Below are positions 1 through 64,000 of a stretch of 64,000 nt of DNA, piece after piece; position 1 is the stretch's first letter, and each line of letters begins with the position of its first letter. The notes under the pieces were generated by a model. That model did no database searches. It saw nothing but the letters and a program-made list of their open reading frames with translations, and had not been told where the DNA came from. The translations under genes and the position numbers were made by a program. The stretch is from Thiolapillus brandeum (GTDB taxonomy: Bacteria > Pseudomonadota > Gammaproteobacteria > Chromatiales > Chromatiaceae). The stretch covers positions 1,674,001 to 1,738,000 of the forward strand of contig NZ_AP012273.1 in NCBI RefSeq assembly GCF_000828615.1, written 5' to 3'.

Positions 1-2395
1 GCAATACACGGATGGGACTATGGCGCTTGACCACTCCTTCCACAACCATGCACCCGGCAATGGCGCCCAACTTGGAAGAACGGAATACGTCGCGAACTTC
101 CGCCAGGCCGATGATCTCCTCACGAATTTCCGGCGACAACAGACCGGAAACCGCCTGTTTCACATCATCGATGACTTCATAGATGATGCTGTAGTAACGC
201 AGATCGAGATCGCTTTCCTCGATGACCTTGCGCGCAGCGGCATCGGCCCGCACATTGAAACCGATGATGGCTGCACCGGAAGTCAGGGCCAGGTTGGCGT
301 CCGACTCATTGATGCCACCCACGCCTGAGGCCACAATCTTCACCCGTGCCTCATCCGTGTGTATCTTCTGCAAGGATTCTTTCAGGGCTTCCACGGAACC
401 CTGTACATCAGCCTTGATAATCAGGTTGACATAGGCCACATCACCTTCGCCCATACGCGTGAACATCTCGTTGAGCTTGGCGGCCTTCTGTTCCGCCAGG
501 CGGGAATCGCGCTGCTGTTCGCGACGATTTTCCGCCACCTCACGAGCCTTCTTCTCATCCTTCAGAGCCACCAGGCCGTCACCCGCCTGAGGAGTACCGG
601 ACAGACCCAAAACCTCCACAGGCGTTGAAGGGCCGGCTTCGGTCACGGGTTTGCCATTCTCATCGAACATGGCGCGCACCCGGCCGAACTCCACACCAGC
701 CACTACGGCATCTCCCTTGTGCAGGGTGCCGGATTGCACCAGCACCGTAGCGACCGGGCCACGGCCCTTGTCCAGACTGGATTCAACGATGGTTCCCTGA
801 GCCAGGCCTTCTACAGGTGCTTTGAATTCATGCATTTCAGCCTGCAGCAAAATACCATCCAACAATGCATCCACGCCCTCGCCGGTCTTGGCAGAGACCT
901 GGATGAACTGGGTATCACCACCCCAGTCTTCAGGCACCACTTCCTCGGCCACCAATTCCTGCATGACGCGATCCGGCTGGGCTTCAGGCTTGTCGATTTT
1001 GTTCACGGCCACGATCAGTGGAACCCCGGCAGCCTTGGCATGCTGCACGGCTTCCTTGGTCTGAGGCATGACGCCATCATCCGCTGCTACCACCAGAATG
1101 ATGATATCCGTGGCTTTGGCACCCCGGGCACGCATGGCGGAAAAGGCCGCGTGCCCTGGCGTATCCAGAAAAGTAATGGTGCCATGATCGGTTTCCACCC
1201 GGTAGGCGCCAATGTGCTGGGTAATACCACCAGCCTCGCCATCAGCCACCCGGGACTTGCGGATGTAGTCCAGCAGGGAGGTCTTGCCGTGATCCACATG
1301 ACCCATGATCGTGACTACGGGCGCACGCGGCAGCAATTCACCCTGAGGTTCTTCAGAGATCTCCGCGAGCAATTTGTCTTCCACGTCTTCTTTCTTCTGG
1401 AATACGACCTTGTGCCCCATTTCCTCAACAACCAGGGCTGCAGTATCCTGATCCAGCACCTGGTTGATGGTGACCATCATGCCCATCTTCATGAGTTCTT
1501 TGATCACCTCGGCGGCCTTGACCGACATCTGCTGGGCCAGTTCTCCCACGCTGATGTTGTCAGGGACTTTCACTTCGCGCACGACCGGGGCTGTTGGTTT
1601 CTGGAAACCGTGATCCATATCCGCCTGGGCGGCATCACGGCCACGGCTCTTGCGCGACGGCTTGCGGCGGCCACTCTTGCCGGCTGCCACATGAAGCTCC
1701 TTGCGTCCGCGACCGGGTTTTCCGGCACCGGCACGACGCTGGGCCTTTTCCTTGCGCTCCCGGGCTTCCTGCTGGCTTTTACGCTGCTCCTGGGCACGGC
1801 GAGCCATCTCCAGGTCTTTTTCCTTTTGTTTCTTTTCAGCCTCCACCCGGGTCCGCTCTTCCTCTTCCGCACGGGTGCGCGCTTCCTCGGCACGCTGCTT
1901 CTCTTCCTTTTCTGCTTGCAGCAGGGCTTCCTGGGCCTTGCGGCGGGCGCGTTCCTGCTCTTCTGCCTGACGGCGCTGCTGTTCCTGCTCTGCCAAAGCC
2001 TGCTTGGCTGCTTCGGCTTCCTTGAGCAACTGTTCCTTGTCCGTCTGCTCTGCTGACTGCCTGGCATAGGTGCGCTTGCGGCGCACTTCCACGTTCACGG
2101 TCTTGGCGGTTCGCGCGGCGCGTGCCGATGGAGAACGACCAGCCGATGCCGGTTGTTTCAGCTCTGTGGTGGTCTTGCGCTTAAGGGTCACCTTGCCGGT
2201 CTTGGCCGCCTTGGCCGCCGGTTCCTTCTTGCCGTGACTGCGACGCAAATAGCTAAGAAGCTCGATCTTCTCTTCTGCGGTGACGGCATCGTCACCATCT
2301 TTCTTTTCCAGACCCGCCTGGGCAAGTTGCTGCAGCAAACGATCTACCGGAACACCTACGGCGGCGGCCAACTGGCTGACTGTTATATCGCTCAT
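1..2395 (-). CDS. infB: Translation initiation factor IF-2 (C-terminus cut by window edge)
   Basis: GTPase that places initiator tRNA on the 30S subunit and promotes 50S joining in the cytoplasm. About 798 residues are present; the C-terminal end lies beyond base 1. In order: an IF2_N domain at residues 1-55, a long Lys/Arg/Glu/Gln-rich charged linker to about 270, a second IF2_N-like domain, then the G domain with GHVDHGKTS near residue 365, DTPGH, and VNKIDKPE near 462. The ATG at 2395 is chosen because AGGAGGTA lies just upstream (2401-2408). That Shine-Dalgarno overlaps the nusA stop codon, so the two genes are probably translationally coupled. Family identity is certain; only the end is missing. 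Confidence 0.98.
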
Positions 2396-2406
2396 GCCAT
2401 TACCTC

Positions 2407-3927
2407 CTAGCCTTCGGACTCTGTTTCTGATTCTGCCTCTTCAAACCATGGCGCCCGTGCGGTCATGATAAGTTCACCGGCGCGCTTTTCATCCATGCCC
2501 TCGAGCTCCATGAGCTCATCCACTGACTGCTCGGCCAGATCTTCCATGCTGGTCACACCTACTGACGCCAGCTGATGCGCCAGATCCTCGCTCATGCCCT
2601 CCATGGTAAGCAGATCTTCAGCAGGTTCCGCATCAGAGAGATTCTCTTCCTTGGCGATGGCGTTGGTCAGCAGGGCATCGCTGGCGCGGCTGCGCAGTTC
2701 AGCGACAACATCTTCATCGAATTCTTCAATGGCCAGCAGTTCCTCTTCCGGCACGAAGGCAATTTCCTCGACCGAGGTAAAGCCTTCCTGAGCCAGGATG
2801 ACGGCCACTTCCTCATCCACATCCAGCTGCTCCATGAAGCCCTTCACAAACTGCTGGGCCTCGGCATCCACCTTCTCCGCCAGTTCCTCTTCGCTCATCA
2901 CGTTGAGGGTCCAGCCGGTCAGCTGGCTGGCCAGGCGGATATTCTGGCCACCACTGCCAATGGCCTGGGAAAGGTTCTCTTCCTTGACGGAAATATCCAT
3001 GGCATGAGCATCCTCGTCCACAACGATGGAAGAGACTTCTGCCGGGGACATGGCGTTGATGATGAACTGGGCGGGATTCTCATCCCACAGGATGATGTCC
3101 ACTCGCTCACCAGCCAGTTCATTGGATACAGCCTGTACCCGTGAACCCCGCATACCAACGCAAGCACCCACGGGATCAATGCGCGGGTCATTGGTGCGTA
3201 CCGCAATCTTGGCTCGGCGTCCGGGATCACGGGCGGCACCAAGAATTTCGATCAGGCCATCACCCACCTCCGGCACTTCCAGCTTGAACAGCTCGATGAG
3301 CAGCTCTGGCGCGGTGCGCGACACGAACAGTTGGGGGCCACGCACATCCGTGCGGATTTCTTTCAGGAAGCCACGCAGGCGGTCGCCAATACGCACAGGC
3401 TCCTTGGGGATGACATCACTGCGGGGAACAATCGCTTCGGCATTGTTGCCAAGATCCAGGATGATCGAACCACGATCCAGGCGCTTGACCAGGCCGGTGA
3501 CCAGTTGTCCCACCTTGTCTTCGTAGGCCTCCACCACCTTGGCGCGCTCGGCTTCACGAACCTTTTGCACGATAACCTGCTTGGCGGTCTGGGCGGCAAT
3601 GCGGCCAAACTCGATGGACTCCATGGGCTCTTCGACATAGTCGCCAGGCTGAATCTCGGGATCTTCAGCACGCGCAGCACTTAGAGTAATCTCCGATTTG
3701 GGATTTTCCAGCACCGGGTTCTCGCTATCATCAACCACCAGCCAGCGGCGATAGGTATCATAATCTCCGGTCTCGCGATCGATGACCACACGGACTTCAA
3801 TATCCCCGCCATGTTTTTTTCGTGTTGCAGAAGCAAGTGCCGCCTCGATGGCTTCGAAAATAACATCCTTTTCGACTTCTTTTTCGTTAGACACTGCGTC
3901 CACGACGAACAAGATTTCTTTGGTCAT
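2407..3927 (-). CDS. nusA: Transcription termination/antitermination factor NusA
   Basis: Binds RNA polymerase and nascent RNA to control pausing, termination and antitermination. The 506 residues match the usual proteobacterial length. Visible parts are the NusA N-terminal domain (about 1-125), an S1 domain (about 130-200), paired KH domains with [13 protein letters not shown] and [12 protein letters not shown], and two acidic C-terminal repeats (about 365-500) of the type that binds the polymerase alpha CTD in Escherichia coli. The gene lies between rimP and infB, 18 nt after rimP and 11 nt before infB, which is the classic operon order. The ATG at 3927 follows a GAGGG ribosome site. Confidence 0.98.
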
Positions 3928-3945
3928 CGCAATACCCTCAATAAA

Positions 3946-4404
3946 TTAGAATTCCGGGACAAGTCGGGCCTCCTGAATCTGATCCAGATATAAAGGATAG
4001 ACTTCTCCATCCACCTCTACCAGAATATGGTTGTCCTCAAGTCCCAATAACAAACCCTTGTACTTGCGCCTGCCGCCAACAGACGGGTCAAGCTTTACAT
4101 TCACCTGGCGCCCGATGTAGCGCTCGAACTGTTCTGCATCGAAAATGGGCCGGTCCATTCCCGGGGAAGAAACTTCCAGGCTGTACTGCCCTGGCAGTGG
4201 ATCTTCCACATCCAGCACACCACTGAGCTGGTGGCTCACGGCGGCGCAATCGTCCACACTGATACCCTTTTCCTGATCAATATAGACACGCAACAGGTTG
4301 CCACCCTGATAGCCGCTCAGGTACTCCACCCCAACCAGCTCATAACCCATGGGTTCAACCACGCCGCGCACGACTTCCTGCAATTTGGCCGATGCTTTCT
4401 GCAT
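3946..4404 (-). CDS. rimP: Ribosome maturation factor RimP
   Basis: Needed for 30S subunit maturation. The 152 residues have the two-domain RimP layout: an N-terminal alpha/beta domain with GYELVGVEYL and LLRVYIDQEKGISVDDC, then PLPGQYSLEVSSPGMDRP, and a C-terminal SH3-like barrel with LLGLEDNHILVEVDG. It is the first gene of rimP-nusA-infB. In E. coli metY precedes rimP; no tRNA is visible here and a structured leader with two terminator-like hairpins takes its place. The ATG at 4404 gives the standard family N-terminus. Confidence 0.97.
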   Translation of the reverse strand: MQKASAKLQEVVRGVVEPMGYELVGVEYLSGYQGGNLLRVYIDQEKGISVDDCAAVSHQLSGVLDVEDPLPGQYSLEVSSPGMDRPIFDAEQFERYIGRQVNVKLDPSVGGRRKYKGLLLGLEDNHILVEVDGEVYPLYLDQIQEARLVPEF

Positions 4405-4428
4405 TTAGCTTCAAAAAACTCCAAAAAC

Positions 4429-4451
4429 AAAAAAATGGGCACGAGGCCCAT
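4429..4451 (-). terminator. Terminator-like hairpin 2 in the rimP leader
   Basis: On the minus strand ATGGGC-CTCGT-GCCCAT is followed by seven T residues (A run 4429-4435 on the plus strand). It lies about 25 bp before the rimP start and points into the operon, so it would act as an attenuator rather than an end-of-gene terminator. Seen directly; the role is inferred. Confidence 0.6.
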
Positions 4452-4469
4452 TCCTGATATTCCAGCAAC

Positions 4470-4491
4470 AAAAAACCCCGTAAACGGGGTT
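4470..4491 (-). terminator. Terminator-like hairpin 1 in the rimP leader
   Basis: On the minus strand AACCCCG-TTTA-CGGGGTT is followed by a run of T. It is the first of two tandem intrinsic-terminator shapes between the promoter and rimP. It could attenuate the operon or terminate a short leader RNA. There is no upstream gene for it to end: the nearest minus-strand gene upstream, rnfH, is more than 200 bp away and the rimP promoter lies between. Confidence 0.6.
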
Positions 4492-4494
4492 CCA

Positions 4495-4550
4495 GGGAAT
4501 TCATCTAAGGAATTACCCTTTTGTTACGCCATCCGGCGAACAACCGTAAC
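4495..4550 (-). promoter_or_regulatory. Structured 5' leader of rimP-nusA-infB
   Basis: Between the promoter and the terminator-like hairpins the minus-strand RNA can form two further stems. One pairs GTTACG with CGTAAC (4523-4528 with 4545-4550) and encloses a GCC-GGAT-GGC hairpin. The other pairs GGGTAATTC with GAATTCCC (4495-4502 with 4510-4518, one bulge). I do not recognise a known riboswitch. An Rfam rimP leader exists in enterobacteria, but I cannot show homology by eye. Confidence 0.45.
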
Positions 4551-4578
4551 CGGGCTTCCTGCCCTCTCATGCGGCGCG

Positions 4579-4607
4579 ATAATAGGTTTTTTTGCCTTCA
4601 AGGTCAA
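4579..4607 (-). promoter_or_regulatory. Sigma-70 promoter of rimP-nusA-infB
   Basis: On the minus strand TTGACC (4602-4607) and TATTAT (4579-4584) are separated by exactly 17 bp. The bases just after the -10 are CGCGCCGC, a GC-rich discriminator of the kind found at stringently controlled translation operons. The expected start is near 4572, giving a leader of about 170 nt. Confidence 0.75.
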
Positions 4608-4704
4608 GATGAACCATCAAATAAAAGAGCGCCCAGACTCGAAAACCCCTCACAATAAAAACCTATTCTGTTGATATTTAGTGAATTTTTTCCTATCTAC
4701 GCCG

Positions 4705-5016
4705 CTATTTTCCCTCCTCCCGGCCACCACCTTTGCGCAACACCTTTCCCTGGCGTGCGCGTTTCTTGCGCGCTTCCTTGGGATCAGCAATCAGGGGGCG
4801 GTAGATTTCCACGCGGTCGCCCGGATAGAGCACCGCATCGAGTTTCGCTGCCTTGCCAAATACGCCCACCTTGTTTTTTGCCAGGTCTATCTCAGGATGG
4901 ACTTCGAGTATTCCCGAAGCCTGTATGGCCTGTTGCACCGTCATACCCGGCTCACCCTCCACCAGGTGCACAATCTGTTCATCGGGCAAGGCGTAAGCTA
5001 CTTCAACCTGAATCAT
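4705..5016 (-). CDS. rnfH: RnfH/RatB family protein (UPF0125)
   Basis: Small ubiquitin-like-fold protein of the RnfH family, 103 residues. It carries the family start IQVEVAYALPDEQ, the central GVFGKAAKLDAVLYPGDRVEIYRPL and a very basic Lys/Arg/Gly-rich tail. E. coli RatB is the homologue. The biochemical role is unsettled: it was named from a link to Rnf complexes in Rhodobacter, and it pairs with RatA in enterics. Its start overlaps the ratA stop by 4 nt (ATGA type), so the two are co-translated. No Rnf genes occur in the window. Confidence 0.9.
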   Translation of the reverse strand: MIQVEVAYALPDEQIVHLVEGEPGMTVQQAIQASGILEVHPEIDLAKNKVGVFGKAAKLDAVLYPGDRVEIYRPLIADPKEARKKRARQGKVLRKGGGREEGK

Positions 5017-5456
5017 ATCGCGACTCCTTTGGCCAGATCGTTGGCGCGTTTGCAGAAAGCATCTACCAGTGAATTGGCAATCTGTGAGAACACAATACCA
5101 AAAGCCTTGTCCATCAGGCCACTGGAAAATTCAAACTCCAGGCACAGTACGACTTTGCAGGCATTCTCACGCAGTTCATTGAACTCCCATGCCCCTTCAA
5201 GCTTGCGGAAGGGGCCTTCCCGCAGATGAATGTCGATGCGATGGTAAGGGTGCAGTGTATTGCAAGTGGAAAAAGCCCGGGTTACGCCAGCCTTGGATAC
5301 CACGATTTCTCCGCAAAGCTCATCTTCCGTGCGTGACAGAAGCTTCCCGCCTTTGCACCAGGGCAAAAACTCAGGATAGCTTTCCACATCATTGACGATC
5401 TCGAACAGAACTTCCGCCGATACGGCCACCAACGCCGATTTCTCCACTACCGCCAT
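5013..5456 (-). CDS. ratA: RatA/COQ10-type START-domain protein
   Basis: 147 residues of the polyketide cyclase/START superfamily, with the RatA hallmarks SYPEFLPWC near residue 27 and FKRANDL-like ending CKRANDLAKG. E. coli RatA was reported to block 70S assembly by binding 50S subunits, while mitochondrial COQ10 homologues bind ubiquinone, so the true role is open. Its ATG shares one base with the stop of the upstream symporter gene (TGATG), and its end overlaps rnfH by 4 nt. The ratA-rnfH pair facing smpB is a conserved gammaproteobacterial arrangement. Confidence 0.92.
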   Translation of the reverse strand: MAVVEKSALVAVSAEVLFEIVNDVESYPEFLPWCKGGKLLSRTEDELCGEIVVSKAGVTRAFSTCNTLHPYHRIDIHLREGPFRKLEGAWEFNELRENACKVVLCLEFEFSSGLMDKAFGIVFSQIANSLVDAFCKRANDLAKGVAI

Positions 5457-6991
5457 CAGCCGCGCCTCACTTCCCGGTCGAGCTCGCCACTACGCAGCTT
5501 TTCCAGGTAATTGTCCAGCCTGCGCTTTACCCGTCCGCTCAAGGCATACAGGGCAAACATGTTGGGAAAGGCCATTGACAGCAACAGATAGTCACTGAAG
5601 TTCAAAACAGCAGAAGCGCTACCAATGGAACCTGCCACTATCACCAGCACAAAAGTGAGCTTGTATATCATGGACCAGCGCTCTCCGAACATATAGGTCC
5701 AGCAGCGCTCGCCGTAGTAGGACCAGGAGATCATGGTGGAATAGGCAAACAGCACTACCGAAATGGACAGCACCACGGGGAACCAGCTGATGACACTACC
5801 GAAAGCCATGGCTGTGAGCGCCGCCCCCTGATTGTTGGCAATGAGTTCCGCATGCTGGCCATTGGCATCGTACACACCGGTGATGATGATCACCAGGGCC
5901 GTCATGGTGCATATCACCACAGTATCGATGAAGGGCTCCATGAGTGCCACGATACCCTGACGCACAGGATAGGGTGTACGGGCCGTAGAATGGGCAATGG
6001 CTGCAGAACCAATGCCGGCCTCACTGGAGAACGCCGCACGCCTGAAGCCCTGCACCATGATGCCGACAAAAGCCCCCATTCCGGCTTCCATACTGAAGGC
6101 ACTGGAGAAAATCAGACTGAACACTTCAGGCACTTTCTCCACATTGGAAAAAACGATCCAGCACGCTGCTGTCAGGTAGATCCCCACCATGGTGGGAACA
6201 ATGGCTTCTGCAACATGTGCGATGCGGCGAATGCCGCCGATAATAACGATTCCCACAAGAAACCCCATGACCATGCCATAGATCCAGGGTTCCTGGGCCA
6301 GATAGGGAATCTGCTGTTTCACCGCCGTCAATGACTGGTTGACCTGAAAAGCATTGCCGCCACCCAGTGAAGCGCCAATAGTAAGAATGGAAAACAGTAC
6401 AGCCAGTATCTTTCCAAACCCTTTCCAGCCCATGTCGGCAAACCCCCGGGAGAGGTATTCCATGGCGCCCCCCATGACATGGCCGTCCGGCCGGGTTTCC
6501 CGGTACATTTGGGCCAGACTGGCTTCGGTGAACTTGGTGCTCATGCCCAGCAACCCGGCAATGATCATCCAGAAAGTCGCACCGGGACCGCCGATACCGA
6601 TAGCAATGGCCACTCCGGCGATATTTCCCAGCCCTACGGTGGCAGACAGAGCCGTGGTCAATGCCTGAAATGGCGTGACCTCACCCACATCATCCGGACG
6701 ACTGTAACGCCCACGCAGAATGGCCACGGAATGCCCCAGCAGGCGGAAATTGATGAAGCCCATCTTTACCGTGAGAAAGATGGCACCGGCAATCAACCAG
6801 GCCACGATGAAAGGGAATTCACCCTCACCAGGAAAGACATCGAAAAACAACAGGGTGTCCAGCCATCCATTGAGCCCCACCAGTCCATTGTTCAGGATGC
6901 TGGCTGCGGCCGCCTCCTCTCCTGCCATGGCGCTTTGCGCCGCAATCATTGCGGCAAGCAATGAAAAAGTCCTGAACAAAATGCCTTTCAC
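5456..6991 (-). CDS. Alanine/glycine:cation symporter (AGCS family)
   Basis: Inner-membrane sodium-coupled importer of small neutral amino acids. The 511 residues hold about 10-11 hydrophobic segments. AGCS signatures include [19 protein letters not shown] near residue 112, GGPGATFWM, and [18 protein letters not shown] near 325. An extra N-terminal hydrophobic stretch ending SAMAG may be a cleaved signal. The start is GTG at 6991, 9 nt after GAGGAG; no in-frame ATG is as well placed. It heads a likely symporter-ratA-rnfH transcript and is divergent from smpB. The substrate is assigned by family only. Confidence 0.93.
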
Positions 6992-7014
6992 GGATCACAT
7001 CTCCTCTAAATCAT

Positions 7015-7044
7015 TTTTCATGTCAGCATCCCGCAGGTTACAAT
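7015..7044 (+). promoter_or_regulatory. Possible smpB promoter giving a near-leaderless mRNA
   Basis: TACAAT at 7039-7044 is a good -10 and TTTTCA at 7015-7020 (18 bp spacer) a weak -35. The smpB ATG begins 7 bases after the -10, where transcription should start. No Shine-Dalgarno precedes the ATG, which fits a leaderless message. Prediction only. Confidence 0.4.
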
Positions 7045-7050
7045 TCGCCC

Positions 7051-7530
7051 ATGGCCAAAAAACCAAAAAACAAGGGCAGCAAGGGCAACACCATTACCCT
7101 CAACAAATCCGCCGGACACGATTTTTTCATCGAACAGCGCTTCGAGGCAGGTATTGCCCTGGAAGGCTGGGAAGTGAAGAGTTTGCGGGAAAATCGCGTC
7201 AATCTCAAGGAGGCCTACATCCTCATCAAGGATGACGAACTGTGGCTGTTCGGCGCTCACATCACGCCCTTGCCCACGGCCTCTACCCATATCAACCCGG
7301 ATCCCACCCGCACCCGGAAACTACTCATGCACCGGCGTGAGATCGACATGTTACGCGGCCAGGTGGAACGCAAGGGCTACACTCTGGTAGCCACGGCCAT
7401 GTACTGGAAAAAAGGACGGGCCAAACTGGAGATCGGCCTGGCCAAGGGCAAAAAGCAGCACGACAAGCGTGCCGTGTCAAAGGATCGGGACTGGCAGCGG
7501 GAAAAACAACGCCTGTTCAAGAGAGGCTGA
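7051..7530 (+). CDS. smpB: SsrA-binding protein SmpB
   Basis: Binds tmRNA and delivers it to stalled ribosomes for trans-translation. The 159 residues show the full family pattern: [34 protein letters not shown], the [12 protein letters not shown] segment, and the basic tail [18 protein letters not shown] that enters the decoding site. No ssrA gene is seen nearby. No ribosome-binding site precedes the ATG, and a -10-like TACAAT lies immediately upstream, so the message may be leaderless. A PPK2 gene follows 70 bp downstream on the same strand. Confidence 0.98.
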
Positions 7531-7600
7531 CAGATATCAACATTCAGCCCTTTCTCCGGGGCATAATAGTCAAATACCAAAATAGCAGCGGAACACGACC

Positions 7601-8500
7601 ATGGACAACCAGCTCATCGAAATCGACGGCCAACAAATGACCGTCGATGAACTCATCGAACGCTATCAGGATGCAAAAAACGCTGAAGGCAAACTCAAGA
7701 AAGCGGCCAAGAAGGCCCTTATACGCCGTCGTCAGGAGCAGTCTCTGAAGCCCTACCAGGCTGAGCTGATCAAACTTCAGCATTATATGGAAAGCACGGG
7801 CAAGCGCATGATCATCCTTTTTGAAGGCCGTGACGCATCAGGAAAAGGCGGCACCATCCGCCGGGTGACCCGCTACATGAATGAAAAGCACTATCGGGTC
7901 GTGGCTCTTGGCAAACCCACCAACGAACAGCGCAGCCAGTGGTTCTTCCAGCGTTATGTCACCCAGTTCCCCCGGGGCGGAGAAGTCGTGCTCTTTGATC
8001 GCAGCTGGTACAACCGGGCCATGGTGGAACCCATCTTCGGTTTCTGCACCGCCGAGGAGCACAAGAACTTCATGCGCGGTGTTGGCGGTTTCGAAAAAGA
8101 CCTGGTTCGCCAGGGAACCATCATGGTGAAGCTCTATTTCAGTGTCACCAAGGAAGAGCAGGCCCGGCGTTTCGAACGCCGCAAGACCGATCCCCTGCGC
8201 CAATGGAAACTGAGCGAGGTTGACGTGCAGGCCCAGGAGCGCTGGGACGACTTCACCACCAGGAAATATGAAATGCTGAAAAAGACCCACACCAGCCATG
8301 CCCCCTGGACGGTGATCCGCTCGAATGACAAGTATCTGGCACGCCTGAATGCCATGAAAGCCATTCTCAACGCAGTGCCCTATGACCGCAGTGATTCAGA
8401 AATAGACTTTGTTCCCGATCCCGCCATCGTCATCTCGGGGGCCAGGGAGGTGGAAATCATGGAAGCGGAACGTCTGCGCAGCGGCAAGTTCACCGCCTGA
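7601..8500 (+). CDS. ppk2: Polyphosphate kinase 2 (PPK2), first copy
   Basis: Transfers phosphate between polyphosphate and nucleotides in the cytoplasm. 299 residues with one PPK2 domain: Walker A GRDASGKGG at 76-84, the lid RRVTRYMN just after it, and Walker B with VVLFDRSWYNRA at 129-140. The size and single domain fit class I/III enzymes that make NTP or NDP from polyphosphate; subclass cannot be fixed by eye. The stop codon overlaps the yceF start by one base (TGATG), so the two are coupled. A second PPK2 lies at 44157-45053 and is clearly divergent, not a recent duplicate. Confidence 0.95.
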   Translation: MDNQLIEIDGQQMTVDELIERYQDAKNAEGKLKKAAKKALIRRRQEQSLKPYQAELIKLQHYMESTGKRMIILFEGRDASGKGGTIRRVTRYMNEKHYRVVALGKPTNEQRSQWFFQRYVTQFPRGGEVVLFDRSWYNRAMVEPIFGFCTAEEHKNFMRGVGGFEKDLVRQGTIMVKLYFSVTKEEQARRFERRKTDPLRQWKLSEVDVQAQERWDDFTTRKYEMLKKTHTSHAPWTVIRSNDKYLARLNAMKAILNAVPYDRSDSEIDFVPDPAIVISGAREVEIMEAERLRSGKFTA

Positions 8501-9078
8501 TGCTGGAACTGGTACTGGGATCCACCTCACCCTTCCGCCGGGAGTTGCTGGAAAAACTGGGACTGCCATTCTCTACCGCAGCGCCGGACGTGGATGAGAC
8601 CCATGACGCGGGGGAAACACCCCAACAACTGGTTCGCCGACTGGCAGAAGCCAAGGCCCGGGCCGTCAGTGGGCAACATCCAAACGCCCTGATCATCGGC
8701 TCCGATCAGGTAGCCTGTGTGGATGAGCAGATTCTCGGAAAACCCGGCAGCCGGGACAAGGCCACCCGTCAGCTCAACACCATGTCAGGTAAAACCGTGA
8801 CCTTCCATACCGGCCTTTGCCTGTATAACAGCCAGGCAGACCGCGTCCAGGTATCCTGCGAACCTTACCGGGTGCATTTCCGCACCCTCGACAGCCAACA
8901 GATTGCGCGCTATGTGGATAAAGAACAGCCCTACAACTGCGCGGGCAGTTTCAAGTCGGAAGGTTTGGGAATCACCCTGTTCCGCAAACTTGAAGGCGAT
9001 GATCCCAATATTCTGGTGGGATTGCCCTTGATACGGCTGGTGGAAATGCTGGACAAAGAAGGCGTAGTGCTCCCCTGA
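8500..9078 (+). CDS. yceF: Maf-family nucleotide pyrophosphatase, YceF type (7-methyl-GTP)
   Basis: Cytoplasmic house-cleaning pyrophosphatase. The 192 residues follow the YceF branch rather than the YhdE branch: LGSTSPFRRELLEKL at the start, VDETHDAGETPQQLV, LIIGSDQV, GKPGS, and CAGSFKSEGLGITLF. E. coli YceF acts on m7GTP. In E. coli, yceF, rluC and rne are neighbours; here yceF, a HAD gene, rluC and rne lie within 4 kb, so the block is conserved though rearranged and joined to ppk2. Confidence 0.93.
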   Translation: MLELVLGSTSPFRRELLEKLGLPFSTAAPDVDETHDAGETPQQLVRRLAEAKARAVSGQHPNALIIGSDQVACVDEQILGKPGSRDKATRQLNTMSGKTVTFHTGLCLYNSQADRVQVSCEPYRVHFRTLDSQQIARYVDKEQPYNCAGSFKSEGLGITLFRKLEGDDPNILVGLPLIRLVEMLDKEGVVLP

Positions 9079-9156
9079 GGCCCCGACCTCCTGTCCGGCG
9101 ACCAGACTCAATCGTTTTGCACCGGGCAACCAGGCGGGTCTGGTTCAGACAGATTC

Positions 9157-9579
9157 CTAGTCCAGCAACCGGACAACCCTCAGAGTTTCCTGGCGCAGCC
9201 CATTGATGGCATTGTCGATATCCGCTACTGCCTTGCCCTCCTTGCCCAACCCATCCCAGTTGCTCTGCCATACCGCGAACAGGGCGGTTGCCTTTTCAGG
9301 GACATGCTCTGGCATCAGGGCGGCCATGTCCCTGAGCACCAGCACCACGGCCCAGCCATCCCTGGGCGTATTGCGCTCGATGGCCTTGTCAAAATGAAGC
9401 CGATAGGTAATGCGCTCCAACTCTCCGAGGTTGCGGATGATTTCGAAGCCGGCAAAGCGGACATTCCGGTTGCGTTCAGTCGACTCGTTACGCCAGGTGT
9501 TGTAACCCAGGGCGGAAAACGCCACCAGCAGGCTGATGATGGCCAGCAGATTGTCTTTCAGTTGGGTCTTGAGATTCAT
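9157..9579 (-). CDS. Hypothetical membrane-anchored protein
   Basis: 140 residues, function unknown. A single membrane helix at about residues 10-27 (NLLAIISLLVAFSALGYNTW) is followed by a mostly helical soluble part rich in charged residues. The topology is probably N-in with the bulk periplasmic. The ATG at 9579 is preferred to a GTG two codons earlier, because AAGGA sits 8 nt before the ATG and almost touches the GTG. It ends convergently with yceF, 78 bp away. Codon use looks like that of its neighbours, so it is probably real. Confidence 0.7.
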   Translation of the reverse strand: MNLKTQLKDNLLAIISLLVAFSALGYNTWRNESTERNRNVRFAGFEIIRNLGELERITYRLHFDKAIERNTPRDGWAVVLVLRDMAALMPEHVPEKATALFAVWQSNWDGLGKEGKAVADIDNAINGLRQETLRVVRLLD

Positions 9580-9623
9580 AGGCACAATCCTTTTCTGTGA
9601 ATCAGACCCGGGAAGCCCCCCAT

Positions 9624-10277
9624 TTATTCCATACGAGAGCGCAACCAGGCGGGAATTTCCTGCAACGCATCAAACACCGTCAGGGCCCCCTGTTGCCGCA
9701 GACGTTGGGACGAATGCACGCCATGGCTGACACCCACCGCATCACTGGCGGCATTTGCCGCCATTTGCATATCATATTCCGTGTCCCCTACTACCAGAGT
9801 CCTGCTGTTGTCCACTCCCAGGTAGTCCATCACATCCAGCAACATTTGCGGATGGGGTTTGGAAAAGGTTTCATCCGCACAACGGGTGTAGTGGAAAAAC
9901 CGGCCCAGGCCGCTGTGCTCGAGCTCCATGTCCAACCCCCGGCGACTTTTGCCCGTTGCCACTGCCAGCATATAGTCCCGGGAGGCCAGTTCCCTGAGCA
10001 GTTCTTCAGCCCCGGCGAACAGAGGAGATGGCTGACGATCCTTGCGCAGAAAATGTTCACGATACCGGGTGGCCAATGCATCGACCCGGGCGTCATCAGC
10101 CCCGGGAAACAACCGGGTAACGGCCTGGTGCAGGCCCAGCCCAATAACATCCCGCGCTGTGTCGGCATCCGGCACCGCACAGCCCAGATCCTCAGCCGCT
10201 TTCTGCAGACAGTGGACGATGGTCGCTTCTGAATCCATGAGGGTTCCATCCCAGTCGAAAACAATCAATTCATACAT
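9624..10277 (-). CDS. HAD-superfamily phosphatase (phosphoglycolate phosphatase-like)
   Basis: 217 residues of HAD subfamily IA. Motif I DWDGTLMDSE carries the nucleophile and acid/base aspartates; motif II is VATGKS; motif III/IV is K..P ... VVGDTEYDMQMA. A helical cap lies at about 15-85. The ATG at 10277 shares one base with the rluC stop (TGATG); a GTG one codon earlier is possible. A HAD hydrolase directly after rluC is a common pairing in Pseudomonas and relatives. The substrate cannot be named: Gph-like enzymes act on 2-phosphoglycolate, but many homologues are promiscuous. Confidence 0.9.
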   Translation of the reverse strand: MYELIVFDWDGTLMDSEATIVHCLQKAAEDLGCAVPDADTARDVIGLGLHQAVTRLFPGADDARVDALATRYREHFLRKDRQPSPLFAGAEELLRELASRDYMLAVATGKSRRGLDMELEHSGLGRFFHYTRCADETFSKPHPQMLLDVMDYLGVDNSRTLVVGDTEYDMQMAANAASDAVGVSHGVHSSQRLRQQGALTVFDALQEIPAWLRSRME

Positions 10278-11215
10278 CACAGCTTGTCCAGCAATCGTTG
10301 CAGTTCCGCTGAAAGCGGTGCATCAAAGGTATAAGGTTCATTTCTGTCCGGCCAGGGAAAACGCAGGCTGGCGGCATGCAGAAACAGGCGTTTCAGTCCC
10401 AGTTGGCGGAAATCGCGATTTGCCTGTTCATCACCATATTTTTCATCCCCAAGAATCGGGGTGCCCAAATATTGGGCATGCACACGGATCTGGTGAGTGC
10501 GGCCGGTCTTGAGTTCCGCTTCCACCAGAGTGGCGTTGGGAAAACGCTTGAGAACCCTGAATTCCGTATGTGCATCCTTGCCCGCTGCATCCACGCGCAC
10601 CATCCTCTCACCACTTCTCAGGGTGTTCTTTTTCAAGGGTACCTTGACCTGCTGACGATCCCGGCTCCAGCGTCCCGCCAACAAAGCCACGTAACGCTTG
10701 CGCACGCGCCCATCTCTTTGCAATTGCTGCAGAATCCTGAGAGCACTGCGCTTTTTGGCCAGCATCAGGCAACCGGAGGTATCTCTGTCCAGGCGGTGCG
10801 CCAGTTCGAGAGATTTTTGATCGGGTCGGCTGGCCCTCAGCAACTCGATAACCCCAAAGGAGATACCACTGCCGCCATGCACTGCCAAGCCGGATTCCTT
10901 GTTAAGTATTAACAATAAGTTATCTTCATATATTACTGTTTTCTCAATTCTTTCTATTTGATTTCCTGATGGAACACCCGGTATCGACGCCTCCGGCAAA
11001 CGCACGGGAGGAATCCTCACCACGTCACCAGCCGCCAGTTTTCTGCCCGCCTTCGCCCTGCCCTTGTTGACCCGAACCTCGCCCTTACGCAACAGACGAT
11101 AAACCAGAGCACGTGGCACCCCCTTGAGTTCACGCAACAGGAAATTGTCAATGCGCTGACCATCACCTCGTTCATCGACGGTGACATGGCGCACACGCGG
11201 AGTTTTTTGATTCAT
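10277..11215 (-). CDS. rluC: 23S rRNA pseudouridine synthase RluC
   Basis: Makes pseudouridines at 955, 2504 and 2580 of 23S rRNA in E. coli. An S4 domain (about 20-80; RIDNFLLRELKGVPRALVYR, KGEVRVNKGRAK) precedes the RluA-type catalytic domain with HRLDRDTSGCL holding the catalytic Asp, and LKTGRTHQIRVHAQYLG. The start is placed at ATG 11215 (312 residues). An ATG nine codons upstream (11242) almost abuts a TATAAT at 11245-11250 and would lie at the predicted transcription start. The gene is divergent from rne, as in enterics and pseudomonads, and is followed by a coupled HAD gene. Confidence 0.95.
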   Translation of the reverse strand: MNQKTPRVRHVTVDERGDGQRIDNFLLRELKGVPRALVYRLLRKGEVRVNKGRAKAGRKLAAGDVVRIPPVRLPEASIPGVPSGNQIERIEKTVIYEDNLLLILNKESGLAVHGGSGISFGVIELLRASRPDQKSLELAHRLDRDTSGCLMLAKKRSALRILQQLQRDGRVRKRYVALLAGRWSRDRQQVKVPLKKNTLRSGERMVRVDAAGKDAHTEFRVLKRFPNATLVEAELKTGRTHQIRVHAQYLGTPILGDEKYGDEQANRDFRQLGLKRLFLHAASLRFPWPDRNEPYTFDAPLSAELQRLLDKL

Positions 11216-11244
11216 GGCAGGCAGGGACGATACAGGAAACATGC

Positions 11245-11250
11245 ATTATA
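11245..11250 (-). promoter_or_regulatory. Consensus -10 box upstream of rluC
   Basis: A perfect TATAAT on the minus strand. No convincing -35 lies 17 bp further upstream, so activity is uncertain. If used, transcription starts near 11238, which argues for the rluC start at 11215. Confidence 0.45.
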
Positions 11251-11324
11251 CCCGGCCTGAACAATCCGCAGGTATCTCCTGCCTGGGCCAAACAGGCGGA
11301 ACCTATGCCAGACAGCTTCGAACA

Positions 11325-11354
11325 TTGGACTATGTTGCTGATTTTTGGTATATT
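11325..11354 (+). promoter_or_regulatory. Likely rne promoter
   Basis: TTGGAC (11325-11330) and TATATT (11349-11354) have an 18 bp spacer. The predicted start near 11361 would give a leader of about 487 nt, comparable to the 361-nt leader of E. coli rne, which mediates RNase E autoregulation. Confidence 0.5.
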
Positions 11355-11360
11355 TCGCTG

Positions 11361-11847
11361 GCAAAAGATCCCTTTGGGTTTCTTTTACAGATTTTCCGGT
11401 TCCCTGTCCAAAGCGTTTTCATACAGACGGGGTTCCTCCGGGATGATGTGGTGTGTCTGCCCAAAGTGCCTCAGGCCCAGAGCAACACGCATATCCATCA
11501 TCTCTAGTACCAGGATACACATGAGAGATCATTGCCAGAGCAATGATCATGGATAGATTTTTGAGCAATGCGGATTGCCCAGCCGACAAACTGATGTCGG
11601 CATGCACAGGAAAGACCTGCGGATTGGCCATTACACAGCCAGGAGTTTGTCGGATTTGACCGTTTGAAGCCAAACAGTGTTATCTCCGACAGATTCCTGG
11701 AGCGCGACTCGAGCACCCGGGTTATACAGCCCTTTTGGGAGCCAGCACGCCAATGGCCATCGACCGTTTGAACGCTCTTGTCTGGGGATAGACCCCGGAG
11801 CGCCTTTTTCCTATGTCCGGCAAGCTGTACGCGACACAGGACAATAC
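11361..11847 (+). promoter_or_regulatory. Long structured 5' leader of rne
   Basis: About 490 bases without a convincing gene. Perfect stems include GATCATTG/CAATGATC (11527-11534 with 11541-11548) and CCGACA/TGTCGG (11583-11588 with 11595-11600). A third, larger hairpin lies at 11773-11802. The length and structure suggest the RNase E feedback system known from E. coli, but no sequence similarity to the E. coli hairpins is evident. Confidence 0.5.
11773..11809 (+). terminator. Attenuator-like hairpin before rne
   Basis: CGCTC and CTGGGG pair with CCCCG and GAGCG around the loop ATAGA, followed by CC and five T residues (11805-11809). This intrinsic-terminator shape lies 39 nt before the rne ATG and points into the gene, so conditional termination is possible. 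Confidence 0.45.
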
Positions 11848-14688
11848 ATGAAAAGAATGCTGATCAACGCAACTCAGCCGGAAGAGTTGCGCGTGGCCAT
11901 TGTGGACGGCCAGAAACTCTATAACCTCGACATCGAAAGCCCCGGTCGGGAACGCAAGAAAGCCAACATCTACAAGGGGAAGATCACCCGGGTAGAACCC
12001 AGCCTGGAAGCTGCCTTCATCGACTACGGTGCTGAACGCCACGGCTTTCTGCCCCTGAAGGAAATTGCCCACAGCTACTTCAACCCCAAGTCCCTGGAAG
12101 GCAACAAACGCCCCAGCATCCGTGAAGCCCTGCGCGAAGGCCAGGAAATCACCATCCAGGTTGAGAAGGAAGAGCGTGGCAACAAGGGCGCAGCCCTCAC
12201 CACCTTCATTTCACTGGCAGGCCGCTACCTGGTACTCATGCCCAACAATCCCCGCGCAGGCGGTGTATCCCGGCGCATTGAAGGCCAGGAACGCACGGAA
12301 CTGAAAAAGGCCATGAGCCAACTGGAAGTCCCCGATGGCATGGGCCTGATCGTGCGTACCGCTGGCGTGGGAAAAAGCGCTGAGGAACTGCAATGGGATC
12401 TCGATTACCTGCTGCAATTGTGGGGCGCCATCGAAACCTCCACTCAGGAGCGCAAAGCGCCCTTTCTGGTATACCAGGACAGCAATGTCATTATCCGCTC
12501 CATGCGCGACTATCTGCGCGCGGACATCGGTGAGATCCTTATCGACAGTCCTGAGATCTATACCGAGGCCAGGGATTTCATTCAGCAGGTCATGCCCCGC
12601 TACCTCAAACAGCTTAAATTGTACGAGGACGAAGTTCCCCTGTTCTCCCGCTACCAGATCGAATCCCAGATCGAGACCGCCTTCCAGCGCGAAGTGCGCC
12701 TTCCCTCGGGCGGATCCATCGTCATCGATCCCACCGAAGCCCTGACATCCATCGACATCAACTCGGCCCGCGCCACCAAGGGCCACAATATCGAAGATAC
12801 GGCCCTGACCACCAACCTGGAAGCTTCTGAAGAAATCGCCCGACAGCTTCGCTTGCGGGACATGGGCGGCCTGTTCGTCATCGACTACATCGATATGGGG
12901 CCCTCTAAGAATCAGCGCCAGGTGGAAAACCGCCTGCGTGACGCCATGAAGGAGGACCGCGCCCGAGTGCGTATTGGCCGCATCTCCCGCTTTGGCCTGT
13001 TGGAAATGTCCCGCCAGCGCCTGCGCCCGTCACTGGGTGAATCGGCCCACCAGGTGTGTCCCCGTTGTGACGGCCAGGGTCATATCCGGGATGTGGAATC
13101 TCTGGCGCTGTCCATTTTGCGTATCATCGAGGAAGAAGCCCTCAAGGAAAATACGGGCAGGGTACAAGCCCAGTTGCCAGTGGAAGTTGCAACCTTCCTT
13201 CTCAATGAGAAACGTCAGCCCATCTCGGAAATCGAGTCCCGCCACAACATCAATGTGGTGCTGATCCCCAACAAACACCTGGAAACACCTCACTACAGCA
13301 TCGAGCGTGTGCGCCGGCAGGATTTACCTCGAGACAGCAACTCCAGCTACAACCTGGTTGCCGAACCCGAAATGGCCGCAGCAGCCAGTCAGGAACAGCA
13401 ACGTAAGCAAATCGAACAGCCGGCCGTGAAGAATATCTCTCCTGCCCCTCGCGAGAATGTGCCTGAACCCCAAAAACAGGCCCCTCAACAGAACCAGGAA
13501 AAGCCGGAAGGTGGATTCATCAAACGCCTGTTCTCCATTTTCACCTCGGTACCAGCAGAAGAAACGCCCGAGAAAGAAGCCGAAAAACCCAAACAGGCAA
13601 AGAACGGTAATCGCCGCAGCAACAACCGTCGTGGCGGCAATCGTAACCGCCAGGACAATCGGGGCGGCAACAAGGGTGGAAAAAAACCACCCCAACAAAA
13701 AACCAGCGGCCAGAACAGGAAACCCGCAGAGCAAAAAGGGAACAAACAGGAAGACGGCAAAGAGCCACAGGAAAACCGCAACAGTTCAGGCCAGAAACGC
13801 AGTCGCCGGGGTGGACGCGGCCGGGGACGCGGTCCCGGGTCTCGCCAGAGTCAGGTACGTCAACAACAGGATGGCAACAAGAAGCCTGAAGCGCCTGCCA
13901 GCGAAAACAAGGCGGGCACTGCTCAGAAACCTGCGCCTCAGCCTCCTTCGGAAAAGCAGCAACCGGCAGCAGAAGCTACCAGGGAAACGCCGGTAAAAGA
14001 GAAGTCTGAACCTAAAGTCAAGCGCACCATTTCTTCAGGTAGTCTGAAATCAAAGTCCTCTGTACCGCGCCTGGACGAAACAAAAAAGACCGCCCGGAAA
14101 GCTGTCGGGAAAGAGGATCCTGCACAGCCCAAAACAAACGGCCCGGCTCCTGCGGCAGAAAACAAACCCGCGCCGGCAATTGAAGGCAAGGCCGAAGAGA
14201 AACCCGCCAACGCCCCCTCAAAGCCTGCCAAAGCGGCGTCAGAAAGCTCATCTGCACCTGGTGGTGACACCAACAATCAGTTGCCGGTGAAGAAAGCGCC
14301 CGCTGCCCTGGTTCCCGCTGCCACACCAGCTGCCGAGAAAAGCGCAGACAGCCCTCCCGAAAGGAAAACCTCAGGGGAGAATGCCAGCAGTACCACTGTG
14401 TCCAGTGACAACTCACCAGCCGAAAAAGAGGAGAAGCCTGCGAAGGAACGTCCTGTACGCAAGAAAGTGGCCAAGAAAAAGACTGCCAAGAAAAAAGTAA
14501 GCAAAAAGAAAGTGGCCAAGAAAAAAGTCGCGGCCAAGGCGGAAGCCCCCAAAGAGAAGGCTCCCGACGCACCGGCTATACCCCAGGAAAAGCCACCGGC
14601 ACCTGTTGCAGCCCAAAAGCCAGCGGCAGAGGCTCCCTCGCCGCCGTCAGCCGAAAAGAAACCCCAGGAGAATAAGCCTGAAGACTGA
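11848..14688 (+). CDS. rne: Ribonuclease E
   Basis: Essential endoribonuclease and degradosome scaffold. 946 residues from the ATG at 11848, which gives the canonical start [21 protein letters not shown]. The catalytic half (about 1-515) has the S1 domain with [19 protein letters not shown], the DNase I-like site with [10 protein letters not shown] and FVIDYIDM, and the Zn-link CPRCDGQG. The C-terminal half (about 540-946) is low complexity: Arg/Gly-rich RNA-binding blocks ([23 protein letters not shown]) and a final Lys/Ala/Pro region with KKKVAKKK-type repeats like histone H1. Scaffold motifs are not recognisable. An earlier in-frame start would add 57 residues unlike any RNase E, so it was rejected. 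Confidence 0.97.
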
Positions 14689-14702
14689 TTCAGGACAACA
14701 AT

Positions 14703-14733
14703 AAAAAGCCGCGTTCATCGACGCGGCTTTTTT
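14703..14733 (+). terminator. Intrinsic terminator of rne
   Basis: AAAAAGCCGCGT, loop TCATCG, ACGCGGC and then TTTTTT. It is a near-perfect stem with T tracts on both strands, 14 nt after the rne stop. It could also serve the convergent phosphatase gene. Confidence 0.9.
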
Positions 14734-14786
14734 GGTTCACAGAGAATGATTCCGGATGAACGACTCACTTTCGACCAGAAGGTGAA

Positions 14787-15275
14787 TCACAAGTGGTTTT
14801 GCCGAATATCCTCCAGCAAACCCCGGGAAGCAGCCTCAATCATATCAAACACCTGCTCAAACCCCTGTTCTCCACCGTAGTAGGGATCCGGCACTTCGGC
14901 AATACCGTAATCATCTGCAAAGTCCATAAACAGGCTGAGTCTATTTTCCATACCCGCAGGGCACAGGCCGGAAAGAATCTCCAGATTTTCCTTGTCCATG
15001 GCCAGAATATAATCAAACCGGTGAAAGTCCTCCATTTCCACCTGGCGCCCGCGTAAATCAGACAGATCGATACTACGGCCTGCGGCTGTGGCTTGGGCAC
15101 GTCGATCCGGTGGCTGACCCACATGGTAGGCGTGAGTTCCCGCCGAATCGGTTTCGATGCGATGGGCCAGCCCTTCCTCTTCGACCAGTTTGCGAAAAAC
15201 GCCTTGGGCTGTGGGAGAACGGCAGATGTTGCCCATACAGACTAATAAGACCCGGATTGTTCGATTGTCACTCAA
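14787..15275 (-). CDS. Low-molecular-weight protein-tyrosine phosphatase
   Basis: 162 residues. The active-site loop CMGNICRSP (Cys13, Arg19) is close to the N-terminus and the general-acid Asp is in VPDPYYGG near residue 128; together these define a catalytically competent LMW-PTP/arsenate reductase fold. The start appears to be TTG at 15275, since no in-frame ATG precedes the P-loop. AAGG lies about 9 nt upstream. It ends facing the rne terminator. Bacterial members dephosphorylate tyrosine kinases of polysaccharide export or serve as arsenate reductases; no kinase gene is nearby, so the partner is unknown. Confidence 0.9.
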   Translation of the reverse strand: MSDNRTIRVLLVCMGNICRSPTAQGVFRKLVEEEGLAHRIETDSAGTHAYHVGQPPDRRAQATAAGRSIDLSDLRGRQVEMEDFHRFDYILAMDKENLEILSGLCPAGMENRLSLFMDFADDYGIAEVPDPYYGGEQGFEQVFDMIEAASRGLLEDIRQNHL

Positions 15276-15610
15276 TGGGTTATACCTTGAAAAAGTGCCG
15301 GATACACCAGCGTATTAGCGTATCCGGCCACAACAGAAATAATGATTCATGGTATGTTTTCCGCTATCGATTTACAACTCTCCGGCCCCGGCTGTGTTAT
15401 CGGAATACGAAATTTCCCGTCCGTATCATGTTGTCCCAAATCATGCGGGCACCATGTACCAGCACGGCCATCCATCGGGCTTGTGGTCCCCATATGCCGT
15501 GCACTGCTGAGACAACCCGTCATCACATATTCAGTTTCGGCTGACAGGCTTGGTACCGGAGGCCCATCCTCCTTCACGAAGCAACACCGCCCGCACATCT
15601 CAGTACCTGA
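15276..15610. other. Intergenic stretch without a convincing gene
   Basis: 335 bases between the phosphatase and copZ. Open frames exist on both strands but lack a plausible ribosome site or family-like sequence. The only clear element is an inverted repeat, GCCGGATAC (15297-15305) with GTATCCGGC (15320-15328). Confidence 0.5.
15297..15328. repeat. 9-bp perfect inverted repeat
   Basis: GCCGGATAC and GTATCCGGC with a 14-base loop, about 20 bp upstream of the phosphatase start. It could be an operator or an RNA stem; there is no T tract. It does not match the MerR/CueR copper-site pattern. Confidence 0.5.
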
Positions 15611-15820
15611 TCAGTGTGCCACCTCAGCCTCGTATCCCGCTTCCTTTACCGCTGCGATCAGGTCTTCCACATTGGCTTCTCCCTGGACCACGGCTCCGCC
15701 CGGCTCCAGGCTGACACCGGCTTCCACAACACCTGGCACGGCTTCCAGAGCTTTTTTGGTATGCGCCATGCAGTGACCGCAGGTCATGCCGGTAATCTTG
15801 AGTCGGGTTTCAGTAGTCAT
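15611..15820 (-). CDS. copZ: Copper chaperone CopZ-like HMA protein
   Basis: 69-residue single HMA domain with GMTCGHCMAH near the N-terminus (Cys14, Cys17), carrying Cu(I) in the cytoplasm to the P-type ATPase. The ATG at 15820 follows AGGAGG at ideal spacing, and an upstream in-frame extension was rejected for that reason. The gene starts 5 nt after the copA ATPase stop, so it is the last gene of the copper operon. Low-complexity changes are absent and the fold is full length. Confidence 0.93.
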   Translation of the reverse strand: MTTETRLKITGMTCGHCMAHTKKALEAVPGVVEAGVSLEPGGAVVQGEANVEDLIAAVKEAGYEAEVAH

Positions 15821-15824
15821 ATTC

Positions 15825-18797
15825 TTACCTCCTGGTTTCTGTATCAGGTTTGAAAAAACGCAGCCGGTTGGCATTGGTCACCACTGTGACCGAAGAAAGC
15901 GCCATGGCGGCGCTGGCAAACATGGGTTCGAGCATCCAGCCGGTGAGCGGATAGAGTATCCCTGCGGCCAGAGGAATGCCCGTGATATTGTAGATGAAGG
16001 CTCCAAACAGGTTCTGCCGGATGTTGCGCAAAGTGGCTGTGGAAATGGCAATGGCAGTACTGACATTGGACAGTGAATCCCCGGCCAGGGTGATATCTGC
16101 ATTGTCGATGGCCACGTCCGTGCCACTGCCAATGGCAAAGCCCGTATCCGCCTGGGCCAGAGCCGGCGCATCATTGACGCCATCGCCCACCATACCCACC
16201 TTGTGACCCTGGGACTGCAATGCCTTGACGACTTCCAGTTTGTCCTCCGGCATCACTTCACTGTGCACCTCGTATATGCCCAGGGTGGCAGCAACTGCCT
16301 GGGCGGTAACCTGGTTGTCCCCCGTACACATCACCACCTGCACGCCCCGTTCCTGCAAGGCTCTGACGGCAGCTGGCGTATCCTCACGCACGGGATCCCG
16401 CAGAATCAGCAGTCCACGCAGCCCCTCATCGGTCGCCAGCCAGATGGGAGTCCCTCCCTGACGGGCTTCCTCATCGGCCTTGTCCTGCAAATCTTTGCTC
16501 AGTGGGATGTTGGCATCCTGAAGAAAATGCTGATTACCCAGGTAGGCAATGTCATTGCCGATGCGGGCCTGGATGCCCCTGCCTGAAACCGCCGCAAAAT
16601 CCTCTATGGGCAGTACCTTCAGACCGCGCTGATCGGCTGCCTGGACGATGGCCTCTGCCAGAGGGTGCTCCGACTGGCTCTCCAGGCTGGCGGCCTGCAC
16701 CAGCAGATCTTCTTCGCTGACACCCTCCACGGGATAGATGGCCGTGACTTCCGGGCGCCCCCGGGTCAGGGTGCCGGTCTTGTCCACCACCAGATGCGTG
16801 AGACTGGAGGCGCTCTGCAAGGCTTCACTGTTGCTGATGAGGATGTTGAGCTGGGCTGCCCTGCCCGTTCCCATCATGATGGCAATGGGCGTGGCCAGGC
16901 CAAGGGCGCAGGGACAGGCAATGACCAGCACCGCAATGCCGGCAGTGAGCGCGTAAGCCAGGGAAGGCGCCGGGCCTGCAAAATACCAGACCAGGAAAGT
17001 CGTCATCGCAATCAGAATCACGATGGGCACGAACACGGCAGAGACCTTGTCCACCAGACGCCCAATGGCAGGCTTGCTCAACTGGGCTTTCTTCACCATA
17101 TCGATGATATGCGAAAGTGTGGTATCACTGGCAGGACGACTCACATCCAGGATGAAGCTGCCCCCCAGGTTGCGGGTACCGCCGATCACCGGATCCCCGG
17201 CCTGTTTTTCGACGGGGATGGGTTCCCCCGTAAGCAGGGACTCATCGACACTGGATCCCCCTTCCACAATCACGCCATCGATGGGAACCGTTTCACCGGG
17301 TCGGACCCGCAGTTTGTCTCCGGGATGCAACAGGGAGACCGGGATCTCCACTTCTTCTTCATCCACGATGACCTTGGCCGTCCTGGGCGCCAGCTTCAGC
17401 AGGGAGCCAATGGCTTCACTGGTGGTGCGCTTGGCTCGCACCTCCAGGGCATGCCCCAGTTGCAGAAAGGCGAGGATAAGCACCGCAGCATCCAGATACA
17501 GTTTGGGATGGCCGGGAATGAATTCGGGATCGATGATGAACAACAGGGAGGACAACCAGGCCGCCGAAGTGCCCAGGGCTACGAGCGTATCCATATTCGC
17601 GGAAAAATGCCGTGCCTGCCTGAGGGCCGTGCGGTAGTAATTGCGTCCACTGAACCACATGGTGAACAACACCAGCAAGGCAATACCTGCCCAGACCACC
17701 TGGCCACTCACCCCCAGGGCGGTACTGGGGGCTTTCAGGTCCGGCAACAGACCACTGAACTCTCCGGCTATGAGTAAACCTCCTACCAGACCAGCCACCA
17801 GGGCGCGCTGCCAGGAACGGCGGATTTCACGACGCGCCTGATCAGCCTGCTCCACATAGGGATCAACAAACTGCTCTTCCACCACAGCCTGCAGGCCCTG
17901 TTTTCGCAGCTTCAGGACCAGTCGCCCGGGATGTACGGCGGTGCGTAACACCATCGTCGGCCAGTGATTCTCCACGATGCCGTCCTTCCCGGACAACAGG
18001 GAGTCCAGAGCGGCCTGGGCCTGTTCCTGGTCTTCCTCATCCGGAAAACGCAGGCGGTATTCGCCGGCAGCGGCTGATTGCTCCACCAGCTTTGCCCCAT
18101 AGCCCTGATCGACCACTGCATTGACCACAGCCTCAGGATCACCACCACGCACCACAGCCCGTTTTTCCACCAGGTTGACACTGGCCTCCCATACTCCCGG
18201 CACGGACAGAATGGCCTTCTCCACCGTGGCCACACAGCTGGAACAGGTCATGTCGCCAATCTCCAGTTCATAGCGGTCATCCGTGACAGGCGCCAGTTCC
18301 GCGAGGCGGGCGGGATATCCCTGATCGACGATGGCCGCCACCACAGCCTGGGGATCCCCCCCCGTTACCAGGGCACTCTGATTCACCAAGTCCACAGCAG
18401 CCTGCTCCACACCGGGAACCGAGAGTATGGCCTTTTCCACCCGGCCTACACAGCTGGCGCAGGTCATTTCATCCACCAGCACCAGGTAGGCATCCGCCTC
18501 GGGTTGGGCTCCGTTCTCTGCCGATTCCGCCCCCTGCCCCGGTTCGGCCAGGGAGCAGCTCTCGGGAATATCAGGCAATGGCCGGGCCGCGTAACCGGCT
18601 TCCTGAATTGCGGCAATCACCTGGCTGGGACGCCCGCCTTTCACCGCCAGGGTTCCAGCCTCCAGATCCACTGCTGCGTTCTTCACGCCGGGAACGCCAA
18701 GGGCCGCTTTCTCCACCCGTGCAGAACAGTGACCACAGGTCATTCCCTCCACCTTCAGTACATAATCTTCGGGAATAACGACTTCATCCTGCTTCAT
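15825..18797 (-). CDS. copA: Copper-exporting P1B-type ATPase CopA with three HMA domains
   Basis: Inner-membrane ATPase that pumps Cu(I) to the periplasm. At 990 residues it is longer than most bacterial CopAs, because it has three N-terminal HMA domains: GMTCGHC (Cys21/24), EMTCASC (Cys113/116) and GDMTCSSC (Cys185/188), then a degenerate fourth HMA-like segment near 220-300. The core has eight membrane helices with the CPC motif in [13 protein letters not shown], phosphorylation site DKTGTL, TGE loop LLTGEP, HP in SEHPLAEA, and [15 protein letters not shown] precedes the ATG. It lies 27 bp after the DUF411 gene and is followed by copZ. Confidence 0.97.
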
Positions 18798-18824
18798 AGG
18801 GCTACCTCCGGGGCCAATCGATTT

Positions 18825-19295
18825 TCAGCGACTGGCATAGATGCCGGTCTTGCCGGTATCGGTAAAGCTGAAAACATCATAGGGGTCTTTGCGGGTACCC
18901 TCCATGCCGGGCGAGCCCATGGGCATACCGGGAACCGCCACACCAGCGATGGCCGGTTTCTCCTTCAACAACTGTTTCACGACATCTGCAGGCACATGCC
19001 CTTCCACGACATAACCACCGATCCTGGCGCTATGGCAGGAACGCAGCTGCCGCGGAACCCCATACTCGTCTTTCTTTGGTGTCACATTGTACTGCTCATG
19101 AACCTCTACGCTAAAGCCATTCTCTCGCATATGCCTCACCCATTTCCTGCAACAGCCACAAGTCGGACTTTTGTACACCACCAAGTCTGCCGCACTCGAT
19201 GTACGCGGTTGAAAGGCCAGCAGGGATGCACCAGCCATGAGAGCCAGTGACAAAGCCGTCCACAGAACGGGTTTGTTTCGTTTTTTGTTGCTCAT
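18825..19295 (-). CDS. DUF411 periplasmic metal-binding protein
   Basis: 156 residues of the DUF411 (CopG-like) family, linked to copper tolerance. A signal peptide ends near SSAADL (about residue 37). The motif YKSPTCGCCRKW (Cys46, Cys48, Cys49) and a later CHSARI with GYVVEGHVPA are typical of the family. The Met-rich segment GMPMGSPGMEG is a further potential Cu(I) site. It lies between copB and the ATPase gene in one minus-strand operon. The exact role is not established; metal binding or transfer in the periplasm is the likely job. Confidence 0.9.
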   Translation of the reverse strand: MSNKKRNKPVLWTALSLALMAGASLLAFQPRTSSAADLVVYKSPTCGCCRKWVRHMRENGFSVEVHEQYNVTPKKDEYGVPRQLRSCHSARIGGYVVEGHVPADVVKQLLKEKPAIAGVAVPGMPMGSPGMEGTRKDPYDVFSFTDTGKTGIYASR

Positions 19296-19329
19296 TTATC
19301 GTTACCTTTTTTGATTGTATTGATGGCAT

Positions 19330-19367
19330 GTCCCTGTCGGATGCGCAGCTGCTCACCCGACAGGGAC
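19330..19367 (-). repeat. Intercistronic hairpin between copB and the DUF411 gene
   Basis: GTCCCTGTCGG (19330-19340) pairs perfectly with CCGACAGGGAC (19357-19367), loop 16 nt, starting a few bases after the copB stop. No T tract follows, so it is more likely an mRNA-stability or processing stem than a terminator. Confidence 0.6.
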
Positions 19368-19373
19368 GACGGA

Positions 19374-20078
19374 TCAGAACCAGAGACGGAAGCCTGCGAC
19401 AAACTCCACATCACTGGTCTCACCACCGGCTGCCTCGGCGTAATCGGCTGTCCTGCCGAATTTGTTCCACCAGTTCACGCCTATGTAAGGCGCAAATTCA
19501 CGCACGATCTCATAACGCAGACGTAACCCCAATGCCAGGTCGGACACTCCTGTTCCCACACCCACTTCCTCATCATCCTTGCTGTAGAGGTTCATCTCCA
19601 GCTCTGGCGACAAGATCAGTTTCTGGGTAAACATGTATTCATATTCCACGGACAAGGCTGCCGCCATTCTTCCGGATTCACCCACATAGGCCGTTGCATC
19701 CACTTCGAACAGATAAGGCGCCAGGCCCTTGACGCCAAAAGCCAGCCAATCACGATCCGGCGTGGGACGGAAGTCATGCCGCCATCCCCCTTGCAGATCC
19801 CAGAAAGGGGCGATGGCCCTGCTGTATAACACCTCGAGGTTGCCCTCTTCCGTGCCTTCACCACTGAGCTTTTCACCCTCCGACTTGAGCCACAGCTTGT
19901 TGAGATCCCTGCCCGCCCAGGCCTGGGCATCCCAGGCCAGTGCCGTACCTTCATCGGCGTCACGTAGTTCGAACTTGTCCATTTTCAGCATGAACAGAAA
20001 GGGATCATCGTTCATACCACCTGCAAGGGCGCTTCCACTCATGCTCAGCGCCAGTATCATCATGTTGATTTTTCTCAT
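19374..20078 (-). CDS. copB: Outer-membrane copper-resistance protein CopB
   Basis: 234 residues matching the C-terminal beta-barrel of CopB/PcoB: DDPFLFMLKMDKFE near the start, LYSRAIAPFWDLQGGWRHDF, GLAPYLFEVDATAYVG, and a final aromatic FRLWF outer-membrane signature. A signal peptide ends at ALAG. The Met/His-rich N-terminal extension of many CopB proteins is missing, so this is the short form. The ATG at 20078 is chosen because TTGAGGAGAAG lies 7 nt upstream; a TTG start would include its own ribosome site. It follows the multicopper oxidase gene by about 11 bp. Confidence 0.93.
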   Translation of the reverse strand: MRKINMMILALSMSGSALAGGMNDDPFLFMLKMDKFELRDADEGTALAWDAQAWAGRDLNKLWLKSEGEKLSGEGTEEGNLEVLYSRAIAPFWDLQGGWRHDFRPTPDRDWLAFGVKGLAPYLFEVDATAYVGESGRMAAALSVEYEYMFTQKLILSPELEMNLYSKDDEEVGVGTGVSDLALGLRLRYEIVREFAPYIGVNWWNKFGRTADYAEAAGGETSDVEFVAGFRLWF

Positions 20079-20089
20079 TTCACTTCTCC

Positions 20090-22063
20090 TCAACTGACCT
20101 GAACTTCACGGAACATACCCAGCATGTGATACAGAAGGTGGCAATGGTAAGCCCACCCCCCCTCTGCATCTACGGTTACCCGGTAACTGATACGCGACCC
20201 CGGCTGTACGATCACCGTGTGTTTCCGGGGAATAAAATCATTGTCCCCGGTTTCCAGATCACTCCACATGCCATGCAGGTGCATGGGATGATTCATCATG
20301 GTGTCGTTGACGAAAGTGATACGCAGGCGCTCACCCATTTTCCAGCGCAAAGGCTCCGCATCATTGAACTTGACGCCATTCACGGACCACATGTAGCGCT
20401 CCATGTTGCCGGTGAGATGCAGTTGGATCTCGCGATCCGGTTCCCGTGGGTCATTGGTGCCGTGAAGATTCCTCAGATCCGCATAGGTGAGCACCCGTCG
20501 GCCATTGTTGCGCAGGCCCACGCCAGGATCATCGAGGCGGTAGCGGGGCGCAGCCGCACGCATATCCACCTGCGGGCCGTACTCCGTTGGCGCATGAACT
20601 ACCTTGCCCGAAGAGAAATCAGAAGGATGTACTGGCGTGCTCTTGCCACCCATTGGATGCGGGCCATGATCCATGCCCTTCATGTCCATGCCGCTCATGG
20701 CCATCATGCTGTGGTCCATGCCCTTCATGTCCATGCCACCCATGGCCATTTTGCTGTGGTCCATGCCCTTCATGTCCATGCCACCCATGGCCATCCTGCT
20801 ATGGTCCATGCCCTTCATGTCCATACCACCCATGGCCATTTTGCTGTGATCCATGCCTTTCATATCCATACCGCCCATGCCATGCATGTTATGCCCCATG
20901 GCGCTCATATCCATACCCATATCCGTGTGGGTCAGATTGGGCACGGGATCCATGGGTGGGACAGCCGCCTGCATGCCTGCATCCGGCGTCAGGGTGCCAC
21001 GGGCATACCCTGAACGGTCGATGGACTGTGCAAATATGGTATACGCGCCATCGTCAGGCTCCACGATGACATCATAGGTTTCAGCCACACCAATGCGGAA
21101 TTCATCTACGGACACGGGTTGCACATACTGCCCATCTGCCGCGACCACGGTCATCTTGAGGCCGGGGATACGCACATCGAAGAAGCTCATGGCAGATCCA
21201 TTGATGAAACGCAGGCGCACCTTTTCTCCCTTGCGGAACAGGCCCGTCCAGCCATCCGCTGGTGTCTGGCCATTCATCAGGTAGGTATAGGTGTAACCGG
21301 TAACATCCGCAAGATCCCTCTGACTCATGCGCATCTGCATCCACATCTTGCGCTCCGACCAGGTGCGCGCCAGCCCCTTCTCCTTCAGATCCTTCATCAG
21401 ATCCTTGTGGGTGCGCTCGTTGAAATTGTAATAATGGCTGAGTTTTTTCAGCTTGGCATAGACAACCGTGGGATCCTCATCCGTCCAGTCCGAGAGCATG
21501 ACCACATAGTCCCGGTCATAGGTAAAGGGCTCCGGTTCCATGGGATCAATCACAATCGGGCCATAGAGCCCTGTCTGCTCCTGGAATCCGGAATGACTGT
21601 GGTACCAGTAGGTGCCACTTTGTGCGACCTTGAACTGATAGGTATGTGTGGTTCCAGGTTCAATGCCGTGGAACCCGTTGGAGATGTTGGGAACACCGTC
21701 CTGGCTGCTGGGAAGAATAATGCCATGCCAGTGGATGGAACTGCTTTCGGGAAGATTGTTCTTTACCCGCAGAGTGACGGTATCCCCTTCTTTCCAACGC
21801 AGGATGGGCGCAGGAAGGGATCCGTTCACGGTGGTGCCGATACGGGGAGTACCGGTAAAGTTGACCACTTGCTCACCAATGGTCAAATCATAGTCGGTGC
21901 CACGCAAAGTGGGCATTTTTTGCTGTTGCTCTGCATTGGCCCACAGACTGCGGGATGTCAGCCCCAGACTGGCAGCCATGCCTCCCATGGCCAACCCCTG
22001 AACAAAACGGCGGCGAGATGGAGACATGGCGTCTCCGGGAAAATTGGTTTTCCTGTATTTCAT
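20090..22063 (-). CDS. copA: Copper-resistance multicopper oxidase CopA/PcoA
   Basis: Periplasmic oxidase thought to convert Cu(I) to the less toxic Cu(II). 657 residues. A Tat signal with SRRRFVQGLAMGG lies near residues 16-28. Three cupredoxin domains carry the copper ligands: IHWHGI, YWYHSHSG, HPMHLHGMW and YHCHLLYHMLGMF, so type 1 and trinuclear sites look complete. Between domains 2 and 3 is a Met/His/Asp-rich insert with five tandem copies of a 14-residue unit (GGMDMKGMDHSKMA and variants), likely binding Cu(I). It lies downstream of the CopL-like gene and upstream of copB. The symbol clashes with the ATPase; pcoA avoids confusion. Confidence 0.96.
   Translation of the reverse strand: MKYRKTNFPGDAMSPSRRRFVQGLAMGGMAASLGLTSRSLWANAEQQQKMPTLRGTDYDLTIGEQVVNFTGTPRIGTTVNGSLPAPILRWKEGDTVTLRVKNNLPESSSIHWHGIILPSSQDGVPNISNGFHGIEPGTTHTYQFKVAQSGTYWYHSHSGFQEQTGLYGPIVIDPMEPEPFTYDRDYVVMLSDWTDEDPTVVYAKLKKLSHYYNFNERTHKDLMKDLKEKGLARTWSERKMWMQMRMSQRDLADVTGYTYTYLMNGQTPADGWTGLFRKGEKVRLRFINGSAMSFFDVRIPGLKMTVVAADGQYVQPVSVDEFRIGVAETYDVIVEPDDGAYTIFAQSIDRSGYARGTLTPDAGMQAAVPPMDPVPNLTHTDMGMDMSAMGHNMHGMGGMDMKGMDHSKMAMGGMDMKGMDHSRMAMGGMDMKGMDHSKMAMGGMDMKGMDHSMMAMSGMDMKGMDHGPHPMGGKSTPVHPSDFSSGKVVHAPTEYGPQVDMRAAAPRYRLDDPGVGLRNNGRRVLTYADLRNLHGTNDPREPDREIQLHLTGNMERYMWSVNGVKFNDAEPLRWKMGERLRITFVNDTMMNHPMHLHGMWSDLETGDNDFIPRKHTVIVQPGSRISYRVTVDAEGGWAYHCHLLYHMLGMFREVQVS
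20664..20873 (-). repeat. Five tandem 42-bp repeats in the multicopper oxidase gene
   Basis: Each unit codes for GGMDMKGMDHSxMAM with few changes. The DNA copies are highly similar, which points to recent expansion or ongoing homogenisation. The unit adds five Met, two Asp and one His per copy. The boundaries are approximate to a few bases. Confidence 0.85.
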
Positions 22064-22086
22064 GAAGTCTCATTCCTCTGCATTCC

Positions 22087-22103
22087 GTGACGCATGGCGT
22101 CAC
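22087..22103. promoter_or_regulatory. Palindrome upstream of the multicopper oxidase
   Basis: GTGACGC-ATG-GCGTCAC is a perfect 7-bp dyad, 24 bp upstream of the oxidase start and 60 bp after the CopL-like gene. It may be an operator for internal copper-responsive control or an RNA stem. No regulator is assigned. Confidence 0.4.
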
Positions 22104-22161
22104 CGAAGAAACACTTGTGTATTGATTTCAGACAAACTCCGAACGGAGCTATAGCGGGGAA

Positions 22162-22539
22162 TCAGACTTGCGGAGGACGATACAGGCTGGTACTGGTTGA
22201 AGCGGGATTGCCAGGTAGCTGTGTACCAGGAACATCCTCAGACTCGGGAGGCTGGAACACAAATGACCCTGGCAAAAAAGCCATCACTACGCAGGAGGCG
22301 CATTGATGGATATTGCAGGAGTTACCCGTACAACAACGGGTTTCCTCGGTGCAATCCGTGCAGTCAGTGGCAGCATCCATCATGGACATCTGTGTATGTT
22401 CCATTGCTGCTGGCATGGTTTGAGCCGTCTGCTGACTGGCATGCATGGACATTTCCGACGCAAACAGCCCCTGCAGCGGCACCAGAGCCAGCATCAGGGA
22501 CAGAATCAGAACAACGAGTTTTCGGGGAAAACCATGCAT
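22162..22539 (-). CDS. Cys/Met-rich exported small protein, CopL-like
   Basis: 125 residues from the ATG at 22539. A signal peptide (LVVLILSLMLALVPLQGLFAS) ends near residue 28. A Met/His-rich stretch (SEMSMHASQ, AMEHTQMSMMD) follows, then a Cys cluster with Cys60, 63, 69, 70, 75, 80 and 83. The pattern recalls CopL/DUF2946-type proteins that precede copA in Xanthomonas and pseudomonads, but similarity is only in composition and position. As first gene of the operon it probably binds copper and may act in regulation. The ATG coincides with the predicted transcription start, so the mRNA may be leaderless. Confidence 0.65.
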   Translation of the reverse strand: MHGFPRKLVVLILSLMLALVPLQGLFASEMSMHASQQTAQTMPAAMEHTQMSMMDAATDCTDCTEETRCCTGNSCNIHQCASCVVMAFLPGSFVFQPPESEDVPGTQLPGNPASTSTSLYRPPQV

Positions 22540-22546
22540 GGAATAA

Positions 22547-22575
22547 ATGATAATGAATTTCATTTCCACGGTCAA
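22547..22575 (-). promoter_or_regulatory. Copper operon promoter overlapped by a Fur-box-like palindrome
   Basis: On the minus strand TTGACC (22570-22575), 17 bp, TATCAT (22547-22552). The predicted start falls next to the ATG at 22539. Plus-strand bases 22549-22567 agree with the 19-bp Fur consensus at 14 positions by my count. That site covers the -10 and the spacer, so a bound repressor would block transcription. Confidence 0.5.
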
Positions 22576-22599
22576 CAGCCCCTTGGCAACAATACTCCC

Positions 22600-23979
22600 T
22601 CAGGCTCTTTTAACCGGGGCAGCGGCCTCACCCAAGGCATGTTTTTTTATGAGGCGGTACACATGCCGTTCACTGATACCCATGATCTGTGCGACGGTAG
22701 CTCGATGTCCGGCATGTTTTTTCAATAACATCTTCAGGTAACTGGCCTCCAGCTCTTCAAGAGTGGGTGAGGCCCCGCCAGGCAAATCCAGTTGCAGCCC
22801 GGTTTCCTGTTGGCAGGCGCCAAATGTAAGGTGTTGGCTTCGGATCATCTTGTTCCTGCGCGAAAGGATAATCGCCCGTTCAACCACGTTTTTCAGCTCA
22901 CGCACATTGCCTGGCCAGTCATAGGCAATAAGCTTGCGCATCGCTTCCTTGGTAACGGTTTTTTTCACGCGCATGGAGAAGTTGTGATTTCTGATGAAAT
23001 GCTCTACCAACCAGGGTATATCCTCCCGGCGTTCCCGTAGCGGTGGTGCGTAAATGCTGAAGGCTTCCAGACGGTAGTAGAGGTCAGCGCGAAACTCACC
23101 ACTTTCGGACATCTTTTTCAGGTTTCGGTTGGTGGCCGCAACGATGCGCACATCAGAGTTCAGATCACGAGTACCGCCCACACGCCGGAACTTTCCGGTC
23201 TCCAGTACCCGCAACAGCTTGGCCTGTATGGGAGGGGGTATTTCACCAATTTCATCAAGAAACAATGTGCCCCCTGCCGCTCCTTCAATCAACCCCTTCT
23301 TTTTCCTGTCTGCCCCCGTGAAGGCCCCTTTTTCATGGCCAAACAGCTCGGATTCAAACAGGCTTTCCTGCAGGGTGCAGCAATCCACGGCCACAAAGTT
23401 TCGTTGCCTGCGCTGACTCTGGTCATGAATGGCACGTGCCACCAGTTCTTTGCCCGCACCACTTTCACCAAGCACCAGTACCGTGAGATCAGTATCTGCC
23501 ACAGCATCAATCAGCTCCTTTACCTGGTTGAGCGCATCACTCTGACCAATCATGTATGAGTGGGAGCCGGTTTGTGCCGCCAGGCGGGACTTGCAAAACT
23601 GATGGTCGTTGCGCAAAGCTTCCGTATCCAGCACCCTCTCAACCGTGAGGGAAAGTTCTTCCGGACTCACCGGTTTGGTCAGGTAATCTGCCGCCCCGGC
23701 ACGAATCGCCTCAACCGCATTCTTGACCGTGCCATAAGCCGTCAACACGATCACCGGGTGAGATTCGCCCAGACCCTGAAGTTCATCGATACAGTCGCCA
23801 TCAGGAAGACGCATATCGGAAATAATCAAGTCGGGCTCGTTCTTGTGCAACCAGACATGTGCTGATGCCAAATCTTCTACACCATGCCCCTGGTGTCCCA
23901 TGTATTCCAGTTGGCGCACAATCATGCGATTGAGCACTCGATCATCCTCGATCACCAGAATGTTGGCTTTCAATGCCAT
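22600..23979 (-). CDS. Sigma-54-dependent NtrC-family response regulator
   Basis: 459 residues. A receiver domain (1-120) has phospho-acceptor Asp55 in IISDMRLPDG. The AAA+ domain (about 140-375) has Walker A GESGAGKE (171-178), the sigma-54 contact loop GAFTGA (218-223) and Walker B LFLDEIGE. A Fis-type helix-turn-helix ends the protein (VAQIMGISERHVYRLIKKH). All parts needed to activate sigma-54 polymerase are intact. Its ATG overlaps the kinase stop by 10 nt, so the pair is co-translated. Two sigma-54 promoters with a shared upstream palindrome lie within 3.5 kb, across the divergent region, and are the obvious targets. Confidence 0.95.
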   Translation of the reverse strand: MALKANILVIEDDRVLNRMIVRQLEYMGHQGHGVEDLASAHVWLHKNEPDLIISDMRLPDGDCIDELQGLGESHPVIVLTAYGTVKNAVEAIRAGAADYLTKPVSPEELSLTVERVLDTEALRNDHQFCKSRLAAQTGSHSYMIGQSDALNQVKELIDAVADTDLTVLVLGESGAGKELVARAIHDQSQRRQRNFVAVDCCTLQESLFESELFGHEKGAFTGADRKKKGLIEGAAGGTLFLDEIGEIPPPIQAKLLRVLETGKFRRVGGTRDLNSDVRIVAATNRNLKKMSESGEFRADLYYRLEAFSIYAPPLRERREDIPWLVEHFIRNHNFSMRVKKTVTKEAMRKLIAYDWPGNVRELKNVVERAIILSRRNKMIRSQHLTFGACQQETGLQLDLPGGASPTLEELEASYLKMLLKKHAGHRATVAQIMGISERHVYRLIKKHALGEAAAPVKRA

Positions 23980-25826
23980 GCACTGTCCTCCGTAGCTTCG
24001 GGCAGGCTGACCAGAAAACTGCTCCCCTGCCCCACCCGGCTGGTCACACTCAGGGTTCCACCATAGGCTTTCACGATAGTCTTGGAAATAGACAGCCCAA
24101 GACCGGTACCATGAACACCATCTGCACGCCGACTGAAAAACGGCATGAAGATATAGGGCAGTTCATCTTCCGCAATGCCTACTCCCGTATCACTGATACG
24201 CACCAGCACCTGGCCGTCCAGGCACTCCACATGTACTTGCAACTCACCACCTTCCGGCATGGCATGGAAGGCATTCTGCACGAGATTGAGCATCAACATG
24301 CGTATTTCACTGCTGCTGGAAATAACCCGGACATGTTTCCCGGAATAGTGTTTGTGTATGCTGATTCCAGCCTGTTCCGCATCCCAACGCAACAGGCTGA
24401 GAGTGTCCGTCAACACTTCCTGTATATCCACCAGTTCCTCTTTTTCCAAGGGAGTGGCGCTGAGGCGCAACAACTTGTCCGTGATATGAATGCATTGATC
24501 CATCTCCTCCTCCACGATAGCAAGATCATCAGCGACATCAGAGGCATGACTGCTGTCCCGCTGCATGTTGAGCATGAGTGAATGCAATGCCAGCTTCATG
24601 GAGCTCAGGGGATTGTAGATTTCATGAGCCACCCCGGCGGCCAGCCTTCCCAACTCTGACAGCCGCTGTTCATGAGTAAAGCGTACTTCCTTGCTGAGGT
24701 CGCGAATGGATTCCACTACCAGCGTTTCTTCCCCGTCCTCTCTGGGTATGGTCATTGGAGCAGCATAGACTTCCACATCCAGGGAATCACCACCTTCGCA
24801 AACATGATGATGAATTACCTTCATGGGTTCCCCGGTGCGCTGTATTTCCTCCACGGGACAGGCATAGAGTTCAGAAGGACAAGGGGAATCCAGCCCGTGA
24901 GAAGCCGCGTAGCACTTACCACCCACCCGGGCGTCAGCACCACAACCTGCCTGTTCCAAAAACGTCCTGTTGACTAACAGCATGTTGTAATCCGCATCGA
25001 TAATACGCACGCCATCAGGAATGGCATCAATCATGGCCTGGAGAAACGCTTTGCTTTCATCCAGTTTGCGGGTATGTCTCTGAAGATTGTCGGCCATCTG
25101 ATTGAAAGTCTGCCCCAAACGAGCCAACTCATCATTCCCCGCAGCATCTACCCTGGCATCCAGCTCGCCTCTGGAAAGTGCCTGGCTGGTGCGGCTCAAA
25201 GAGGCAACAGGCTTGAGAATAAACCGCCGAATGAACCACCAACCACCAACGAGATTGACTATGACGATCAACGAGCCGGCTCCCATGAGCATTAAAGTGG
25301 TATTCCTCGCCTGCTGCCGGATGGATGTCGCATCATAGTCCACCAGCAGGATACCGTTGACGGGATGTTCCCTCATAGGCCCATGACACTGTTGGCAGGG
25401 CGCTTTGTTGTGGACAGGGTTTACACTGCGCAACACTTCACGTCCATGTACATCCCGGGTAAACAGGGTATGGGCTTTTTCACCGGTGACCATTGCAATG
25501 GGAAGCTTACGGCCTTCATCTTCCACCCGGCTGGCAAAACGCACTTCACCTTTGGGATTGACAATCATCACGGATGAAATATTGGGCTGCTTGCCCAGGT
25601 GACGAACGATATAGATCAGACCCGCCAGATCACGTTTCAACATGGCATTCTCCAGAGATGACTGGAGCAGATTGTTGACCTCACGAACCGCCTGGGCACG
25701 TTCCTGTTTCAGCTCTTCCTGATAGAAAGTCAGAAATAGCAGCATGAATACCACAGAACTCATCAGGAAACCCGCGATAGTGGCCACGGTGAATTTGTGA
25801 TTCAAGCTGTTTCCAAACCACGTCAT
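23970..25826 (-). CDS. Membrane histidine kinase with periplasmic c-type heme motif
   Basis: 618 residues. Helices at about 13-34 and 177-198 bracket a periplasmic sensor domain that contains CQQCH (Cys144, Cys147, His148), a c-type heme site in the context PVHNKAPCQQCHGPM. A HAMP domain (about 199-252) and a PAS domain (about 258-375) follow; the PAS domain carries a Cys cluster (Cys295, 305, 316, 323, 343). The HisKA domain has AAGVAHEIYNPLS (His401) and the ATPase domain NAFHAMPEGG, DTGVGI and GTGLGL. The Cys pair suggests sensing of redox state, a gas ligand or a respiratory substrate. It is encoded with the NtrC-type regulator downstream; GGAG precedes the ATG. Confidence 0.93.
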   Translation of the reverse strand: MTWFGNSLNHKFTVATIAGFLMSSVVFMLLFLTFYQEELKQERAQAVREVNNLLQSSLENAMLKRDLAGLIYIVRHLGKQPNISSVMIVNPKGEVRFASRVEDEGRKLPIAMVTGEKAHTLFTRDVHGREVLRSVNPVHNKAPCQQCHGPMREHPVNGILLVDYDATSIRQQARNTTLMLMGAGSLIVIVNLVGGWWFIRRFILKPVASLSRTSQALSRGELDARVDAAGNDELARLGQTFNQMADNLQRHTRKLDESKAFLQAMIDAIPDGVRIIDADYNMLLVNRTFLEQAGCGADARVGGKCYAASHGLDSPCPSELYACPVEEIQRTGEPMKVIHHHVCEGGDSLDVEVYAAPMTIPREDGEETLVVESIRDLSKEVRFTHEQRLSELGRLAAGVAHEIYNPLSSMKLALHSLMLNMQRDSSHASDVADDLAIVEEEMDQCIHITDKLLRLSATPLEKEELVDIQEVLTDTLSLLRWDAEQAGISIHKHYSGKHVRVISSSSEIRMLMLNLVQNAFHAMPEGGELQVHVECLDGQVLVRISDTGVGIAEDELPYIFMPFFSRRADGVHGTGLGLSISKTIVKAYGGTLSVTSRVGQGSSFLVSLPEATEDSAWH

Positions 25827-25873
25827 TTCTTACTCCGGCAGCCGGGCATATCGTTATTCTACGCCTGACAAAG

Positions 25874-25896
25874 AATATGTCTCTGACATATTGTCA
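25874..25896. promoter_or_regulatory. Upstream activator site 1 (TGACA-N3-TGTCA)
   Basis: Two overlapping dyads: AATATGTC-TCT-GACATATT (25874-25892) and TGACA-TAT-TGTCA (25884-25896). The second recurs at 27216 and 27351. Its centre is about 120 bp before the predicted sigma-54 start near 26012, a normal enhancer distance. It also lies about 60 bp upstream of the divergent kinase gene. Confidence 0.65.
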
Positions 25897-25985
25897 TGTC
25901 ACGAACCCCCTATGGTGACCAACAGGCGTTTCACTGCGGCAGTGACTGCCCGTGACTAGGGCAGATTTCACAACTATTCCAGTAT

Positions 25986-26001
25986 TGGCTCAACTTTTGC
26001 T
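25986..26001 (+). promoter_or_regulatory. Sigma-54 promoter 1
   Basis: TGGCTCAACTTTTGCT has GG (25987-25988) and GC (25999-26000) at the required 10-base separation and fits the -24/-12 consensus with changes only at less conserved positions. Transcription would start near 26012, about 50 nt before the secreted-protein gene. Confidence 0.75.
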
Positions 26002-26060
26002 TGGTATCACTGGATCGCTCTGCGCATCAGATCTCTCTATCATTACACGGGGAATACAAG

Positions 26061-26843
26061 ATGATTCACACCAGCAATGCGTCTGCAGTAAAAAAACTGG
26101 CTATGGGGATTTTCCTTCTGCTGGGAAGCTCAGCACACGCCGCATCCGTTGCCGAACTGGAACAATCACTGAAGCCGGCAACAGGAACCGGGGCGGAAGC
26201 AAATCCTCCACTTCCATCTCCTTCCAGTCATTCGCTCATCAAGGCTTTGGAGGATGCTGGATGGAATGCCTCACGAACCGTCACTGGTGACATACTACTC
26301 AGGCCTCACAGTGCTTCAGAAAACAATACTCCCCCTCCGCCGTCCCAGAGAAATCGTTGGCAGCAATTGAGACAGCAACTGGAAAAAACCGGGTGGCGCA
26401 CTTCAGAAGATGCCGATGGTTCCTTGGTGCTTCACCCCCCCAGGCGCCAGTCCACTGCGGAGAAACCGAGCCAACCCAGGGAAACCGGGCCATTGGCCGG
26501 AATGAGAGATCAACTGGAAGCGGCGGGCTGGACAATAGAAGAAACGGCAGACAACAGCATTCTTCTCTATCCTCCCGGGAAACATGAGGCCAGCACCATC
26601 CCCCACTGCCCAGGCGTATTGACCCGTTACCAACCGATTCTGCCAGTGGATTCCTGGAAAAAGGCTCACGATGTTGCGCAAAGCTGGCTGGAGGAACAGT
26701 CCGGAATGGAGGCGAGTGTAGGCCGTATCCGTCGAATACTGGGTGTGCATATCATCAGCATTGTCTCCGCCAAGCGGCCATATCGCCTCTTGCACCAGAT
26801 TGCAGTCCGCAACAGCGATGGTGCGGTTATCGTTCTGAATTGA
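26061..26843 (+). CDS. Secreted protein with three internal repeats, unknown function
   Basis: 260 residues; I do not recognise the family. A signal peptide ends at SAHAAS (about residue 28). Three repeats of about 25-28 residues follow, centred on the pattern L..LE.AGW...E..DGSILL.P: SLIKALEDAGWNASR with ILLRP, QLRQQLEKTGWRTSE with LVLHP, and GMRDQLEAAGWTIEE with ILLYP. They are separated by Pro/Gln/Ser-rich linkers. A non-repeated C-terminal domain of about 80 residues (PGVLTRYQPILPVDSW to GAVIVLN) has alternating helix and strand character. The ATG at 26061 follows GGGGAATA. It is expressed from sigma-54 promoter 1 and is probably a periplasmic partner of the same regulon. Confidence 0.75.
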   Translation: MIHTSNASAVKKLAMGIFLLLGSSAHAASVAELEQSLKPATGTGAEANPPLPSPSSHSLIKALEDAGWNASRTVTGDILLRPHSASENNTPPPPSQRNRWQQLRQQLEKTGWRTSEDADGSLVLHPPRRQSTAEKPSQPRETGPLAGMRDQLEAAGWTIEETADNSILLYPPGKHEASTIPHCPGVLTRYQPILPVDSWKKAHDVAQSWLEEQSGMEASVGRIRRILGVHIISIVSAKRPYRLLHQIAVRNSDGAVIVLN

Positions 26844-27029
26844 CGGAACAGTGTCTGCTGTCCCCAATCCCCCGGGAAACTCTGGCCAAACAACCATTGA
26901 AGAACGCCGTTCCTGGCAGCTTGATCATAACGGCGCCTCCAATACTTCTGTTGAACCGGAGTCGTCCCGGAAAGTGTTCGAGAACAAGGCACAGAACACT
27001 ATGCGCTGAATTCCTGGCGCCTCTCCCTA

Positions 27030-27149
27030 ACAAGGATGTTGAAAAAGCCCTTCCATGGGCTTTTTCAACTCGGAAAGACAAAAATGCGATTTTGTCTTTC
27101 CTCCATTTTCAATGACTTACAGTCACTGAAAATGGCCGCACATCCTTGT
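27030..27149. mobile_element. MITE-like element with terminal inverted repeats and three hairpins
   Basis: Ends are ACAAGGATGT (27030-27039) and ACATCCTTGT (27140-27149), exact inverted copies. Inside are three perfect or near-perfect stems: a 13-bp stem around TTCCAT (27038-27069), a 12-bp stem around ATGCGA (27072-27101) and a composite stem CCATTTTCA/TGAAAATGG enclosing TGACT/AGTCA (27103-27135). It codes for nothing convincing. The first stem could also terminate the upstream gene. Only one copy is in the window. Confidence 0.55.
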
Positions 27150-27215
27150 GCGACATTCAGGCTGCCGAAAAACGGTGTTTTTCAGTTGCTGCTAACCCCG
27201 TGAATGTCCGTCAAA

Positions 27216-27228
27216 TGACAATATGTCA
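27216..27228. promoter_or_regulatory. Upstream activator site 2 (TGACA-N3-TGTCA)
   Basis: TGACAATATGTCA is the exact reverse complement of site 1, including the spacer. Its centre is about 255 bp before the predicted start of sigma-54 promoter 2. Confidence 0.6.
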
Positions 27229-27350
27229 GTGGCGCAAGACCCGGTAAGTCCGAACTTACAACTTGTTGATTTTTCGGGGATCAACTGCGCCTCTCTCCTG
27301 CAAACCAGCAAGGTTGTAGCAACAAATCCCTCTTTACAGGCAGTTTGATA

Positions 27351-27363
27351 TGACAGTTTGTCA
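27351..27363. promoter_or_regulatory. Upstream activator site 3 (TGACA-N3-TGTCA)
   Basis: TGACAGTTTGTCA has its centre about 120 bp before the predicted start of promoter 2, the same distance as site 1 from promoter 1. A half site (TGTCA) follows at 27380. Confidence 0.65.
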
Positions 27364-27450
27364 GGCTTTTCCCCGGCCTGTCATTCATCAAACATCGACT
27401 ACCCCTTGGATATCCCGTGATTTCATGGACTTACAGTTAAGTTTTGAACA

Positions 27451-27466
27451 TGGCACAAGGATTGCT
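27451..27466 (+). promoter_or_regulatory. Sigma-54 promoter 2
   Basis: TGGCACAAGGATTGCT is an almost perfect -24/-12 element, with GG and GC separated by 10 bases. Transcription would start near 27477 and run into the operon that begins at 27509. No terminator-like stem with a T tract is seen until past 34958. Confidence 0.88.
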
Positions 27467-27508
27467 ACATAGCAGGTGAATTCCCATTTTCATACAGGAT
27501 CTTGCCCG

Positions 27509-27802
27509 ATGAAAAGTGCTTACCTTGCTTGTCTTGCAATCATACTTTCCACTCCCCTTTCATCCTATGCTGACAAATCCTATCCAGTTGCAGGAACCCA
27601 ACCCGATGCCCGGCCCGCAGGTGCACCTGTCATCGAATGGGTGAGACACGATCAGGCCTGGTTCAAGCACGCTCTGACCGGCATCCAGCCGCCTTTCCCC
27701 CGCAGCCTGTATTTTCTGGACAACCAGGGCAACTGGTACACCCCATTCAATCATCCTGGATTGACAGGCCCCTACGATATACGGGAATGGCATCAGAAAT
27801 AG
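27509..27802 (+). CDS. Small exported protein, unknown function
   Basis: 97 residues with a clear signal peptide (MKSAYLACLAIILSTPLSSYA, cleavage before DKS). The mature part of about 76 residues is rich in Pro, Trp, Tyr and Phe, with WVRHDQAWFKHAL and FLDNQGNWYTPFNHPG. No Cys or heme motif is present. The ATG at 27509 was chosen over an upstream in-frame start, because that one would include the predicted transcription start. It is the first gene after sigma-54 promoter 2 and so presumably part of the inducible redox system. No family is recognised. Confidence 0.7.
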   Translation: MKSAYLACLAIILSTPLSSYADKSYPVAGTQPDARPAGAPVIEWVRHDQAWFKHALTGIQPPFPRSLYFLDNQGNWYTPFNHPGLTGPYDIREWHQK

Positions 27803-27892
27803 CTATCACTTTCAGCCTGAACATTGTTGTTCACCGCTGGAATACACATCACGAGCATAACGCTCAGTATTACCCCAATCAGGAGGAACACC

Positions 27893-28537
27893 ATGAAGAC
27901 ACGAATGTGCAAAATAACCAAACAGATTAGAAAAGCCGTAGGTATTGCAGCCCTCATCAGTACCGCTATGGTCACCACTGCCAGTGCAAATATGTACGGC
28001 ATGTCCGGGATGAACGGCATGGGTGGCATGAACGGTATGTCCGGCATGAATGGCATGGGCGGTATGTCCGGCATGGGCGGTATGAATGGCATGAATGGCA
28101 TGTCCGGCATGAATGGCATGTCCGGCATGAACGGCATGAACGGCATGTCCGGCATGAACGGTATGTCCGGCATGAACGGTATGTCCGGCATGGGCGGTAT
28201 GTCCGGAATGGGCGGTATGTCCGGAATGAACGGCATGTCCGGCATGTCCGGCATGAACGGTATGTCCGGCATGAACGGTATGTCCGGCATGGGCGGTATG
28301 TCCGGCATGGGCGGTATGTCCGGCATGAGCGGCATGGCCGGCATGAGCGGCTACTTCAAGATCACCCCCCAGGGTCAGATCTTCTTTTACCCGGCAACCG
28401 GCATGAGTGGCATGTCCGGCATGAGTGGCATGTCCGGCATGGGTGGCATGTCCGGCATGGGTGGTATGTCCGGAATGAACGGTATGTCCGGCATGAACGG
28501 CATGGGCGGCATGTCCGGAATGAACAGCTGGAAATAG
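27893..28537 (+). CDS. Exported Gly-Met-X repeat protein
   Basis: 214 residues from an ATG preceded by AGGAGG. A signal peptide ends at TASA (residue 32). The mature protein is almost entirely the triplet Gly-Met-X with X = Ser, Asn or Gly: 39 triplets at residues 36-152, then a short non-repeated piece (GYFKITPQGQIFFYPAT, 153-169), then 14 more triplets and SWK. Roughly one residue in three is Met. Sulfur globule coat proteins of Allochromatium are also exported Gly-rich repeats, but they use Tyr/Asn, not Met. Cu(I)/soft-metal binding or a structural coat for an elemental chalcogen are guesses. It lies in the DmsA-like operon. Confidence 0.85.
   Translation: MKTRMCKITKQIRKAVGIAALISTAMVTTASANMYGMSGMNGMGGMNGMSGMNGMGGMSGMGGMNGMNGMSGMNGMSGMNGMNGMSGMNGMSGMNGMSGMGGMSGMGGMSGMNGMSGMSGMNGMSGMNGMSGMGGMSGMGGMSGMSGMAGMSGYFKITPQGQIFFYPATGMSGMSGMSGMSGMGGMSGMGGMSGMNGMSGMNGMGGMSGMNSWK
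27998..28525 (+). repeat. Nine-base coding repeat array (Gly-Met-Ser/Asn/Gly)
   Basis: Two arrays of 9-bp units (27998-28348 and 28400-28525) of the form GGC-ATG-TCC/AAC/GGC with silent third-base changes. The strict 9-base phase gives an open antisense frame reading MPDIP-type repeats, which is an artefact. Such an array can expand or contract by slippage. Confidence 0.85.
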
Positions 28538-28548
28538 GAGCTAACCAG

Positions 28549-28581
28549 AAACCGGGGTGCAGGGAAGCACTAACCCGGTTT
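28549..28581 (+). repeat. Intercistronic hairpin before the cytochrome gene
   Basis: AAACCGGG pairs with CCCGGTTT, enclosing GTGC/GCAC. It lies 12 bp after the Gly-Met-X gene and has no T tract. It could protect the upstream mRNA and raise the yield of the repeat protein over the downstream enzyme genes. Confidence 0.6.
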
Positions 28582-28621
28582 CGCAGCTTTCAAGTCTGAT
28601 TGAATATCAGAGGTCAAGCAC

Positions 28622-29413
28622 ATGAAGAAAACAACTTTGCTCACAGCATTGCTGGTCACGTCCATTGGGACAGCCCCCCTGTTAGCGGCAGAAAATGAAC
28701 AAGCCGGGAAACAACTCCGTGCAGCTTGGGATCCGATCCATTTTCAACCCGCCATAGCAAATGCAACCAATGCTCAATGTCTGAAATGTCACAAAGAAAT
28801 CCTGGACAGAAAAGTGCTGCCCGCCTCACCCGCCGGCGTGAAATCAGATTCTGTGCTTGCATGGTATCAAACCTTGAATACCTATGAAGGCCCCCAGGAA
28901 ACTTTTCATCGACGCCATCTCGTCACACCCTACGCAAAGAAAGTGATGAAGATGAAATGCAATACCTGTCATCAGGGTGAAAACCCGCGGGAGGAAGCTC
29001 CCATCCCCCCCGATCAGAAAAACACTGATTTCACTCTGCGCAAACAGGTCAATCCGGAAACCTGTCTTATGTGCCATGGCAGCTTCCCGGACTATAAGCG
29101 CATGGGGCTGCCTTCACACTGGAACGAGTCCCGTGACATGTTCCAGGACAACTGTCTGGTGTGCCATGCCGGAATTCGTACCAATCGGCACAAGGTGAAT
29201 TTCCTGAACCCTGAAGCGATTGAAGCGGCAGCACAAGGCAATGCTGACGTATGCTTTGGTTGCCATGGTGGCCGCCAGTGGTATCGAATCAGCTACCCCT
29301 ATCCCCGCCATCCCTGGCCAGGTATGGCCAAGGAGGTTCCCGACTGGGCCAAGGATCGCCCCACCGAATCCCCGGAGCGCTTCCGCATCCATGAACAGGA
29401 GGCGAAAAAATGA
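28622..29413 (+). CDS. Periplasmic pentaheme cytochrome c
   Basis: 263 residues with a signal peptide ending at LLAAE. Five CXXCH motifs are present: CLKCH (53), CNTCH (113), CLMCH (148), CLVCH (178) and CFGCH (211). Extra His residues (for example HRRH near 96-99) could be distal heme ligands. The layout resembles NrfB/multiheme electron-transfer proteins, but the length is larger than NrfB and I cannot assign a subfamily. Its stop overlaps the DmsA-like start by 4 nt (ATGA), so it is coupled to that enzyme and is the likely electron donor or acceptor in place of a DmsC membrane anchor. Confidence 0.9.
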   Translation: MKKTTLLTALLVTSIGTAPLLAAENEQAGKQLRAAWDPIHFQPAIANATNAQCLKCHKEILDRKVLPASPAGVKSDSVLAWYQTLNTYEGPQETFHRRHLVTPYAKKVMKMKCNTCHQGENPREEAPIPPDQKNTDFTLRKQVNPETCLMCHGSFPDYKRMGLPSHWNESRDMFQDNCLVCHAGIRTNRHKVNFLNPEAIEAAAQGNADVCFGCHGGRQWYRISYPYPRHPWPGMAKEVPDWAKDRPTESPERFRIHEQEAKK

Positions 29414-32007
29414 CCACGCGAGATACCCCTATGAGCAAGACTCCCCATTTCGAGGAACTGCAGCAGCGTCTCAACCTGTCACGGCGCAGCTTCCTCAAGA
29501 CCACTGCTGCCGGTGCCGGCATTGCCGCCGCTGGCGGCTTGGTGGAACTGAAATTTGGCAAGGAGGCACAGGCTTTTGCCTACGAGCCTTATCCACTGGA
29601 TAACCAACTGGAAACTGTGGTTACCAGTTGCGCCCACAACTGTGGATCACGCCATATGTTAGTGGCGCACAAGTGGAAGGATGTCATCGTGCGCCTATCC
29701 ACGGATGATGGCCGCTATCAACGCGGAGGGCATTTTGGCAAGGATGGCAATGAAGAGCCACAATTGCGTGCTTGCCTGAGGGGGCGCTCTTATCGGCAGC
29801 GCCTTTACTCTGCAGAACGACTACTCTATCCCATGCTGCGTGTGGGTGAACGCGGTGAAGGCAAATTCAAGCGCGTGTCTTGGGATGAAGCCCTGACCTT
29901 CATCACCAAAAAGATGGTACATCTCAAGAACACCTATGGTCCCACATCCATTCTCGATCAAAGCTATGCCGGTGCATCCTATGGTGTACTTCACAAGTCT
30001 GATCAAATCGAAGGATTGTTGGGTCGTTTCCTGGGAATGTTTGGCGCCCGTACCAGCTCCTGGTCCGTGCCTTCCTACCAGGCAACAACCACGAGTTCCC
30101 GCTGGACTTTTGGCACTATCCGCGACGGGAATGAGGATGACACTTTTGCCGAATCCAAGTTGATGATCATGTGGGGTTGGAATCCCGCCTACACCTTCCA
30201 TGGCGGGAACACTTTCATGTACCTGCGTATGGCCAAGCAGCGTGGCTGCAAATTTGTCATCATCGATCCCCAGTATACGGACTCCGCCTCCGCTTACGAT
30301 GCCTGGTGGATCCCCATCAAGCCCAATACCGATGCGGCCATGATGGCAGGAATGGCGCATCACATATTCTCCAACAACCTGCAGGATCAGGAGTTCATCG
30401 ACAAGTTCTGTATGGGCATGGATGCCGGCACCATGCCCAAATGGGCACCCGACTCTGCCAATGGCAGGGAGAACTTCAAGGACTACATCCTCGGCAAATA
30501 TGACGGCGAGCCGAAAACACCGGAGTGGGCTTCCAGGATCTGTGGCGTACCGGCAAAGGACATTGTCAAGCTGGCCGACATGTATGCCAAGACCAAACCA
30601 GCAGCCTTAAAGGCGTCTTGGGCGCCGGGACGCAACGCCTATGGAGAACAGTACAGCCGTATGGCTGCTGCCCTGCAGGCCATGACAGGCAACATCGGCA
30701 AGCTGGGTGGTTGTGCCGAAGGCGTAGGCAAAGGCTGGCATGCGGAAGCCGTAGCCTATCCCTACGACAACTATGCCAACATCTGGTTCCAGTCCATTAA
30801 ATCAGATCGCTGGGCTCACTGTGTCCTCAACTATCCCAATGTCAAACGGGAGGAAATCGGTCTCTGGCCCCGTCAGGACGATACCGATGGCCAGATCCCC
30901 AACATCAAAGGCATTTTCTGGCAGGGATCCGACTGGTTCAACCAGCTCACCAACATCAACAAGGAAATCCAGGCCATCAAAAAACTGGAGCTGGTAGTGT
31001 GCATGGATTCAACCATTACACCCTCCGGCATCTGGGCGGATGTACTCCTTCCTGTGGCCACGCACTTTGAACGTCATGATGTGGCCCTGCCCTGGTACAA
31101 GGGGCATTACTACATTCACCGTCCCAAAGTCATCGAACCCATGGGTGAATCCAAAACCGATTTCCAGATCTTTACCGAACTGGCATATCGTCTCGGTGGT
31201 GACGTATTCGGTAAGGCTTACAACCCCAAAGCCAATCGTGACTATTTCAATGTCAACGACAATGTGGATGAGGCCTATCTTCGTGAATGGTGGGAAGGCA
31301 AAGTCATGCATCACCAGGGCGTGGACATGAGCTGGGATGATTTCAAGAAGTATGGAGTGTACAAGTTCAAACTGGATCGTCCCCATGTCGCTTTCCAGGA
31401 TCAGATTGAAAAAGGCGTACCCTTCCAGACACCCAGTGGAAAGATAGAGATTCTCAGTTCAGAACTGGCCAATATCGATGACTGGACAAAGACCAAGTAC
31501 GGCTACCATATCCCCTCGATTCCAAAATGGATAGAGCCGTGGGAGTCTCTGAACAGCCCGAAGACGAAGAAGCATCCTTTCCACCTCATATCGCCGCATC
31601 CCCGTTGGCGCACTCACTCCATCTTCAACAACTGCGCCTGGTTGCGGGAGACCTACGAGCAGGAAGTCACCATCAATGCTGCCGATGCGAAGAAGCTGGG
31701 CATAAAGATGGGCGATATCGTGGAGCTGTGGAATGATCGGGGGAAGGTGGTGGTTCCTGTATATGTGACAGAACGCTGTATGCCCGGAGTGTTGGTTCTG
31801 CACGAGGGTGTGTGGATGGATCTGGATAAGAACGGCGTGGATCGTGCCGGTAATCCCGATTTTCTCACATTGGACAACCCCAGTCCCGCCGGTGCTTTTG
31901 CCTACAACACTGTGCTTTGCAATATCCAGAAAACAGATCTGGAGCACCGACCTGGATGGGACAAGCTGTCCACGTCCCGAGCCCACATATTCAGGCGTGA
32001 CGACTGA
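29410..32007 (+). CDS. DmsA-like molybdopterin oxidoreductase, catalytic subunit
   Basis: 865 residues, Tat-exported (SRRSFLKTTAAGAG at 24-37). It aligns along its length with E. coli DmsA: LRACLRGRS, YPMLRVGERGEGKFKRVSWDEA, IIDPQYTDS, TPSGKIEI and MPGVLVLHEG. The Mo ligand position corresponds to Ser222 (SVPSYQ), as in DMSO/TMAO reductases. The N-terminal Fe-S site reads C74-x3-C78-x3-H82 ... C122, so His replaces the third Cys of DmsA. It is encoded with a DmsB-like subunit and a TorD-like chaperone but without DmsC. Substrate unknown: DMSO, another S/N-oxide, selenate, or an oxidation in the reverse direction are all possible. Confidence 0.92.
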   Translation: MTTRDTPMSKTPHFEELQQRLNLSRRSFLKTTAAGAGIAAAGGLVELKFGKEAQAFAYEPYPLDNQLETVVTSCAHNCGSRHMLVAHKWKDVIVRLSTDDGRYQRGGHFGKDGNEEPQLRACLRGRSYRQRLYSAERLLYPMLRVGERGEGKFKRVSWDEALTFITKKMVHLKNTYGPTSILDQSYAGASYGVLHKSDQIEGLLGRFLGMFGARTSSWSVPSYQATTTSSRWTFGTIRDGNEDDTFAESKLMIMWGWNPAYTFHGGNTFMYLRMAKQRGCKFVIIDPQYTDSASAYDAWWIPIKPNTDAAMMAGMAHHIFSNNLQDQEFIDKFCMGMDAGTMPKWAPDSANGRENFKDYILGKYDGEPKTPEWASRICGVPAKDIVKLADMYAKTKPAALKASWAPGRNAYGEQYSRMAAALQAMTGNIGKLGGCAEGVGKGWHAEAVAYPYDNYANIWFQSIKSDRWAHCVLNYPNVKREEIGLWPRQDDTDGQIPNIKGIFWQGSDWFNQLTNINKEIQAIKKLELVVCMDSTITPSGIWADVLLPVATHFERHDVALPWYKGHYYIHRPKVIEPMGESKTDFQIFTELAYRLGGDVFGKAYNPKANRDYFNVNDNVDEAYLREWWEGKVMHHQGVDMSWDDFKKYGVYKFKLDRPHVAFQDQIEKGVPFQTPSGKIEILSSELANIDDWTKTKYGYHIPSIPKWIEPWESLNSPKTKKHPFHLISPHPRWRTHSIFNNCAWLRETYEQEVTINAADAKKLGIKMGDIVELWNDRGKVVVPVYVTERCMPGVLVLHEGVWMDLDKNGVDRAGNPDFLTLDNPSPAGAFAYNTVLCNIQKTDLEHRPGWDKLSTSRAHIFRRDD

Positions 32008-32024
32008 TCCCGGAGGACAAGAAC

Positions 32025-32693
32025 ATGGCTACTGAAAAAAAAGACGTGAAAAAAATCCGGGAAGCGGTCAAGCGCGTGAAACGCGCCACCTATACTCCGG
32101 TAGAACCCGACATGCAGTTGGGATTCATCCATAACAACGTGGACTGTATTGGCTGTCGGGCCTGCGAAATGGCCTGCAAGGACAAGAACGGCCTGCCACC
32201 AGGGCCGCGTTTCCGCCGGGTACAGTATATCGAGGGTGGCACTTACCCTGACGTATTTGCCTATAAGGTAAACATGAGTTGTAACCATTGCGCGGAACCC
32301 GCCTGCCTGCCCACCTGCCCCACTGGCGCCATCTTCAAGCGCAAGAAGGACGGCATTGTGGACATCGATTCAACCTTGTGCATCGGTTGTCGGCGTTGCG
32401 AGGCAGCCTGCCCCTTTGGCGCACCTCAATTCGATCCCATCGAAAAAATCGTCAAGAAATGCAACATGTGCGTAGACGAGATCGAAGCCGGGCGCAAACC
32501 CTACTGCGTCATGGCCTGCATGATGCGCGTATTGGACATCGGCCCCATAGAGAAAATATGGGACGGCAGCCTGGAAACCGTTGCCATCGGCAAAGCCGAC
32601 AAGGTTTCCCGCCAGGTGAAGAACATGGCCAATATCGAGTTGACCAAACCTTCCATCGGGTTTGTGGTGCATCGCAAGGGTAAGGTCAAATGA
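32025..32693 (+). CDS. DmsB-like four-cluster ferredoxin subunit
   Basis: 222 residues, electron-transfer partner of the molybdoenzyme. Four [4Fe-4S] sites are visible: Cys41/44/47/51, Cys86/89/94/98, Cys119/122/125/129 and Cys146/149/161/165. The segments FRRVQYIEGG, SCNHCAEPAC and CIGCRRCEAACPFGAPQ follow DmsB closely. There is no signal sequence; it would cross the membrane with the Tat-bearing A subunit. The N-terminus has an extra Lys/Arg-rich stretch of about 25 residues. GGAGG precedes the ATG, and the stop overlaps the chaperone start by 4 nt. Confidence 0.94.
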   Translation: MATEKKDVKKIREAVKRVKRATYTPVEPDMQLGFIHNNVDCIGCRACEMACKDKNGLPPGPRFRRVQYIEGGTYPDVFAYKVNMSCNHCAEPACLPTCPTGAIFKRKKDGIVDIDSTLCIGCRRCEAACPFGAPQFDPIEKIVKKCNMCVDEIEAGRKPYCVMACMMRVLDIGPIEKIWDGSLETVAIGKADKVSRQVKNMANIELTKPSIGFVVHRKGKVK

Positions 32694-33442
32694 CGCCGCA
32701 ACAAACTCAAACTCTGCGTATGTTTTGCGAGTACGCCGCCGAGGATCTGGAATTGCTGGCAGCACTTCATGATCATGAACCCGACGCTGCTACTTTAGAA
32801 GGACTGCGCAAACTCGATTTCCCCCAAAACCTGGGGCTGCACCTGGCAACCAAAGAGGGTTTGCGTGCGCTGGAGCTCATGACCCAGGCCCTGGTGGCAC
32901 TGCCTCAGCCTCCAGAGAGTGCCGATCTCAACGAGTTGGCCGCTGACTATGCCAGCATCTATCTCAACCACGGCATCCAAGCCTCACCGGAAGAATCCGT
33001 GTGGCTGGATGACGATCATCTGATCTGCCAGGACAGCATGTTTCAGGTACGGAGCTGGCTGGAGAAATACGGTTTGCAGGCAGAGAACTGGCGCATACGG
33101 CCTGATGATCATCTTGTCTATCAGCTCAAGTTCATCGCACATCTGCTCACTCGGGACGAAGACCTGCTGCAACAGGCAGGCTGTTTCATGGACGAGCATC
33201 TGTTGCGCTGGATCGGAGATTTCTCCCAACGTGTGTTGCAGCGTTGCGCCACTCCTTATTTCGCCGGGCTGGCACTGCTTACGGCCGCCTATTGCGAGGA
33301 ATTGCGTGACCTCATTGCCGGAGTCACGGGCCAACCCCGCCCGCTCCCCGAAGAAATCGAGGAACGCATGAACCAGAAGGTAACTTCCCAGGTGGAGGAA
33401 CAACCCGGCGCCTATGTCCCCGGCATAGGCCCCACTGTTTGA
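32690..33442 (+). CDS. TorD/DmsD-family molybdoenzyme chaperone
   Basis: 250 residues, all-helical, with the family features LAADYASIYLNHG, SPEESVWLDDDHL and QDSMFQVRSWLEKYGL followed by PDDHLVYQLKFIAHLL. Such proteins bind the Tat signal of the catalytic subunit and hold it until cofactor insertion is finished. The start overlaps the ferredoxin gene (ATGA). A C-terminal tail of about 40 residues beyond the usual fold (MNQKVTSQVEEQPGAYVPG) is unexplained. Its presence implies cytoplasmic maturation of the DmsA-like enzyme before export. Confidence 0.9.
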   Translation: MTPQQTQTLRMFCEYAAEDLELLAALHDHEPDAATLEGLRKLDFPQNLGLHLATKEGLRALELMTQALVALPQPPESADLNELAADYASIYLNHGIQASPEESVWLDDDHLICQDSMFQVRSWLEKYGLQAENWRIRPDDHLVYQLKFIAHLLTRDEDLLQQAGCFMDEHLLRWIGDFSQRVLQRCATPYFAGLALLTAAYCEELRDLIAGVTGQPRPLPEEIEERMNQKVTSQVEEQPGAYVPGIGPTV

Positions 33443-33484
33443 TCAGCAATTGACAGACGAATAAACCGCTACGGAGAAAACAAC

Positions 33485-33874
33485 ATGTCCAAGATATCCT
33501 CACGATTCACAAAATACCTGGGCGCAGCCCTGTTGATCTGCGCGCCCTGTAGTTCCGTGCTTGCGGGCGATGCCGCCGCGGGCAAAGCCCTCTATGACGG
33601 CAAAGGCGCCTGCGCCGGCTGTCACGGCCCGGCGGGTGCTGGTGATGGCGCAGCAGCCGCCGCACTGAACCCAAAACCGGCCAACTTTGCCGCGGGCGCG
33701 TTTCGCCTGGACACCAATGGTAACGGCACACCTGGTGAAGATGCCGACCTGGCTGAGGTTATAAGGAAGGGTGGTGGCACCTTTGGCGGCAATGCAGCCA
33801 TGCCCGCACGAAGTGATTTCTCCGATGACGAAATCGCTTCCCTGATAGCGTATATCCGTTCATTGAAAAAATAG
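33485..33874 (+). CDS. Periplasmic monoheme cytochrome c
   Basis: 129 residues, signal peptide ending at VLAG. One CAGCH (Cys43, Cys46, His47) with a likely axial Met105 in NAAMPARSDF, and the C-terminal helix IASLIAYIRSLKK of class I cytochromes. Sequence is rich in Ala/Gly around the heme. It sits 42 bp after the chaperone gene and probably shuttles electrons between the pentaheme cytochrome or molybdoenzyme and the respiratory chain. GGAG lies before the ATG. Confidence 0.92.
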   Translation: MSKISSRFTKYLGAALLICAPCSSVLAGDAAAGKALYDGKGACAGCHGPAGAGDGAAAAALNPKPANFAAGAFRLDTNGNGTPGEDADLAEVIRKGGGTFGGNAAMPARSDFSDDEIASLIAYIRSLKK

Positions 33875-33914
33875 TTCTTTGTATTGGTATGCGCCCCCAC
33901 TCGGGTAATGCAAG

Positions 33915-34958
33915 ATGGCTGGCTATCCTGAAATATCACCCAATTACTGCGTGCATGGACAGATCAGCAACGCCAGCTGTCAGGCCTGTGTGGAGGCTTG
34001 TCCCCATGGTGCCTGGATACTGGACGAGAATTCACTGGGGCTGGACGAAGACGCCTGCAATGGCTGTGGGCTTTGTGTACCGGCCTGCCCCAGTGGGGCC
34101 TTGCACACCCACTATCCCTATGTGATCCGGCATATCGGCGGCCAGGCCGTTGCTCTGTTCGGGTGCCGGCAATCAGGCGCCGGGGGAACTGAAGCCAGCA
34201 TATCCTGTGTACACAGCCTGGGGGTTCGGCAACTTCTGTTGCTTCATACCATCGGCATCAACTGCCTGCTACTGACTGAACACCACTGTGAGACCTGCGC
34301 CAATCAGCCTGAGCAAGGGCTGGAGCAGAGAGTGGAACAGTTGAACCACCTGCTTCGTGAACGCCACCTTCCCCTCATAAAGCTTTTGTACCGCCCCACT
34401 CGCGTGTGGCGGGCAATTCTCAAACAGGAAGCGCTCATCACCCGCGGCACCCTGCTCAATCGCAGGGCATTCCTTGCCGGGGCTTCGTCTTCCCGGGTAT
34501 TGCAGGAGCAAATGGTGAGCATGGATCCCCTGAACCGGCAGGAGTGCCGAACAGTGGCACCGGGGATGTTGCTGGATACCGAAAGCGGCATTCATCATCT
34601 GCCCTGGGTTCCCCATATTGACGCCACCCGTTGCACAGGCTGCGATGTCTGTATCAACCTCTGCCCTACCCAGGCACTGCATTATGAAACCGATCAGGAC
34701 GAACCCCGATACCAGATGGATGCGCCGCGCTGCTCAGGCTGTGGAATTTGTGTCGATGTTTGTAGTGAACAAGCCACCCGGCTACAGGCATGGGGGACAT
34801 GGATGGAACAAAGCCTGCCGCTGAATGAGGCCCTTTGCAGCAGGTGTGGCAACGCCTTCCATGTTCCCGGGGAAAATGATGGCTGCAATACCAACCTCTG
34901 TCCTGTGTGCCGCGCATCAGGCAGCAAGCAGCTTTTTCAGGTACTGGGCGCCGCCTGA
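33915..34958 (+). CDS. Polyferredoxin with C-terminal Cys ribbon
   Basis: 347 residues, no signal peptide, so cytoplasmic. An N-terminal ferredoxin pair (CQACVEACP and CNGCGLCVPACP) and a second pair near 230-280 (CTGCDVCINLCP and CSGCGICVDVC) flank a middle domain with more Cys (ISCVHSLG, HHCETCANQ). The end has CSRCG ... CNTNLCPVC, which resembles a zinc ribbon or rubredoxin-like site. The first cluster lacks one Cys of the standard spacing; Cys12 may supply it. It recalls NapF-type accessory ferredoxins, possibly delivering electrons or assembling Fe-S clusters for the DmsA-like enzyme. It is the last clear gene of the sigma-54 operon. Confidence 0.8.
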   Translation: MAGYPEISPNYCVHGQISNASCQACVEACPHGAWILDENSLGLDEDACNGCGLCVPACPSGALHTHYPYVIRHIGGQAVALFGCRQSGAGGTEASISCVHSLGVRQLLLLHTIGINCLLLTEHHCETCANQPEQGLEQRVEQLNHLLRERHLPLIKLLYRPTRVWRAILKQEALITRGTLLNRRAFLAGASSSRVLQEQMVSMDPLNRQECRTVAPGMLLDTESGIHHLPWVPHIDATRCTGCDVCINLCPTQALHYETDQDEPRYQMDAPRCSGCGICVDVCSEQATRLQAWGTWMEQSLPLNEALCSRCGNAFHVPGENDGCNTNLCPVCRASGSKQLFQVLGAA

Positions 34959-34994
34959 GTATCTACACTTTCTTTGATAAAAGCAGCATACCGC

Positions 34995-35171
34995 ATGGGT
35001 ATCCCCAAGAATGTCTGGGATCTGCTCCTGAGGTATATGTTCGAACACGGCATCCAGCTGGCAGTCTCCGCCAGTGGCCCCCTGGGCGGGATCAAGTGCC
35101 GATGCAGGGTATGGTCTGATTGGCATAAGACAGGAGAAGCGCTGGCCATAGGCATGGTCAACAACTGCTGA
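34995..35171 (+). CDS. Possible small protein (58 residues)
   Basis: An open frame from ATG 34995 with codon use like nearby genes. The product begins MGIPKNVWDLLLRYMFEHG and ends GMVNNC. It has two Cys in KCRCR and no membrane segment. There is no clear ribosome site; a TTG start at 34974 is also open. It may be a tail gene of the sigma-54 operon or a chance frame. The rest of 34959-35259 shows no other feature except a promoter-like motif at 35219. Confidence 0.35.
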   Translation: MGIPKNVWDLLLRYMFEHGIQLAVSASGPLGGIKCRCRVWSDWHKTGEALAIGMVNNC

Positions 35172-35218
35172 TCCCGGGGTTACGCCAGCAAGTGGATTTC
35201 CATACCGGCTGTGGCTGT

Positions 35219-35233
35219 ATTATAGTGCTTACA
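35219..35233 (+). promoter_or_regulatory. Promoter-like motif shared with 45181
   Basis: ATTATAGTGCTTACA occurs here, 27 bp before the 35260 gene, and exactly again at 45181-45195, upstream of another small-protein gene. It contains TATTAT/TATAGT as a possible -10. The -35 is weak in both places. Confidence 0.35.
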
Positions 35234-35259
35234 GAGTTTGCAGAAACCAGGCGAAAACC

Positions 35260-35544
35260 ATGCACACACAACTCACCAAACTCATTGGCCAGCGCTTCCT
35301 GTTTCGGGGCAAGGTATGGCTCATCGTTGAAATTCTTCGCGAAGAAGATGCCTTGGTGATTGCACCGGAACAAGCCGCGCAGAATCAGCGCATACAGGCA
35401 GACCAGTATGGAAATGCCACCCGCCGCTGCGATCATTGCCAAACCCTTGCCCTGAGCAATCCAGAGAACCCGGACGAGTACTCGGCAGACGTTATGGAGC
35501 TGCTGGCAGGCAGAATCGGTGAGGCGTCATCCAGTCAGGAGTAG
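35260..35544 (+). CDS. Conserved-looking hypothetical protein
   Basis: 94 residues, cytoplasmic, function unknown. The first half (LIGQRFLFRGKVWLIVEILREEDALVI) looks like a small beta-barrel or SH3-like fold; the second half has CDHCQTLAL, a CxxC pair that may bind zinc or be redox active. Codon use matches neighbours. It is convergent with kdsB. A weak purine-rich ribosome site (CAGGCGAAAA) precedes the ATG. Confidence 0.7.
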   Translation: MHTQLTKLIGQRFLFRGKVWLIVEILREEDALVIAPEQAAQNQRIQADQYGNATRRCDHCQTLALSNPENPDEYSADVMELLAGRIGEASSSQE

Positions 35545-35634
35545 CATTCGACCTCCTGCTGTCGGCCATCCCTGCCGGCATCGCCTGTTTTCAGCGACAT
35601 ACGCGAGGGTCAGATGTTCCCCGGCGGGCTTTTC

Positions 35635-36396
35635 TCAGGTACTACCCGATAGCAGCTGCGTCACCCGGTGCAAATCTTCAGGCGTATCGACTCCCGCCGG
35701 AGGAATTTCCGCCGCCAAAGACACATGGATACGCTTGCCATGCCAAAGGGTGCGCAATTGCTCCAGAGACTCCCAGGCCTCCAGGGGCGCCTCGGCCCAG
35801 CTTACATACTCGCGAATAAAGGCCGCGCGATAGGCATACAATCCGATATGGCGTAAACAACCACGGGACACGGCGACATCCACGGATTTTCCCCAAGCCA
35901 TATCATCCCGCTTCCAGGGAATGGGAGCACGGCTGAAGTACAAGGCATAACCCTTGCGATCCAGCACCACTTTGACCACATTGGGATCGAACAACTGTTC
36001 AGGCTGCTCGAGATGGGCGGCCAGGGTTGCGGTATCCGCTGCCTGGTGATGTTCCAGATCCCGGGCCACCTGATTGAGCAGGGATACCGGCATCAGAGGT
36101 TCATCCCCCTGCAGGTTGACGATGATTTCATCATCCTGCCAACCCATGACATCCATGACCTCCGCAATTCTTGAAGTGCCGCTGGTATGAGACGAGTCCG
36201 TCATGCAGACCCGGGCACCAAAACCGTCGGCAGCCTTTGCGATACGCTCATCATCCGTGGCTATCACCACTTCCTGCGCCTGACTGCGGCAGGCCAGTTC
36301 ATGCACATACTGCAACATGGGCTTGCCCGCCAGCTCCAGCAGGGGCTTACCCGGCAGGCGTGTGGAAGCATGGCGCGCGGGAATAACGATGCGCAT
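35635..36396 (-). CDS. kdsB: 3-deoxy-manno-octulosonate cytidylyltransferase KdsB
   Basis: Makes CMP-Kdo for lipopolysaccharide core in the cytoplasm. 253 residues with the family signatures VIPARHASTRLPGKPLLELAGKPM, SGTSRIAEVM, IIVNLQGDEPLMP, ALYFSRAPIPW and RHIGLYAYR. Its ATG shares one base with the stop of ycaR. It is the last gene of comEC-exbB-exbD-lpxK-ycaR-kdsB, an arrangement typical of many gammaproteobacteria, which joins lipid A and core synthesis to envelope energy transfer. Confidence 0.97.
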   Translation of the reverse strand: MRIVIPARHASTRLPGKPLLELAGKPMLQYVHELACRSQAQEVVIATDDERIAKAADGFGARVCMTDSSHTSGTSRIAEVMDVMGWQDDEIIVNLQGDEPLMPVSLLNQVARDLEHHQAADTATLAAHLEQPEQLFDPNVVKVVLDRKGYALYFSRAPIPWKRDDMAWGKSVDVAVSRGCLRHIGLYAYRAAFIREYVSWAEAPLEAWESLEQLRTLWHGKRIHVSLAAEIPPAGVDTPEDLHRVTQLLSGST

Positions 36397-36575
36397 CAGA
36401 CTTCTTCGTCGGCGGCCAGTTGTCGGGCTTCCTGCTCCAGCATCACGGGAATATCATCACGAACGGGAAAGGCCAGCCTGTCGGCCTTGCATACCAGTTC
36501 CTGTTCTTTTTTTCTGTATACCAGCTTGCCCTTGCAAATGGGGCAGACCAGAATATCAAGCAGCTTCTTGTCCAT
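36396..36575 (-). CDS. ycaR: Trm112/YcaR-family small zinc-ribbon-like protein
   Basis: 59 residues, close to E. coli YcaR throughout: [33 protein letters not shown]. Cys11, Cys14 and Cys29 are kept. The start overlaps the end of lpxK by 20 nt and the stop overlaps kdsB by one base. The Trm112 family in eukaryotes activates methyltransferases; the bacterial role is not known, but the fixed place between lpxK and kdsB suggests a link to the envelope operon. Confidence 0.93.
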
Positions 36576-37545
36576 GCTTCAGATCCTGTAGAAGTTCATC
36601 GAATTTTTTCACAAAAGATTCATCGGGGATCACCGCAATTCGCACCAGCCAGTGGCGTTCCGTGGCAAACCGCGCGTACTTGACAGCATCCTTCTCTGTC
36701 ATCAGCACCGGCAGTTCATCATCGAATTGCATATCCTCGCGGCGATACTGGTAGTGATCCGGAAAAGCATGAGGAATGATCTCCAGACCACATTGTTCCA
36801 GCAAGGTGAAAAACCGGCGGGGATTACCGATTCCGGCCACCGCATGCACCTTTTCACCCGAGGCCTGGGCCAGTGGCTGCGGATCTGCTTCGAGATCCAG
36901 CAGCGGCAACGCCACGGGATCATCGATCTTCATAATGGGGATGGAATCCCACCATGAACCCGTACTGATCACCAGATCCACGCTGCGCAAACGGCCGGGC
37001 AACTCCCGCAGGGGACCGGCTGGCAGCAGGAACTCATTGCCCAGCCCTCTTTCGCCATCCACCACCGCAATTTCAACATCCCGACCCATGGCGTAATGTT
37101 GCAGACCATCATCAGATACCACGATATCACAGTCCGTATACGCCAGCAGTTCCTGCACCGCTGCCGGACGATCCGGCCCCACGCATACAGGGCGCCCAGT
37201 AAGCCGCGCCAGCATGACAGCCTCGTCACCGGCCATCACGGGATCACTGTCCGGCCTGACTTGCTGCGGCCAGTGGCTGGCCTTGCCGCCATAGCCCCTG
37301 GCAACAATGCCGGGCTTGTAACCGAGCTGTTCCAGATGGTCGCACATCCACACCACCAGGGGAGATTTACCCGTACCCCCCACGCTGATATTGCCCACCA
37401 CGACCACAGGCACAGAAAAGTGATGGATCTTCTTCAGGTGGAAGTAATACAGCATGCGGCGAAAACTGCTGAGCGCCCAGAACAACAGGGAAAACGGCAG
37501 CAGCAACCATGCCAGGGGGTTGTTGCCATACCAGAGGCTGTTCAT
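36556..37545 (-). CDS. lpxK: Tetraacyldisaccharide 4'-kinase LpxK
   Basis: Inner-membrane-associated kinase that phosphorylates the 4' position of the lipid A precursor. 329 residues: an N-terminal amphipathic/membrane helix ([20 protein letters not shown]), the P-loop [17 protein letters not shown] near residue 50, [19 protein letters not shown], and [13 protein letters not shown]. The length is normal. It overlaps exbD by 4 nt and ycaR by 20 nt. Confidence 0.97.
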
Positions 37546-37973
37546 TCCCCTTCGGCAGCAGTAGCCCTGGCAAGAAAACTGAGGCGTGTCAGACCCAGCT
37601 GGCCAGCCGCATCCATGACAGTCATTACCGCCTGGAAAGGCGCTTGCTTGTCGGAAGTCACAATAATTGGTATTTCCTTGTTGTCCACAGCGGCCTTTCC
37701 CAGGGCCCGTTTCAGAGTGGCCAGATCATGGGTCACCAGTTCCTGGTCATCCAGATAGAAATGTCCCTTGGCATCAATACTGATCGCAATATGCTGTGGC
37801 TGCTTGTTTTCTTCAGTTTGGTTGCTCGCTTCCGGAAGATCAACCTTGATCGCTGTCTGCTTGTCGAAGGTGGTGGAGACCATGAAAAAGATCAGCAACA
37901 GGAATACGACATCGATGAGAGGCGTCATATCCACCAGGACACGGCGGCTGCGGCGGGTGGGACGGATGTTCAT
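37542..37973 (-). CDS. exbD: ExbD/TolR-family transport protein
   Basis: 143 residues with one N-terminal membrane helix (PLIDVVFLLLIFFMVSTTF) that holds the key proton-path Asp in TPLIDVV, then a periplasmic domain. It works with ExbB to couple the proton motive force to outer-membrane processes. In this lpxK-linked locus the partner is not TonB and the physiological role is uncertain. Its start shares a base with the exbB stop; its end overlaps lpxK by 4 nt. Confidence 0.95.
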   Translation of the reverse strand: MNIRPTRRSRRVLVDMTPLIDVVFLLLIFFMVSTTFDKQTAIKVDLPEASNQTEENKQPQHIAISIDAKGHFYLDDQELVTHDLATLKRALGKAAVDNKEIPIIVTSDKQAPFQAVMTVMDAAGQLGLTRLSFLARATAAEGE

Positions 37974-38587
37974 TACTGCTCCCTTTCCCCATGCAGCACT
38001 TCCACCATCTTGATGGCCTGCTGTTCCATGGCAATGGCGAGTTCATCCACTTTGCCTGTGAGATAGCGATGGGCAATAAGACTGGGAATGGCCACGGACA
38101 AACCGGCTGCTGTAGTGATAAGAGCCTTGGAGATACCCCCGGCAAGCACGGCCGGGTTGCCAACGCCCCCGGCGCTGGTAATGGCGGCAAACACCTCGAT
38201 CATTCCAATCACCGTACCCAACAAACCCAGCAGAGGCGCAATGGCGGCCACCGTACCCAGAGCATTCAGGTAGTGCTCGAGACTATGCACCACCTGCCGG
38301 CCTTCTTCCTCTATGGCTTCCTTCATCACTTCCCGGGAATGATGAAGATTGGTCAGTCCTGATGCCAACATGCGTCCCAGGGGAGAGCTTTCACGAATGG
38401 CAAGGATACGTTGACGATCGAGTTCCCTGGCCTTGTACAACTTCCAGATCTGGGGCAGCAGGTGATCGGGAACCACCCTCCTGCGGCGATAGGCCCATAG
38501 CCTTTCCAGAGTGATGGCCATGGCAATCACCGAACAGGCGATAATGGGCCACATAAGCAGACCGCCTGCCTTGATGAACTCAAACAC
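37973..38587 (-). CDS. exbB: ExbB/TolQ/MotA-family proton channel
   Basis: 204 residues with three membrane segments: one near residues 7-25 (GGLLMWPIIACSVIAMAITLERLW) and two in the C-terminal half (LGTVAAIAPLLGLLGTVIGMI and ALITTAAGLSVAIPSLIAH). The GTG at 38587 is selected because GGAGGA lies 9 nt upstream; an earlier TTG would place that ribosome site inside the gene. It is adjacent to exbD and about 86 bp after comEC. Confidence 0.95.
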   Translation of the reverse strand: MFEFIKAGGLLMWPIIACSVIAMAITLERLWAYRRRRVVPDHLLPQIWKLYKARELDRQRILAIRESSPLGRMLASGLTNLHHSREVMKEAIEEEGRQVVHSLEHYLNALGTVAAIAPLLGLLGTVIGMIEVFAAITSAGGVGNPAVLAGGISKALITTAAGLSVAIPSLIAHRYLTGKVDELAIAMEQQAIKMVEVLHGEREQ

Positions 38588-38673
38588 AGTGACTATTCCT
38601 CCAAATTCTCCATCGATCAATCATACTCATGCTTGGCCTCCCGGACAATGGTCAGGGGACACAAAATCGCCCA

Positions 38674-40953
38674 TTACCGTTCCCAGTAGCTGCGTCTCTG
38701 AGTGGGCAGTGCAAGGACGGATTTCCCCTTCCTGGCACCCAACAGGGATTCCAGGGAACCCTGTTTCGCCGTATTGGCCTCCCTGGCACCAGAATTCCGC
38801 CAGCGGGCCACGACCTCAGGTCTGGGGAAGCCCCAGCGATTATTCTTTCCCGCAGAATACAGCACTTGCCTGGCGCCAACAGCATCAACGAAAGCCTGGG
38901 TAGAAGAACTGCTGCTACCATGATGGGCGGCAACCACCAGGTCACTATGCAAACGGTTTTTCGCATGTTCAACCAGCCAGTGTTCCGCATTCTTCTCGAT
39001 ATCTCCGGTCAACAGCACGCCCTGCCCCCGGCTGGATATCTTCAATACGCAGGAAGCATTGTTGCCCTCAAGTCCTGGAATGGCGGGAGGATACAACACT
39101 TCGAAACGGACACCTTCCCACCACCACAACCGGCCTGCCCGGCACCTGGCAGGATGTACGCCTTTGAGGCTCAGAGGTTCACCCGTGATCACTTCAGACA
39201 CCGGGATGCTCCGCAACAGGCTGGCAGCCCCGCCCACATGATCCGTATCGCTGTGACTGAGCATCAGCAGGTCGATTCGGCCAATCCCCTGATGCCTCAA
39301 CCATGGCAACAGCACGGCATCGCCCGTATTGAACCCCGAAGGAAAAGCAGGGCCGGTGTCGAACACCAGTACATGCCGGGCGGTTCTAATTACGGCGGAC
39401 AAGCCCTGCCCCACATCCAGAAGGGTAAAACGGAAGCTGCCGGGTGCCGGCACAGGGGATCGCTGCAACAGCATGATCAGTACCGCCATTCCCGGCAACA
39501 GACACCAGACCCGCGCCGTCGGGGATTTGCGCCACAGCAGCACAGACAGCATTACCGAGCTTGCCACCAGAACATACAGTACCTTGATATCCATCGATGC
39601 CAAAGGCACATGGGGTGTCCCGCTGACAACCCATTGTAGTGCTGCCATAAACCGATCCAGCACCCTGCCAATCAGTTGCAACACCCACTGGCCTCCCTGG
39701 GGAACCATCATCCCAAGCAGCACGCCTGCAAGGGCCCCAGGCACTACCAGCATGGCGAACAGGGGGATGGCGGCCATGTTTACCACGGGGCCAACCAGGG
39801 AAACCGGCAGCTCCAACCCTACCAGCACAGGCATCAGAATCAGAGCAATACCAAATTGCAGGGAAAGCCAGGGAAACCGATGATGGGTTTTCACTATCCA
39901 GAATATGGCGGCCACCGCGCTGAACGACAACCAGAAACCGGCCAAATTCACGGCCAATGGATCCAACAGCAACACCATGATCAGGGTAACGCCCAGAAGA
40001 TGCGGACCAGAGACCTGCCGACGCGACAGAATCGCAAGATACACCAGGGCCAGCATGATCAATGCCCGCTGCGTCGGGATGGAGAAACCCGCCAGAGCAG
40101 CATAGCCCAGCGCTGACAGCAATGAGGGAAAAACTGCCGCCACAGTTGCAGGCCAGCGGCAACATAGCCGGGGGAAGCGGCTCCACAGCCATCGGGAAAA
40201 CAGGTACACCAGACCGGCCACCAGTCCGATATGCAGTCCGGAAATGGCGATCAGGTGGCTGGTTCCCGTGAGGCTGAACAAGCGTTTGGATTCCCGGGAC
40301 AGCCCGCTCCGCTCCCCCACCACCAGCGCCTTGAGTATTCCTGCCGCCTCGCGGGATACGCCGGCATGATCGATAAACTCAGCCAATCCATAGCGCCAAG
40401 CATGCACGGATACCCCTGCTTCCGCTATTTTCCGCGCACCAGGAGTTTTGACATAGCCCGTGTAGCGCACTCCTCTGGCATACAGCCATCCCGGATAATC
40501 GAATCCACCGGCGTTCCTGTAACCGTGCGCCTCTTTGAGGCGTAACGGCAGACGCCAGCGCTGTCCCGGCAACAGCTCAGGAATATCCCGATACCAGTTG
40601 AGCCGCAATTTCCAGGAACCGTATACCTGGCGTCCTCCTTGTTCCAGCCTGTTCGCCAGAAAAAAGAACCGGGTACGCCTGGCGCTGGCCTCGGGCAACC
40701 CCAAAACAGTTCCCTCGGCAAACATCGTGTCACCCTGCATGCCGACCGCAATCTCATCGGGTTGATGCCACATAGCATGGGCAAAACTCCAGGAGAATCC
40801 GGCGATCGCAGCCAGGCCGAGAATGGCGGCGGGACGATGTAAACCCATCCACAGAAAAGGCAGGAACAGCAACAGCCAGCGGCTGTCAGGCAGCCAGGGC
40901 AACTGTTGGAACAGAACGACGCCAAGTGTGAATCCCGTTGCAGCAAGGAGCAT
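38674..40953 (-). CDS. comEC: DNA internalisation protein ComEC/Rec2
   Basis: Inner-membrane channel for single-stranded DNA uptake in natural transformation. 759 residues from the ATG at 40953 (GGGAAG upstream); an earlier TTG was rejected. Order: DUF4131 with an OB-like part, the competence domain with GLSRESKRLFSLTGTSHLIAISGLHIGLVAG near 235, multiple helices, then a metallo-beta-lactamase domain with LLDVGQGLSAV, SHSDTDHVGGA, LTGDIEKNAE and AAHHGS. The lactamase metal motif reads HSDTDH as usual. It is the first gene of the lpxK operon. Competence cannot be judged without the pilus genes. Confidence 0.96.
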   Translation of the reverse strand: MLLAATGFTLGVVLFQQLPWLPDSRWLLLFLPFLWMGLHRPAAILGLAAIAGFSWSFAHAMWHQPDEIAVGMQGDTMFAEGTVLGLPEASARRTRFFFLANRLEQGGRQVYGSWKLRLNWYRDIPELLPGQRWRLPLRLKEAHGYRNAGGFDYPGWLYARGVRYTGYVKTPGARKIAEAGVSVHAWRYGLAEFIDHAGVSREAAGILKALVVGERSGLSRESKRLFSLTGTSHLIAISGLHIGLVAGLVYLFSRWLWSRFPRLCCRWPATVAAVFPSLLSALGYAALAGFSIPTQRALIMLALVYLAILSRRQVSGPHLLGVTLIMVLLLDPLAVNLAGFWLSFSAVAAIFWIVKTHHRFPWLSLQFGIALILMPVLVGLELPVSLVGPVVNMAAIPLFAMLVVPGALAGVLLGMMVPQGGQWVLQLIGRVLDRFMAALQWVVSGTPHVPLASMDIKVLYVLVASSVMLSVLLWRKSPTARVWCLLPGMAVLIMLLQRSPVPAPGSFRFTLLDVGQGLSAVIRTARHVLVFDTGPAFPSGFNTGDAVLLPWLRHQGIGRIDLLMLSHSDTDHVGGAASLLRSIPVSEVITGEPLSLKGVHPARCRAGRLWWWEGVRFEVLYPPAIPGLEGNNASCVLKISSRGQGVLLTGDIEKNAEHWLVEHAKNRLHSDLVVAAHHGSSSSSTQAFVDAVGARQVLYSAGKNNRWGFPRPEVVARWRNSGAREANTAKQGSLESLLGARKGKSVLALPTQRRSYWER

Positions 40954-41072
40954 GATTCTTCCCTGAATCAATATTCTTGATCTGAAGCATGCAACACCCA
41001 AATAAAGTGGTCAAGCCTCCCTGTTCGTGCTGAAATAACAGGATTCACTTCATTGGAGATCGCTCCCGGATC

Positions 41073-41603
41073 ATGCCCCGCAGGCTACTGAAAAAACATC
41101 TTCCTGATCCAAAAACCATTTGTGATCACAAGCATTTGCAGTTTTTCGGCAACCGCCTCAAGGATCCGAATCTGTGGCATTTGAATCGCCGTTCGGTCTC
41201 CGGCGCCTTTGGTGCCGGGTTGTTCTGGGCGATGATCCCCATACCTTTCCAGATGATTGCTGCGGCAGCCAGCGCCATACTGTTGCGGGTGAATCTGCCC
41301 ATATCCGTGGTTCTCGTCTGGCTGACCAACCCCCTGACCATGCCCCCCATCTTCTATTTCAACTACCTGGTGGGAACCTGGCTGCTACCTCATCAACAGC
41401 CTCTGCCGGACATGGAAATGAGCCTGGAATGGTTCATGCACAGCATGGGAGAAATATGGTTACCCCTGTACCTGGGGTCTGTCACCGTGGGGCTGGTTCT
41501 TGCGGCACTGGGCTATGCCGCCATACGCCTGTACTGGCGGTGGCACGTCGTCAATCAATACCGCAAGCGTCAGCAGGCGCGCAACACGCCCTCTTCCAGC
41601 TGA
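41073..41603 (+). CDS. DUF2062 membrane protein
   Basis: 176 residues. The N-terminus is soluble ([22 protein letters not shown]), followed by [21 protein letters not shown], then three further hydrophobic helices and a basic tail. These are the features of DUF2062, a common inner-membrane family of unknown function often found near lolCD/comEC in gammaproteobacteria. It is convergent with lolD and the two 3' ends overlap by 34 bp. Confidence 0.9.
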
Positions 41604-42250
41604 AACACCCGGTCCATGCGTTGCGCCAAACCGGGATCATGGGTGACGATAACAAAGCTGGTCCCCTGCTCCCGGTTCAGTTCCAGCATAAGATCATAGA
41701 TGCCGGCCGCCGTGCCGGGATCAAGATTTCCGGTAGGCTCATCCGCCAGAACACAGCCGGGGTTGGATATCAGGGCCCGGGCCACGGCAGTGCGTTGACG
41801 TTCTCCCCCGGAAAGTTCCGATGGTTTGTGTGACACACGCTTTTCCAATCCTACTCTGGCCAGCATCTCTGCGGACCGGCGACGCGCTTCGCGGATGGCA
41901 ACACGACGTAACAGCAGAGGAATGGCCACATTCTCCAGGGCCGTAAACTCCGCCAGCAGATGATGAAACTGGTAGATGAAGCCAAGATGCCGATTGCGCA
42001 CATGACAGCGTTTTGCTTCCGGAAGCGTACTGAAAGCCTGGCCATTGAGCAGCACTTCCCCCTGATCCGCCTCATCCAGACCACCCAGACAGTGCAACAG
42101 GGTGCTCTTGCCTGAACCTGAGGCGCCGAGAATTCCAATCTGCTCGCCAGGCGCCACCTGCAAGTCCACACCCCGCAGTACTTCCACGGCTTCCGGTCCA
42201 CTGGTATAGGTGCGCCAAAGCCCCTTGCTTTCCAACACCGCTTCACTCAT
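41570..42250 (-). CDS. lolD: Lipoprotein-releasing ABC ATPase LolD
   Basis: 226 residues. Walker [14 protein letters not shown]-loop region [18 protein letters not shown], signature [15 protein letters not shown], Walker [13 protein letters not shown] and switch His in VIVTHD. It powers the extraction of outer-membrane lipoproteins to LolA. The ATG at 42250 overlaps the lolC stop by 8 nt; a longer in-frame start was rejected. The AEFTALENV sequence is typical of LolD, as opposed to MacB or FtsE. Confidence 0.97.
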
Positions 42251-43493
42251 AGCGCAAGGCCTCCGCAGGCAGGGTGCGATAGGCATTCCAGGCCGGATAC
42301 AAGGTCATGAGGAAACTGCACAGGAATGAACCGGCTCCTACCAACAGCACATCATCCCAGTGCAGGTCGGAAGGCAACATGCTGATGTAGTAGACACTGG
42401 GATCGATGAACTGCACATTGAACAGGGACTCGATCCAGCCCACTACCTGTTCTACATTGAGGGCCAGAACAACCCCCAGGACTATGCCAATAAGCGTACC
42501 GACAAAACCGATCACCGAGCCCTGCACGATAAATACATTCATGATCTGGCGGGGTGTGGCACCAAAAGTCTTTAGAATGGCGATATCGGCACGCTTGTCC
42601 ACCACCAGCATGACCAGGGTCGCAACAATATTGAAGGCGGCAATGACCACGATGAAAAACAGCAGCAGGCTCATCATGCGTTTTTCCATCTTCAGTGCAG
42701 AAAAGAAGTTACGATGTTGGTCAGTCCAGTCAGTCACGCGGAAGTAGCCATTGAAGGCCAGCGCCAGTTCCCGGGAAACCTGCCGCGCCTGGTACAGGTC
42801 ATCCAGCTTCAGGCGGATACCCGACACGGCATCCCCCATGCGCAGCAACTTCGCCAGATCCTTCATTGCCACCATGGCGACGCCCCGGTCATACTCACCC
42901 ATGCCCACATTGAATATGCCACTCACGGTAAAGCGCTTCATACGGGGCACTGATCCGGCTGGCGTTGCGGTAAACTTCGGCACCAGTACGGTCACCTTGT
43001 CACCCACGCTGGCGTGCAAGGCAAAAGCCAGCTCCCGACCCAGGATGATATTGAAGCCGCCCGGGGTGAGGTCATCCAATGATCCTGTCTGCATATGCGC
43101 CCCCACGTCCACCACCTGGGGCTCCAGGTCAGTACGCACCCCGCGGATCAGCGCTCCACTGACCTGGCTCCCATGCATGAGCATGGACATGGTTTCCACA
43201 TAGGGTGCTGCGCCAATCACCCGGGGATGTTGCCGGGCTTTGTCCAGAGCCTGTTGCCAGTCCCGCATGCCGCCGCCATCAACGGCATTGATATCCGCAT
43301 GGGAGGCCATGCCCAGGATGCGGTCACGAACCTCTTTCTGAAAGCCGTTCATCACCGACAACACCACGATGAGTACGATCACTCCCAGGGTAATGCCCAA
43401 AGTGGAGATAAAGGATATGAAGGAAATAAAGTGGTTACGGCGCTCGGCGCGGGTGTAGCGCAGGCCGATCCATACTGAAAGGGGATAAAACAT
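42243..43493 (-). CDS. lolC: Lipoprotein-releasing permease LolC/LolE
   Basis: 416 residues, four membrane helices (about 25-50, 270-295, 318-345, 380-400) with a large periplasmic domain between the first two. Family motifs are [23 protein letters not shown] at the N-terminus and [22 protein letters not shown]. Only one permease gene is present; two subunits (LolC and LolE) occur in enterics, while many other gammaproteobacteria use a single LolF-like protein. It starts the lolCD operon. Confidence 0.95.
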
Positions 43494-43546
43494 GGCGGCA
43501 TTATAGCCGCCCGGAGGCTATGCTGGCGAGTAACTTGCCGGGGCGC

Positions 43547-43574
43547 AACCGCCTTCTCCGGGAAGAAGACGGTT
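43547..43574 (-). terminator. Hairpin after the histone-like gene
   Basis: On the minus strand AACCGTCTTCT-TCCCGG-AGAAGGCGGTT forms an 11-bp stem with one G-T pair, 9 bp after the stop of the Lys/Ala-rich gene. There is no T tract, so a terminator call is weak. Confidence 0.35.
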
Positions 43575-43582
43575 ATATCGGG

Positions 43583-44143
43583 TCAACGCTTCTTCTTACC
43601 GCCTTTCTTCTTGAGCTTTTGCTGCTTTTTTGAAGAAAGCTTGGCCTTGCTCTTCTTGCCCGCCAGCTTATCCAGAGCTTTTTTACCCTTGTTTTTCCTC
43701 GCTCTATCAGCTGCTGCGTCGGCAAACGCTTTTTTCTGCATGGCCTTTATGGCCTGTACTTTTTGTTTCTTCTCTGCCTTTTTGACATTATTGGCGGTTT
43801 TCCTGGCTTCCACCTTGAGGCGGGCCGCATTGCGCCTGGCCTTGGCCTTGGCAGCCGCTTTCCTGGCCTGTTTCTCGGAATACTTGAGCTTGGCCTTGAG
43901 CTGTTTCTTGATCTCCTTGTTCTTGGCCTGCACCTTGGCTGACTGGACTTTGGCATCCTTGGCGGCGACATGGGCTTTTTCCAGCACTTTGCTGACGTCC
44001 TTGGCCGCCTCTTCCGCTGCCGCTGCGGCCTTCTTCGCCTTTTTTATGGCCTTTTTCAGTTTCTCCAGCACTTTCATCTGGATATCCTTTGCAGCGGATT
44101 TCTTTTTGGCATCTTTCTTGTCTTTCGGGTCTTTCTTGGCCAT
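43583..44143 (-). CDS. Lys/Ala-rich histone H1-like protein
   Basis: 186 residues of very low complexity: Lys and Ala dominate, with few Gly/Pro. The centre (about 20-150) looks like a long continuous helix or coiled coil (KAIKKAKKAAAAAEEAAKD, KARRNAARLKVEARKTANN), and the end is KLSSKKQQKLKKKGGKKKR. It would bind nucleic acid or other polyanions. Bacterial H1-like/AlgP-type proteins show similar composition, but homology cannot be shown by eye. It follows the second ppk2 by 13 bp, which makes polyphosphate another likely ligand. AGGAGA precedes the ATG at 44143. Confidence 0.8.
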   Translation of the reverse strand: MAKKDPKDKKDAKKKSAAKDIQMKVLEKLKKAIKKAKKAAAAAEEAAKDVSKVLEKAHVAAKDAKVQSAKVQAKNKEIKKQLKAKLKYSEKQARKAAAKAKARRNAARLKVEARKTANNVKKAEKKQKVQAIKAMQKKAFADAAADRARKNKGKKALDKLAGKKSKAKLSSKKQQKLKKKGGKKKR

Positions 44144-44156
44144 GCCATATTCTCCT

Positions 44157-45053
44157 TCAGTTGTTGTAGACCTTTGACACCGGACCAACAATCAGGGGGT
44201 CCGGGCTACGGGCGACATTGTGATCTTTATTGGGATAGTCCAGCTTATACAGAAAATCCCGCATACAGTTGATACGGGCCCGTTTCTTGTCATCGGACTT
44301 CACCACCGTCCAGGGAGCATCTGCGGTGTTGGTATAGAAGAACATGGCCTTGCGGGCATTGGTGTAGTCTTCCCACTTCTCCAGGGATTGCAGATCGATG
44401 GGGCTGAGTTTCCAGTGCTTGAGAGGGTCATGGTAGCGGCTGTGGAAACGGCGCAGCTGTTCCTGGCGACTGACTGAAAACCAGTATTTGTAGAAAATGG
44501 TGTCGGAGTTGACCAGCATCTGTTCCAGCTGGGGCGCCTGGCGCAAAAACTCCAGATATTCCTCATTGGTACAGAAGCCCATAACACGCTCCACCCCTGC
44601 ACGGTTATACCAGGAACGGTCAAAGAGCACGATTTCACCCCGGGTGGGCAGTTGCTGCACATAGCGCTGAAAATACCATTGTCCCAATTCGCGCTCGGTG
44701 GGTTTCTCCAGGGCAACCACATGGGCAGCACGAGGATTCAAATGCTCCATGAAACGCTTGATGGTTCCCCCCTTTCCTGCGGCATCACGCCCTTCGAACA
44801 AGGCCAGAATTTTCTTGCTCTCTTCTTTCACCCAGGCCTGAACCTTGAGCAACTCGATTTGCAGCAGATGCTTCTCCTGCTCGTACTCTTCGAGTTCCAT
44901 TTTCGTGGGATAAGGATACTCACCCAAATCATAACTGAGTTGCAGCAATTTCCTGCCTGAGATGATCTTGGGCGATTCCAGCACTTTTTGTGGATTACTG
45001 AGACGATCCAGAAGCTTTTTGAGAGTCGCCTTGTTCTTCTTTTTTCTACCCAT
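44157..45053 (-). CDS. ppk2: Polyphosphate kinase 2 (PPK2), second copy
   Basis: 298 residues, one PPK2 domain. Walker A GRDAAGKGG at 88-96, lid KRFMEHLN, Walker B VLFDRSWYNRAG at 142-153. Compared with the copy at 7601, the N-terminus differs (Lys-rich MGRKKKNKATLKKLL) and the C-terminus lacks the long acidic tail, so the two belong to different branches. The gene lies directly upstream of the Lys/Ala-rich protein gene and both are minus strand, so they are probably one transcript. Preferred direction (polyphosphate synthesis or NDP/NTP formation) cannot be read from sequence. Confidence 0.95.
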   Translation of the reverse strand: MGRKKKNKATLKKLLDRLSNPQKVLESPKIISGRKLLQLSYDLGEYPYPTKMELEEYEQEKHLLQIELLKVQAWVKEESKKILALFEGRDAAGKGGTIKRFMEHLNPRAAHVVALEKPTERELGQWYFQRYVQQLPTRGEIVLFDRSWYNRAGVERVMGFCTNEEYLEFLRQAPQLEQMLVNSDTIFYKYWFSVSRQEQLRRFHSRYHDPLKHWKLSPIDLQSLEKWEDYTNARKAMFFYTNTADAPWTVVKSDDKKRARINCMRDFLYKLDYPNKDHNVARSPDPLIVGPVSKVYNN

Positions 45054-45087
45054 TGATTTTCCTCGATGATTTGGAAGAAGTACCGAC

Positions 45088-45169
45088 GGAATCTCTGATT
45101 AGTTCATGAACTCGCACCTTGCACCTGACAGGCCTGATCTGCTTCGTTCAGAACCAAATCAGAGGTTCC
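45088..45169. repeat. 13-bp inverted repeat flanking a 56-bp spacer
   Basis: GGAATCTCTGATT (45088-45100) and AATCAGAGGTTCC (45157-45169) are inverted copies with one mismatch that is a G-U in RNA. GTTCATGAAC, a perfect 10-bp palindrome, lies just inside the left arm. This may be a small repeat element or a long stem in the leader of the 45311 gene. Confidence 0.45.
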
Positions 45170-45310
45170 CGAATGCGCTCATTATAGTGCTTACAACCAT
45201 ACCAATTAATGCCTTAGATCAAAAACCCGCGAAAATGGGATCGATTCCATGTTCAAACAAAGACAAAATGCTATATTCATCAGCATGGATTTTCTGTTAG
45301 TGGATGAACA

Positions 45311-45607
45311 ATGATGAAAGCTCTCTTGATATCTGTGGCGCTATTCGCCATTCCCCTTACAGGCATCTCGGAAGTGCTACTCATCGATGCAATCGCAGAT
45401 GAGCAACAGTCTTCCATCGCCCACCCTGGACATGGTGACACCATGACTGAAGTAGAACATCGCTTTGGCGCACCCCGCACCAGACACAGCCCCGTGGGAG
45501 ACCCTCCCATCACTCGCTGGGACTACGATGAATTCAGTGTCTATTTCGAGTATGACAAAGTGCTGACCACAGTATTGAAACGCAAAAAAGGCTCCGCCAG
45601 TCAGTGA
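45311..45607 (+). CDS. Small exported conserved protein
   Basis: 98 residues with a signal peptide (MMKALLISVALFAIPLTGIS). The mature part holds HPGHGDTMTEVEHRFGAPRTRHSPVGDPPITRWDYDEFSVYFE in outline: the pattern RFG.P....PVGDPPITRW.Y..F.VYFE is one I associate with a widespread gammaproteobacterial family of unknown function. The fold may resemble SmpA/BamE-like small periplasmic domains (RFGxP motif), which is inference. There is no clear partner nearby. Confidence 0.8.
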   Translation: MMKALLISVALFAIPLTGISEVLLIDAIADEQQSSIAHPGHGDTMTEVEHRFGAPRTRHSPVGDPPITRWDYDEFSVYFEYDKVLTTVLKRKKGSASQ

Positions 45608-45705
45608 CAGACTCTCTGAAAACCCCCTCTCGTTCATTGTTGAATATTTGGGACGATTGACCAATACTGCTGTTCCCCTGAAGCACACCAAATTCGGAGT
45701 AGACG

Positions 45706-46821
45706 ATGACCGTCGCGGAAACTACTGAAGCACACCTGCTCATGCGATCCATCATTCAACGGGTGGCTACCGGTCCGGAACTGTCCAAAGACATCAGCCT
45801 GGAAGAAGCCCGGGACGGCACAGCAGCCATCCTGCGCGGACAGATCGATCCGGTTCAGGCAGCCATTTTCTTTATTGCCCTGCGCATGAAACGCGAATCC
45901 CACGACGAATTCAAGGGCGTACTCGATGGCATTCGCGAACTGGTGGATGGGGTCAGCGCCGATGTGGATCATGTTGTCGACATGGCTGATCCCTACGATG
46001 GTTACAACCGCACTCTTCCCGCAGCTCCCTTCCTACCACCCCTGCTGGCGGAATGCGGCCTGCACCCGGTTTCCCACGGCCTGGATGCTGTGGGCCCGAA
46101 ATACGGGGTAACTCACCGGCATGTACTCGAAGCAGCCGGGGCCGATGTTACCCTCAATACCACACAAGCTGCCGCACGTCTGAACGACCACGAAACCGGC
46201 TGGGCCTATGTTGACCAGGCCAACTACTGCAAGCCTCTGCATGATCTCATCCCTCTGCGCACCCAAATGATCAAACGTCAGGTACTCACCACCGTGGAAG
46301 TCCTGGCCAAGCCCATCACCGGTCGTACCGCCACCCACTTCGTAAGCGGTTATGTACACAAACCCTACCCTCCCATCTATGCCATGCTGGCCCGTCATGT
46401 GGGCTTCGATTCCGCTCTGCTCATCCGCGGCGTGGAAGGTGGCATCATCCCTTCCCTGCGCCAGGATGGAAAATACTTCAGCTACCATGATCGGGGTGAG
46501 GAGATTGGTGTAGACATCCACCCGGATATGCTGGGCATCAGCCAGACCCTGCGCGCCGTACCCCTGCCTGAGGATCTCCCCAAAACCAGCCGCCCCGGAG
46601 ATGAAATTGCCATTGCCGTCGATATCAAGGACACGGCCATTGCCGCAGCAGAGGCCGGTATGGCCGCCCTCAACGGTAAACGGGGGGCAACCTATGATTC
46701 CCTGGTTTACACCGGCGCCCTGATTCTCAAACATATGGGCATGTACGATAACCTTGGAGAGGCGGGCGAAGCCGTTCGGGCAGTGCTGGACTCCGGCAAG
46801 GCCGCCAACCGGGTGAAATGA
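45706..46821 (+). CDS. TrpD2/YbiB-like glycosyltransferase family 3 protein
   Basis: 371 residues with the two-domain phosphoribosyltransferase-III fold of anthranilate phosphoribosyltransferase: a helical N-domain (DGTAAILRGQIDPVQAAIFFIALRMK) and a larger domain with GLDAVGPKYGVTHRHVLEAAG, HDLIPLRTQMIKRQ and GVEGGIIPSL. The usual catalytic Gly-rich motif GTGGD of TrpD is not evident; DPYDGYNRT takes its place. E. coli YbiB (TrpD2) binds DNA and is not a Trp enzyme. No trp genes are near. GGAG precedes the ATG; the stop overlaps the Rieske gene by 4 nt. Confidence 0.85.
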   Translation: MTVAETTEAHLLMRSIIQRVATGPELSKDISLEEARDGTAAILRGQIDPVQAAIFFIALRMKRESHDEFKGVLDGIRELVDGVSADVDHVVDMADPYDGYNRTLPAAPFLPPLLAECGLHPVSHGLDAVGPKYGVTHRHVLEAAGADVTLNTTQAAARLNDHETGWAYVDQANYCKPLHDLIPLRTQMIKRQVLTTVEVLAKPITGRTATHFVSGYVHKPYPPIYAMLARHVGFDSALLIRGVEGGIIPSLRQDGKYFSYHDRGEEIGVDIHPDMLGISQTLRAVPLPEDLPKTSRPGDEIAIAVDIKDTAIAAAEAGMAALNGKRGATYDSLVYTGALILKHMGMYDNLGEAGEAVRAVLDSGKAANRVK

Positions 46822-47132
46822 TGACGGAACAATGGACAGCCATTGCCCGCAAGAATGAACTCGAACCTGGTCAAATGAAGCGGGTGGAAGCCGGAGGAAG
46901 GAAACTTCTGCTGTGCAATGCCGATAACAGGCTCTACGTGGTGGACGAAATGTGCAGCCACGAAGATTATTCCCTGTTCCTCGGTTGTATTCAGGGCGGA
47001 CGTATCAAGTGTTCTCTGCATGGCAGCTACTTCGATCTGGAAACCGGCAATCCCACCAGTGAGCCCGCCGACACCCCCCTGTGTACTTATCCGGTCAAAA
47101 CCGTGGGTGAAGAGGTTCTGGTACTCGTGTAG
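46818..47132 (+). CDS. Rieske-type [2Fe-2S] ferredoxin
   Basis: 104 residues, a single Rieske domain. Ligands Cys46-x-His48 (EMCSHEDYSL) and Cys65-x2-His68 (IKCSLHGSYFDLETG) are complete. It is soluble and cytoplasmic, like NirD or dioxygenase ferredoxins. It overlaps the TrpD2-like gene by 4 nt (ATGA), so the two are co-translated. No oxygenase or reductase partner is in the window. The pair suggests the transferase-like protein could receive or need electrons, which is speculation. Confidence 0.93.
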   Translation: MMTEQWTAIARKNELEPGQMKRVEAGGRKLLLCNADNRLYVVDEMCSHEDYSLFLGCIQGGRIKCSLHGSYFDLETGNPTSEPADTPLCTYPVKTVGEEVLVLV

Positions 47133-47157
47133 CGGAGAAAACGGAAATAAAACCATC

Positions 47158-48963
47158 ATGGAAGAAACGACGGACCACAAGGCCTCTGAACTGCGGCAAC
47201 GCTTGATGGAACTTGACGGTCAAAGCACCGAATACATCGATACAAGCATTCTACTGGCCAAACAGCTGTTCCCCACAGATCCTCATGAAAGCCTTTCTAT
47301 TGCACAACGCGCCATTGCCCTTTCTCACTCTCTTGGATACCAGGAAGGCATTGCCAGAGCCCATACCATTGCCGGTCATGCCCAGATCAGCCTATCCAAC
47401 TATAAACTGGCCCGGGAGTCCGCCAAGAAGGCAATCCCTGTCTTCGAGACGCTGAATGACAAACATGGGCTTCTCGATGCAAGAAACCTTTTGGGAATCA
47501 GTTACAACACTTCCGGACAGTTCGACCAGGCCCTTGATATCTTTCTGACCAATACCAGACTGGCCGAGGCTTGTGGTGATGAGACCATGCTCGGAAAGTC
47601 CCTGAACAATGTTGCCTGCATCATGCACGACCAGGGCAACTATAGCGGCGCTCTGGACTATTACCAGCGCAGTTACCGTTGCGCCCTGGACAGTGGCAAT
47701 ACCCGGGAAGTGGGAATATCCCTGATCAACATGGGCGTCACTCAGATCGAGCTTGGCAATCACAGGGAAGCCTTCAACTACCTGATGAGGAGCCTGGACA
47801 AGATCAGCCATGTACCAGAGATCCATGCCCGGGCCATGCACAATCTTTCCCGCTACCACCAGGGCTTGAACAACCTTTCCCAGGCGCGGGATTTTGCTGC
47901 GCAGAGTCTGGCCAAGTTTGAAGGGATCCACAATATCCACGGCATCATCGAAACCTTGAGCAGCCTGGGCGAAATACTCGTATTGATGGGCGAACCGAAG
48001 CAGGCTGAGGCCTGTTTCCTGAAAGCCATTGTTATTGCCCGGCAAAAGAATGAAAACACCGGGGTCGCCCACAACCAGTTGTTGCTGGGGCGCCTGCACC
48101 GCCAGGCCGGGAAATCCAGCCTGGCCATTTCCGAATTAAGGAAAGTGCTCACTCTGGGCGACAACTACAAGACCTATACCTACGAAGCCCACCTGGAGCT
48201 TTCAATGGCCTATGAGGACAGGCAGGACTACCGGAAGGCTCTTGAGCATCACAAAATGTTCATGGAAAGCAAAAACAGGGTATTGACCGAGCAGGTGGAA
48301 CAGCGCATTGCGAGCATGCATGTAAACTTCCAACTCGAGCAGGCAGAAAGAGAAACTGAACTTCTGCGCAAGAAGAATGCAGAACTTGCCGAAGCCAACA
48401 GAAAACTCAAGGAACTGATGGCTGTCCAGAAAAAACTGGATGCGCAGAAATCCAGGCTTGTGAAACAACTGGAGTCCTACGCAAACACCGACTCCCTCAC
48501 CGGGCTTTTCAACCGGCGCTATCTCAATAAGAGCTTTTCCCGGGAATTCAAACAGGCACAGGAAAGCAATACACCACTATGTGTGCTCATTGGTGACCTG
48601 GACAATTTCAAACAGATCAATGACCGGTATTCGCATGAAACCGGCGATACGGTTCTTTCCAGAGTGTCCGATATTATTCGCAACAATATTCGGGAAATGG
48701 ACGTGCTTTCGCGATATGGCGGTGAGGAGTTCGTGCTGGTGATGCCCGACACCACCATGGAGGACGCGGTACACATCAGCAGGCGCCTGAAAAATCTGAT
48801 CGAAAGCAATGATTGGGAATCCATCCAGCCCGGACTCGGCGTCACCATCAGTCTCGGCCTGAGCAGCAATACAGACTCCGGGGACCCTGAAGCCATGCTC
48901 GCTTCGGCTGACAAAAAGCTCTATTCCGCCAAGCGCATGGGCAAGAATCAGCTCTGCTTTTGA
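47158..48963 (+). CDS. Diguanylate cyclase with TPR sensor region
   Basis: 601 residues, no membrane segment or signal, so cytoplasmic. The N-terminal 400 residues are TPR-like helical repeats (for example GKSLNNVACIMHDQGNYSGAL and EVGISLINMGVTQIELGN). A coiled coil (about 390-440; AERETELLRKKNAELAEANRKLKEL) leads into a GGDEF domain with SLTGLFNRRYL, GGEEF at 521-525 (active) and the inhibitory RxxD site (Arg512-Asp515). It makes cyclic di-GMP, gated by a protein or peptide signal sensed by the TPRs. It starts 25 bp after the Rieske gene and may be transcribed with it. Confidence 0.93.
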   Translation: MEETTDHKASELRQRLMELDGQSTEYIDTSILLAKQLFPTDPHESLSIAQRAIALSHSLGYQEGIARAHTIAGHAQISLSNYKLARESAKKAIPVFETLNDKHGLLDARNLLGISYNTSGQFDQALDIFLTNTRLAEACGDETMLGKSLNNVACIMHDQGNYSGALDYYQRSYRCALDSGNTREVGISLINMGVTQIELGNHREAFNYLMRSLDKISHVPEIHARAMHNLSRYHQGLNNLSQARDFAAQSLAKFEGIHNIHGIIETLSSLGEILVLMGEPKQAEACFLKAIVIARQKNENTGVAHNQLLLGRLHRQAGKSSLAISELRKVLTLGDNYKTYTYEAHLELSMAYEDRQDYRKALEHHKMFMESKNRVLTEQVEQRIASMHVNFQLEQAERETELLRKKNAELAEANRKLKELMAVQKKLDAQKSRLVKQLESYANTDSLTGLFNRRYLNKSFSREFKQAQESNTPLCVLIGDLDNFKQINDRYSHETGDTVLSRVSDIIRNNIREMDVLSRYGGEEFVLVMPDTTMEDAVHISRRLKNLIESNDWESIQPGLGVTISLGLSSNTDSGDPEAMLASADKKLYSAKRMGKNQLCF

Positions 48964-49103
48964 TCTGAGCCGGTATCTGAGTGTACCGCAGGATCCATAG
49001 GGTATGCCGCAGTACCCGTCAGGAGAGGTTCGACTGTTGATGGCAAGCACGCCAACTACCAGGTGAACAAGCCTGGGGAAGTTTCCGGGCCATCTTCATC
49101 GGA

Positions 49104-50288
49104 TCAGAAATACCTGGCCAACTCCACCTGCATATAGTCATCCTGGCGGAAAGGGTATTGCAGATCCCTTTCATCCACGTTCAGCCAGCTGCGCAGCTGC
49201 ACCGTCAGCAGATAAGCCTGACCAAAGCGCCGACTGGCCTCGATATTCAATAGTGTTGAACCGTTCTCCCAGTCCACGATAGTTCCGCCCAGTATGGCCA
49301 GGCTCTGGGCGTCGTTGGCCGTCCAGCGCAATCCCAGAAACAGGTCGTGATTGAACGGCGTGGCCGCTTCATCGCCCCGCTCATCCAGCATCAGCTCAGC
49401 AACCACCCCCAGGTCAGCCTGGGTATCCATGATACCGACCCGGGTATATTCAAAGCCTCCGGTGAGGGCATAAAAATCATCATCCTTGCCATTGCGATAC
49501 AGGGCTTCCAGCTTCCACAGCCATTCACCCAGTGTTGCCTGGAGATCCAGGCTGGCCTGTTCGATCTGTTCATAATAGGGAGCCAGCACCAGTTCTCCCT
49601 TTGGCGTGAAGGCCGGCCGGAACAGGGGATCGCGTCCGGTTCCCTGGAACCAGGAAACGCCCATATCCCACTCGCCGATATAGTGTGACCAGCGCAGCGC
49701 GTAGTCCACATGGCGCTGTTCGGCAGAAGACTCATAGGTCGCCAGATCAGGATCCACACGGGGATGGCTACGCAAGCGGCCTTCTGTGCCGGGGAAGGTA
49801 CGCTCGCGGAAACCGGGCAACAGAAAGAAATCCAGCGTCCCCCAGTCCTTTTCCAGGGAGAGCTTGACCATGGGCTGCCCCAGTTTCTGCTCCCCATCGA
49901 TGTTTTCCACCAGATCTGTCTGGTTGATGATGTCAACCAGGTGCATGGCTTCCGTCACGCCCCAGTACACCTTGCCCACGCCCAGGCGGGTTTCCCAGCC
50001 ATCGCCGGCATAGATCCATTGCAGTTCACGAATGTCCCAATGACTGCGCTCGTCATCGTAACGGTCCAGCCGTCCGAAAGGGCGGAACACAAAGCTCTGT
50101 CTGCCCTCGTCCCACTGGTGGGAAAATTCCGGCTCCAGACTGACGGAGTAGTCGTTGTCATACTGGCGCGGATCCAGGGACGACTGGAAGAACCCCCGCC
50201 CTTCCACCGCCATGTTGCCCGCCAGTTCCCATGCAAACAGATGGCCTGCCGCGAGCAGTAATGGAATCAGAAGCAGCCAGCGGCCCAT
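49104..50288 (-). CDS. Outer-membrane beta-barrel protein of an MMPL exporter locus
   Basis: 394 residues. A signal peptide ends at HLFAWEL, and the rest alternates polar and aromatic residues in many amphipathic strands, ending YMQVELARYF with the C-terminal Phe of outer-membrane barrels. It resembles DUF1302-like or porin-like proteins in layout, but I cannot assign a family. It starts 4 bp after the LolA-like gene and follows the MMPL gene, so it is likely the outer-membrane part of a transport pathway for a lipid or other hydrophobic substance. Confidence 0.8.
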   Translation of the reverse strand: MGRWLLLIPLLLAAGHLFAWELAGNMAVEGRGFFQSSLDPRQYDNDYSVSLEPEFSHQWDEGRQSFVFRPFGRLDRYDDERSHWDIRELQWIYAGDGWETRLGVGKVYWGVTEAMHLVDIINQTDLVENIDGEQKLGQPMVKLSLEKDWGTLDFFLLPGFRERTFPGTEGRLRSHPRVDPDLATYESSAEQRHVDYALRWSHYIGEWDMGVSWFQGTGRDPLFRPAFTPKGELVLAPYYEQIEQASLDLQATLGEWLWKLEALYRNGKDDDFYALTGGFEYTRVGIMDTQADLGVVAELMLDERGDEAATPFNHDLFLGLRWTANDAQSLAILGGTIVDWENGSTLLNIEASRRFGQAYLLTVQLRSWLNVDERDLQYPFRQDDYMQVELARYF

Positions 50289-50292
50289 GAAA

Positions 50293-51069
50293 TCAGCGAA
50301 TCCGCTTGAGGCTGTTGCGGGTGAAATCGCTGTCCTTGAGCCCGGTGCGGAACTTGTAGTCCTTCCAGGTCAGCAGAGTGCTCTTGCCCGTCTGTTTGTT
50401 GTCCATGAACATCTCGTCCGCCCGCCAGTACTTGTCGAGATATTTCTGGTAACCCCGGAACACGAGCACCTTGAGCAGGGCATTTTTGCGGTCGTAGAAC
50501 TCGATCTTCAGGGGAATGTAGCGCTCCTTGTCGATCCATGCCAATTGCCGGGTGTAACCGGAATACTTGCTCACCGGGTAGCGTTCCATGACGAACACGG
50601 GTCTGCCATCCAACTCATCATCACGAATGAACTTGTAAGTGTATTTTTCCACTTCCTGGGAAGCCAGATCCTCGAAGGCGAATTCACTGCCCATGAAGGG
50701 GCCGGATTTGTTGCGCGAGGCGATGCGCTTCACCCGCTTGAGAGCGGGCAGGTAGAGCCACTGGTCGTCATCCTTGACCTTGTGGGAAAAGGTCAGCAGC
50801 GCCGTGCCTTTCACATCCCGGGGCTGATCGAAGACGATGAGGCTCTTGTCTCCGTCATTTTCCACTTCCAGGCCCTTTACCCGCATCTGGCGCAGGCTTT
50901 CCTCACCGTGGCGGTTCTTCAGCAGCATACTCATGGATGCCTGGAAATCTCCCCAGCCCATATCCCGGGCATCCACTTCCCGGGCAATGGAAAGGCCCTT
51001 TTCTTCCGGCGTTTCCGCCAGTGCAGGAAATGCCAACAAAATCAGCAAGACGAACAACAGTTTTTTCAT
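50293..51069 (-). CDS. Outer-membrane lipoprotein-sorting (LolA-like) periplasmic protein
   Basis: 258 residues with a signal peptide ending at ALAET. Features of the LolA-like family linked to MMPL transporters: RLMRVKGLEVENDGDKSLIVFDQP, KGTALLTFSHK, WLYLPALKRVKRIASRNKSGPFMGSEFAFEDL, and YWRADEMFMDNKQTGKSTLL. Such proteins probably bind a lipid in a half-barrel cavity and carry it between membranes. The start overlaps the MMPL stop by 4 nt. It is distinct from true LolA by length and by the R/K-rich central loop. Confidence 0.92.
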   Translation of the reverse strand: MKKLLFVLLILLAFPALAETPEEKGLSIAREVDARDMGWGDFQASMSMLLKNRHGEESLRQMRVKGLEVENDGDKSLIVFDQPRDVKGTALLTFSHKVKDDDQWLYLPALKRVKRIASRNKSGPFMGSEFAFEDLASQEVEKYTYKFIRDDELDGRPVFVMERYPVSKYSGYTRQLAWIDKERYIPLKIEFYDRKNALLKVLVFRGYQKYLDKYWRADEMFMDNKQTGKSTLLTWKDYKFRTGLKDSDFTRNSLKRIR

Positions 51070-53351
51070 TTTCGTGATTCTCCAAATTGCATCAGCAATG
51101 GTGGCAGATAGAGGAAGTCCGCCAGCAAGGCCAGACCGATGGTAATCGCAGTGAGCAGACCCATGCCGGCATTCAGTTCAAAATCTGACAGGGCCAGGAC
51201 ACCAAAGCCCAGCATGAGCACGACAGTCGTCACCAGCAGGGGCGTGCCCACGGTATGGAAAGCATAGCGCACCGCATCCTCACTCCCCAGCCCCTGTTCA
51301 CGCCGGGCGCGCAGGTACTTGCTCAGAAAATGTACGGTGTCGTCCACCACGATACCCATGGTCATGCCGCTGACCACGGACAGGGCCAGCCCCACCTGCC
51401 CCACAAAGATGCCCCACAGGCCAAAGGCCATGCCGATGGGCACCAGGTTGGGAATCAGGCTCAGCAACCCGATACGGAAGGAGCGCAAAGCCACCATGAG
51501 GATCAGTGAAATAACGATCAGGGCGGCAGTGGTTCCCTTGAGCATGGCGCGGATGTTGCGGTGACCAATATCCGCAAACATCAGGGACGGACTGGCCGCC
51601 TGCACATGCATGTAGTCCGGCGTATTGGCTGCCAGCCAGGCCTCGGCGCGGCGCTCCAGAGCCAGCAGGGTTTCCGATGAGATACTCTTCAGGCTGGCGG
51701 TGAGCTTGGTGGCGGATTTCTTCACATTGATCTGATTGTTCAGATCCAGGCCAAAAGGCAGGGAAAACTCATACAGCAGCAGATATTGCGCCGCCAGCTC
51801 CGGATTGTCCGGCAACTTGTACCAGGCAGGGTCATCCCCATGAAGATTCTTGTTCAGGCGCTTCATGATGTCCGTATAGGTATTGACGTGCAACACCTCC
51901 GGCTGGGTACGCAGCCAGTTGGCGAAGGCATCCACATGGCGCAGGTATTCAGGATCGGAAATCTTACCCTCACCGGCGGCCGGCAGGGAAAACTCCAGCA
52001 GATAGATGCCCGTAAGATGATCCACGGCGAAATCCGTATCCACGCGAAAAGGCACGTTCTCGCTAAAATATTTTATGAACTCGTCATTGAGATGGTTGCG
52101 GGGAACCTGGCTGATGAGCAGCAGAATGAGTGCCGTCATGCCCCAGAACAGGGGTTTGCGCTGGCGAATCACGAATTCCCCCAGTTTCTCCATGCTCCCC
52201 TGGCCCCGGGTGTGGCGTTTTCCGGGACGCACGGGCAAAATCATCATGGCTGCGGGCAGGAATGTCATGGACAGCATCCAGGCCACCATGACGCCCATGG
52301 CCGCCATATTGCCCAAGTCACGGAATGGCGGCGCATCGCTGAAATTGAGACTGAGAAAACCGATGGCTGTGGTAATGGAGGTCAGGAATACCGGCCCCAG
52401 GTTCAGGCGCAGGCTCTCCAGCATGGCCTCCTCACGGCGCTCGCCCTTGCGCAATCCCTGAAGGAATAGCGAGATGATATGTATGCAATCGGCCACCGCC
52501 AGCGTCATGACCATAACCGGAGCCGTAGTGGTGGGTGGACTCATCTGGATGCCCAGCCATCCCGTCAACCCCAGCGTGCTGACCACGGACATGAGCAACA
52601 CCAGCATGGATACCAGCACACCGGAAATGGAATGCAGCATAAAGGCCATGGTTACCAATATGATCAGCAACATCAGCGGATAAAGGGTCTGCATGTCCTG
52701 CTGGGCCATCTTCGGGAAAGTGGCATTCATCGCCACCAGGCCGGTCACACGGACTTCCACATCCGGGTTCTGCTGTATCGCGCGCTGAGCAAGTTTGTAG
52801 GCAAAATCAGCCACTTCCGGCACTTCATTCGGCTTCTTTTCCGGCAACTGCACGGTGACATTGATGCCCGTATGGGCACCATCGGGGGATATCAGCCGGT
52901 TGCGCAGCAGAGGCTCGTTCAGGGCCACATCGCGGATCTTTTCCAGCTGCCCGGGGGATAGCTGCCGGGCATTTTCCACCAGATCCGCCACCAGCAGATC
53001 GTCTTCCTCGGCCTCCGTATGCTGGTAGTTGCTGATGGAATCCACGCGCAGGGAATAGGGAATCTGCCAGGCTTCTTTCGTCAGCCACTCCACGGTTTCC
53101 AGGGTTTTCGGCGTGAACACATCGCCATCTTTGGGTGAAATCACGAACAGCACATTGTCCGTCTTGGTGTAGGTGTTCTGCATGGACTCAAAGGCCTGGA
53201 GCTGAGGATTTTCCTCACTGAAGAACATGCGGTAATCATTGCTGAAGCCCAAATATCGGGCGCCGGATGCCGCCAGGGCAATGAGCAATAGGGAAGCAAG
53301 GATTACCAGCCAGGGATGACGCAGAATCCAGCGTATGAAACGGTTGCTCAT
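51066..53351 (-). CDS. RND-superfamily MMPL-type exporter
   Basis: 761 residues with two repeats of one helix, a periplasmic loop and five helices. The first helix (PWLVILASLLLIALAASG) is followed by a loop with FSNDYRMFFSEENPQLQAF. Proton-path motifs lie in LAVADCIHIISLFLQG and VVDDTVHFLSKYLRAR, each with Asp. The family moves lipids or small molecules out of the inner membrane; the hopanoid transporter HpnN is a relative. It is first in a three-gene operon with the LolA-like and barrel genes. The ATG at 53351 is chosen for its typical start MSNRFIRWILRHPWLV; a TTG upstream is unlikely. Confidence 0.94.
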   Translation of the reverse strand: MSNRFIRWILRHPWLVILASLLLIALAASGARYLGFSNDYRMFFSEENPQLQAFESMQNTYTKTDNVLFVISPKDGDVFTPKTLETVEWLTKEAWQIPYSLRVDSISNYQHTEAEEDDLLVADLVENARQLSPGQLEKIRDVALNEPLLRNRLISPDGAHTGINVTVQLPEKKPNEVPEVADFAYKLAQRAIQQNPDVEVRVTGLVAMNATFPKMAQQDMQTLYPLMLLIILVTMAFMLHSISGVLVSMLVLLMSVVSTLGLTGWLGIQMSPPTTTAPVMVMTLAVADCIHIISLFLQGLRKGERREEAMLESLRLNLGPVFLTSITTAIGFLSLNFSDAPPFRDLGNMAAMGVMVAWMLSMTFLPAAMMILPVRPGKRHTRGQGSMEKLGEFVIRQRKPLFWGMTALILLLISQVPRNHLNDEFIKYFSENVPFRVDTDFAVDHLTGIYLLEFSLPAAGEGKISDPEYLRHVDAFANWLRTQPEVLHVNTYTDIMKRLNKNLHGDDPAWYKLPDNPELAAQYLLLYEFSLPFGLDLNNQINVKKSATKLTASLKSISSETLLALERRAEAWLAANTPDYMHVQAASPSLMFADIGHRNIRAMLKGTTAALIVISLILMVALRSFRIGLLSLIPNLVPIGMAFGLWGIFVGQVGLALSVVSGMTMGIVVDDTVHFLSKYLRARREQGLGSEDAVRYAFHTVGTPLLVTTVVLMLGFGVLALSDFELNAGMGLLTAITIGLALLADFLYLPPLLMQFGESRK

Positions 53352-53425
53352 GAGTAAACCTGATACCTGCAGACAGGGAAACAAAGTATGATACCCCCAT
53401 TCACAATCAGATACCTTAGGGCCTG

Positions 53426-53599
53426 ATGAAAAAGTTGCTTCTTGTTACTGCTATTGCAGTTGCCGCCCTGATGATGTTCTACGGGGGTGTCTCGGCCCTG
53501 GTCAACCAGGGGCATGGCCTCGGAAAGGCCCTGTTGACCTTTACCGCAGTCATAGCCGGCGGCGTGGGCCTGGTCTGGATGGTGAAATCCGGGCGCTAG
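53426..53599 (+). CDS. Small two-helix membrane protein
   Basis: 57 residues: helix 1 LLLVTAIAVAALMMFYGGVSAL, a short Gly-rich loop (VNQGHGLGKALL), helix 2 FTAVIAGGVGLVWMVKSGR. The frame is clean and codon use matches neighbours. It is divergent from the MMPL gene, sharing a 74-bp intergenic region, and convergent with the secreted protein gene at 53632. Function unknown. Confidence 0.6.
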   Translation: MKKLLLVTAIAVAALMMFYGGVSALVNQGHGLGKALLTFTAVIAGGVGLVWMVKSGR

Positions 53600-53631
53600 G
53601 CCGGGCTTGAACCCGGCCTGGCATATTCAGG

Positions 53632-54429
53632 TTATTTCCGGTGATGCCTCAGACGCCAGGGATAAGGCGCATACTCATCGGAGTCATCATAGTCGTCGTC
53701 ATCAGGCCAGAACCGATTCCAGCCATCATCATGATCACGGCCACAGTGACGGATGATTCCCCTGCGGCACAGGGAACGGCGGCGCTCATACTTGATGAAC
53801 TTTTTCAGGGCCGGCTTCTTGCGCGGTTGAAAGCGCACCTTGTGGGTGGGTGACCATTGGCGCTCACCAAACCCCGTGCCCATGGCCTCACTGCGCGCAG
53901 CCTTGCTGCGTGAGGACGATTCCCGCTTCTGCTGGTAGCCATAGTGTTCATGCTCCTTCTGCTTGTAGACTGCCACGGCAATCACACCCATGGCACTATG
54001 ATCCCCCCAGGCATCGGCATAGGAGTCCTCCACATCGGTGAAGTAAAAACGGTTCACCTGATTTCGGCTGGTGCGCCAGCCTTCATACTCGGCGCTTTCC
54101 CACGGATCGAGCACATATTTGGCTTCCTTGCGCCCGAGCCAGGATTTGTCCCCGGTGATGATATTGCGTCCATCCACCGCAATCACCAGGCCAATGCGTT
54201 GACCGCTGCGATTCCGTACACGGATACGATAGCGTTCACCATCACGTACCGCTATGTAACTGCGCTGCTTCCTGCCCCAGGAATCCACGGGGTACTCGTG
54301 CAGCTTGCCACGATCATCGGATATCACCTGGACATCCACTTTGTTGGATAAACCGTCCGCATGCACCGGCAGGGCCAGGGCAAGCATCAGCAGGGGAATG
54401 AGAGCCAGCATGTTCCTGAATGTCTTCAT
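53632..54429 (-). CDS. Secreted basic protein, unknown function
   Basis: 265 residues from ATG 54429 (GGAGGAAAC upstream). A signal peptide ends at VHADG. The mature N-terminal part (about 25-160) holds GERYRIRVRNRSGQRIGLVIAVDGRNIITGD and SAEYEGWRTSRNQVNRFYFTDVEDSYA in outline, which I know as a recurring motif of proteobacterial exported proteins of unknown role. The C-terminal third is highly basic (RFQPRKKPALKKFIKYERRRSLCRR), then a short Asp-rich stretch and RLRHHRK. Upstream in-frame extension would overlap mfd and was rejected. It is divergent from mfd. Confidence 0.8.
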   Translation of the reverse strand: MKTFRNMLALIPLLMLALALPVHADGLSNKVDVQVISDDRGKLHEYPVDSWGRKQRSYIAVRDGERYRIRVRNRSGQRIGLVIAVDGRNIITGDKSWLGRKEAKYVLDPWESAEYEGWRTSRNQVNRFYFTDVEDSYADAWGDHSAMGVIAVAVYKQKEHEHYGYQQKRESSSRSKAARSEAMGTGFGERQWSPTHKVRFQPRKKPALKKFIKYERRRSLCRRGIIRHCGRDHDDGWNRFWPDDDDYDDSDEYAPYPWRLRHHRK

Positions 54430-54541
54430 GGTGTTTCCTCCATTGGTATTGAACACGCTCACAGGATAGAAAAACCTGCCTGAACGATTCCTGAATGCCG
54501 GATTTCGGAAAAAACCTGCCCTGTGCGACAATACGCGCCCC

Positions 54542-57500
54542 ATGAATTCCACCACCGAACAAAATATCTCGCCCATGGCCCCACTGCTACCGGCCAAGGC
54601 CGGTCAACGCCTGCAATGGGGCCGCTGCCTGGGCGCCAGCCTGGAGCTGGCCATTGCCCGCACCGCCCGCCAGTGGCAGGGCATGGTGGTGGTCATCACC
54701 CCGGATGTACAGGAGGCCAGCCGCCTGGAACAGCAACTGAGTTTCTTCCTCAAGGAAGGAAAGTTGCCCATCCTGCATTTTCCTGACTGGGAGACCCTGC
54801 CCTACGACCTGTTTTCCCCCCTGCCGGAACTGGTCTCCCAGCGCCTGTTCACCCTGCACCAGTTACAAAAGACACAGCAGGGCATTCTTATCGTTCCCGC
54901 CGCCACCGCCCAGCAGCGCATCCTGCCACCGGAGTATCTGGATGCTCACAGCCTGGCCCTGGACACGGGCGACACCCTGCAACTGGAACCCTTCCGGCTG
55001 CGTCTGGAACGGGCCGGTTACCACTGCGTCTCCCAGGTCATGGCGCATGGCGAATTTGCCGTGCGCGGTTCCCTTCTGGACCTGTTTCCCATGGGTGCTC
55101 CGCGCCCCTATCGCATCGACCTGTTCGACGATGAAATCGACAGCATCCGCCTGTTCAATCCGGAAACCCAACGCTCCGAAGAAAAGGTGGACGGCATCCG
55201 CCTGCTGCCCGCCCGGGAATTTCCCGTGGACGAAGCCGCCATCAAGCGTTTTCGCCGCCAGTATCGCAACCAGTTTGAAGGTGATCCCCAGTCCAGCCTC
55301 ATCTACCGGGAAGTGAGTGAAGGCAACTTTCCCGGAGGCCTGGAATACTACCTTCCCCTGTTCTACGAGGAGACCGCCACCCTGTTCGACTACCTGGGAG
55401 AGGACACCCTGATCATCCACGGCGATGAACTGCCCCAGGATGCCGACCATTTCTATACCCAGGTGGAAGAACGCTACGAACAGCGCCGCCACGATATCGA
55501 ACGCCCCTTGCTGCCCCCATCACAGCTTTATCTGGACAGCGATTCCCTGGTGCACCACATCAAGGCCCATGCCGGCATCAGCTGGCGCCGGGGCAGCGTG
55601 GATGAACGGCGCAAGGGCTTCACGGGATGGTGCAATTTCGACACCCGGGCACTTCCTCCCCTGGCCATACAGGCCCGGGCCAGCCGCCCCGCCGGGTTGC
55701 TGGAAGACTATCTGGGCAGCAGTGAACGCCCGGTGCTGTTTACCGCGGAGAGCTCGGGACGCCGGGAGCATCTGCAGGACACTCTGGCAGGATTCGGCTT
55801 GCGGCCCCGGCAGGTGGGAAGTTTTCAGGAGTTCCTGGAGCTGGCCCCCGCCCTGGCCATTACTGTAGCGCCCCTCGAAGAAGGACTGGAGCTGGGTCAA
55901 CCGCCTTTGGCCATCGTCCCCGAGACCCTGCTCCTGGGCGAGCGGGTGCGCCAGGTTCGCAAGCGGCGCAAGGCCGGGCCGGATGCCGACCAGGTGGTGC
56001 GCAACCTGGCGGAACTGCAGCTCGGCTCCCCCGTGGTGCATGAAGATCATGGCGTGGGCCGCTACCTGGGATTGCAACACCTGGATGTGGGGGGCATGTC
56101 CATGGAATTCCTCACCCTGGAATACGCCCGGGGTGACAAATTGTATGTGCCGGTATCCTCCCTGCATCTCATCAGCCGTTATACCGGCGCCACGGAAGAG
56201 AACGCTCCCCTGCACCGCCTGGGCAGCGACCAGTGGGAAAAGGCGCGCAGGAAAGCCGCTCAAAAAGTCCGCGATGCGGCTGCCGAGCTGCTGGAGATCT
56301 ATGCCCGCCGGGAAGCCCGCCAGGGCTACCCCTTCCCCGCTGCAGAAGAAGAATACCGCCAGTTCGCTTCGGAATTCGAATTCGAGGAAACCCCGGATCA
56401 GGAACGGGCCATAGAAGAAGTCATCAGCGACATGATCTCACCCCGGCCCATGGACCGGGTGGTGTGCGGCGACGTGGGTTTCGGCAAGACCGAGGTAGCC
56501 ATGCGCGCCGCCTTCCTGGCCACCCAGGGCGGCAAGCAGGTAGCGGTGCTGGTGCCCACCACCCTGCTGGCCCAGCAGCACTACGAAAACTTCGCCGACC
56601 GCTTTGCCGACTGGCCGGTGAAAATCGCCGCCCTGTCCCGCTTCAACTCCACCCGGGAAGTCAACGCCACCCTCAAGGGCCTGGAGAACGGCACGGTGGA
56701 TATCGTGGTGGGCACCCACAAGATTCTCAGCCAGGGCATCGCCTTCAAGGACCTGGGACTGGTGATCATCGACGAGGAACACCGCTTCGGCGTGCGCCAC
56801 AAGGAGCGCCTCAAGGCCCTGCGCGCTGAGGTGGACATTCTCACCCTCACCGCCACTCCCATTCCCCGCACCCTGAACATGGCCATGTCCGGCATGCGCG
56901 ACCTGTCCGTCATCGCCACGCCGCCGGCCAAGCGCCAGCCCATCAAGACTTTCGTTCAGCAATGGAATGATGTAACCATCAGCGAAGCCTGCCAGCGGGA
57001 GCTGCAACGCGGTGGCCAGGTCTATGTATTGCACAATGACGTCAGCAGCATCGAACGCATGGTCGCCGACATGGAAAAGCTGGTGCCCGGCGCCCGGGTG
57101 GATTTCGCCCACGGACAGATGCGCGAACGCGAGCTGGAACGCATCATGCGCGACTTCTACCATCAGCGCTTCAACATCCTGGTGGCCACCACCATCATCG
57201 AAAGCGGCATCGACGTGCCCACGGCCAACACCATCATCATCAACCGTGCTGACAAACTGGGCCTGGCCCAACTGCACCAGCTGCGTGGCCGGGTGGGTCG
57301 CTCCCACCACCGGGCCTATGCCTATCTCATCACCCCGCCGCCCAAGGCCATGACCAGGGACGCGGTGAAACGGCTACAGGCCCTGGAATCCCTGGAAGAC
57401 CTGGGCGCGGGTTTCACCCTGGCCACCCACGACCTGGAGATCCGTGGCGCGGGCGAACTCCTGGGCGAAGATCAGAGCGGCCAGATCCACGAAGTGGGCT

Positions 57501-58018
57501 TTACCCTCTACACCCAGATGCTGGAGCGAGCCGTACGCGCCATCCGTGAAGGCCGGCAGCCGGAGCTGGACCGCCCGTTGGATCACGGCACGGAAATCGA
57601 TCTCAACCTGCCCGCCCTGCTTCCCGAGGACTACTTGCCCGATGTGCACATCCGCCTGATCCAGTACAAGCGCATCGCCTCCGCCGCCAGCAGGGAAGAA
57701 CTGCGGGAGCTGCGGGTGGAAATGATCGACCGCTTCGGCCTGTTGCCGGAACAGGCAAAGAACCTGTTCGATATCACCGAACTCAAGCTGGACGTCCAGC
57801 CCCTAGGCATCCGCAAGATCGAAGCCGGTCCCCTGGGCGGCAAGATCCACTTCGACGGACAACCCGCCATCGACCCGGCACGCATCATCCACCTGATACA
57901 AACCCGGCCCCGGCAGTTCAAGCTGGATGGCAGTGACAAGCTGAAATTCTTTGCCGAACTGGAAGAACCCGAAACCCGGGTAGAGAAGCTGCGGGGAATA
58001 CTGGGGATGCTGCGTTAA
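54542..58018 (+). CDS. mfd: Transcription-repair coupling factor Mfd
   Basis: 1158 residues, standard length. It removes stalled RNA polymerase and recruits UvrA. Order: UvrB-like N-terminal region (FPDWETLPYDLFSPLPELVSQRL), the RNA polymerase-binding CarD-like domain (SPVVHEDHGVGRYLGL near 495), the helicase core with Walker A GDVGFGKTEVA near 644-654, DEEHRFGV near 744, LTATPIPRTLN, and the TRCF C-terminal domain. All helicase motifs are intact. It starts divergently from the secreted protein gene at 53632-54429. A short stem (CCAAGG-AAC-CCTTGG, 58026-58040) follows the stop but has no T tract. Confidence 0.98.
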   Translation: MNSTTEQNISPMAPLLPAKAGQRLQWGRCLGASLELAIARTARQWQGMVVVITPDVQEASRLEQQLSFFLKEGKLPILHFPDWETLPYDLFSPLPELVSQRLFTLHQLQKTQQGILIVPAATAQQRILPPEYLDAHSLALDTGDTLQLEPFRLRLERAGYHCVSQVMAHGEFAVRGSLLDLFPMGAPRPYRIDLFDDEIDSIRLFNPETQRSEEKVDGIRLLPAREFPVDEAAIKRFRRQYRNQFEGDPQSSLIYREVSEGNFPGGLEYYLPLFYEETATLFDYLGEDTLIIHGDELPQDADHFYTQVEERYEQRRHDIERPLLPPSQLYLDSDSLVHHIKAHAGISWRRGSVDERRKGFTGWCNFDTRALPPLAIQARASRPAGLLEDYLGSSERPVLFTAESSGRREHLQDTLAGFGLRPRQVGSFQEFLELAPALAITVAPLEEGLELGQPPLAIVPETLLLGERVRQVRKRRKAGPDADQVVRNLAELQLGSPVVHEDHGVGRYLGLQHLDVGGMSMEFLTLEYARGDKLYVPVSSLHLISRYTGATEENAPLHRLGSDQWEKARRKAAQKVRDAAAELLEIYARREARQGYPFPAAEEEYRQFASEFEFEETPDQERAIEEVISDMISPRPMDRVVCGDVGFGKTEVAMRAAFLATQGGKQVAVLVPTTLLAQQHYENFADRFADWPVKIAALSRFNSTREVNATLKGLENGTVDIVVGTHKILSQGIAFKDLGLVIIDEEHRFGVRHKERLKALRAEVDILTLTATPIPRTLNMAMSGMRDLSVIATPPAKRQPIKTFVQQWNDVTISEACQRELQRGGQVYVLHNDVSSIERMVADMEKLVPGARVDFAHGQMRERELERIMRDFYHQRFNILVATTIIESGIDVPTANTIIINRADKLGLAQLHQLRGRVGRSHHRAYAYLITPPPKAMTRDAVKRLQALESLEDLGAGFTLATHDLEIRGAGELLGEDQSGQIHEVGFTLYTQMLERAVRAIREGRQPELDRPLDHGTEIDLNLPALLPEDYLPDVHIRLIQYKRIASAASREELRELRVEMIDRFGLLPEQAKNLFDITELKLDVQPLGIRKIEAGPLGGKIHFDGQPAIDPARIIHLIQTRPRQFKLDGSDKLKFFAELEEPETRVEKLRGILGMLR

Positions 58019-58269
58019 AGGGACGCCAAGGAACCCTTGGCCGAAATCTGGACGAAGCAAATGGCGAATCAGAATGTTCAGATTCAAAGCGCAAATCACG
58101 CTTCCTGTCCTTGGGTCTTCTCTCACACATGCTCGCACTCCGCAATCTAACCTTCAGAGCGATTTCTGGAGGGGTAGTGGAGTCATAGACACCCGGCAAT
58201 TGACACGAACAACTGTCTAATGCAACTATCTGAAAGCAATCACAATGAACCACAAAAAGAGGCATCATT

Positions 58270-58968
58270 ATGTTTTTCAAGACCTGTTTTTTGACAAAAC
58301 AAAACAGGATATACATGATTCTGGTGATATCAATTCTGTTGACGAGCGGATGCTCTTATACCGAAAACATTAAGCCAGAATATGTACTTAACAAGAATAC
58401 ACGGGAGGGCATCATTCTTGCTTCTATGACAACAAGCAATCAGCATCCCTCAAAAGCATTCTCCTGGAATATCTATATTGACGATTTAAGTGAAAAATCC
58501 GTTGCCCATTTATCATCATTAGCAAGTTATATCTATGAACCTTGGTCAACCAAAGGAACAAAAGATGTCAGGGGAAGGTACTACATTTTTGCATTGCCGG
58601 AAGGTAAATACAAGATTGACAGCTGGATGGCCTCTGGCCAACAGATGGGACATGTGGAACTATACCCAAAAGAGAAACCGAAAAAAATAGAATTCACTGT
58701 CAATGCCGGAGAAATAACCTACCTGGGACGATTCCATATGGAATTCCTGGTTGGCGATAATATATTTGGAATACCAATTGTTTACGGCGGGTACCCAGAA
58801 ATTTCCAATTGGTTTCACAATGATTATCAATATTTCATCCACAACTACCCCAGATTCCGTGACATGCCCTACCATATTGACATACCTGTATCTGGTTTGT
58901 GGAGCAGTCAATCAAAAAAATCCATAGAACCACTACCGCCAACGAATTTTCCGTCTAGAGATAGATGA
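58270..58968 (+). CDS. AT-rich lipoprotein gene, unknown function
   Basis: 232 residues with an N-terminal hydrophobic stretch and lipobox LLTSGC (Cys28), so a lipoprotein. The middle has GRYYIFALPEGKYKIDSW and EFTVNAGEITYLGRFHMEF, patterns I associate with DUF2846-like or related surface lipoproteins with Ig-like folds, but the assignment is weak. Base composition is far more AT-rich than all neighbours and codon use differs, which suggests recent transfer. GAGG precedes the ATG. The 251-bp region before it contains TTGACA (58200-58205) but no convincing -10. Confidence 0.75.
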   Translation: MFFKTCFLTKQNRIYMILVISILLTSGCSYTENIKPEYVLNKNTREGIILASMTTSNQHPSKAFSWNIYIDDLSEKSVAHLSSLASYIYEPWSTKGTKDVRGRYYIFALPEGKYKIDSWMASGQQMGHVELYPKEKPKKIEFTVNAGEITYLGRFHMEFLVGDNIFGIPIVYGGYPEISNWFHNDYQYFIHNYPRFRDMPYHIDIPVSGLWSSQSKKSIEPLPPTNFPSRDR

Positions 58969-59094
58969 GTACAAATTACAAACACATAAGCTTCATCACA
59001 TGGCAACCCAAGCAGGACAAATGAAATCATCTGTTTTTGACTTGCTTATAGGAGCTCGATGAATAAAGCAGTCTGATTCCCCCGGACAATATAC

Positions 59095-60585
59095 ATGACA
59101 ACGAACAAAGAACGCCTGCGCTTCGCCGCACAACAGCTCAGGGAAGGCCGCTATCGAGAGCTTGCCCAGCTCGTGGCCCGCAAGCTGGGCATGGGCCGTG
59201 ACCGGGACAAGCAGCCCGCGTCCCGCTTTCACTCGCACAAGAGCCAGGCCATCCAGGGCTTTCTCGATTTTGTCCACGGTGGTGAACAACCTTCCTGGCC
59301 TCTGGAGGTGTTCATCGAGGTAAGCAATCTGTGCGACCTGCAATGCGCCATGTGCCACACCTTCTCCGCCCTGAATCCCAAGCGCTTCAATCTCATCTCC
59401 CACCGTCACCGGGGATTCTTCGACGTGGATCTCATCGAGGAGCGCATGGGCAAGGTGCTGGAGCACGCCCTGGTGGTGCATGCCTTCGGCTATGGCGAGC
59501 CTACTCTGCATCCGAAGTTCGAACGCATCCTGGACATCCTGGACCGCTACGAGGTGATGGTGGATTTCTTCACCAACGGCATGCACCTGGATGCGGCCAC
59601 CTGTGAAGACCTGGTGAGCAAGCGCATCAGCAAGATCACCATCAGTTTCTCGGGCAGCGACAGGGAACACTATGAAAACATCTATATCGGCGGCAACTTC
59701 GATCAGGTTCTGGCGGGCATACGCCAGCTGCATGCGGAAAAACAGAAGCAGAAAACCGACTTCCCCCTGATCGTCATCAACAGCCTGGCATTCAGGCACC
59801 AGGTGGAAAAGCTCCCGGCATTCGTGCGCATGATGGGCGAGGCCGGGGCCAACGTAATCCATCTCAAACCCTTCAAGACCTACGACATGATCCCGGAACT
59901 GCACGGTCATGCCTCGGTATTCCATCCGGAGCAGGAAGGCGCAATCCTGGAACAGGCCCGCGGGGTCGCTGCGGAATACGGCCTGCGCCTGGAAACCGGG
60001 GACTACGAATCCCATCAGGACGATGAGGCCGTGCTCCAGTCCCGCCACATGGGCAGCCGCCCCCTGTCCCGGCAAACCATCCCCATCGGGGAACTGAAGA
60101 ATCTCGCCCGGGAGAAACGCGACCGGGACGGCCTGGGGGAAAAAGCCGCAGGCAAGATCGAAGTGCAGGTGCCCCAGGTCGATGAAGTGAACTACCGGCA
60201 GCATGACGGCATGTACTGTCTGGAACCCTTCAAAACCCTGTATTTCAGTTATGAAGGCTCGGCCCATCCCTGCTGCTACAAGGGTGTGACCTGGGGGGAT
60301 ATCGGGAAAAACCCGGCTCATGAGATCTGGCAGTCGGATCTCATGCATTCCCTGCGCCAGCATGTGGCCCGCCAGGAATATCCCGTGGATCTGTGCCATG
60401 GCTGCATCAGAACCGGCCTGTATCCCCGGGCCAACGCCGCACGCATGTACAGCAATCACTATGCCCGCTGGTATGAAGAACGCTTTGGCCAGCCTTTCGC
60501 CCCGGAACTCATCCAGGCCATGAAGCAACTGCCGGACAGCCAGGAACTGTTCCAGGAGATGCTACTGCCCCTCAGGCAGGAATGA
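59095..60585 (+). CDS. Radical SAM/SPASM-domain protein
   Basis: 496 residues. The radical SAM cluster motif CDLQCAMC (Cys80, Cys84, Cys87) follows EVFIEVSNL, with GYGEPTLHP as the SAM-binding GGEP-like element and ITISFSGSDREHYENI. A SPASM-type Cys set lies near the end (MYCLEPFKTLYF, HPCCYKGVTWGD, DLCHGC), for auxiliary Fe-S clusters. Members modify peptides, proteins or sugars. No obvious peptide substrate is adjacent. The convergent sulfotransferase genes overlap its 3' end by 14 bp and suggest a surface-modification locus. Confidence 0.92.
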   Translation: MTTNKERLRFAAQQLREGRYRELAQLVARKLGMGRDRDKQPASRFHSHKSQAIQGFLDFVHGGEQPSWPLEVFIEVSNLCDLQCAMCHTFSALNPKRFNLISHRHRGFFDVDLIEERMGKVLEHALVVHAFGYGEPTLHPKFERILDILDRYEVMVDFFTNGMHLDAATCEDLVSKRISKITISFSGSDREHYENIYIGGNFDQVLAGIRQLHAEKQKQKTDFPLIVINSLAFRHQVEKLPAFVRMMGEAGANVIHLKPFKTYDMIPELHGHASVFHPEQEGAILEQARGVAAEYGLRLETGDYESHQDDEAVLQSRHMGSRPLSRQTIPIGELKNLAREKRDRDGLGEKAAGKIEVQVPQVDEVNYRQHDGMYCLEPFKTLYFSYEGSAHPCCYKGVTWGDIGKNPAHEIWQSDLMHSLRQHVARQEYPVDLCHGCIRTGLYPRANAARMYSNHYARWYEERFGQPFAPELIQAMKQLPDSQELFQEMLLPLRQE

Positions 60586-61852
60586 ATTCGAAACCCTGTA
60601 CGGAAATCCCGAGTTTGCGGGAATGGCTGTGATCGATGCCACGGGCATGGGACGCTGCCTGTGTTTCGGTGCCGTCCAGGCGCAGATACAGACGCTGTGT
60701 CCCCTGTTCCGCGCTGACCAGGGAAGCATGGATATCCGCCAGGGCATACAGCTGTCCGTCTTCGCCCACGAGTTCCACGGGCAGGCGTGTGTCATCCAGG
60801 TACAGGCGCAGGCTGTGCAGCACGGTTTCACTCACCCAATCCGCAATGGCGATTCTGAGCCTGTAAGCCTGACTGGCCGGAAACGACAGATCGATACTGG
60901 ACTCGGTGCCCGGCCCGGTCCAGCGCAACACGCCTTTTCCCGGCACCAGTTCCCGCTGATGCCAGCCGTCGCCTCGCAGGGGCTGGGCAAAATCCACTGT
61001 CAGCACCCCGGTCTCTCCCCGGGACATGGCCGCGGCAGCGGGTAGCCGGTCTTCGCTTCCAGTGGAATTTTGCATGGCATTGAAACGGCCTTCAAACAGC
61101 ACCAGGCCCCGTTGGTAGAGCTTGCGATCCAGACGGGTAAGCGCTTGCAGGAGGTCCAGTACATCATCGGGAAGTTCATCCAGGCGGGTGCGCCGCGGAT
61201 TGATATTGAGAGACTGCAAGTGCTGTGGCGGCGCCGCCCCCAGCAACCGGGCCGCCAGGGCCATGCCCTGCTCCAGGCGTTCCGCCACCCCCACGAAATC
61301 CGCCGCCTCCAGGCGTTCCAGCGCCACATCCAGCAACTCGTCGTCCGGAGGCAGCACCCCTTCCCGGTGACGCCAGGCACGGGCGAAGGCATCCTGGGAA
61401 TCCGTGGCATCCAGTAGTTCCCGCAACAATCCCTGATTCGCCAGATGCGCCAGAGGCCGCACCTGGGCATTGGTCACCTCGGCACTGAGCACCGGATCCT
61501 GCAGATATTCCTTCAGCCCCATTTTCCGCTCATGGATCATGCGGTGCTTGGGATGGGCGGGATCGCGCCGGATGTACTCGAAATGGGACACGGTGCGTTC
61601 CATGGGGTCGCGCAACATGACCAGCACCCGGGGTTTCACCGGCAGATAGTTGACCAGGCTGTATCCCATGTGGCCGCGAAACAGGCGAAACTCCCTGAGC
61701 CGTTCTTCGTCATAGGGCTTCATCTGGAAGAACTCGTAGGCCGGGCAGATGGCGTCCATGTGGAACTGGTTCTCGAGCAACACCCGGAAGGTGGTGCCCG
61801 CCGTCTTGGGGATATGCAGGAAATACCAGGGGCGGCGATCCTCCCGCTCCAT
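60572..61852 (-). CDS. Sulfotransferase with unusual C-terminal domain
   Basis: 426 residues. The N-terminal part is a Sulfotransfer_2-type domain: 5'-phosphosulfate loop FLHIPKTAGTTFRVLL near residue 11, and the 3'-phosphate motif VLVMLRDPMERTVSHFEYIRRD near 84. This would move sulfate from PAPS to a sugar or other acceptor. From about 265 onward is a second domain of beta-strand character (GVLTVDFAQPLRGDGWHQREL, YRLRIAIADWVSETVLHSLRLYLDDTRLP) not seen in the standard family; it may bind a carbohydrate. The ATG at 61852 shares one base with the upstream gene stop. Confidence 0.88.
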   Translation of the reverse strand: MEREDRRPWYFLHIPKTAGTTFRVLLENQFHMDAICPAYEFFQMKPYDEERLREFRLFRGHMGYSLVNYLPVKPRVLVMLRDPMERTVSHFEYIRRDPAHPKHRMIHERKMGLKEYLQDPVLSAEVTNAQVRPLAHLANQGLLRELLDATDSQDAFARAWRHREGVLPPDDELLDVALERLEAADFVGVAERLEQGMALAARLLGAAPPQHLQSLNINPRRTRLDELPDDVLDLLQALTRLDRKLYQRGLVLFEGRFNAMQNSTGSEDRLPAAAAMSRGETGVLTVDFAQPLRGDGWHQRELVPGKGVLRWTGPGTESSIDLSFPASQAYRLRIAIADWVSETVLHSLRLYLDDTRLPVELVGEDGQLYALADIHASLVSAEQGTQRLYLRLDGTETQAASHARGIDHSHSRKLGISVQGFEFIPA

Positions 61853-62973
61853 CAGCCGGGATCCCTGCTGTAGATGATCTCGATCTCGGGTTTCCCGATC
61901 ATGAATTCGTGGTAGGCGCCGTTCTTGATCTCGGTGCCGATATGAAAGCCCGTGAACTTGAAGTTGCCCGGATCGATGTCGCCATAGCACTCCTTGATGC
62001 CCCGCTTCATGCCCGCCAGCAGGTTGAACTCATAATCGACCCAGTCTCCCCCGCCCTTCCTGGGCGGCCAGGCAATGGGCTGGCCGAACTCGAACACCGT
62101 ATCCCGGTAGATCATGGTGCTGTGCTTGTTGTTCCTGTAGTTACAGGTGAGATACACATGACGCCCCTGGAGAATATGTTCCTGCACCTTGGGCCGGGCG
62201 TCGTAGTTGAGGATCTGATAGAAGATGGTGCGCCCGGTGCCGCGCCTGGTGCCGGGTTCGATCTCCGAGAAAGTGGCCGTGGCATAGGAATGCACGATAC
62301 CCTTGGTATGCATGGCCTCCTTGTCCACCTGGCTGCGGTCACACTCGTAGGCGTCATCCACTTTCAGGTTGCGAAACCGGAAGCGCACGAAGATTTCCTG
62401 CATGTTGCGCAGCATGTAGCGTTCGCGTTGCTTGAAGAAATCCGGCAGTATCTTGGGTTCCCAGGCCAGATAGGAGACAAAGCCGCCAACATTGCCCTTG
62501 GCATTGGGATTGCAGCCATGATTACGCATTTTTGCGGCATTCATGGACAGCAGCACCTTGCGTTCGGCTTTCCAGTGGCAATAGCGGGAAGTGCTGGTGG
62601 ACCACTCGGATGACGCGCCAGGGCAGTCCCGGGCGGGCTCGGGATCCTTGTCGTGGCACAGGGAGTCCTGGTTCTTCCACTGCTTGATCACCCAGCCTTG
62701 CGACGCCGCCTTGTACTGGCGGTTGCAAGCGATGCGATTCACCTTGGTATCCACGCTCCAGATGGGCAGCCCCCGGGTTTCCGGCAATGCCATGAGGCGC
62801 ACCTTGCCCTGGGGCGGCACTTTCAACTGTTGCCGCGGGAGCGCATAGACGCCCGGATCCCGGCCCTTGAAATGCAGGTACAGGGCCAGGGCCGCGCCGC
62901 CCATAAGCAGCAGCATCAGAACCAGGGCATTGCGCCGGAAACGGGCTTCCAGGGGCGTGCGCCTGCTACTCAT
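61852..62973 (-). CDS. Type II membrane protein of sulfotransferase cluster, unknown function
   Basis: 373 residues. A basic N-terminus (SSRRTPLEARFRRN) precedes one membrane helix (about 16-35), so the large remainder is periplasmic. It carries Cys residues in RIACNRQYK, SLCHDKD, ARDCPGA, RYCHWKA and HGCNPNA that could form disulfides, and a C-terminal part with WVDYEFNLLAGMKRGIKECYG and YHEFMIGKPEIEIIY, which looks like a beta-jelly-roll carbohydrate-active fold. No family is certain. The start overlaps the upstream sulfotransferase stop by 8 nt, and the stop overlaps the next sulfotransferase start, so it is part of one operon. Confidence 0.75.
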   Translation of the reverse strand: MSSRRTPLEARFRRNALVLMLLLMGGAALALYLHFKGRDPGVYALPRQQLKVPPQGKVRLMALPETRGLPIWSVDTKVNRIACNRQYKAASQGWVIKQWKNQDSLCHDKDPEPARDCPGASSEWSTSTSRYCHWKAERKVLLSMNAAKMRNHGCNPNAKGNVGGFVSYLAWEPKILPDFFKQRERYMLRNMQEIFVRFRFRNLKVDDAYECDRSQVDKEAMHTKGIVHSYATATFSEIEPGTRRGTGRTIFYQILNYDARPKVQEHILQGRHVYLTCNYRNNKHSTMIYRDTVFEFGQPIAWPPRKGGGDWVDYEFNLLAGMKRGIKECYGDIDPGNFKFTGFHIGTEIKNGAYHEFMIGKPEIEIIYSRDPG

Positions 62974-63955
62974 AACCAAACTGTTGCATCAGCTCCCAGG
63001 CATCCTTGAATACCTTGCGGCTGGTCTGGGGGGTCAGATAGTTCTTCCAGTCCCCGGCCACGCCCTTGCGGTAGAAGCTGGAGCTGTCCTGCTCCCCGGC
63101 CTTGCGCCCCTTGGATAGATTCTTGAAGGAAGCCTTCTCCACCACCTCTTCCACCAGGGGCTCATCATGGGCCAGGCCCGCAAAGGCGAACAGGCGCGAG
63201 ACCTGCTCCCGGGGCGCCTGGAGAAGATCTTCATAGCGCACCAGCAGGTAGTTGTCGCCATAGAGCGCTTTACCCGATTGATGGAAGATGCTGGCAATCC
63301 GGTTCCAGGCCTTGGCATGACTTTTGAAATAGGCCGACACGGCTTGTTTCTTCAGGATGTTGTCGTTGTTGCCTGCCAGCACCGAATCGACGAAATCCGT
63401 GATCCAGTTGCGTTCTCGCTTCTCGCGGAAGTTGCGGTAGGAATGAAACATGGCGGACACGGCCACGTCCCTGGGATCACGCACGATATGTACGATCTTC
63501 GCGTCCGGGTAGAGCTTTTTCAGGGTATCGATGGTCACCTGGGCGTCCTGCTCGGTGTTCAGGGCAATCTTTTCACTGAAATGGGTGATGGGTTCATTCC
63601 TTTCGAAGCCCTTGGCAGTCTTGCGCACGGCCAGGGCCCGGTACAACAGGTAATCGCTCATGAGGCGGGAAAGCTCGTAGCGCACCCCGGTCTGCTCCGG
63701 CGCCGTCACCCCAAAGGAAGAGCTGCGGAACCAGCTTTCGAACCAGTCATCATCCAGAAGATCATCCAGCAGAGCCTCGTTCTCGTCAGGATGCTCGAAC
63801 AATCGGCGTTCGGCCACTACTGCCGCATTGGGATGATGAAAGAACAGCATATGCAGCCAGGTGGTGCCGGACTTGCCGTGTCCCACCAGGAAAACACGCT
63901 GTTTCTCGTTATAGAGGTCGATGAACCGGGAGAAATGGCGCAGGCGGTCGTTCAT
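62966..63955 (-). CDS. Sulfotransferase (Sulfotransfer_1 type)
   Basis: 329 residues. PAPS-binding loop VFLVGHGKSGTTWLHML at about residues 21-37; 3'-phosphate motif KIVHIVRDPRDVAVSAMFHSYRN near 155; late motif SFYRKGVAGDWKNYLTP, which is the RKGxxGDWK signature of cytosolic-type sulfotransferases. All PAPS-binding elements look complete. It is distinct from the sulfotransferase at 60572. The ATG at 63955 shares one base with a TGA of a frame entering from the right edge, so another gene probably lies just upstream. Confidence 0.93.
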   Translation of the reverse strand: MNDRLRHFSRFIDLYNEKQRVFLVGHGKSGTTWLHMLFFHHPNAAVVAERRLFEHPDENEALLDDLLDDDWFESWFRSSSFGVTAPEQTGVRYELSRLMSDYLLYRALAVRKTAKGFERNEPITHFSEKIALNTEQDAQVTIDTLKKLYPDAKIVHIVRDPRDVAVSAMFHSYRNFREKRERNWITDFVDSVLAGNNDNILKKQAVSAYFKSHAKAWNRIASIFHQSGKALYGDNYLLVRYEDLLQAPREQVSRLFAFAGLAHDEPLVEEVVEKASFKNLSKGRKAGEQDSSSFYRKGVAGDWKNYLTPQTSRKVFKDAWELMQQFGYE

Positions 63956-64000
63956 CACCGATTCCGGCGCACAGGGGCGCTGCTCATATCCCAGGCGGAC
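63955..64000 (-). CDS. 3' end of a gene entering from the right edge
   Basis: A frame open from the window edge ends with TGA at 63957-63955, one base overlapping the next start (TGATG). Only 14 codons are visible, ending SSAPVRRNR. The overlap is the same type seen between the next two genes, so this is likely the C-terminus of another cluster member. Confidence 0.4.
   Translation of the reverse strand, partial: SAWDMSSAPVRRNR

Follow-up and report, generated by a model that had tools for sequence, protein, structure and literature searches.

Among the closest described systems, the DMSO and selenate reductases DmsABC and YnfEFGH of E. coli combine a Ser-type Mo subunit carrying a Tat signal with a DmsB-type Fe-S subunit, a TorD/DmsD-type chaperone and DmsC. 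DorCDA and TorCAD, the periplasmic DMSO/TMAO reductases, comprise a Ser-type enzyme, a TorD-type chaperone and a five-heme cytochrome; DorA and TorA have no Fe-S partner, and TorC is N-terminally anchored. In Shewanella DmsEFABGH, which serves extracellular DMSO respiration, multiheme cytochromes, including the decaheme DmsE, feed DmsAB through a chain without DmsC, with a porin partner. The DdhABC-type DMS dehydrogenase of Rhodovulum sulfidophilum is a periplasmic, cytochrome c-coupled member of the DMSO reductase family, of type II, with an Asp ligand and a heme b subunit. Ser-type relatives are S/N-oxide reductases. MsrP (YedY) is an unrelated sulfite-oxidase-type molybdoenzyme with no Fe-S or pentaheme chain. 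In perchlorate reducers it is encoded beside the secreted methionine-rich protein MrpX, and the accessible text of PMC4623255 describes the pair as scavenging hypochlorite, with MrpX as a renewable Met sink.

Here, we analysed a Thiolapillus brandeum locus within a 64-kb window, the whole stretch of DNA under study, which resembles each of these systems in part: the Ser-type Mo subunit with its Tat signal, DmsB-type partner and TorD/DmsD-type chaperone recall DmsABC, the adjoining five-heme cytochrome recalls DorCDA/TorCAD, the predicted DmsC-free coupling to cytochromes recalls DmsEFABGH and, as a link to cytochrome c, DdhABC, and the secreted methionine-rich protein encoded beside a molybdoenzyme recalls MsrP/MrpX.

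Results

A conserved gene set around a DmsA-like molybdoenzyme

The eight genes delineated by the first-pass annotation are real and all lie on the + strand, between 27509 and 34958; they include the two exported proteins it had listed, P108 and GMX, both with predicted export. The extent it gave to the operon proved too small, as the regulators and P280 belong to the unit too, from 22600:

22600-23979, - strand: NtrC-type sigma-54 response regulator (PF00158, 234 bits; PF00072, 73.6 bits)
23970-25826, - strand: sensor histidine kinase with a heme c motif (HATPase, HisKA, HAMP and PAS domains)
25986-26000, + strand: sigma-54-like -24/-12 site upstream of P280, one mismatch
26061-26843, + strand: P280, exported protein with three alpha-beta-beta repeats and a C-terminal alpha-beta4 domain (from the alignment)
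27451-27465, + strand: sigma-54 -24/-12 site TGGCACAAGGATTGC upstream of P108, exact match
27509-27802, + strand: P108, small exported protein of 97 aa (24-sequence alignment)
27893-28537, + strand: GMX, secreted Gly-Met-X repeat protein (214 aa: 57 Met, 66 Gly)
28622-29413, + strand: pentaheme cytochrome c with five CxxCH and an apparent cleavable signal
29410-32007, + strand: DmsA-like molybdopterin subunit (Tat signal SRRSFLK; FS0 motif Cx3Cx3H...C; Ser222)
32025-32693, + strand: DmsB-like Fe-S subunit (TIGR02951; four Cys motifs by eye; no signal of its own seen)
32690-33442, + strand: TorD/DmsD-family maturation chaperone (PF02613, 75.2 bits over a cut-off of 22.2)
33485-33874, + strand: monoheme class I cytochrome c (PF00034, 48.8 bits; apparent signal peptide)
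33915-34958, + strand: polyferredoxin (PF00037, 71.6 bits; several [4Fe-4S] motifs)

The pentaheme and dmsA genes overlap by 4 bases, as do dmsB and torD. The enzyme has relatives (73-96% identity) at 78 other loci, where most of them keep the neighbours seen here. Another copy is borne by a conjugative plasmid of Rhodobacter, that of the cultured R. xanthinilyticus. The search for the same gene set in other genomes, which the first-pass annotation had called for, thus returned the same order in distant bacteria, indicating that the grouping is more than chance. By organism label, the carriers are mostly sulfur oxidizers; in a class draw of genomes, at least 11 of the 16 carriers had a soxB score over the cut-off, versus 148/369 overall, a mild enrichment (p 0.007-0.02). 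The locus is best read as a periplasmic module, complete in itself, that has spread by horizontal transfer, mostly among sulfur-oxidizing bacteria.

The enzyme forms a sister clade of DmsA with a His at FS0

The catalytic subunit has PF00384/PF01568 domains, unlike the SUOX-type MsrP, and its closest named models are DMSO/selenate reductases. Across 95% of its length it is about 36% identical to its E. coli DmsABC/YnfEFGH counterparts, and both subunits fall below the curated cut-offs (DmsA-like, TIGR02166, 623.5 versus 777.7 bits; DmsB-like, TIGR02951, 188.8 versus 214.1). In phylogeny the enzyme forms a separate clade beside DmsA/YnfE/YnfF (support 100/100, stem of 2.07 changes per column). 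The type II model covering DdhABC scores 237 against a cut-off of 985. Ser222, present in 80/80 members, aligns with E. coli DmsA Ser176 and DorA Ser147, which we take to be Mo ligands, and this alignment predicts that the enzyme belongs to the Ser-type (type III) DMSO reductase family.

His occupies the third FS0 ligand position in 80/80 members, whereas all seven DmsA/YnfE/YnfF outgroups have Cys; two alphaproteobacterial outgroups display a C-x4-C-x3-C motif. Loci retrieved by whole-genome search, in place of peptide patterns, showed this His in 18 of 19 cases, some from genomes overlapping the 80, the 19th being unparsed. The SYGW motif of DorA reads SYAG here, with Tyr186 in 80/80 members and Gly188, where DorA has Trp, also in 80/80; E. 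coli DmsA likewise lacks SYGW in the alignment.

Probable cytochrome wiring in place of DmsC

As the first-pass annotation had noted, no DmsC is encoded in the operon. The sole PF04976 match in the genome (C1:741591) immediately follows a MopB gene (983 aa) and an Fe-S gene (240 aa) of its own and belongs to that other operon. A crude hydropathy count placed a protein with at least five TM segments near dmsA in 4/65 loci (L032, L064, L073, L087). The pentaheme cytochrome, with its apparent cleavable signal, differs from the anchored TorC, to which it aligns only in short weak pieces (best E 0.019), and scores 21.2 against the NapC/NirT anchor model PF03264, below the cut-off of 24.1. It also differs from Shewanella DmsE, having five CxxCH and scoring 31.5 against the decaheme model TIGR03508 (cut-off 192.2), and no porin partner was recognized by eye among the shared neighbours. 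In some alphaproteobacteria the pentaheme carries a fused class I cytochrome c domain at its N-terminus: PF00034 matched 8/9 six-heme proteins at E<=1e-4, plus that of R. xanthinilyticus.

The monoheme cytochrome c was found in 26 of the 65 loci with enough flank and the polyferredoxin in 51/65, three short matches to the DmsB frame excluded. Since inspection revealed no export signal, the polyferredoxin is probably cytosolic and not a component of the periplasmic wire. Taken together, the conserved gene set, the pentaheme fusion and the absence of a spare dmsC support a DmsA-like periplasmic enzyme wired to c-type cytochromes without DmsC, which could work in either direction. We found no known DmsA family with the same pentaheme partner and an established substrate.

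GMX conserves methionine and accompanies the enzyme

Over 3466 GMX repeats, the Met position holds Met in 3261 and Leu in 2, and never Ile, Val or Phe, while the neighbouring Gly and Ser codons vary freely. Selection thus seems to act on the Met thioether itself, not on bulk. Repeat homogenization could inflate this conservation. In some species GMX exceeds 100 methionines, and its long regular Gly-Met-X polymer, as well as its hosts, sets it apart from MrpX. The collagen model PF01391 scores 57.6 bits over a cut-off of 27.2, which in our reading may come from periodicity alone; Pro occurs in 1/3466 repeats at either non-Gly position, and the SclA, SclB and Lcl models score far below their cut-offs.

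The GMX pattern was detected in 16/17 enzyme-carrier genomes versus 0/38 non-carriers in a first genome set, and in 16/16 carriers versus 5/353 non-carriers in the class draw. It was absent from one of the 17 carriers, and BLAST did not find GMX in 3/40 loci. Sequence comparison establishes a predicted Tat-exported, Ser-type molybdoenzyme with a DmsB-like partner, co-inherited with the pentaheme cytochrome and GMX.

P280 and P108 are linked to GMX by fusions in single genomes. One genome encodes a GMX-P280 fusion (E 2.3e-20), and one a P108 fused to a GM-rich tail. P280 is weakly PepSY_2-like (PF13670 in 8/18 members at E<=1, best 7.5e-6), and its structure model has a mean pLDDT of 70.8, rising to about 90 across the last 70 residues. 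P108 has no match in Pfam, NCBIfam or PDB, and its structure model is of low confidence; the 24-sequence alignment revealed the invariant motifs RP..AP, PF...G and YD.R.

A heme c kinase adjoins the module, and sigma-54 sites precede P280 and P108

The kinase carries one CxxCH in its N-terminal, probably extracytoplasmic part, and a single CxxCH within the first 300 aa is found in 35/35 homologues whose alignment spans 550 aa or more, that of T. brandeum included. The regulator adjoins the kinase in related loci as well. The site upstream of P108 is the only exact sigma-54 match within the window; with at most one mismatch, such a site precedes P108 in 28/38 loci versus 0.5% of shuffles, and P280 in 12/20 loci versus 0.6%. 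The heme c kinase, the sigma-54 sites, the FS0 His and the association of GMX with the enzyme were all absent from the first-pass annotation.

Discussion

Our leading, still tentative, reading is that the enzyme acts as an S-oxide oxidoreductase coupled to the cytochrome c pool. As its partner substrate we infer methionine sulfoxide of GMX, the likeliest candidate, ahead of DMSO, though at less than even odds. The heme c kinase would respond to an oxidant or to the redox state of the periplasm and switch on P280, P108, GMX and the enzyme via sigma-54. GMX would display many methionine thioethers outside the cytoplasm, which oxidants would convert to methionine sulfoxide; the enzyme would re-reduce them with electrons passing from the cytochrome c pool through the pentaheme and Fe-S clusters. 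GMX would thus act as a renewable thioether sink, with P280 and P108 as its scaffold, and the same enzyme may also accept free methionine sulfoxide or DMSO. A more specific version, in which GMX Met/MetO and no small molecule is the physiological substrate of this DmsA-sister enzyme, is possible but doubtful, as is the prediction, made within it, that FS0 is a 3Cys/1His cluster.

Several observations bear on this reading. In its favour stand the Ser at the ligand position, the co-occurrence of GMX with the enzyme, the conservation of the Met position, and the fusions involving GMX, P280, P108 and the pentaheme. Class I cytochromes c lie at about +250 to +350 mV and sulfoxides at about +160 mV; against this reading, such a cytochrome is a poor sulfoxide donor, a point in favour of oxidation as the working direction, or of a stronger acceptor. 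The five enzyme-free genomes with a GMX-like pattern also count against it, as do the three loci in which BLAST did not find GMX and the one carrier that lacks the pattern. MsrP coexists with the enzyme without association (10/17 carriers versus 21/38 others; in T. brandeum its gene lies elsewhere, at C1:1835481), which we counted against the methionine sulfoxide reading. According to the available text of PMC7402097, DorA of R. sphaeroides is able to reduce methionine sulfoxide residues of proteins in vitro, and SYGW is called necessary for sulfoxide reduction, so that SYAG counts against this activity here. MrpX and YedYZ provide a precedent for the pairing, as far as the accessible part of PMC4623255 goes.

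A dissimilatory DMSO reductase, fed by the quinol or cytochrome c pool in anaerobic respiration, with GMX playing an unrelated role in the envelope, is unlikely, although the best placed of the alternatives. The closest named models and the Ser at the ligand position point to it, but the unit lacks a quinol-oxidizing anchor of the DmsC or TorC/NapC type, the scores stay below both curated cut-offs, and GMX is left unexplained. A further point against it is that oxygen and nitrate are the acceptors reported for T. brandeum, in a paper whose main text, in the part available, does not contain the word 'DMSO'. The accessible texts of PMC5728499, PMC6872982 and PMC11237559 report a dmsAB or DMSO-reductase-like gene and infer DMSO respiration. 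The locus is therefore not as undescribed as first supposed in respect of these genes, family membership having been checked for Ca. T. endoloripes (PMC6872982) only; our literature searches found no mention of GMX or of the gene module.

Slightly less probable is a thioether dehydrogenase running in the opposite direction: DMS or a comparable reduced sulfur compound would be oxidized, and its electrons would reach an oxidase or reaction centre by way of Fe-S clusters, the pentaheme and cytochrome c. The class I cytochrome c fused N-terminally to the pentaheme, the sulfur-oxidizer labels and the soxB counts agree with it, but the known DMS dehydrogenase is a type II enzyme whose ligand is Asp, the soxB enrichment is mild, and GMX is left without a reason. 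Expression also speaks for it: a DMSO-reductase-like gene is among the most highly expressed in an oxidase-expressing lucinid symbiont, per the available text of PMC6872982. This gene is probably, not certainly, of the present family, since the only strong match in the genome named Ca. T. endoloripes is a member.

We consider it improbable that the enzyme reduces an oxyanion or oxidant of high potential (selenate, tellurate, iodate, chlorate, reactive oxygen or chlorine species), for which cytochrome c would suffice as donor, while GMX would guard the periplasm against side products. The selenate/tellurate YnfE among the NCBIfam neighbours, the cytochrome c wiring and the conjugative-plasmid copy, reminiscent of mobile respiratory islands, are in line with it, but no chlorite dismutase or peroxidase was recognized by eye in families common to at least six loci, and sulfur oxidation, not such acceptors, is what the hosts share by label.

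Least probable is that GMX works by binding and not by redox, its Met arrays holding elemental sulfur/polysulfane or Cu(I)/Ag(I), with the enzyme acting on the bound species or repairing the binder: Met residues at regular intervals (MxxM) form a motif for soft metals, and many carriers store sulfur, but no copper exporter or oxidase was recognized by eye in families common to at least six loci, and we know of no sulfane chemistry for Ser-type Mo centres, Cys-type enzymes being used there. Three Sgp homologues in the T. brandeum genome (PMC4136832) and the repair of a copper chaperone's Met in the periplasm, described in the accessible part of PMC9302797, fit such a role.

If GMX methionine is the partner, the DMSO-respiration physiology assigned to sulfur bacteria and lucinid symbionts would be wrong, and if the thioether system holds true, the symbionts' annotated DMSO reductase would be a periplasmic antioxidant or redox-buffer machine. 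If GMX is not the partner, a highly expressed enzyme of chemosynthetic symbiosis would still be without a shown substrate. The GMX pairing, the FS0 His and the plasmid copy in cultured R. xanthinilyticus make the substrate question directly testable.

A conserved and mobile gene set surrounds the DmsA-like enzyme

The genome of T. brandeum analyzed here comprises 3.15 Mb on three contigs, with the window at C1:1674001-1738000, and two plasmids are described for Thiolapillus brandeum Hiromi 1 in the parts of PMC4136832 available to us. The locus encodes the DmsA-like molybdopterin subunit together with a secreted Gly-Met-X repeat protein (GMX) and two exported proteins, P108 and P280.

Genes and sigma-54 sites of the locus
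22600-23979, minus strand, NtrC-type regulator
23970-25826, minus strand, sensor kinase, divergent from P280
25986-26000, plus strand, one-mismatch sigma-54 site preceding P280
26061-26843, plus strand, P280
27451-27465, plus strand, exact sigma-54 site TGGCACAAGGATTGC, sole exact match in the window, 43 bases 5' of the P108 start
27509-27802, plus strand, P108
27893-28537, plus strand, GMX
28622-29413, plus strand, pentaheme cytochrome
29410-32007, plus strand, DmsA-like enzyme
32025-32693, plus strand, DmsB-like subunit
32690-33442, plus strand, TorD-like protein
33485-33874, plus strand, monoheme cytochrome c
33915-34958, plus strand, polyferredoxin

Scanning GTDB species genomes yielded 110 stretches encoding the enzyme, the best 80 of which correspond to 78 distinct loci with enzyme identities of 73-96%. 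Host labels include Thiolapillus, Sedimenticola, Ca. Thiodiazotropha, tubeworm and clam symbionts, Thiobacillus, Sulfuritalea, Thiomargarita, Rhodobacterales and Hyphomicrobiales, some public labels being plainly wrong (e.g., Clostridia, Dichelobacter, Exiguobacterium). Loci L001-L021, which are genome-search copies or other MopB genes, were excluded from the neighbor, residue, sigma-54 and GMX-repeat counts. All 40 loci with at least 3 kb upstream, the window included, encode the pentaheme cytochrome, 37 encode GMX, 36 P108, 21 P280 and 28 the kinase, which lies upstream of dmsA in 18 cases and downstream in 10. On the other side, the 65 loci with at least 3.5 kb downstream encode DmsB (65), TorD (62), the polyferredoxin (51, leaving out three short matches to the DmsB frame) and the monoheme cytochrome (26).

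The module genes are also present, in a single run, on the Rhodobacter xanthinilyticus plasmid pEJ01, typed as conjugative. This run encodes a P108 homologue (E 3.6e-33), a GMX protein, a fused cytochrome, a DmsA-like enzyme (75.5% identity), DmsB-like, TorD-family and 4Fe-4S proteins, a CxxCH kinase and a sigma-54 regulator. The first-pass annotation had proposed to look for the same gene set in other genomes, and it indeed recurs in most of the 40 and 65 flanked loci as well as on pEJ01. The module is transferred as one unit. We conclude that the gene set is real, conserved and mobile; the set, the clade formed by the enzyme and the co-occurrence with GMX are firm results.

Nineteen loci, many from Thiodiazotropha and the window not among them, encode a lipoprotein-like protein of ~530 aa after the cluster, mostly about 5.7 kb past the dmsA start (e.g., L039 15673-17265). 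It carries NHL-like repeats and a CxNC motif reminiscent of thioredoxin (named by eye). An exported-looking family of 162-185 aa is encoded between dmsA and dmsB by four consecutive genes in L068 (5350-7563) and by one in L072 (4746-5297), and was seen in none of the other loci. A second paralogue type occurs in Thiodiazotropha and tubeworm symbionts (L078 6714-14825, L080, L066, L077). The DNA available for L077, L078 and L080 holds no TorD match; a CRP/FNR-like regulator lies near dmsA in L066, L078 and L080, and also in L041. The diheme cytochrome c of this type has a tail in which GM motifs and 'FRVTPxGEI' recall the GMX linkers.

The enzyme forms a clade of its own

In a tree of 32 rows, the 22 sampled family members are set apart by one branch (support 100/100, length 2.07), with DmsA/YnfE/YnfF and alphaproteobacterial DmsA as neighbors. 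The alphaproteobacterial members are nested within the beta- and gammaproteobacterial ones, which points to horizontal transfer. Enzyme matches listed in the draws of 55 relatives and 369 genomes of the class all share at least 71% or at most 37% identity; the class draw listed only E ≤ 1e-80 and by itself cannot exclude members in between, and the relatives draw (E ≤ 0.001) has none between 37% and 71% among the matches listed. Both subunits of the window score below the cut-offs of the curated models, the enzyme for DmsA/YnfE (623.5 vs 777.7) and the DmsB-like subunit for DmsB (188.8 vs 214.1).

Ser222, which aligns with the Mo-ligand Ser of DmsA and DorA, is invariant (80/80). The FS0 cluster motif reads C-x3-C-x3-H...C in 79 of 80 sequences, the remaining one (L090) being truncated ahead of the first Cys. 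By contrast, all seven DmsA/YnfE/YnfF outgroups have Cys in place of this His, His82, a candidate ligand. Because one of the six peptide patterns used to recover the 78 loci, HMLVAHKW, includes the His, it was also checked in the loci found by whole-genome search. Of these 19 loci, some of which come from the same genomes, 18 have it and the motif of the last could not be parsed.

GMX accompanies the enzyme

Seventeen of the 55 relatives carry the enzyme, and 16 of these show at least six matches to a five-fold Gly-Met codon pattern; the lone exception, G011, is 89% complete and its dmsA is cut at a contig end. None of the 38 non-carriers reaches six matches, five having a single one. In the class draw, a seven-fold pattern was found in 16/16 carriers vs 5/353 others, one of these five being 55% complete and two having one or three matches. 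The respective p values, 6e-13 (Fisher) and 5e-24, are overstated, since related genomes are not independent.

Among the 3466 Gly-x-x triplets of 61 GMX reading frames (many of them truncated at contig ends), the second residue is Met in 3261; Q, Y, W and N are the commonest others, Leu occurs twice, and Ile, Val and Phe never. A purely structural or hydrophobic fibre was judged unlikely, since Leu, Ile, Val and Phe hardly ever take the place of Met. All four Gly codons and all six Ser codons are used. An antisense artefact is out, as the apparent signal peptide, the start and the synonymous codon variation all suit the plus frame. We interpret the minus-strand clusters among the neighbors, like conserved cluster c16, as shadow frames belonging to GMX or to other genes. 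The extra GMX places of genome G016 (C61 vs C1) most likely represent a single cluster that a contig end interrupts within the repeat.

The P280 C-terminal domain lies inside GMX in genome G144 (E 2.3e-20), and a GM-rich tail ends the P108 homologue of G065. Because of these fusions, GMX, P280 and P108 look like one extracytoplasmic assembly. The P108 structure model was too poor for a fold search, and its sequence had no match in the PDB. For P280, Foldseek returned nothing at E ≤ 0.001 (best, YpeB C-terminal domain, 0.14), and the sequence had one PDB match (E 0.084).

In the window, a conserved segment at 28352-28393, YFKITPQGQIFFYP, breaks the GMX repeats; by eye it looks similar to the DGSxLLYP with which the repeats of P280 end. 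A stand-alone GMX-like protein of 23 repeats is encoded beside a VWA-like protein at L119 (5698-6120), with no dmsA in the 9 kb examined; this genome has the enzyme elsewhere.

Electron wiring and regulation

The first-pass annotation had reported that the operon lacks DmsC. This is borne out: the single PF04976 (DmsC) match of the whole genome is located behind its own MopB and Fe-S genes, a set that could correspond to the SreABC homologue mentioned in the available portion of PMC4136832, or be of SoeABC type. This set, at L120 5891-10566 (C1:737890-742565), comprises MopB (signal-less by sight), Fe-S and DmsC-family genes behind a CRP-like regulator, the MopB and Fe-S proteins scoring below every NCBIfam cut-off listed.

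Five CxxCH motifs are present in 66 of 77 pentaheme homologues, six in nine, four in one and one in a fragment. Eight of the nine six-heme proteins, as well as the R. xanthinilyticus protein, bear an N-terminal class I cytochrome c (PF00034). Eight of the nine come from loci labelled alphaproteobacterial, and one from a locus labelled Exiguobacterium but grouping with Rhodobacter; the plain form with five hemes is found in other alphaproteobacterial loci. In our reading, the hydrophobic N-terminus of the R. xanthinilyticus fused cytochrome resembles cytochrome c-y. The one PDB sequence match of the pentaheme (E 0.0059) was taken for chance. Since no DmsC belongs to the enzyme and the pentaheme is found fused to class I cytochrome c, an exchange of electrons between the enzyme and the cytochrome c pool is probable, in support of the earlier proposal of a periplasmic enzyme wired to c-type cytochromes.

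Scanning the whole window for sigma-54 sites with up to two mismatches gave no excess (80 found vs 94.7 expected), and the case for the sites therefore stands on position and conservation. Among 38 loci with P108 and its flank, the site before P108 is exact in 17, has one mismatch in 11 and is worse in 10; within the stretch searched, between -250 and +60 relative to the ORF start, at most one mismatch was reached in 0.5% of shuffles preserving base composition only. Before P280, such a site occurs in 12 of 20 loci. Exactly one CxxCH lies within the first 300 residues of the kinase in all 35 homologues whose alignment spans 550 residues or more. Together, the conserved CxxCH and sigma-54 sites make it well supported, from sequence, that a heme-sensing kinase would drive the sigma-54 promoters of the unit.

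Candidate substrates

Our favored hypothesis, held tentatively, is that the physiological reaction is reduction of methionine sulfoxide in GMX, since perchlorate reducers offer a precedent for a molybdoenzyme paired with a methionine-rich partner (PMC4623255, in part). Three findings count against it: the enzyme lacks the Trp of SYGW, a motif tied to sulfoxide reduction in DorA; the cytochrome partner is of high potential; and MsrP is present in many carrier genomes, with no exclusion. The enzyme as an MsrP replacement was rejected, MsrP showing no association (10/17 carriers vs 21/38 non-carriers, p 1.0).

DMSO respiration, a possible but unlikely alternative to MetO reduction, is the reading found in print: in the portions of these papers available to us, dmsA and dmsB of Ca. 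Venteria ishoeyi were so interpreted, DMSO reductases were also cited for Thioploca ingrica (both PMC5728499), and DMSO respiration was inferred in Ca. T. endoloripes from a very highly expressed gene (PMC6872982). The single strong match in the Ca. T. endoloripes genome, the sole one of these cases compared with the family, is a family member. As available to us, the main text of PMC4136832 never uses 'DMSO' and its energy-metabolism section leaves the operon unmentioned. A partial literature survey found no mention of GMX or the module.

Gene content is neutral as to the direction of electron flow, and the earlier view that the enzyme could reduce or oxidize its substrate is kept. Redox potentials lean oxidative, or toward strong oxidants. 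DMS-type oxidation is doubtful, and oxyanion reduction rather improbable. Enrichment of soxB among carriers is modest (at least 11/16, p 0.007-0.02). A SoxY partner at this locus was set aside, a crude search for GGCG/GGSG C-termini across the loci returning one unconvincing ORF (L084); soxY-S1c has been placed near 'DMSO reductases' (PMC11237559, in part).

The current annotation name probably hides the module. Within the DMSO reductase family, the enzyme counts as a new variant, and its protein partner is striking.
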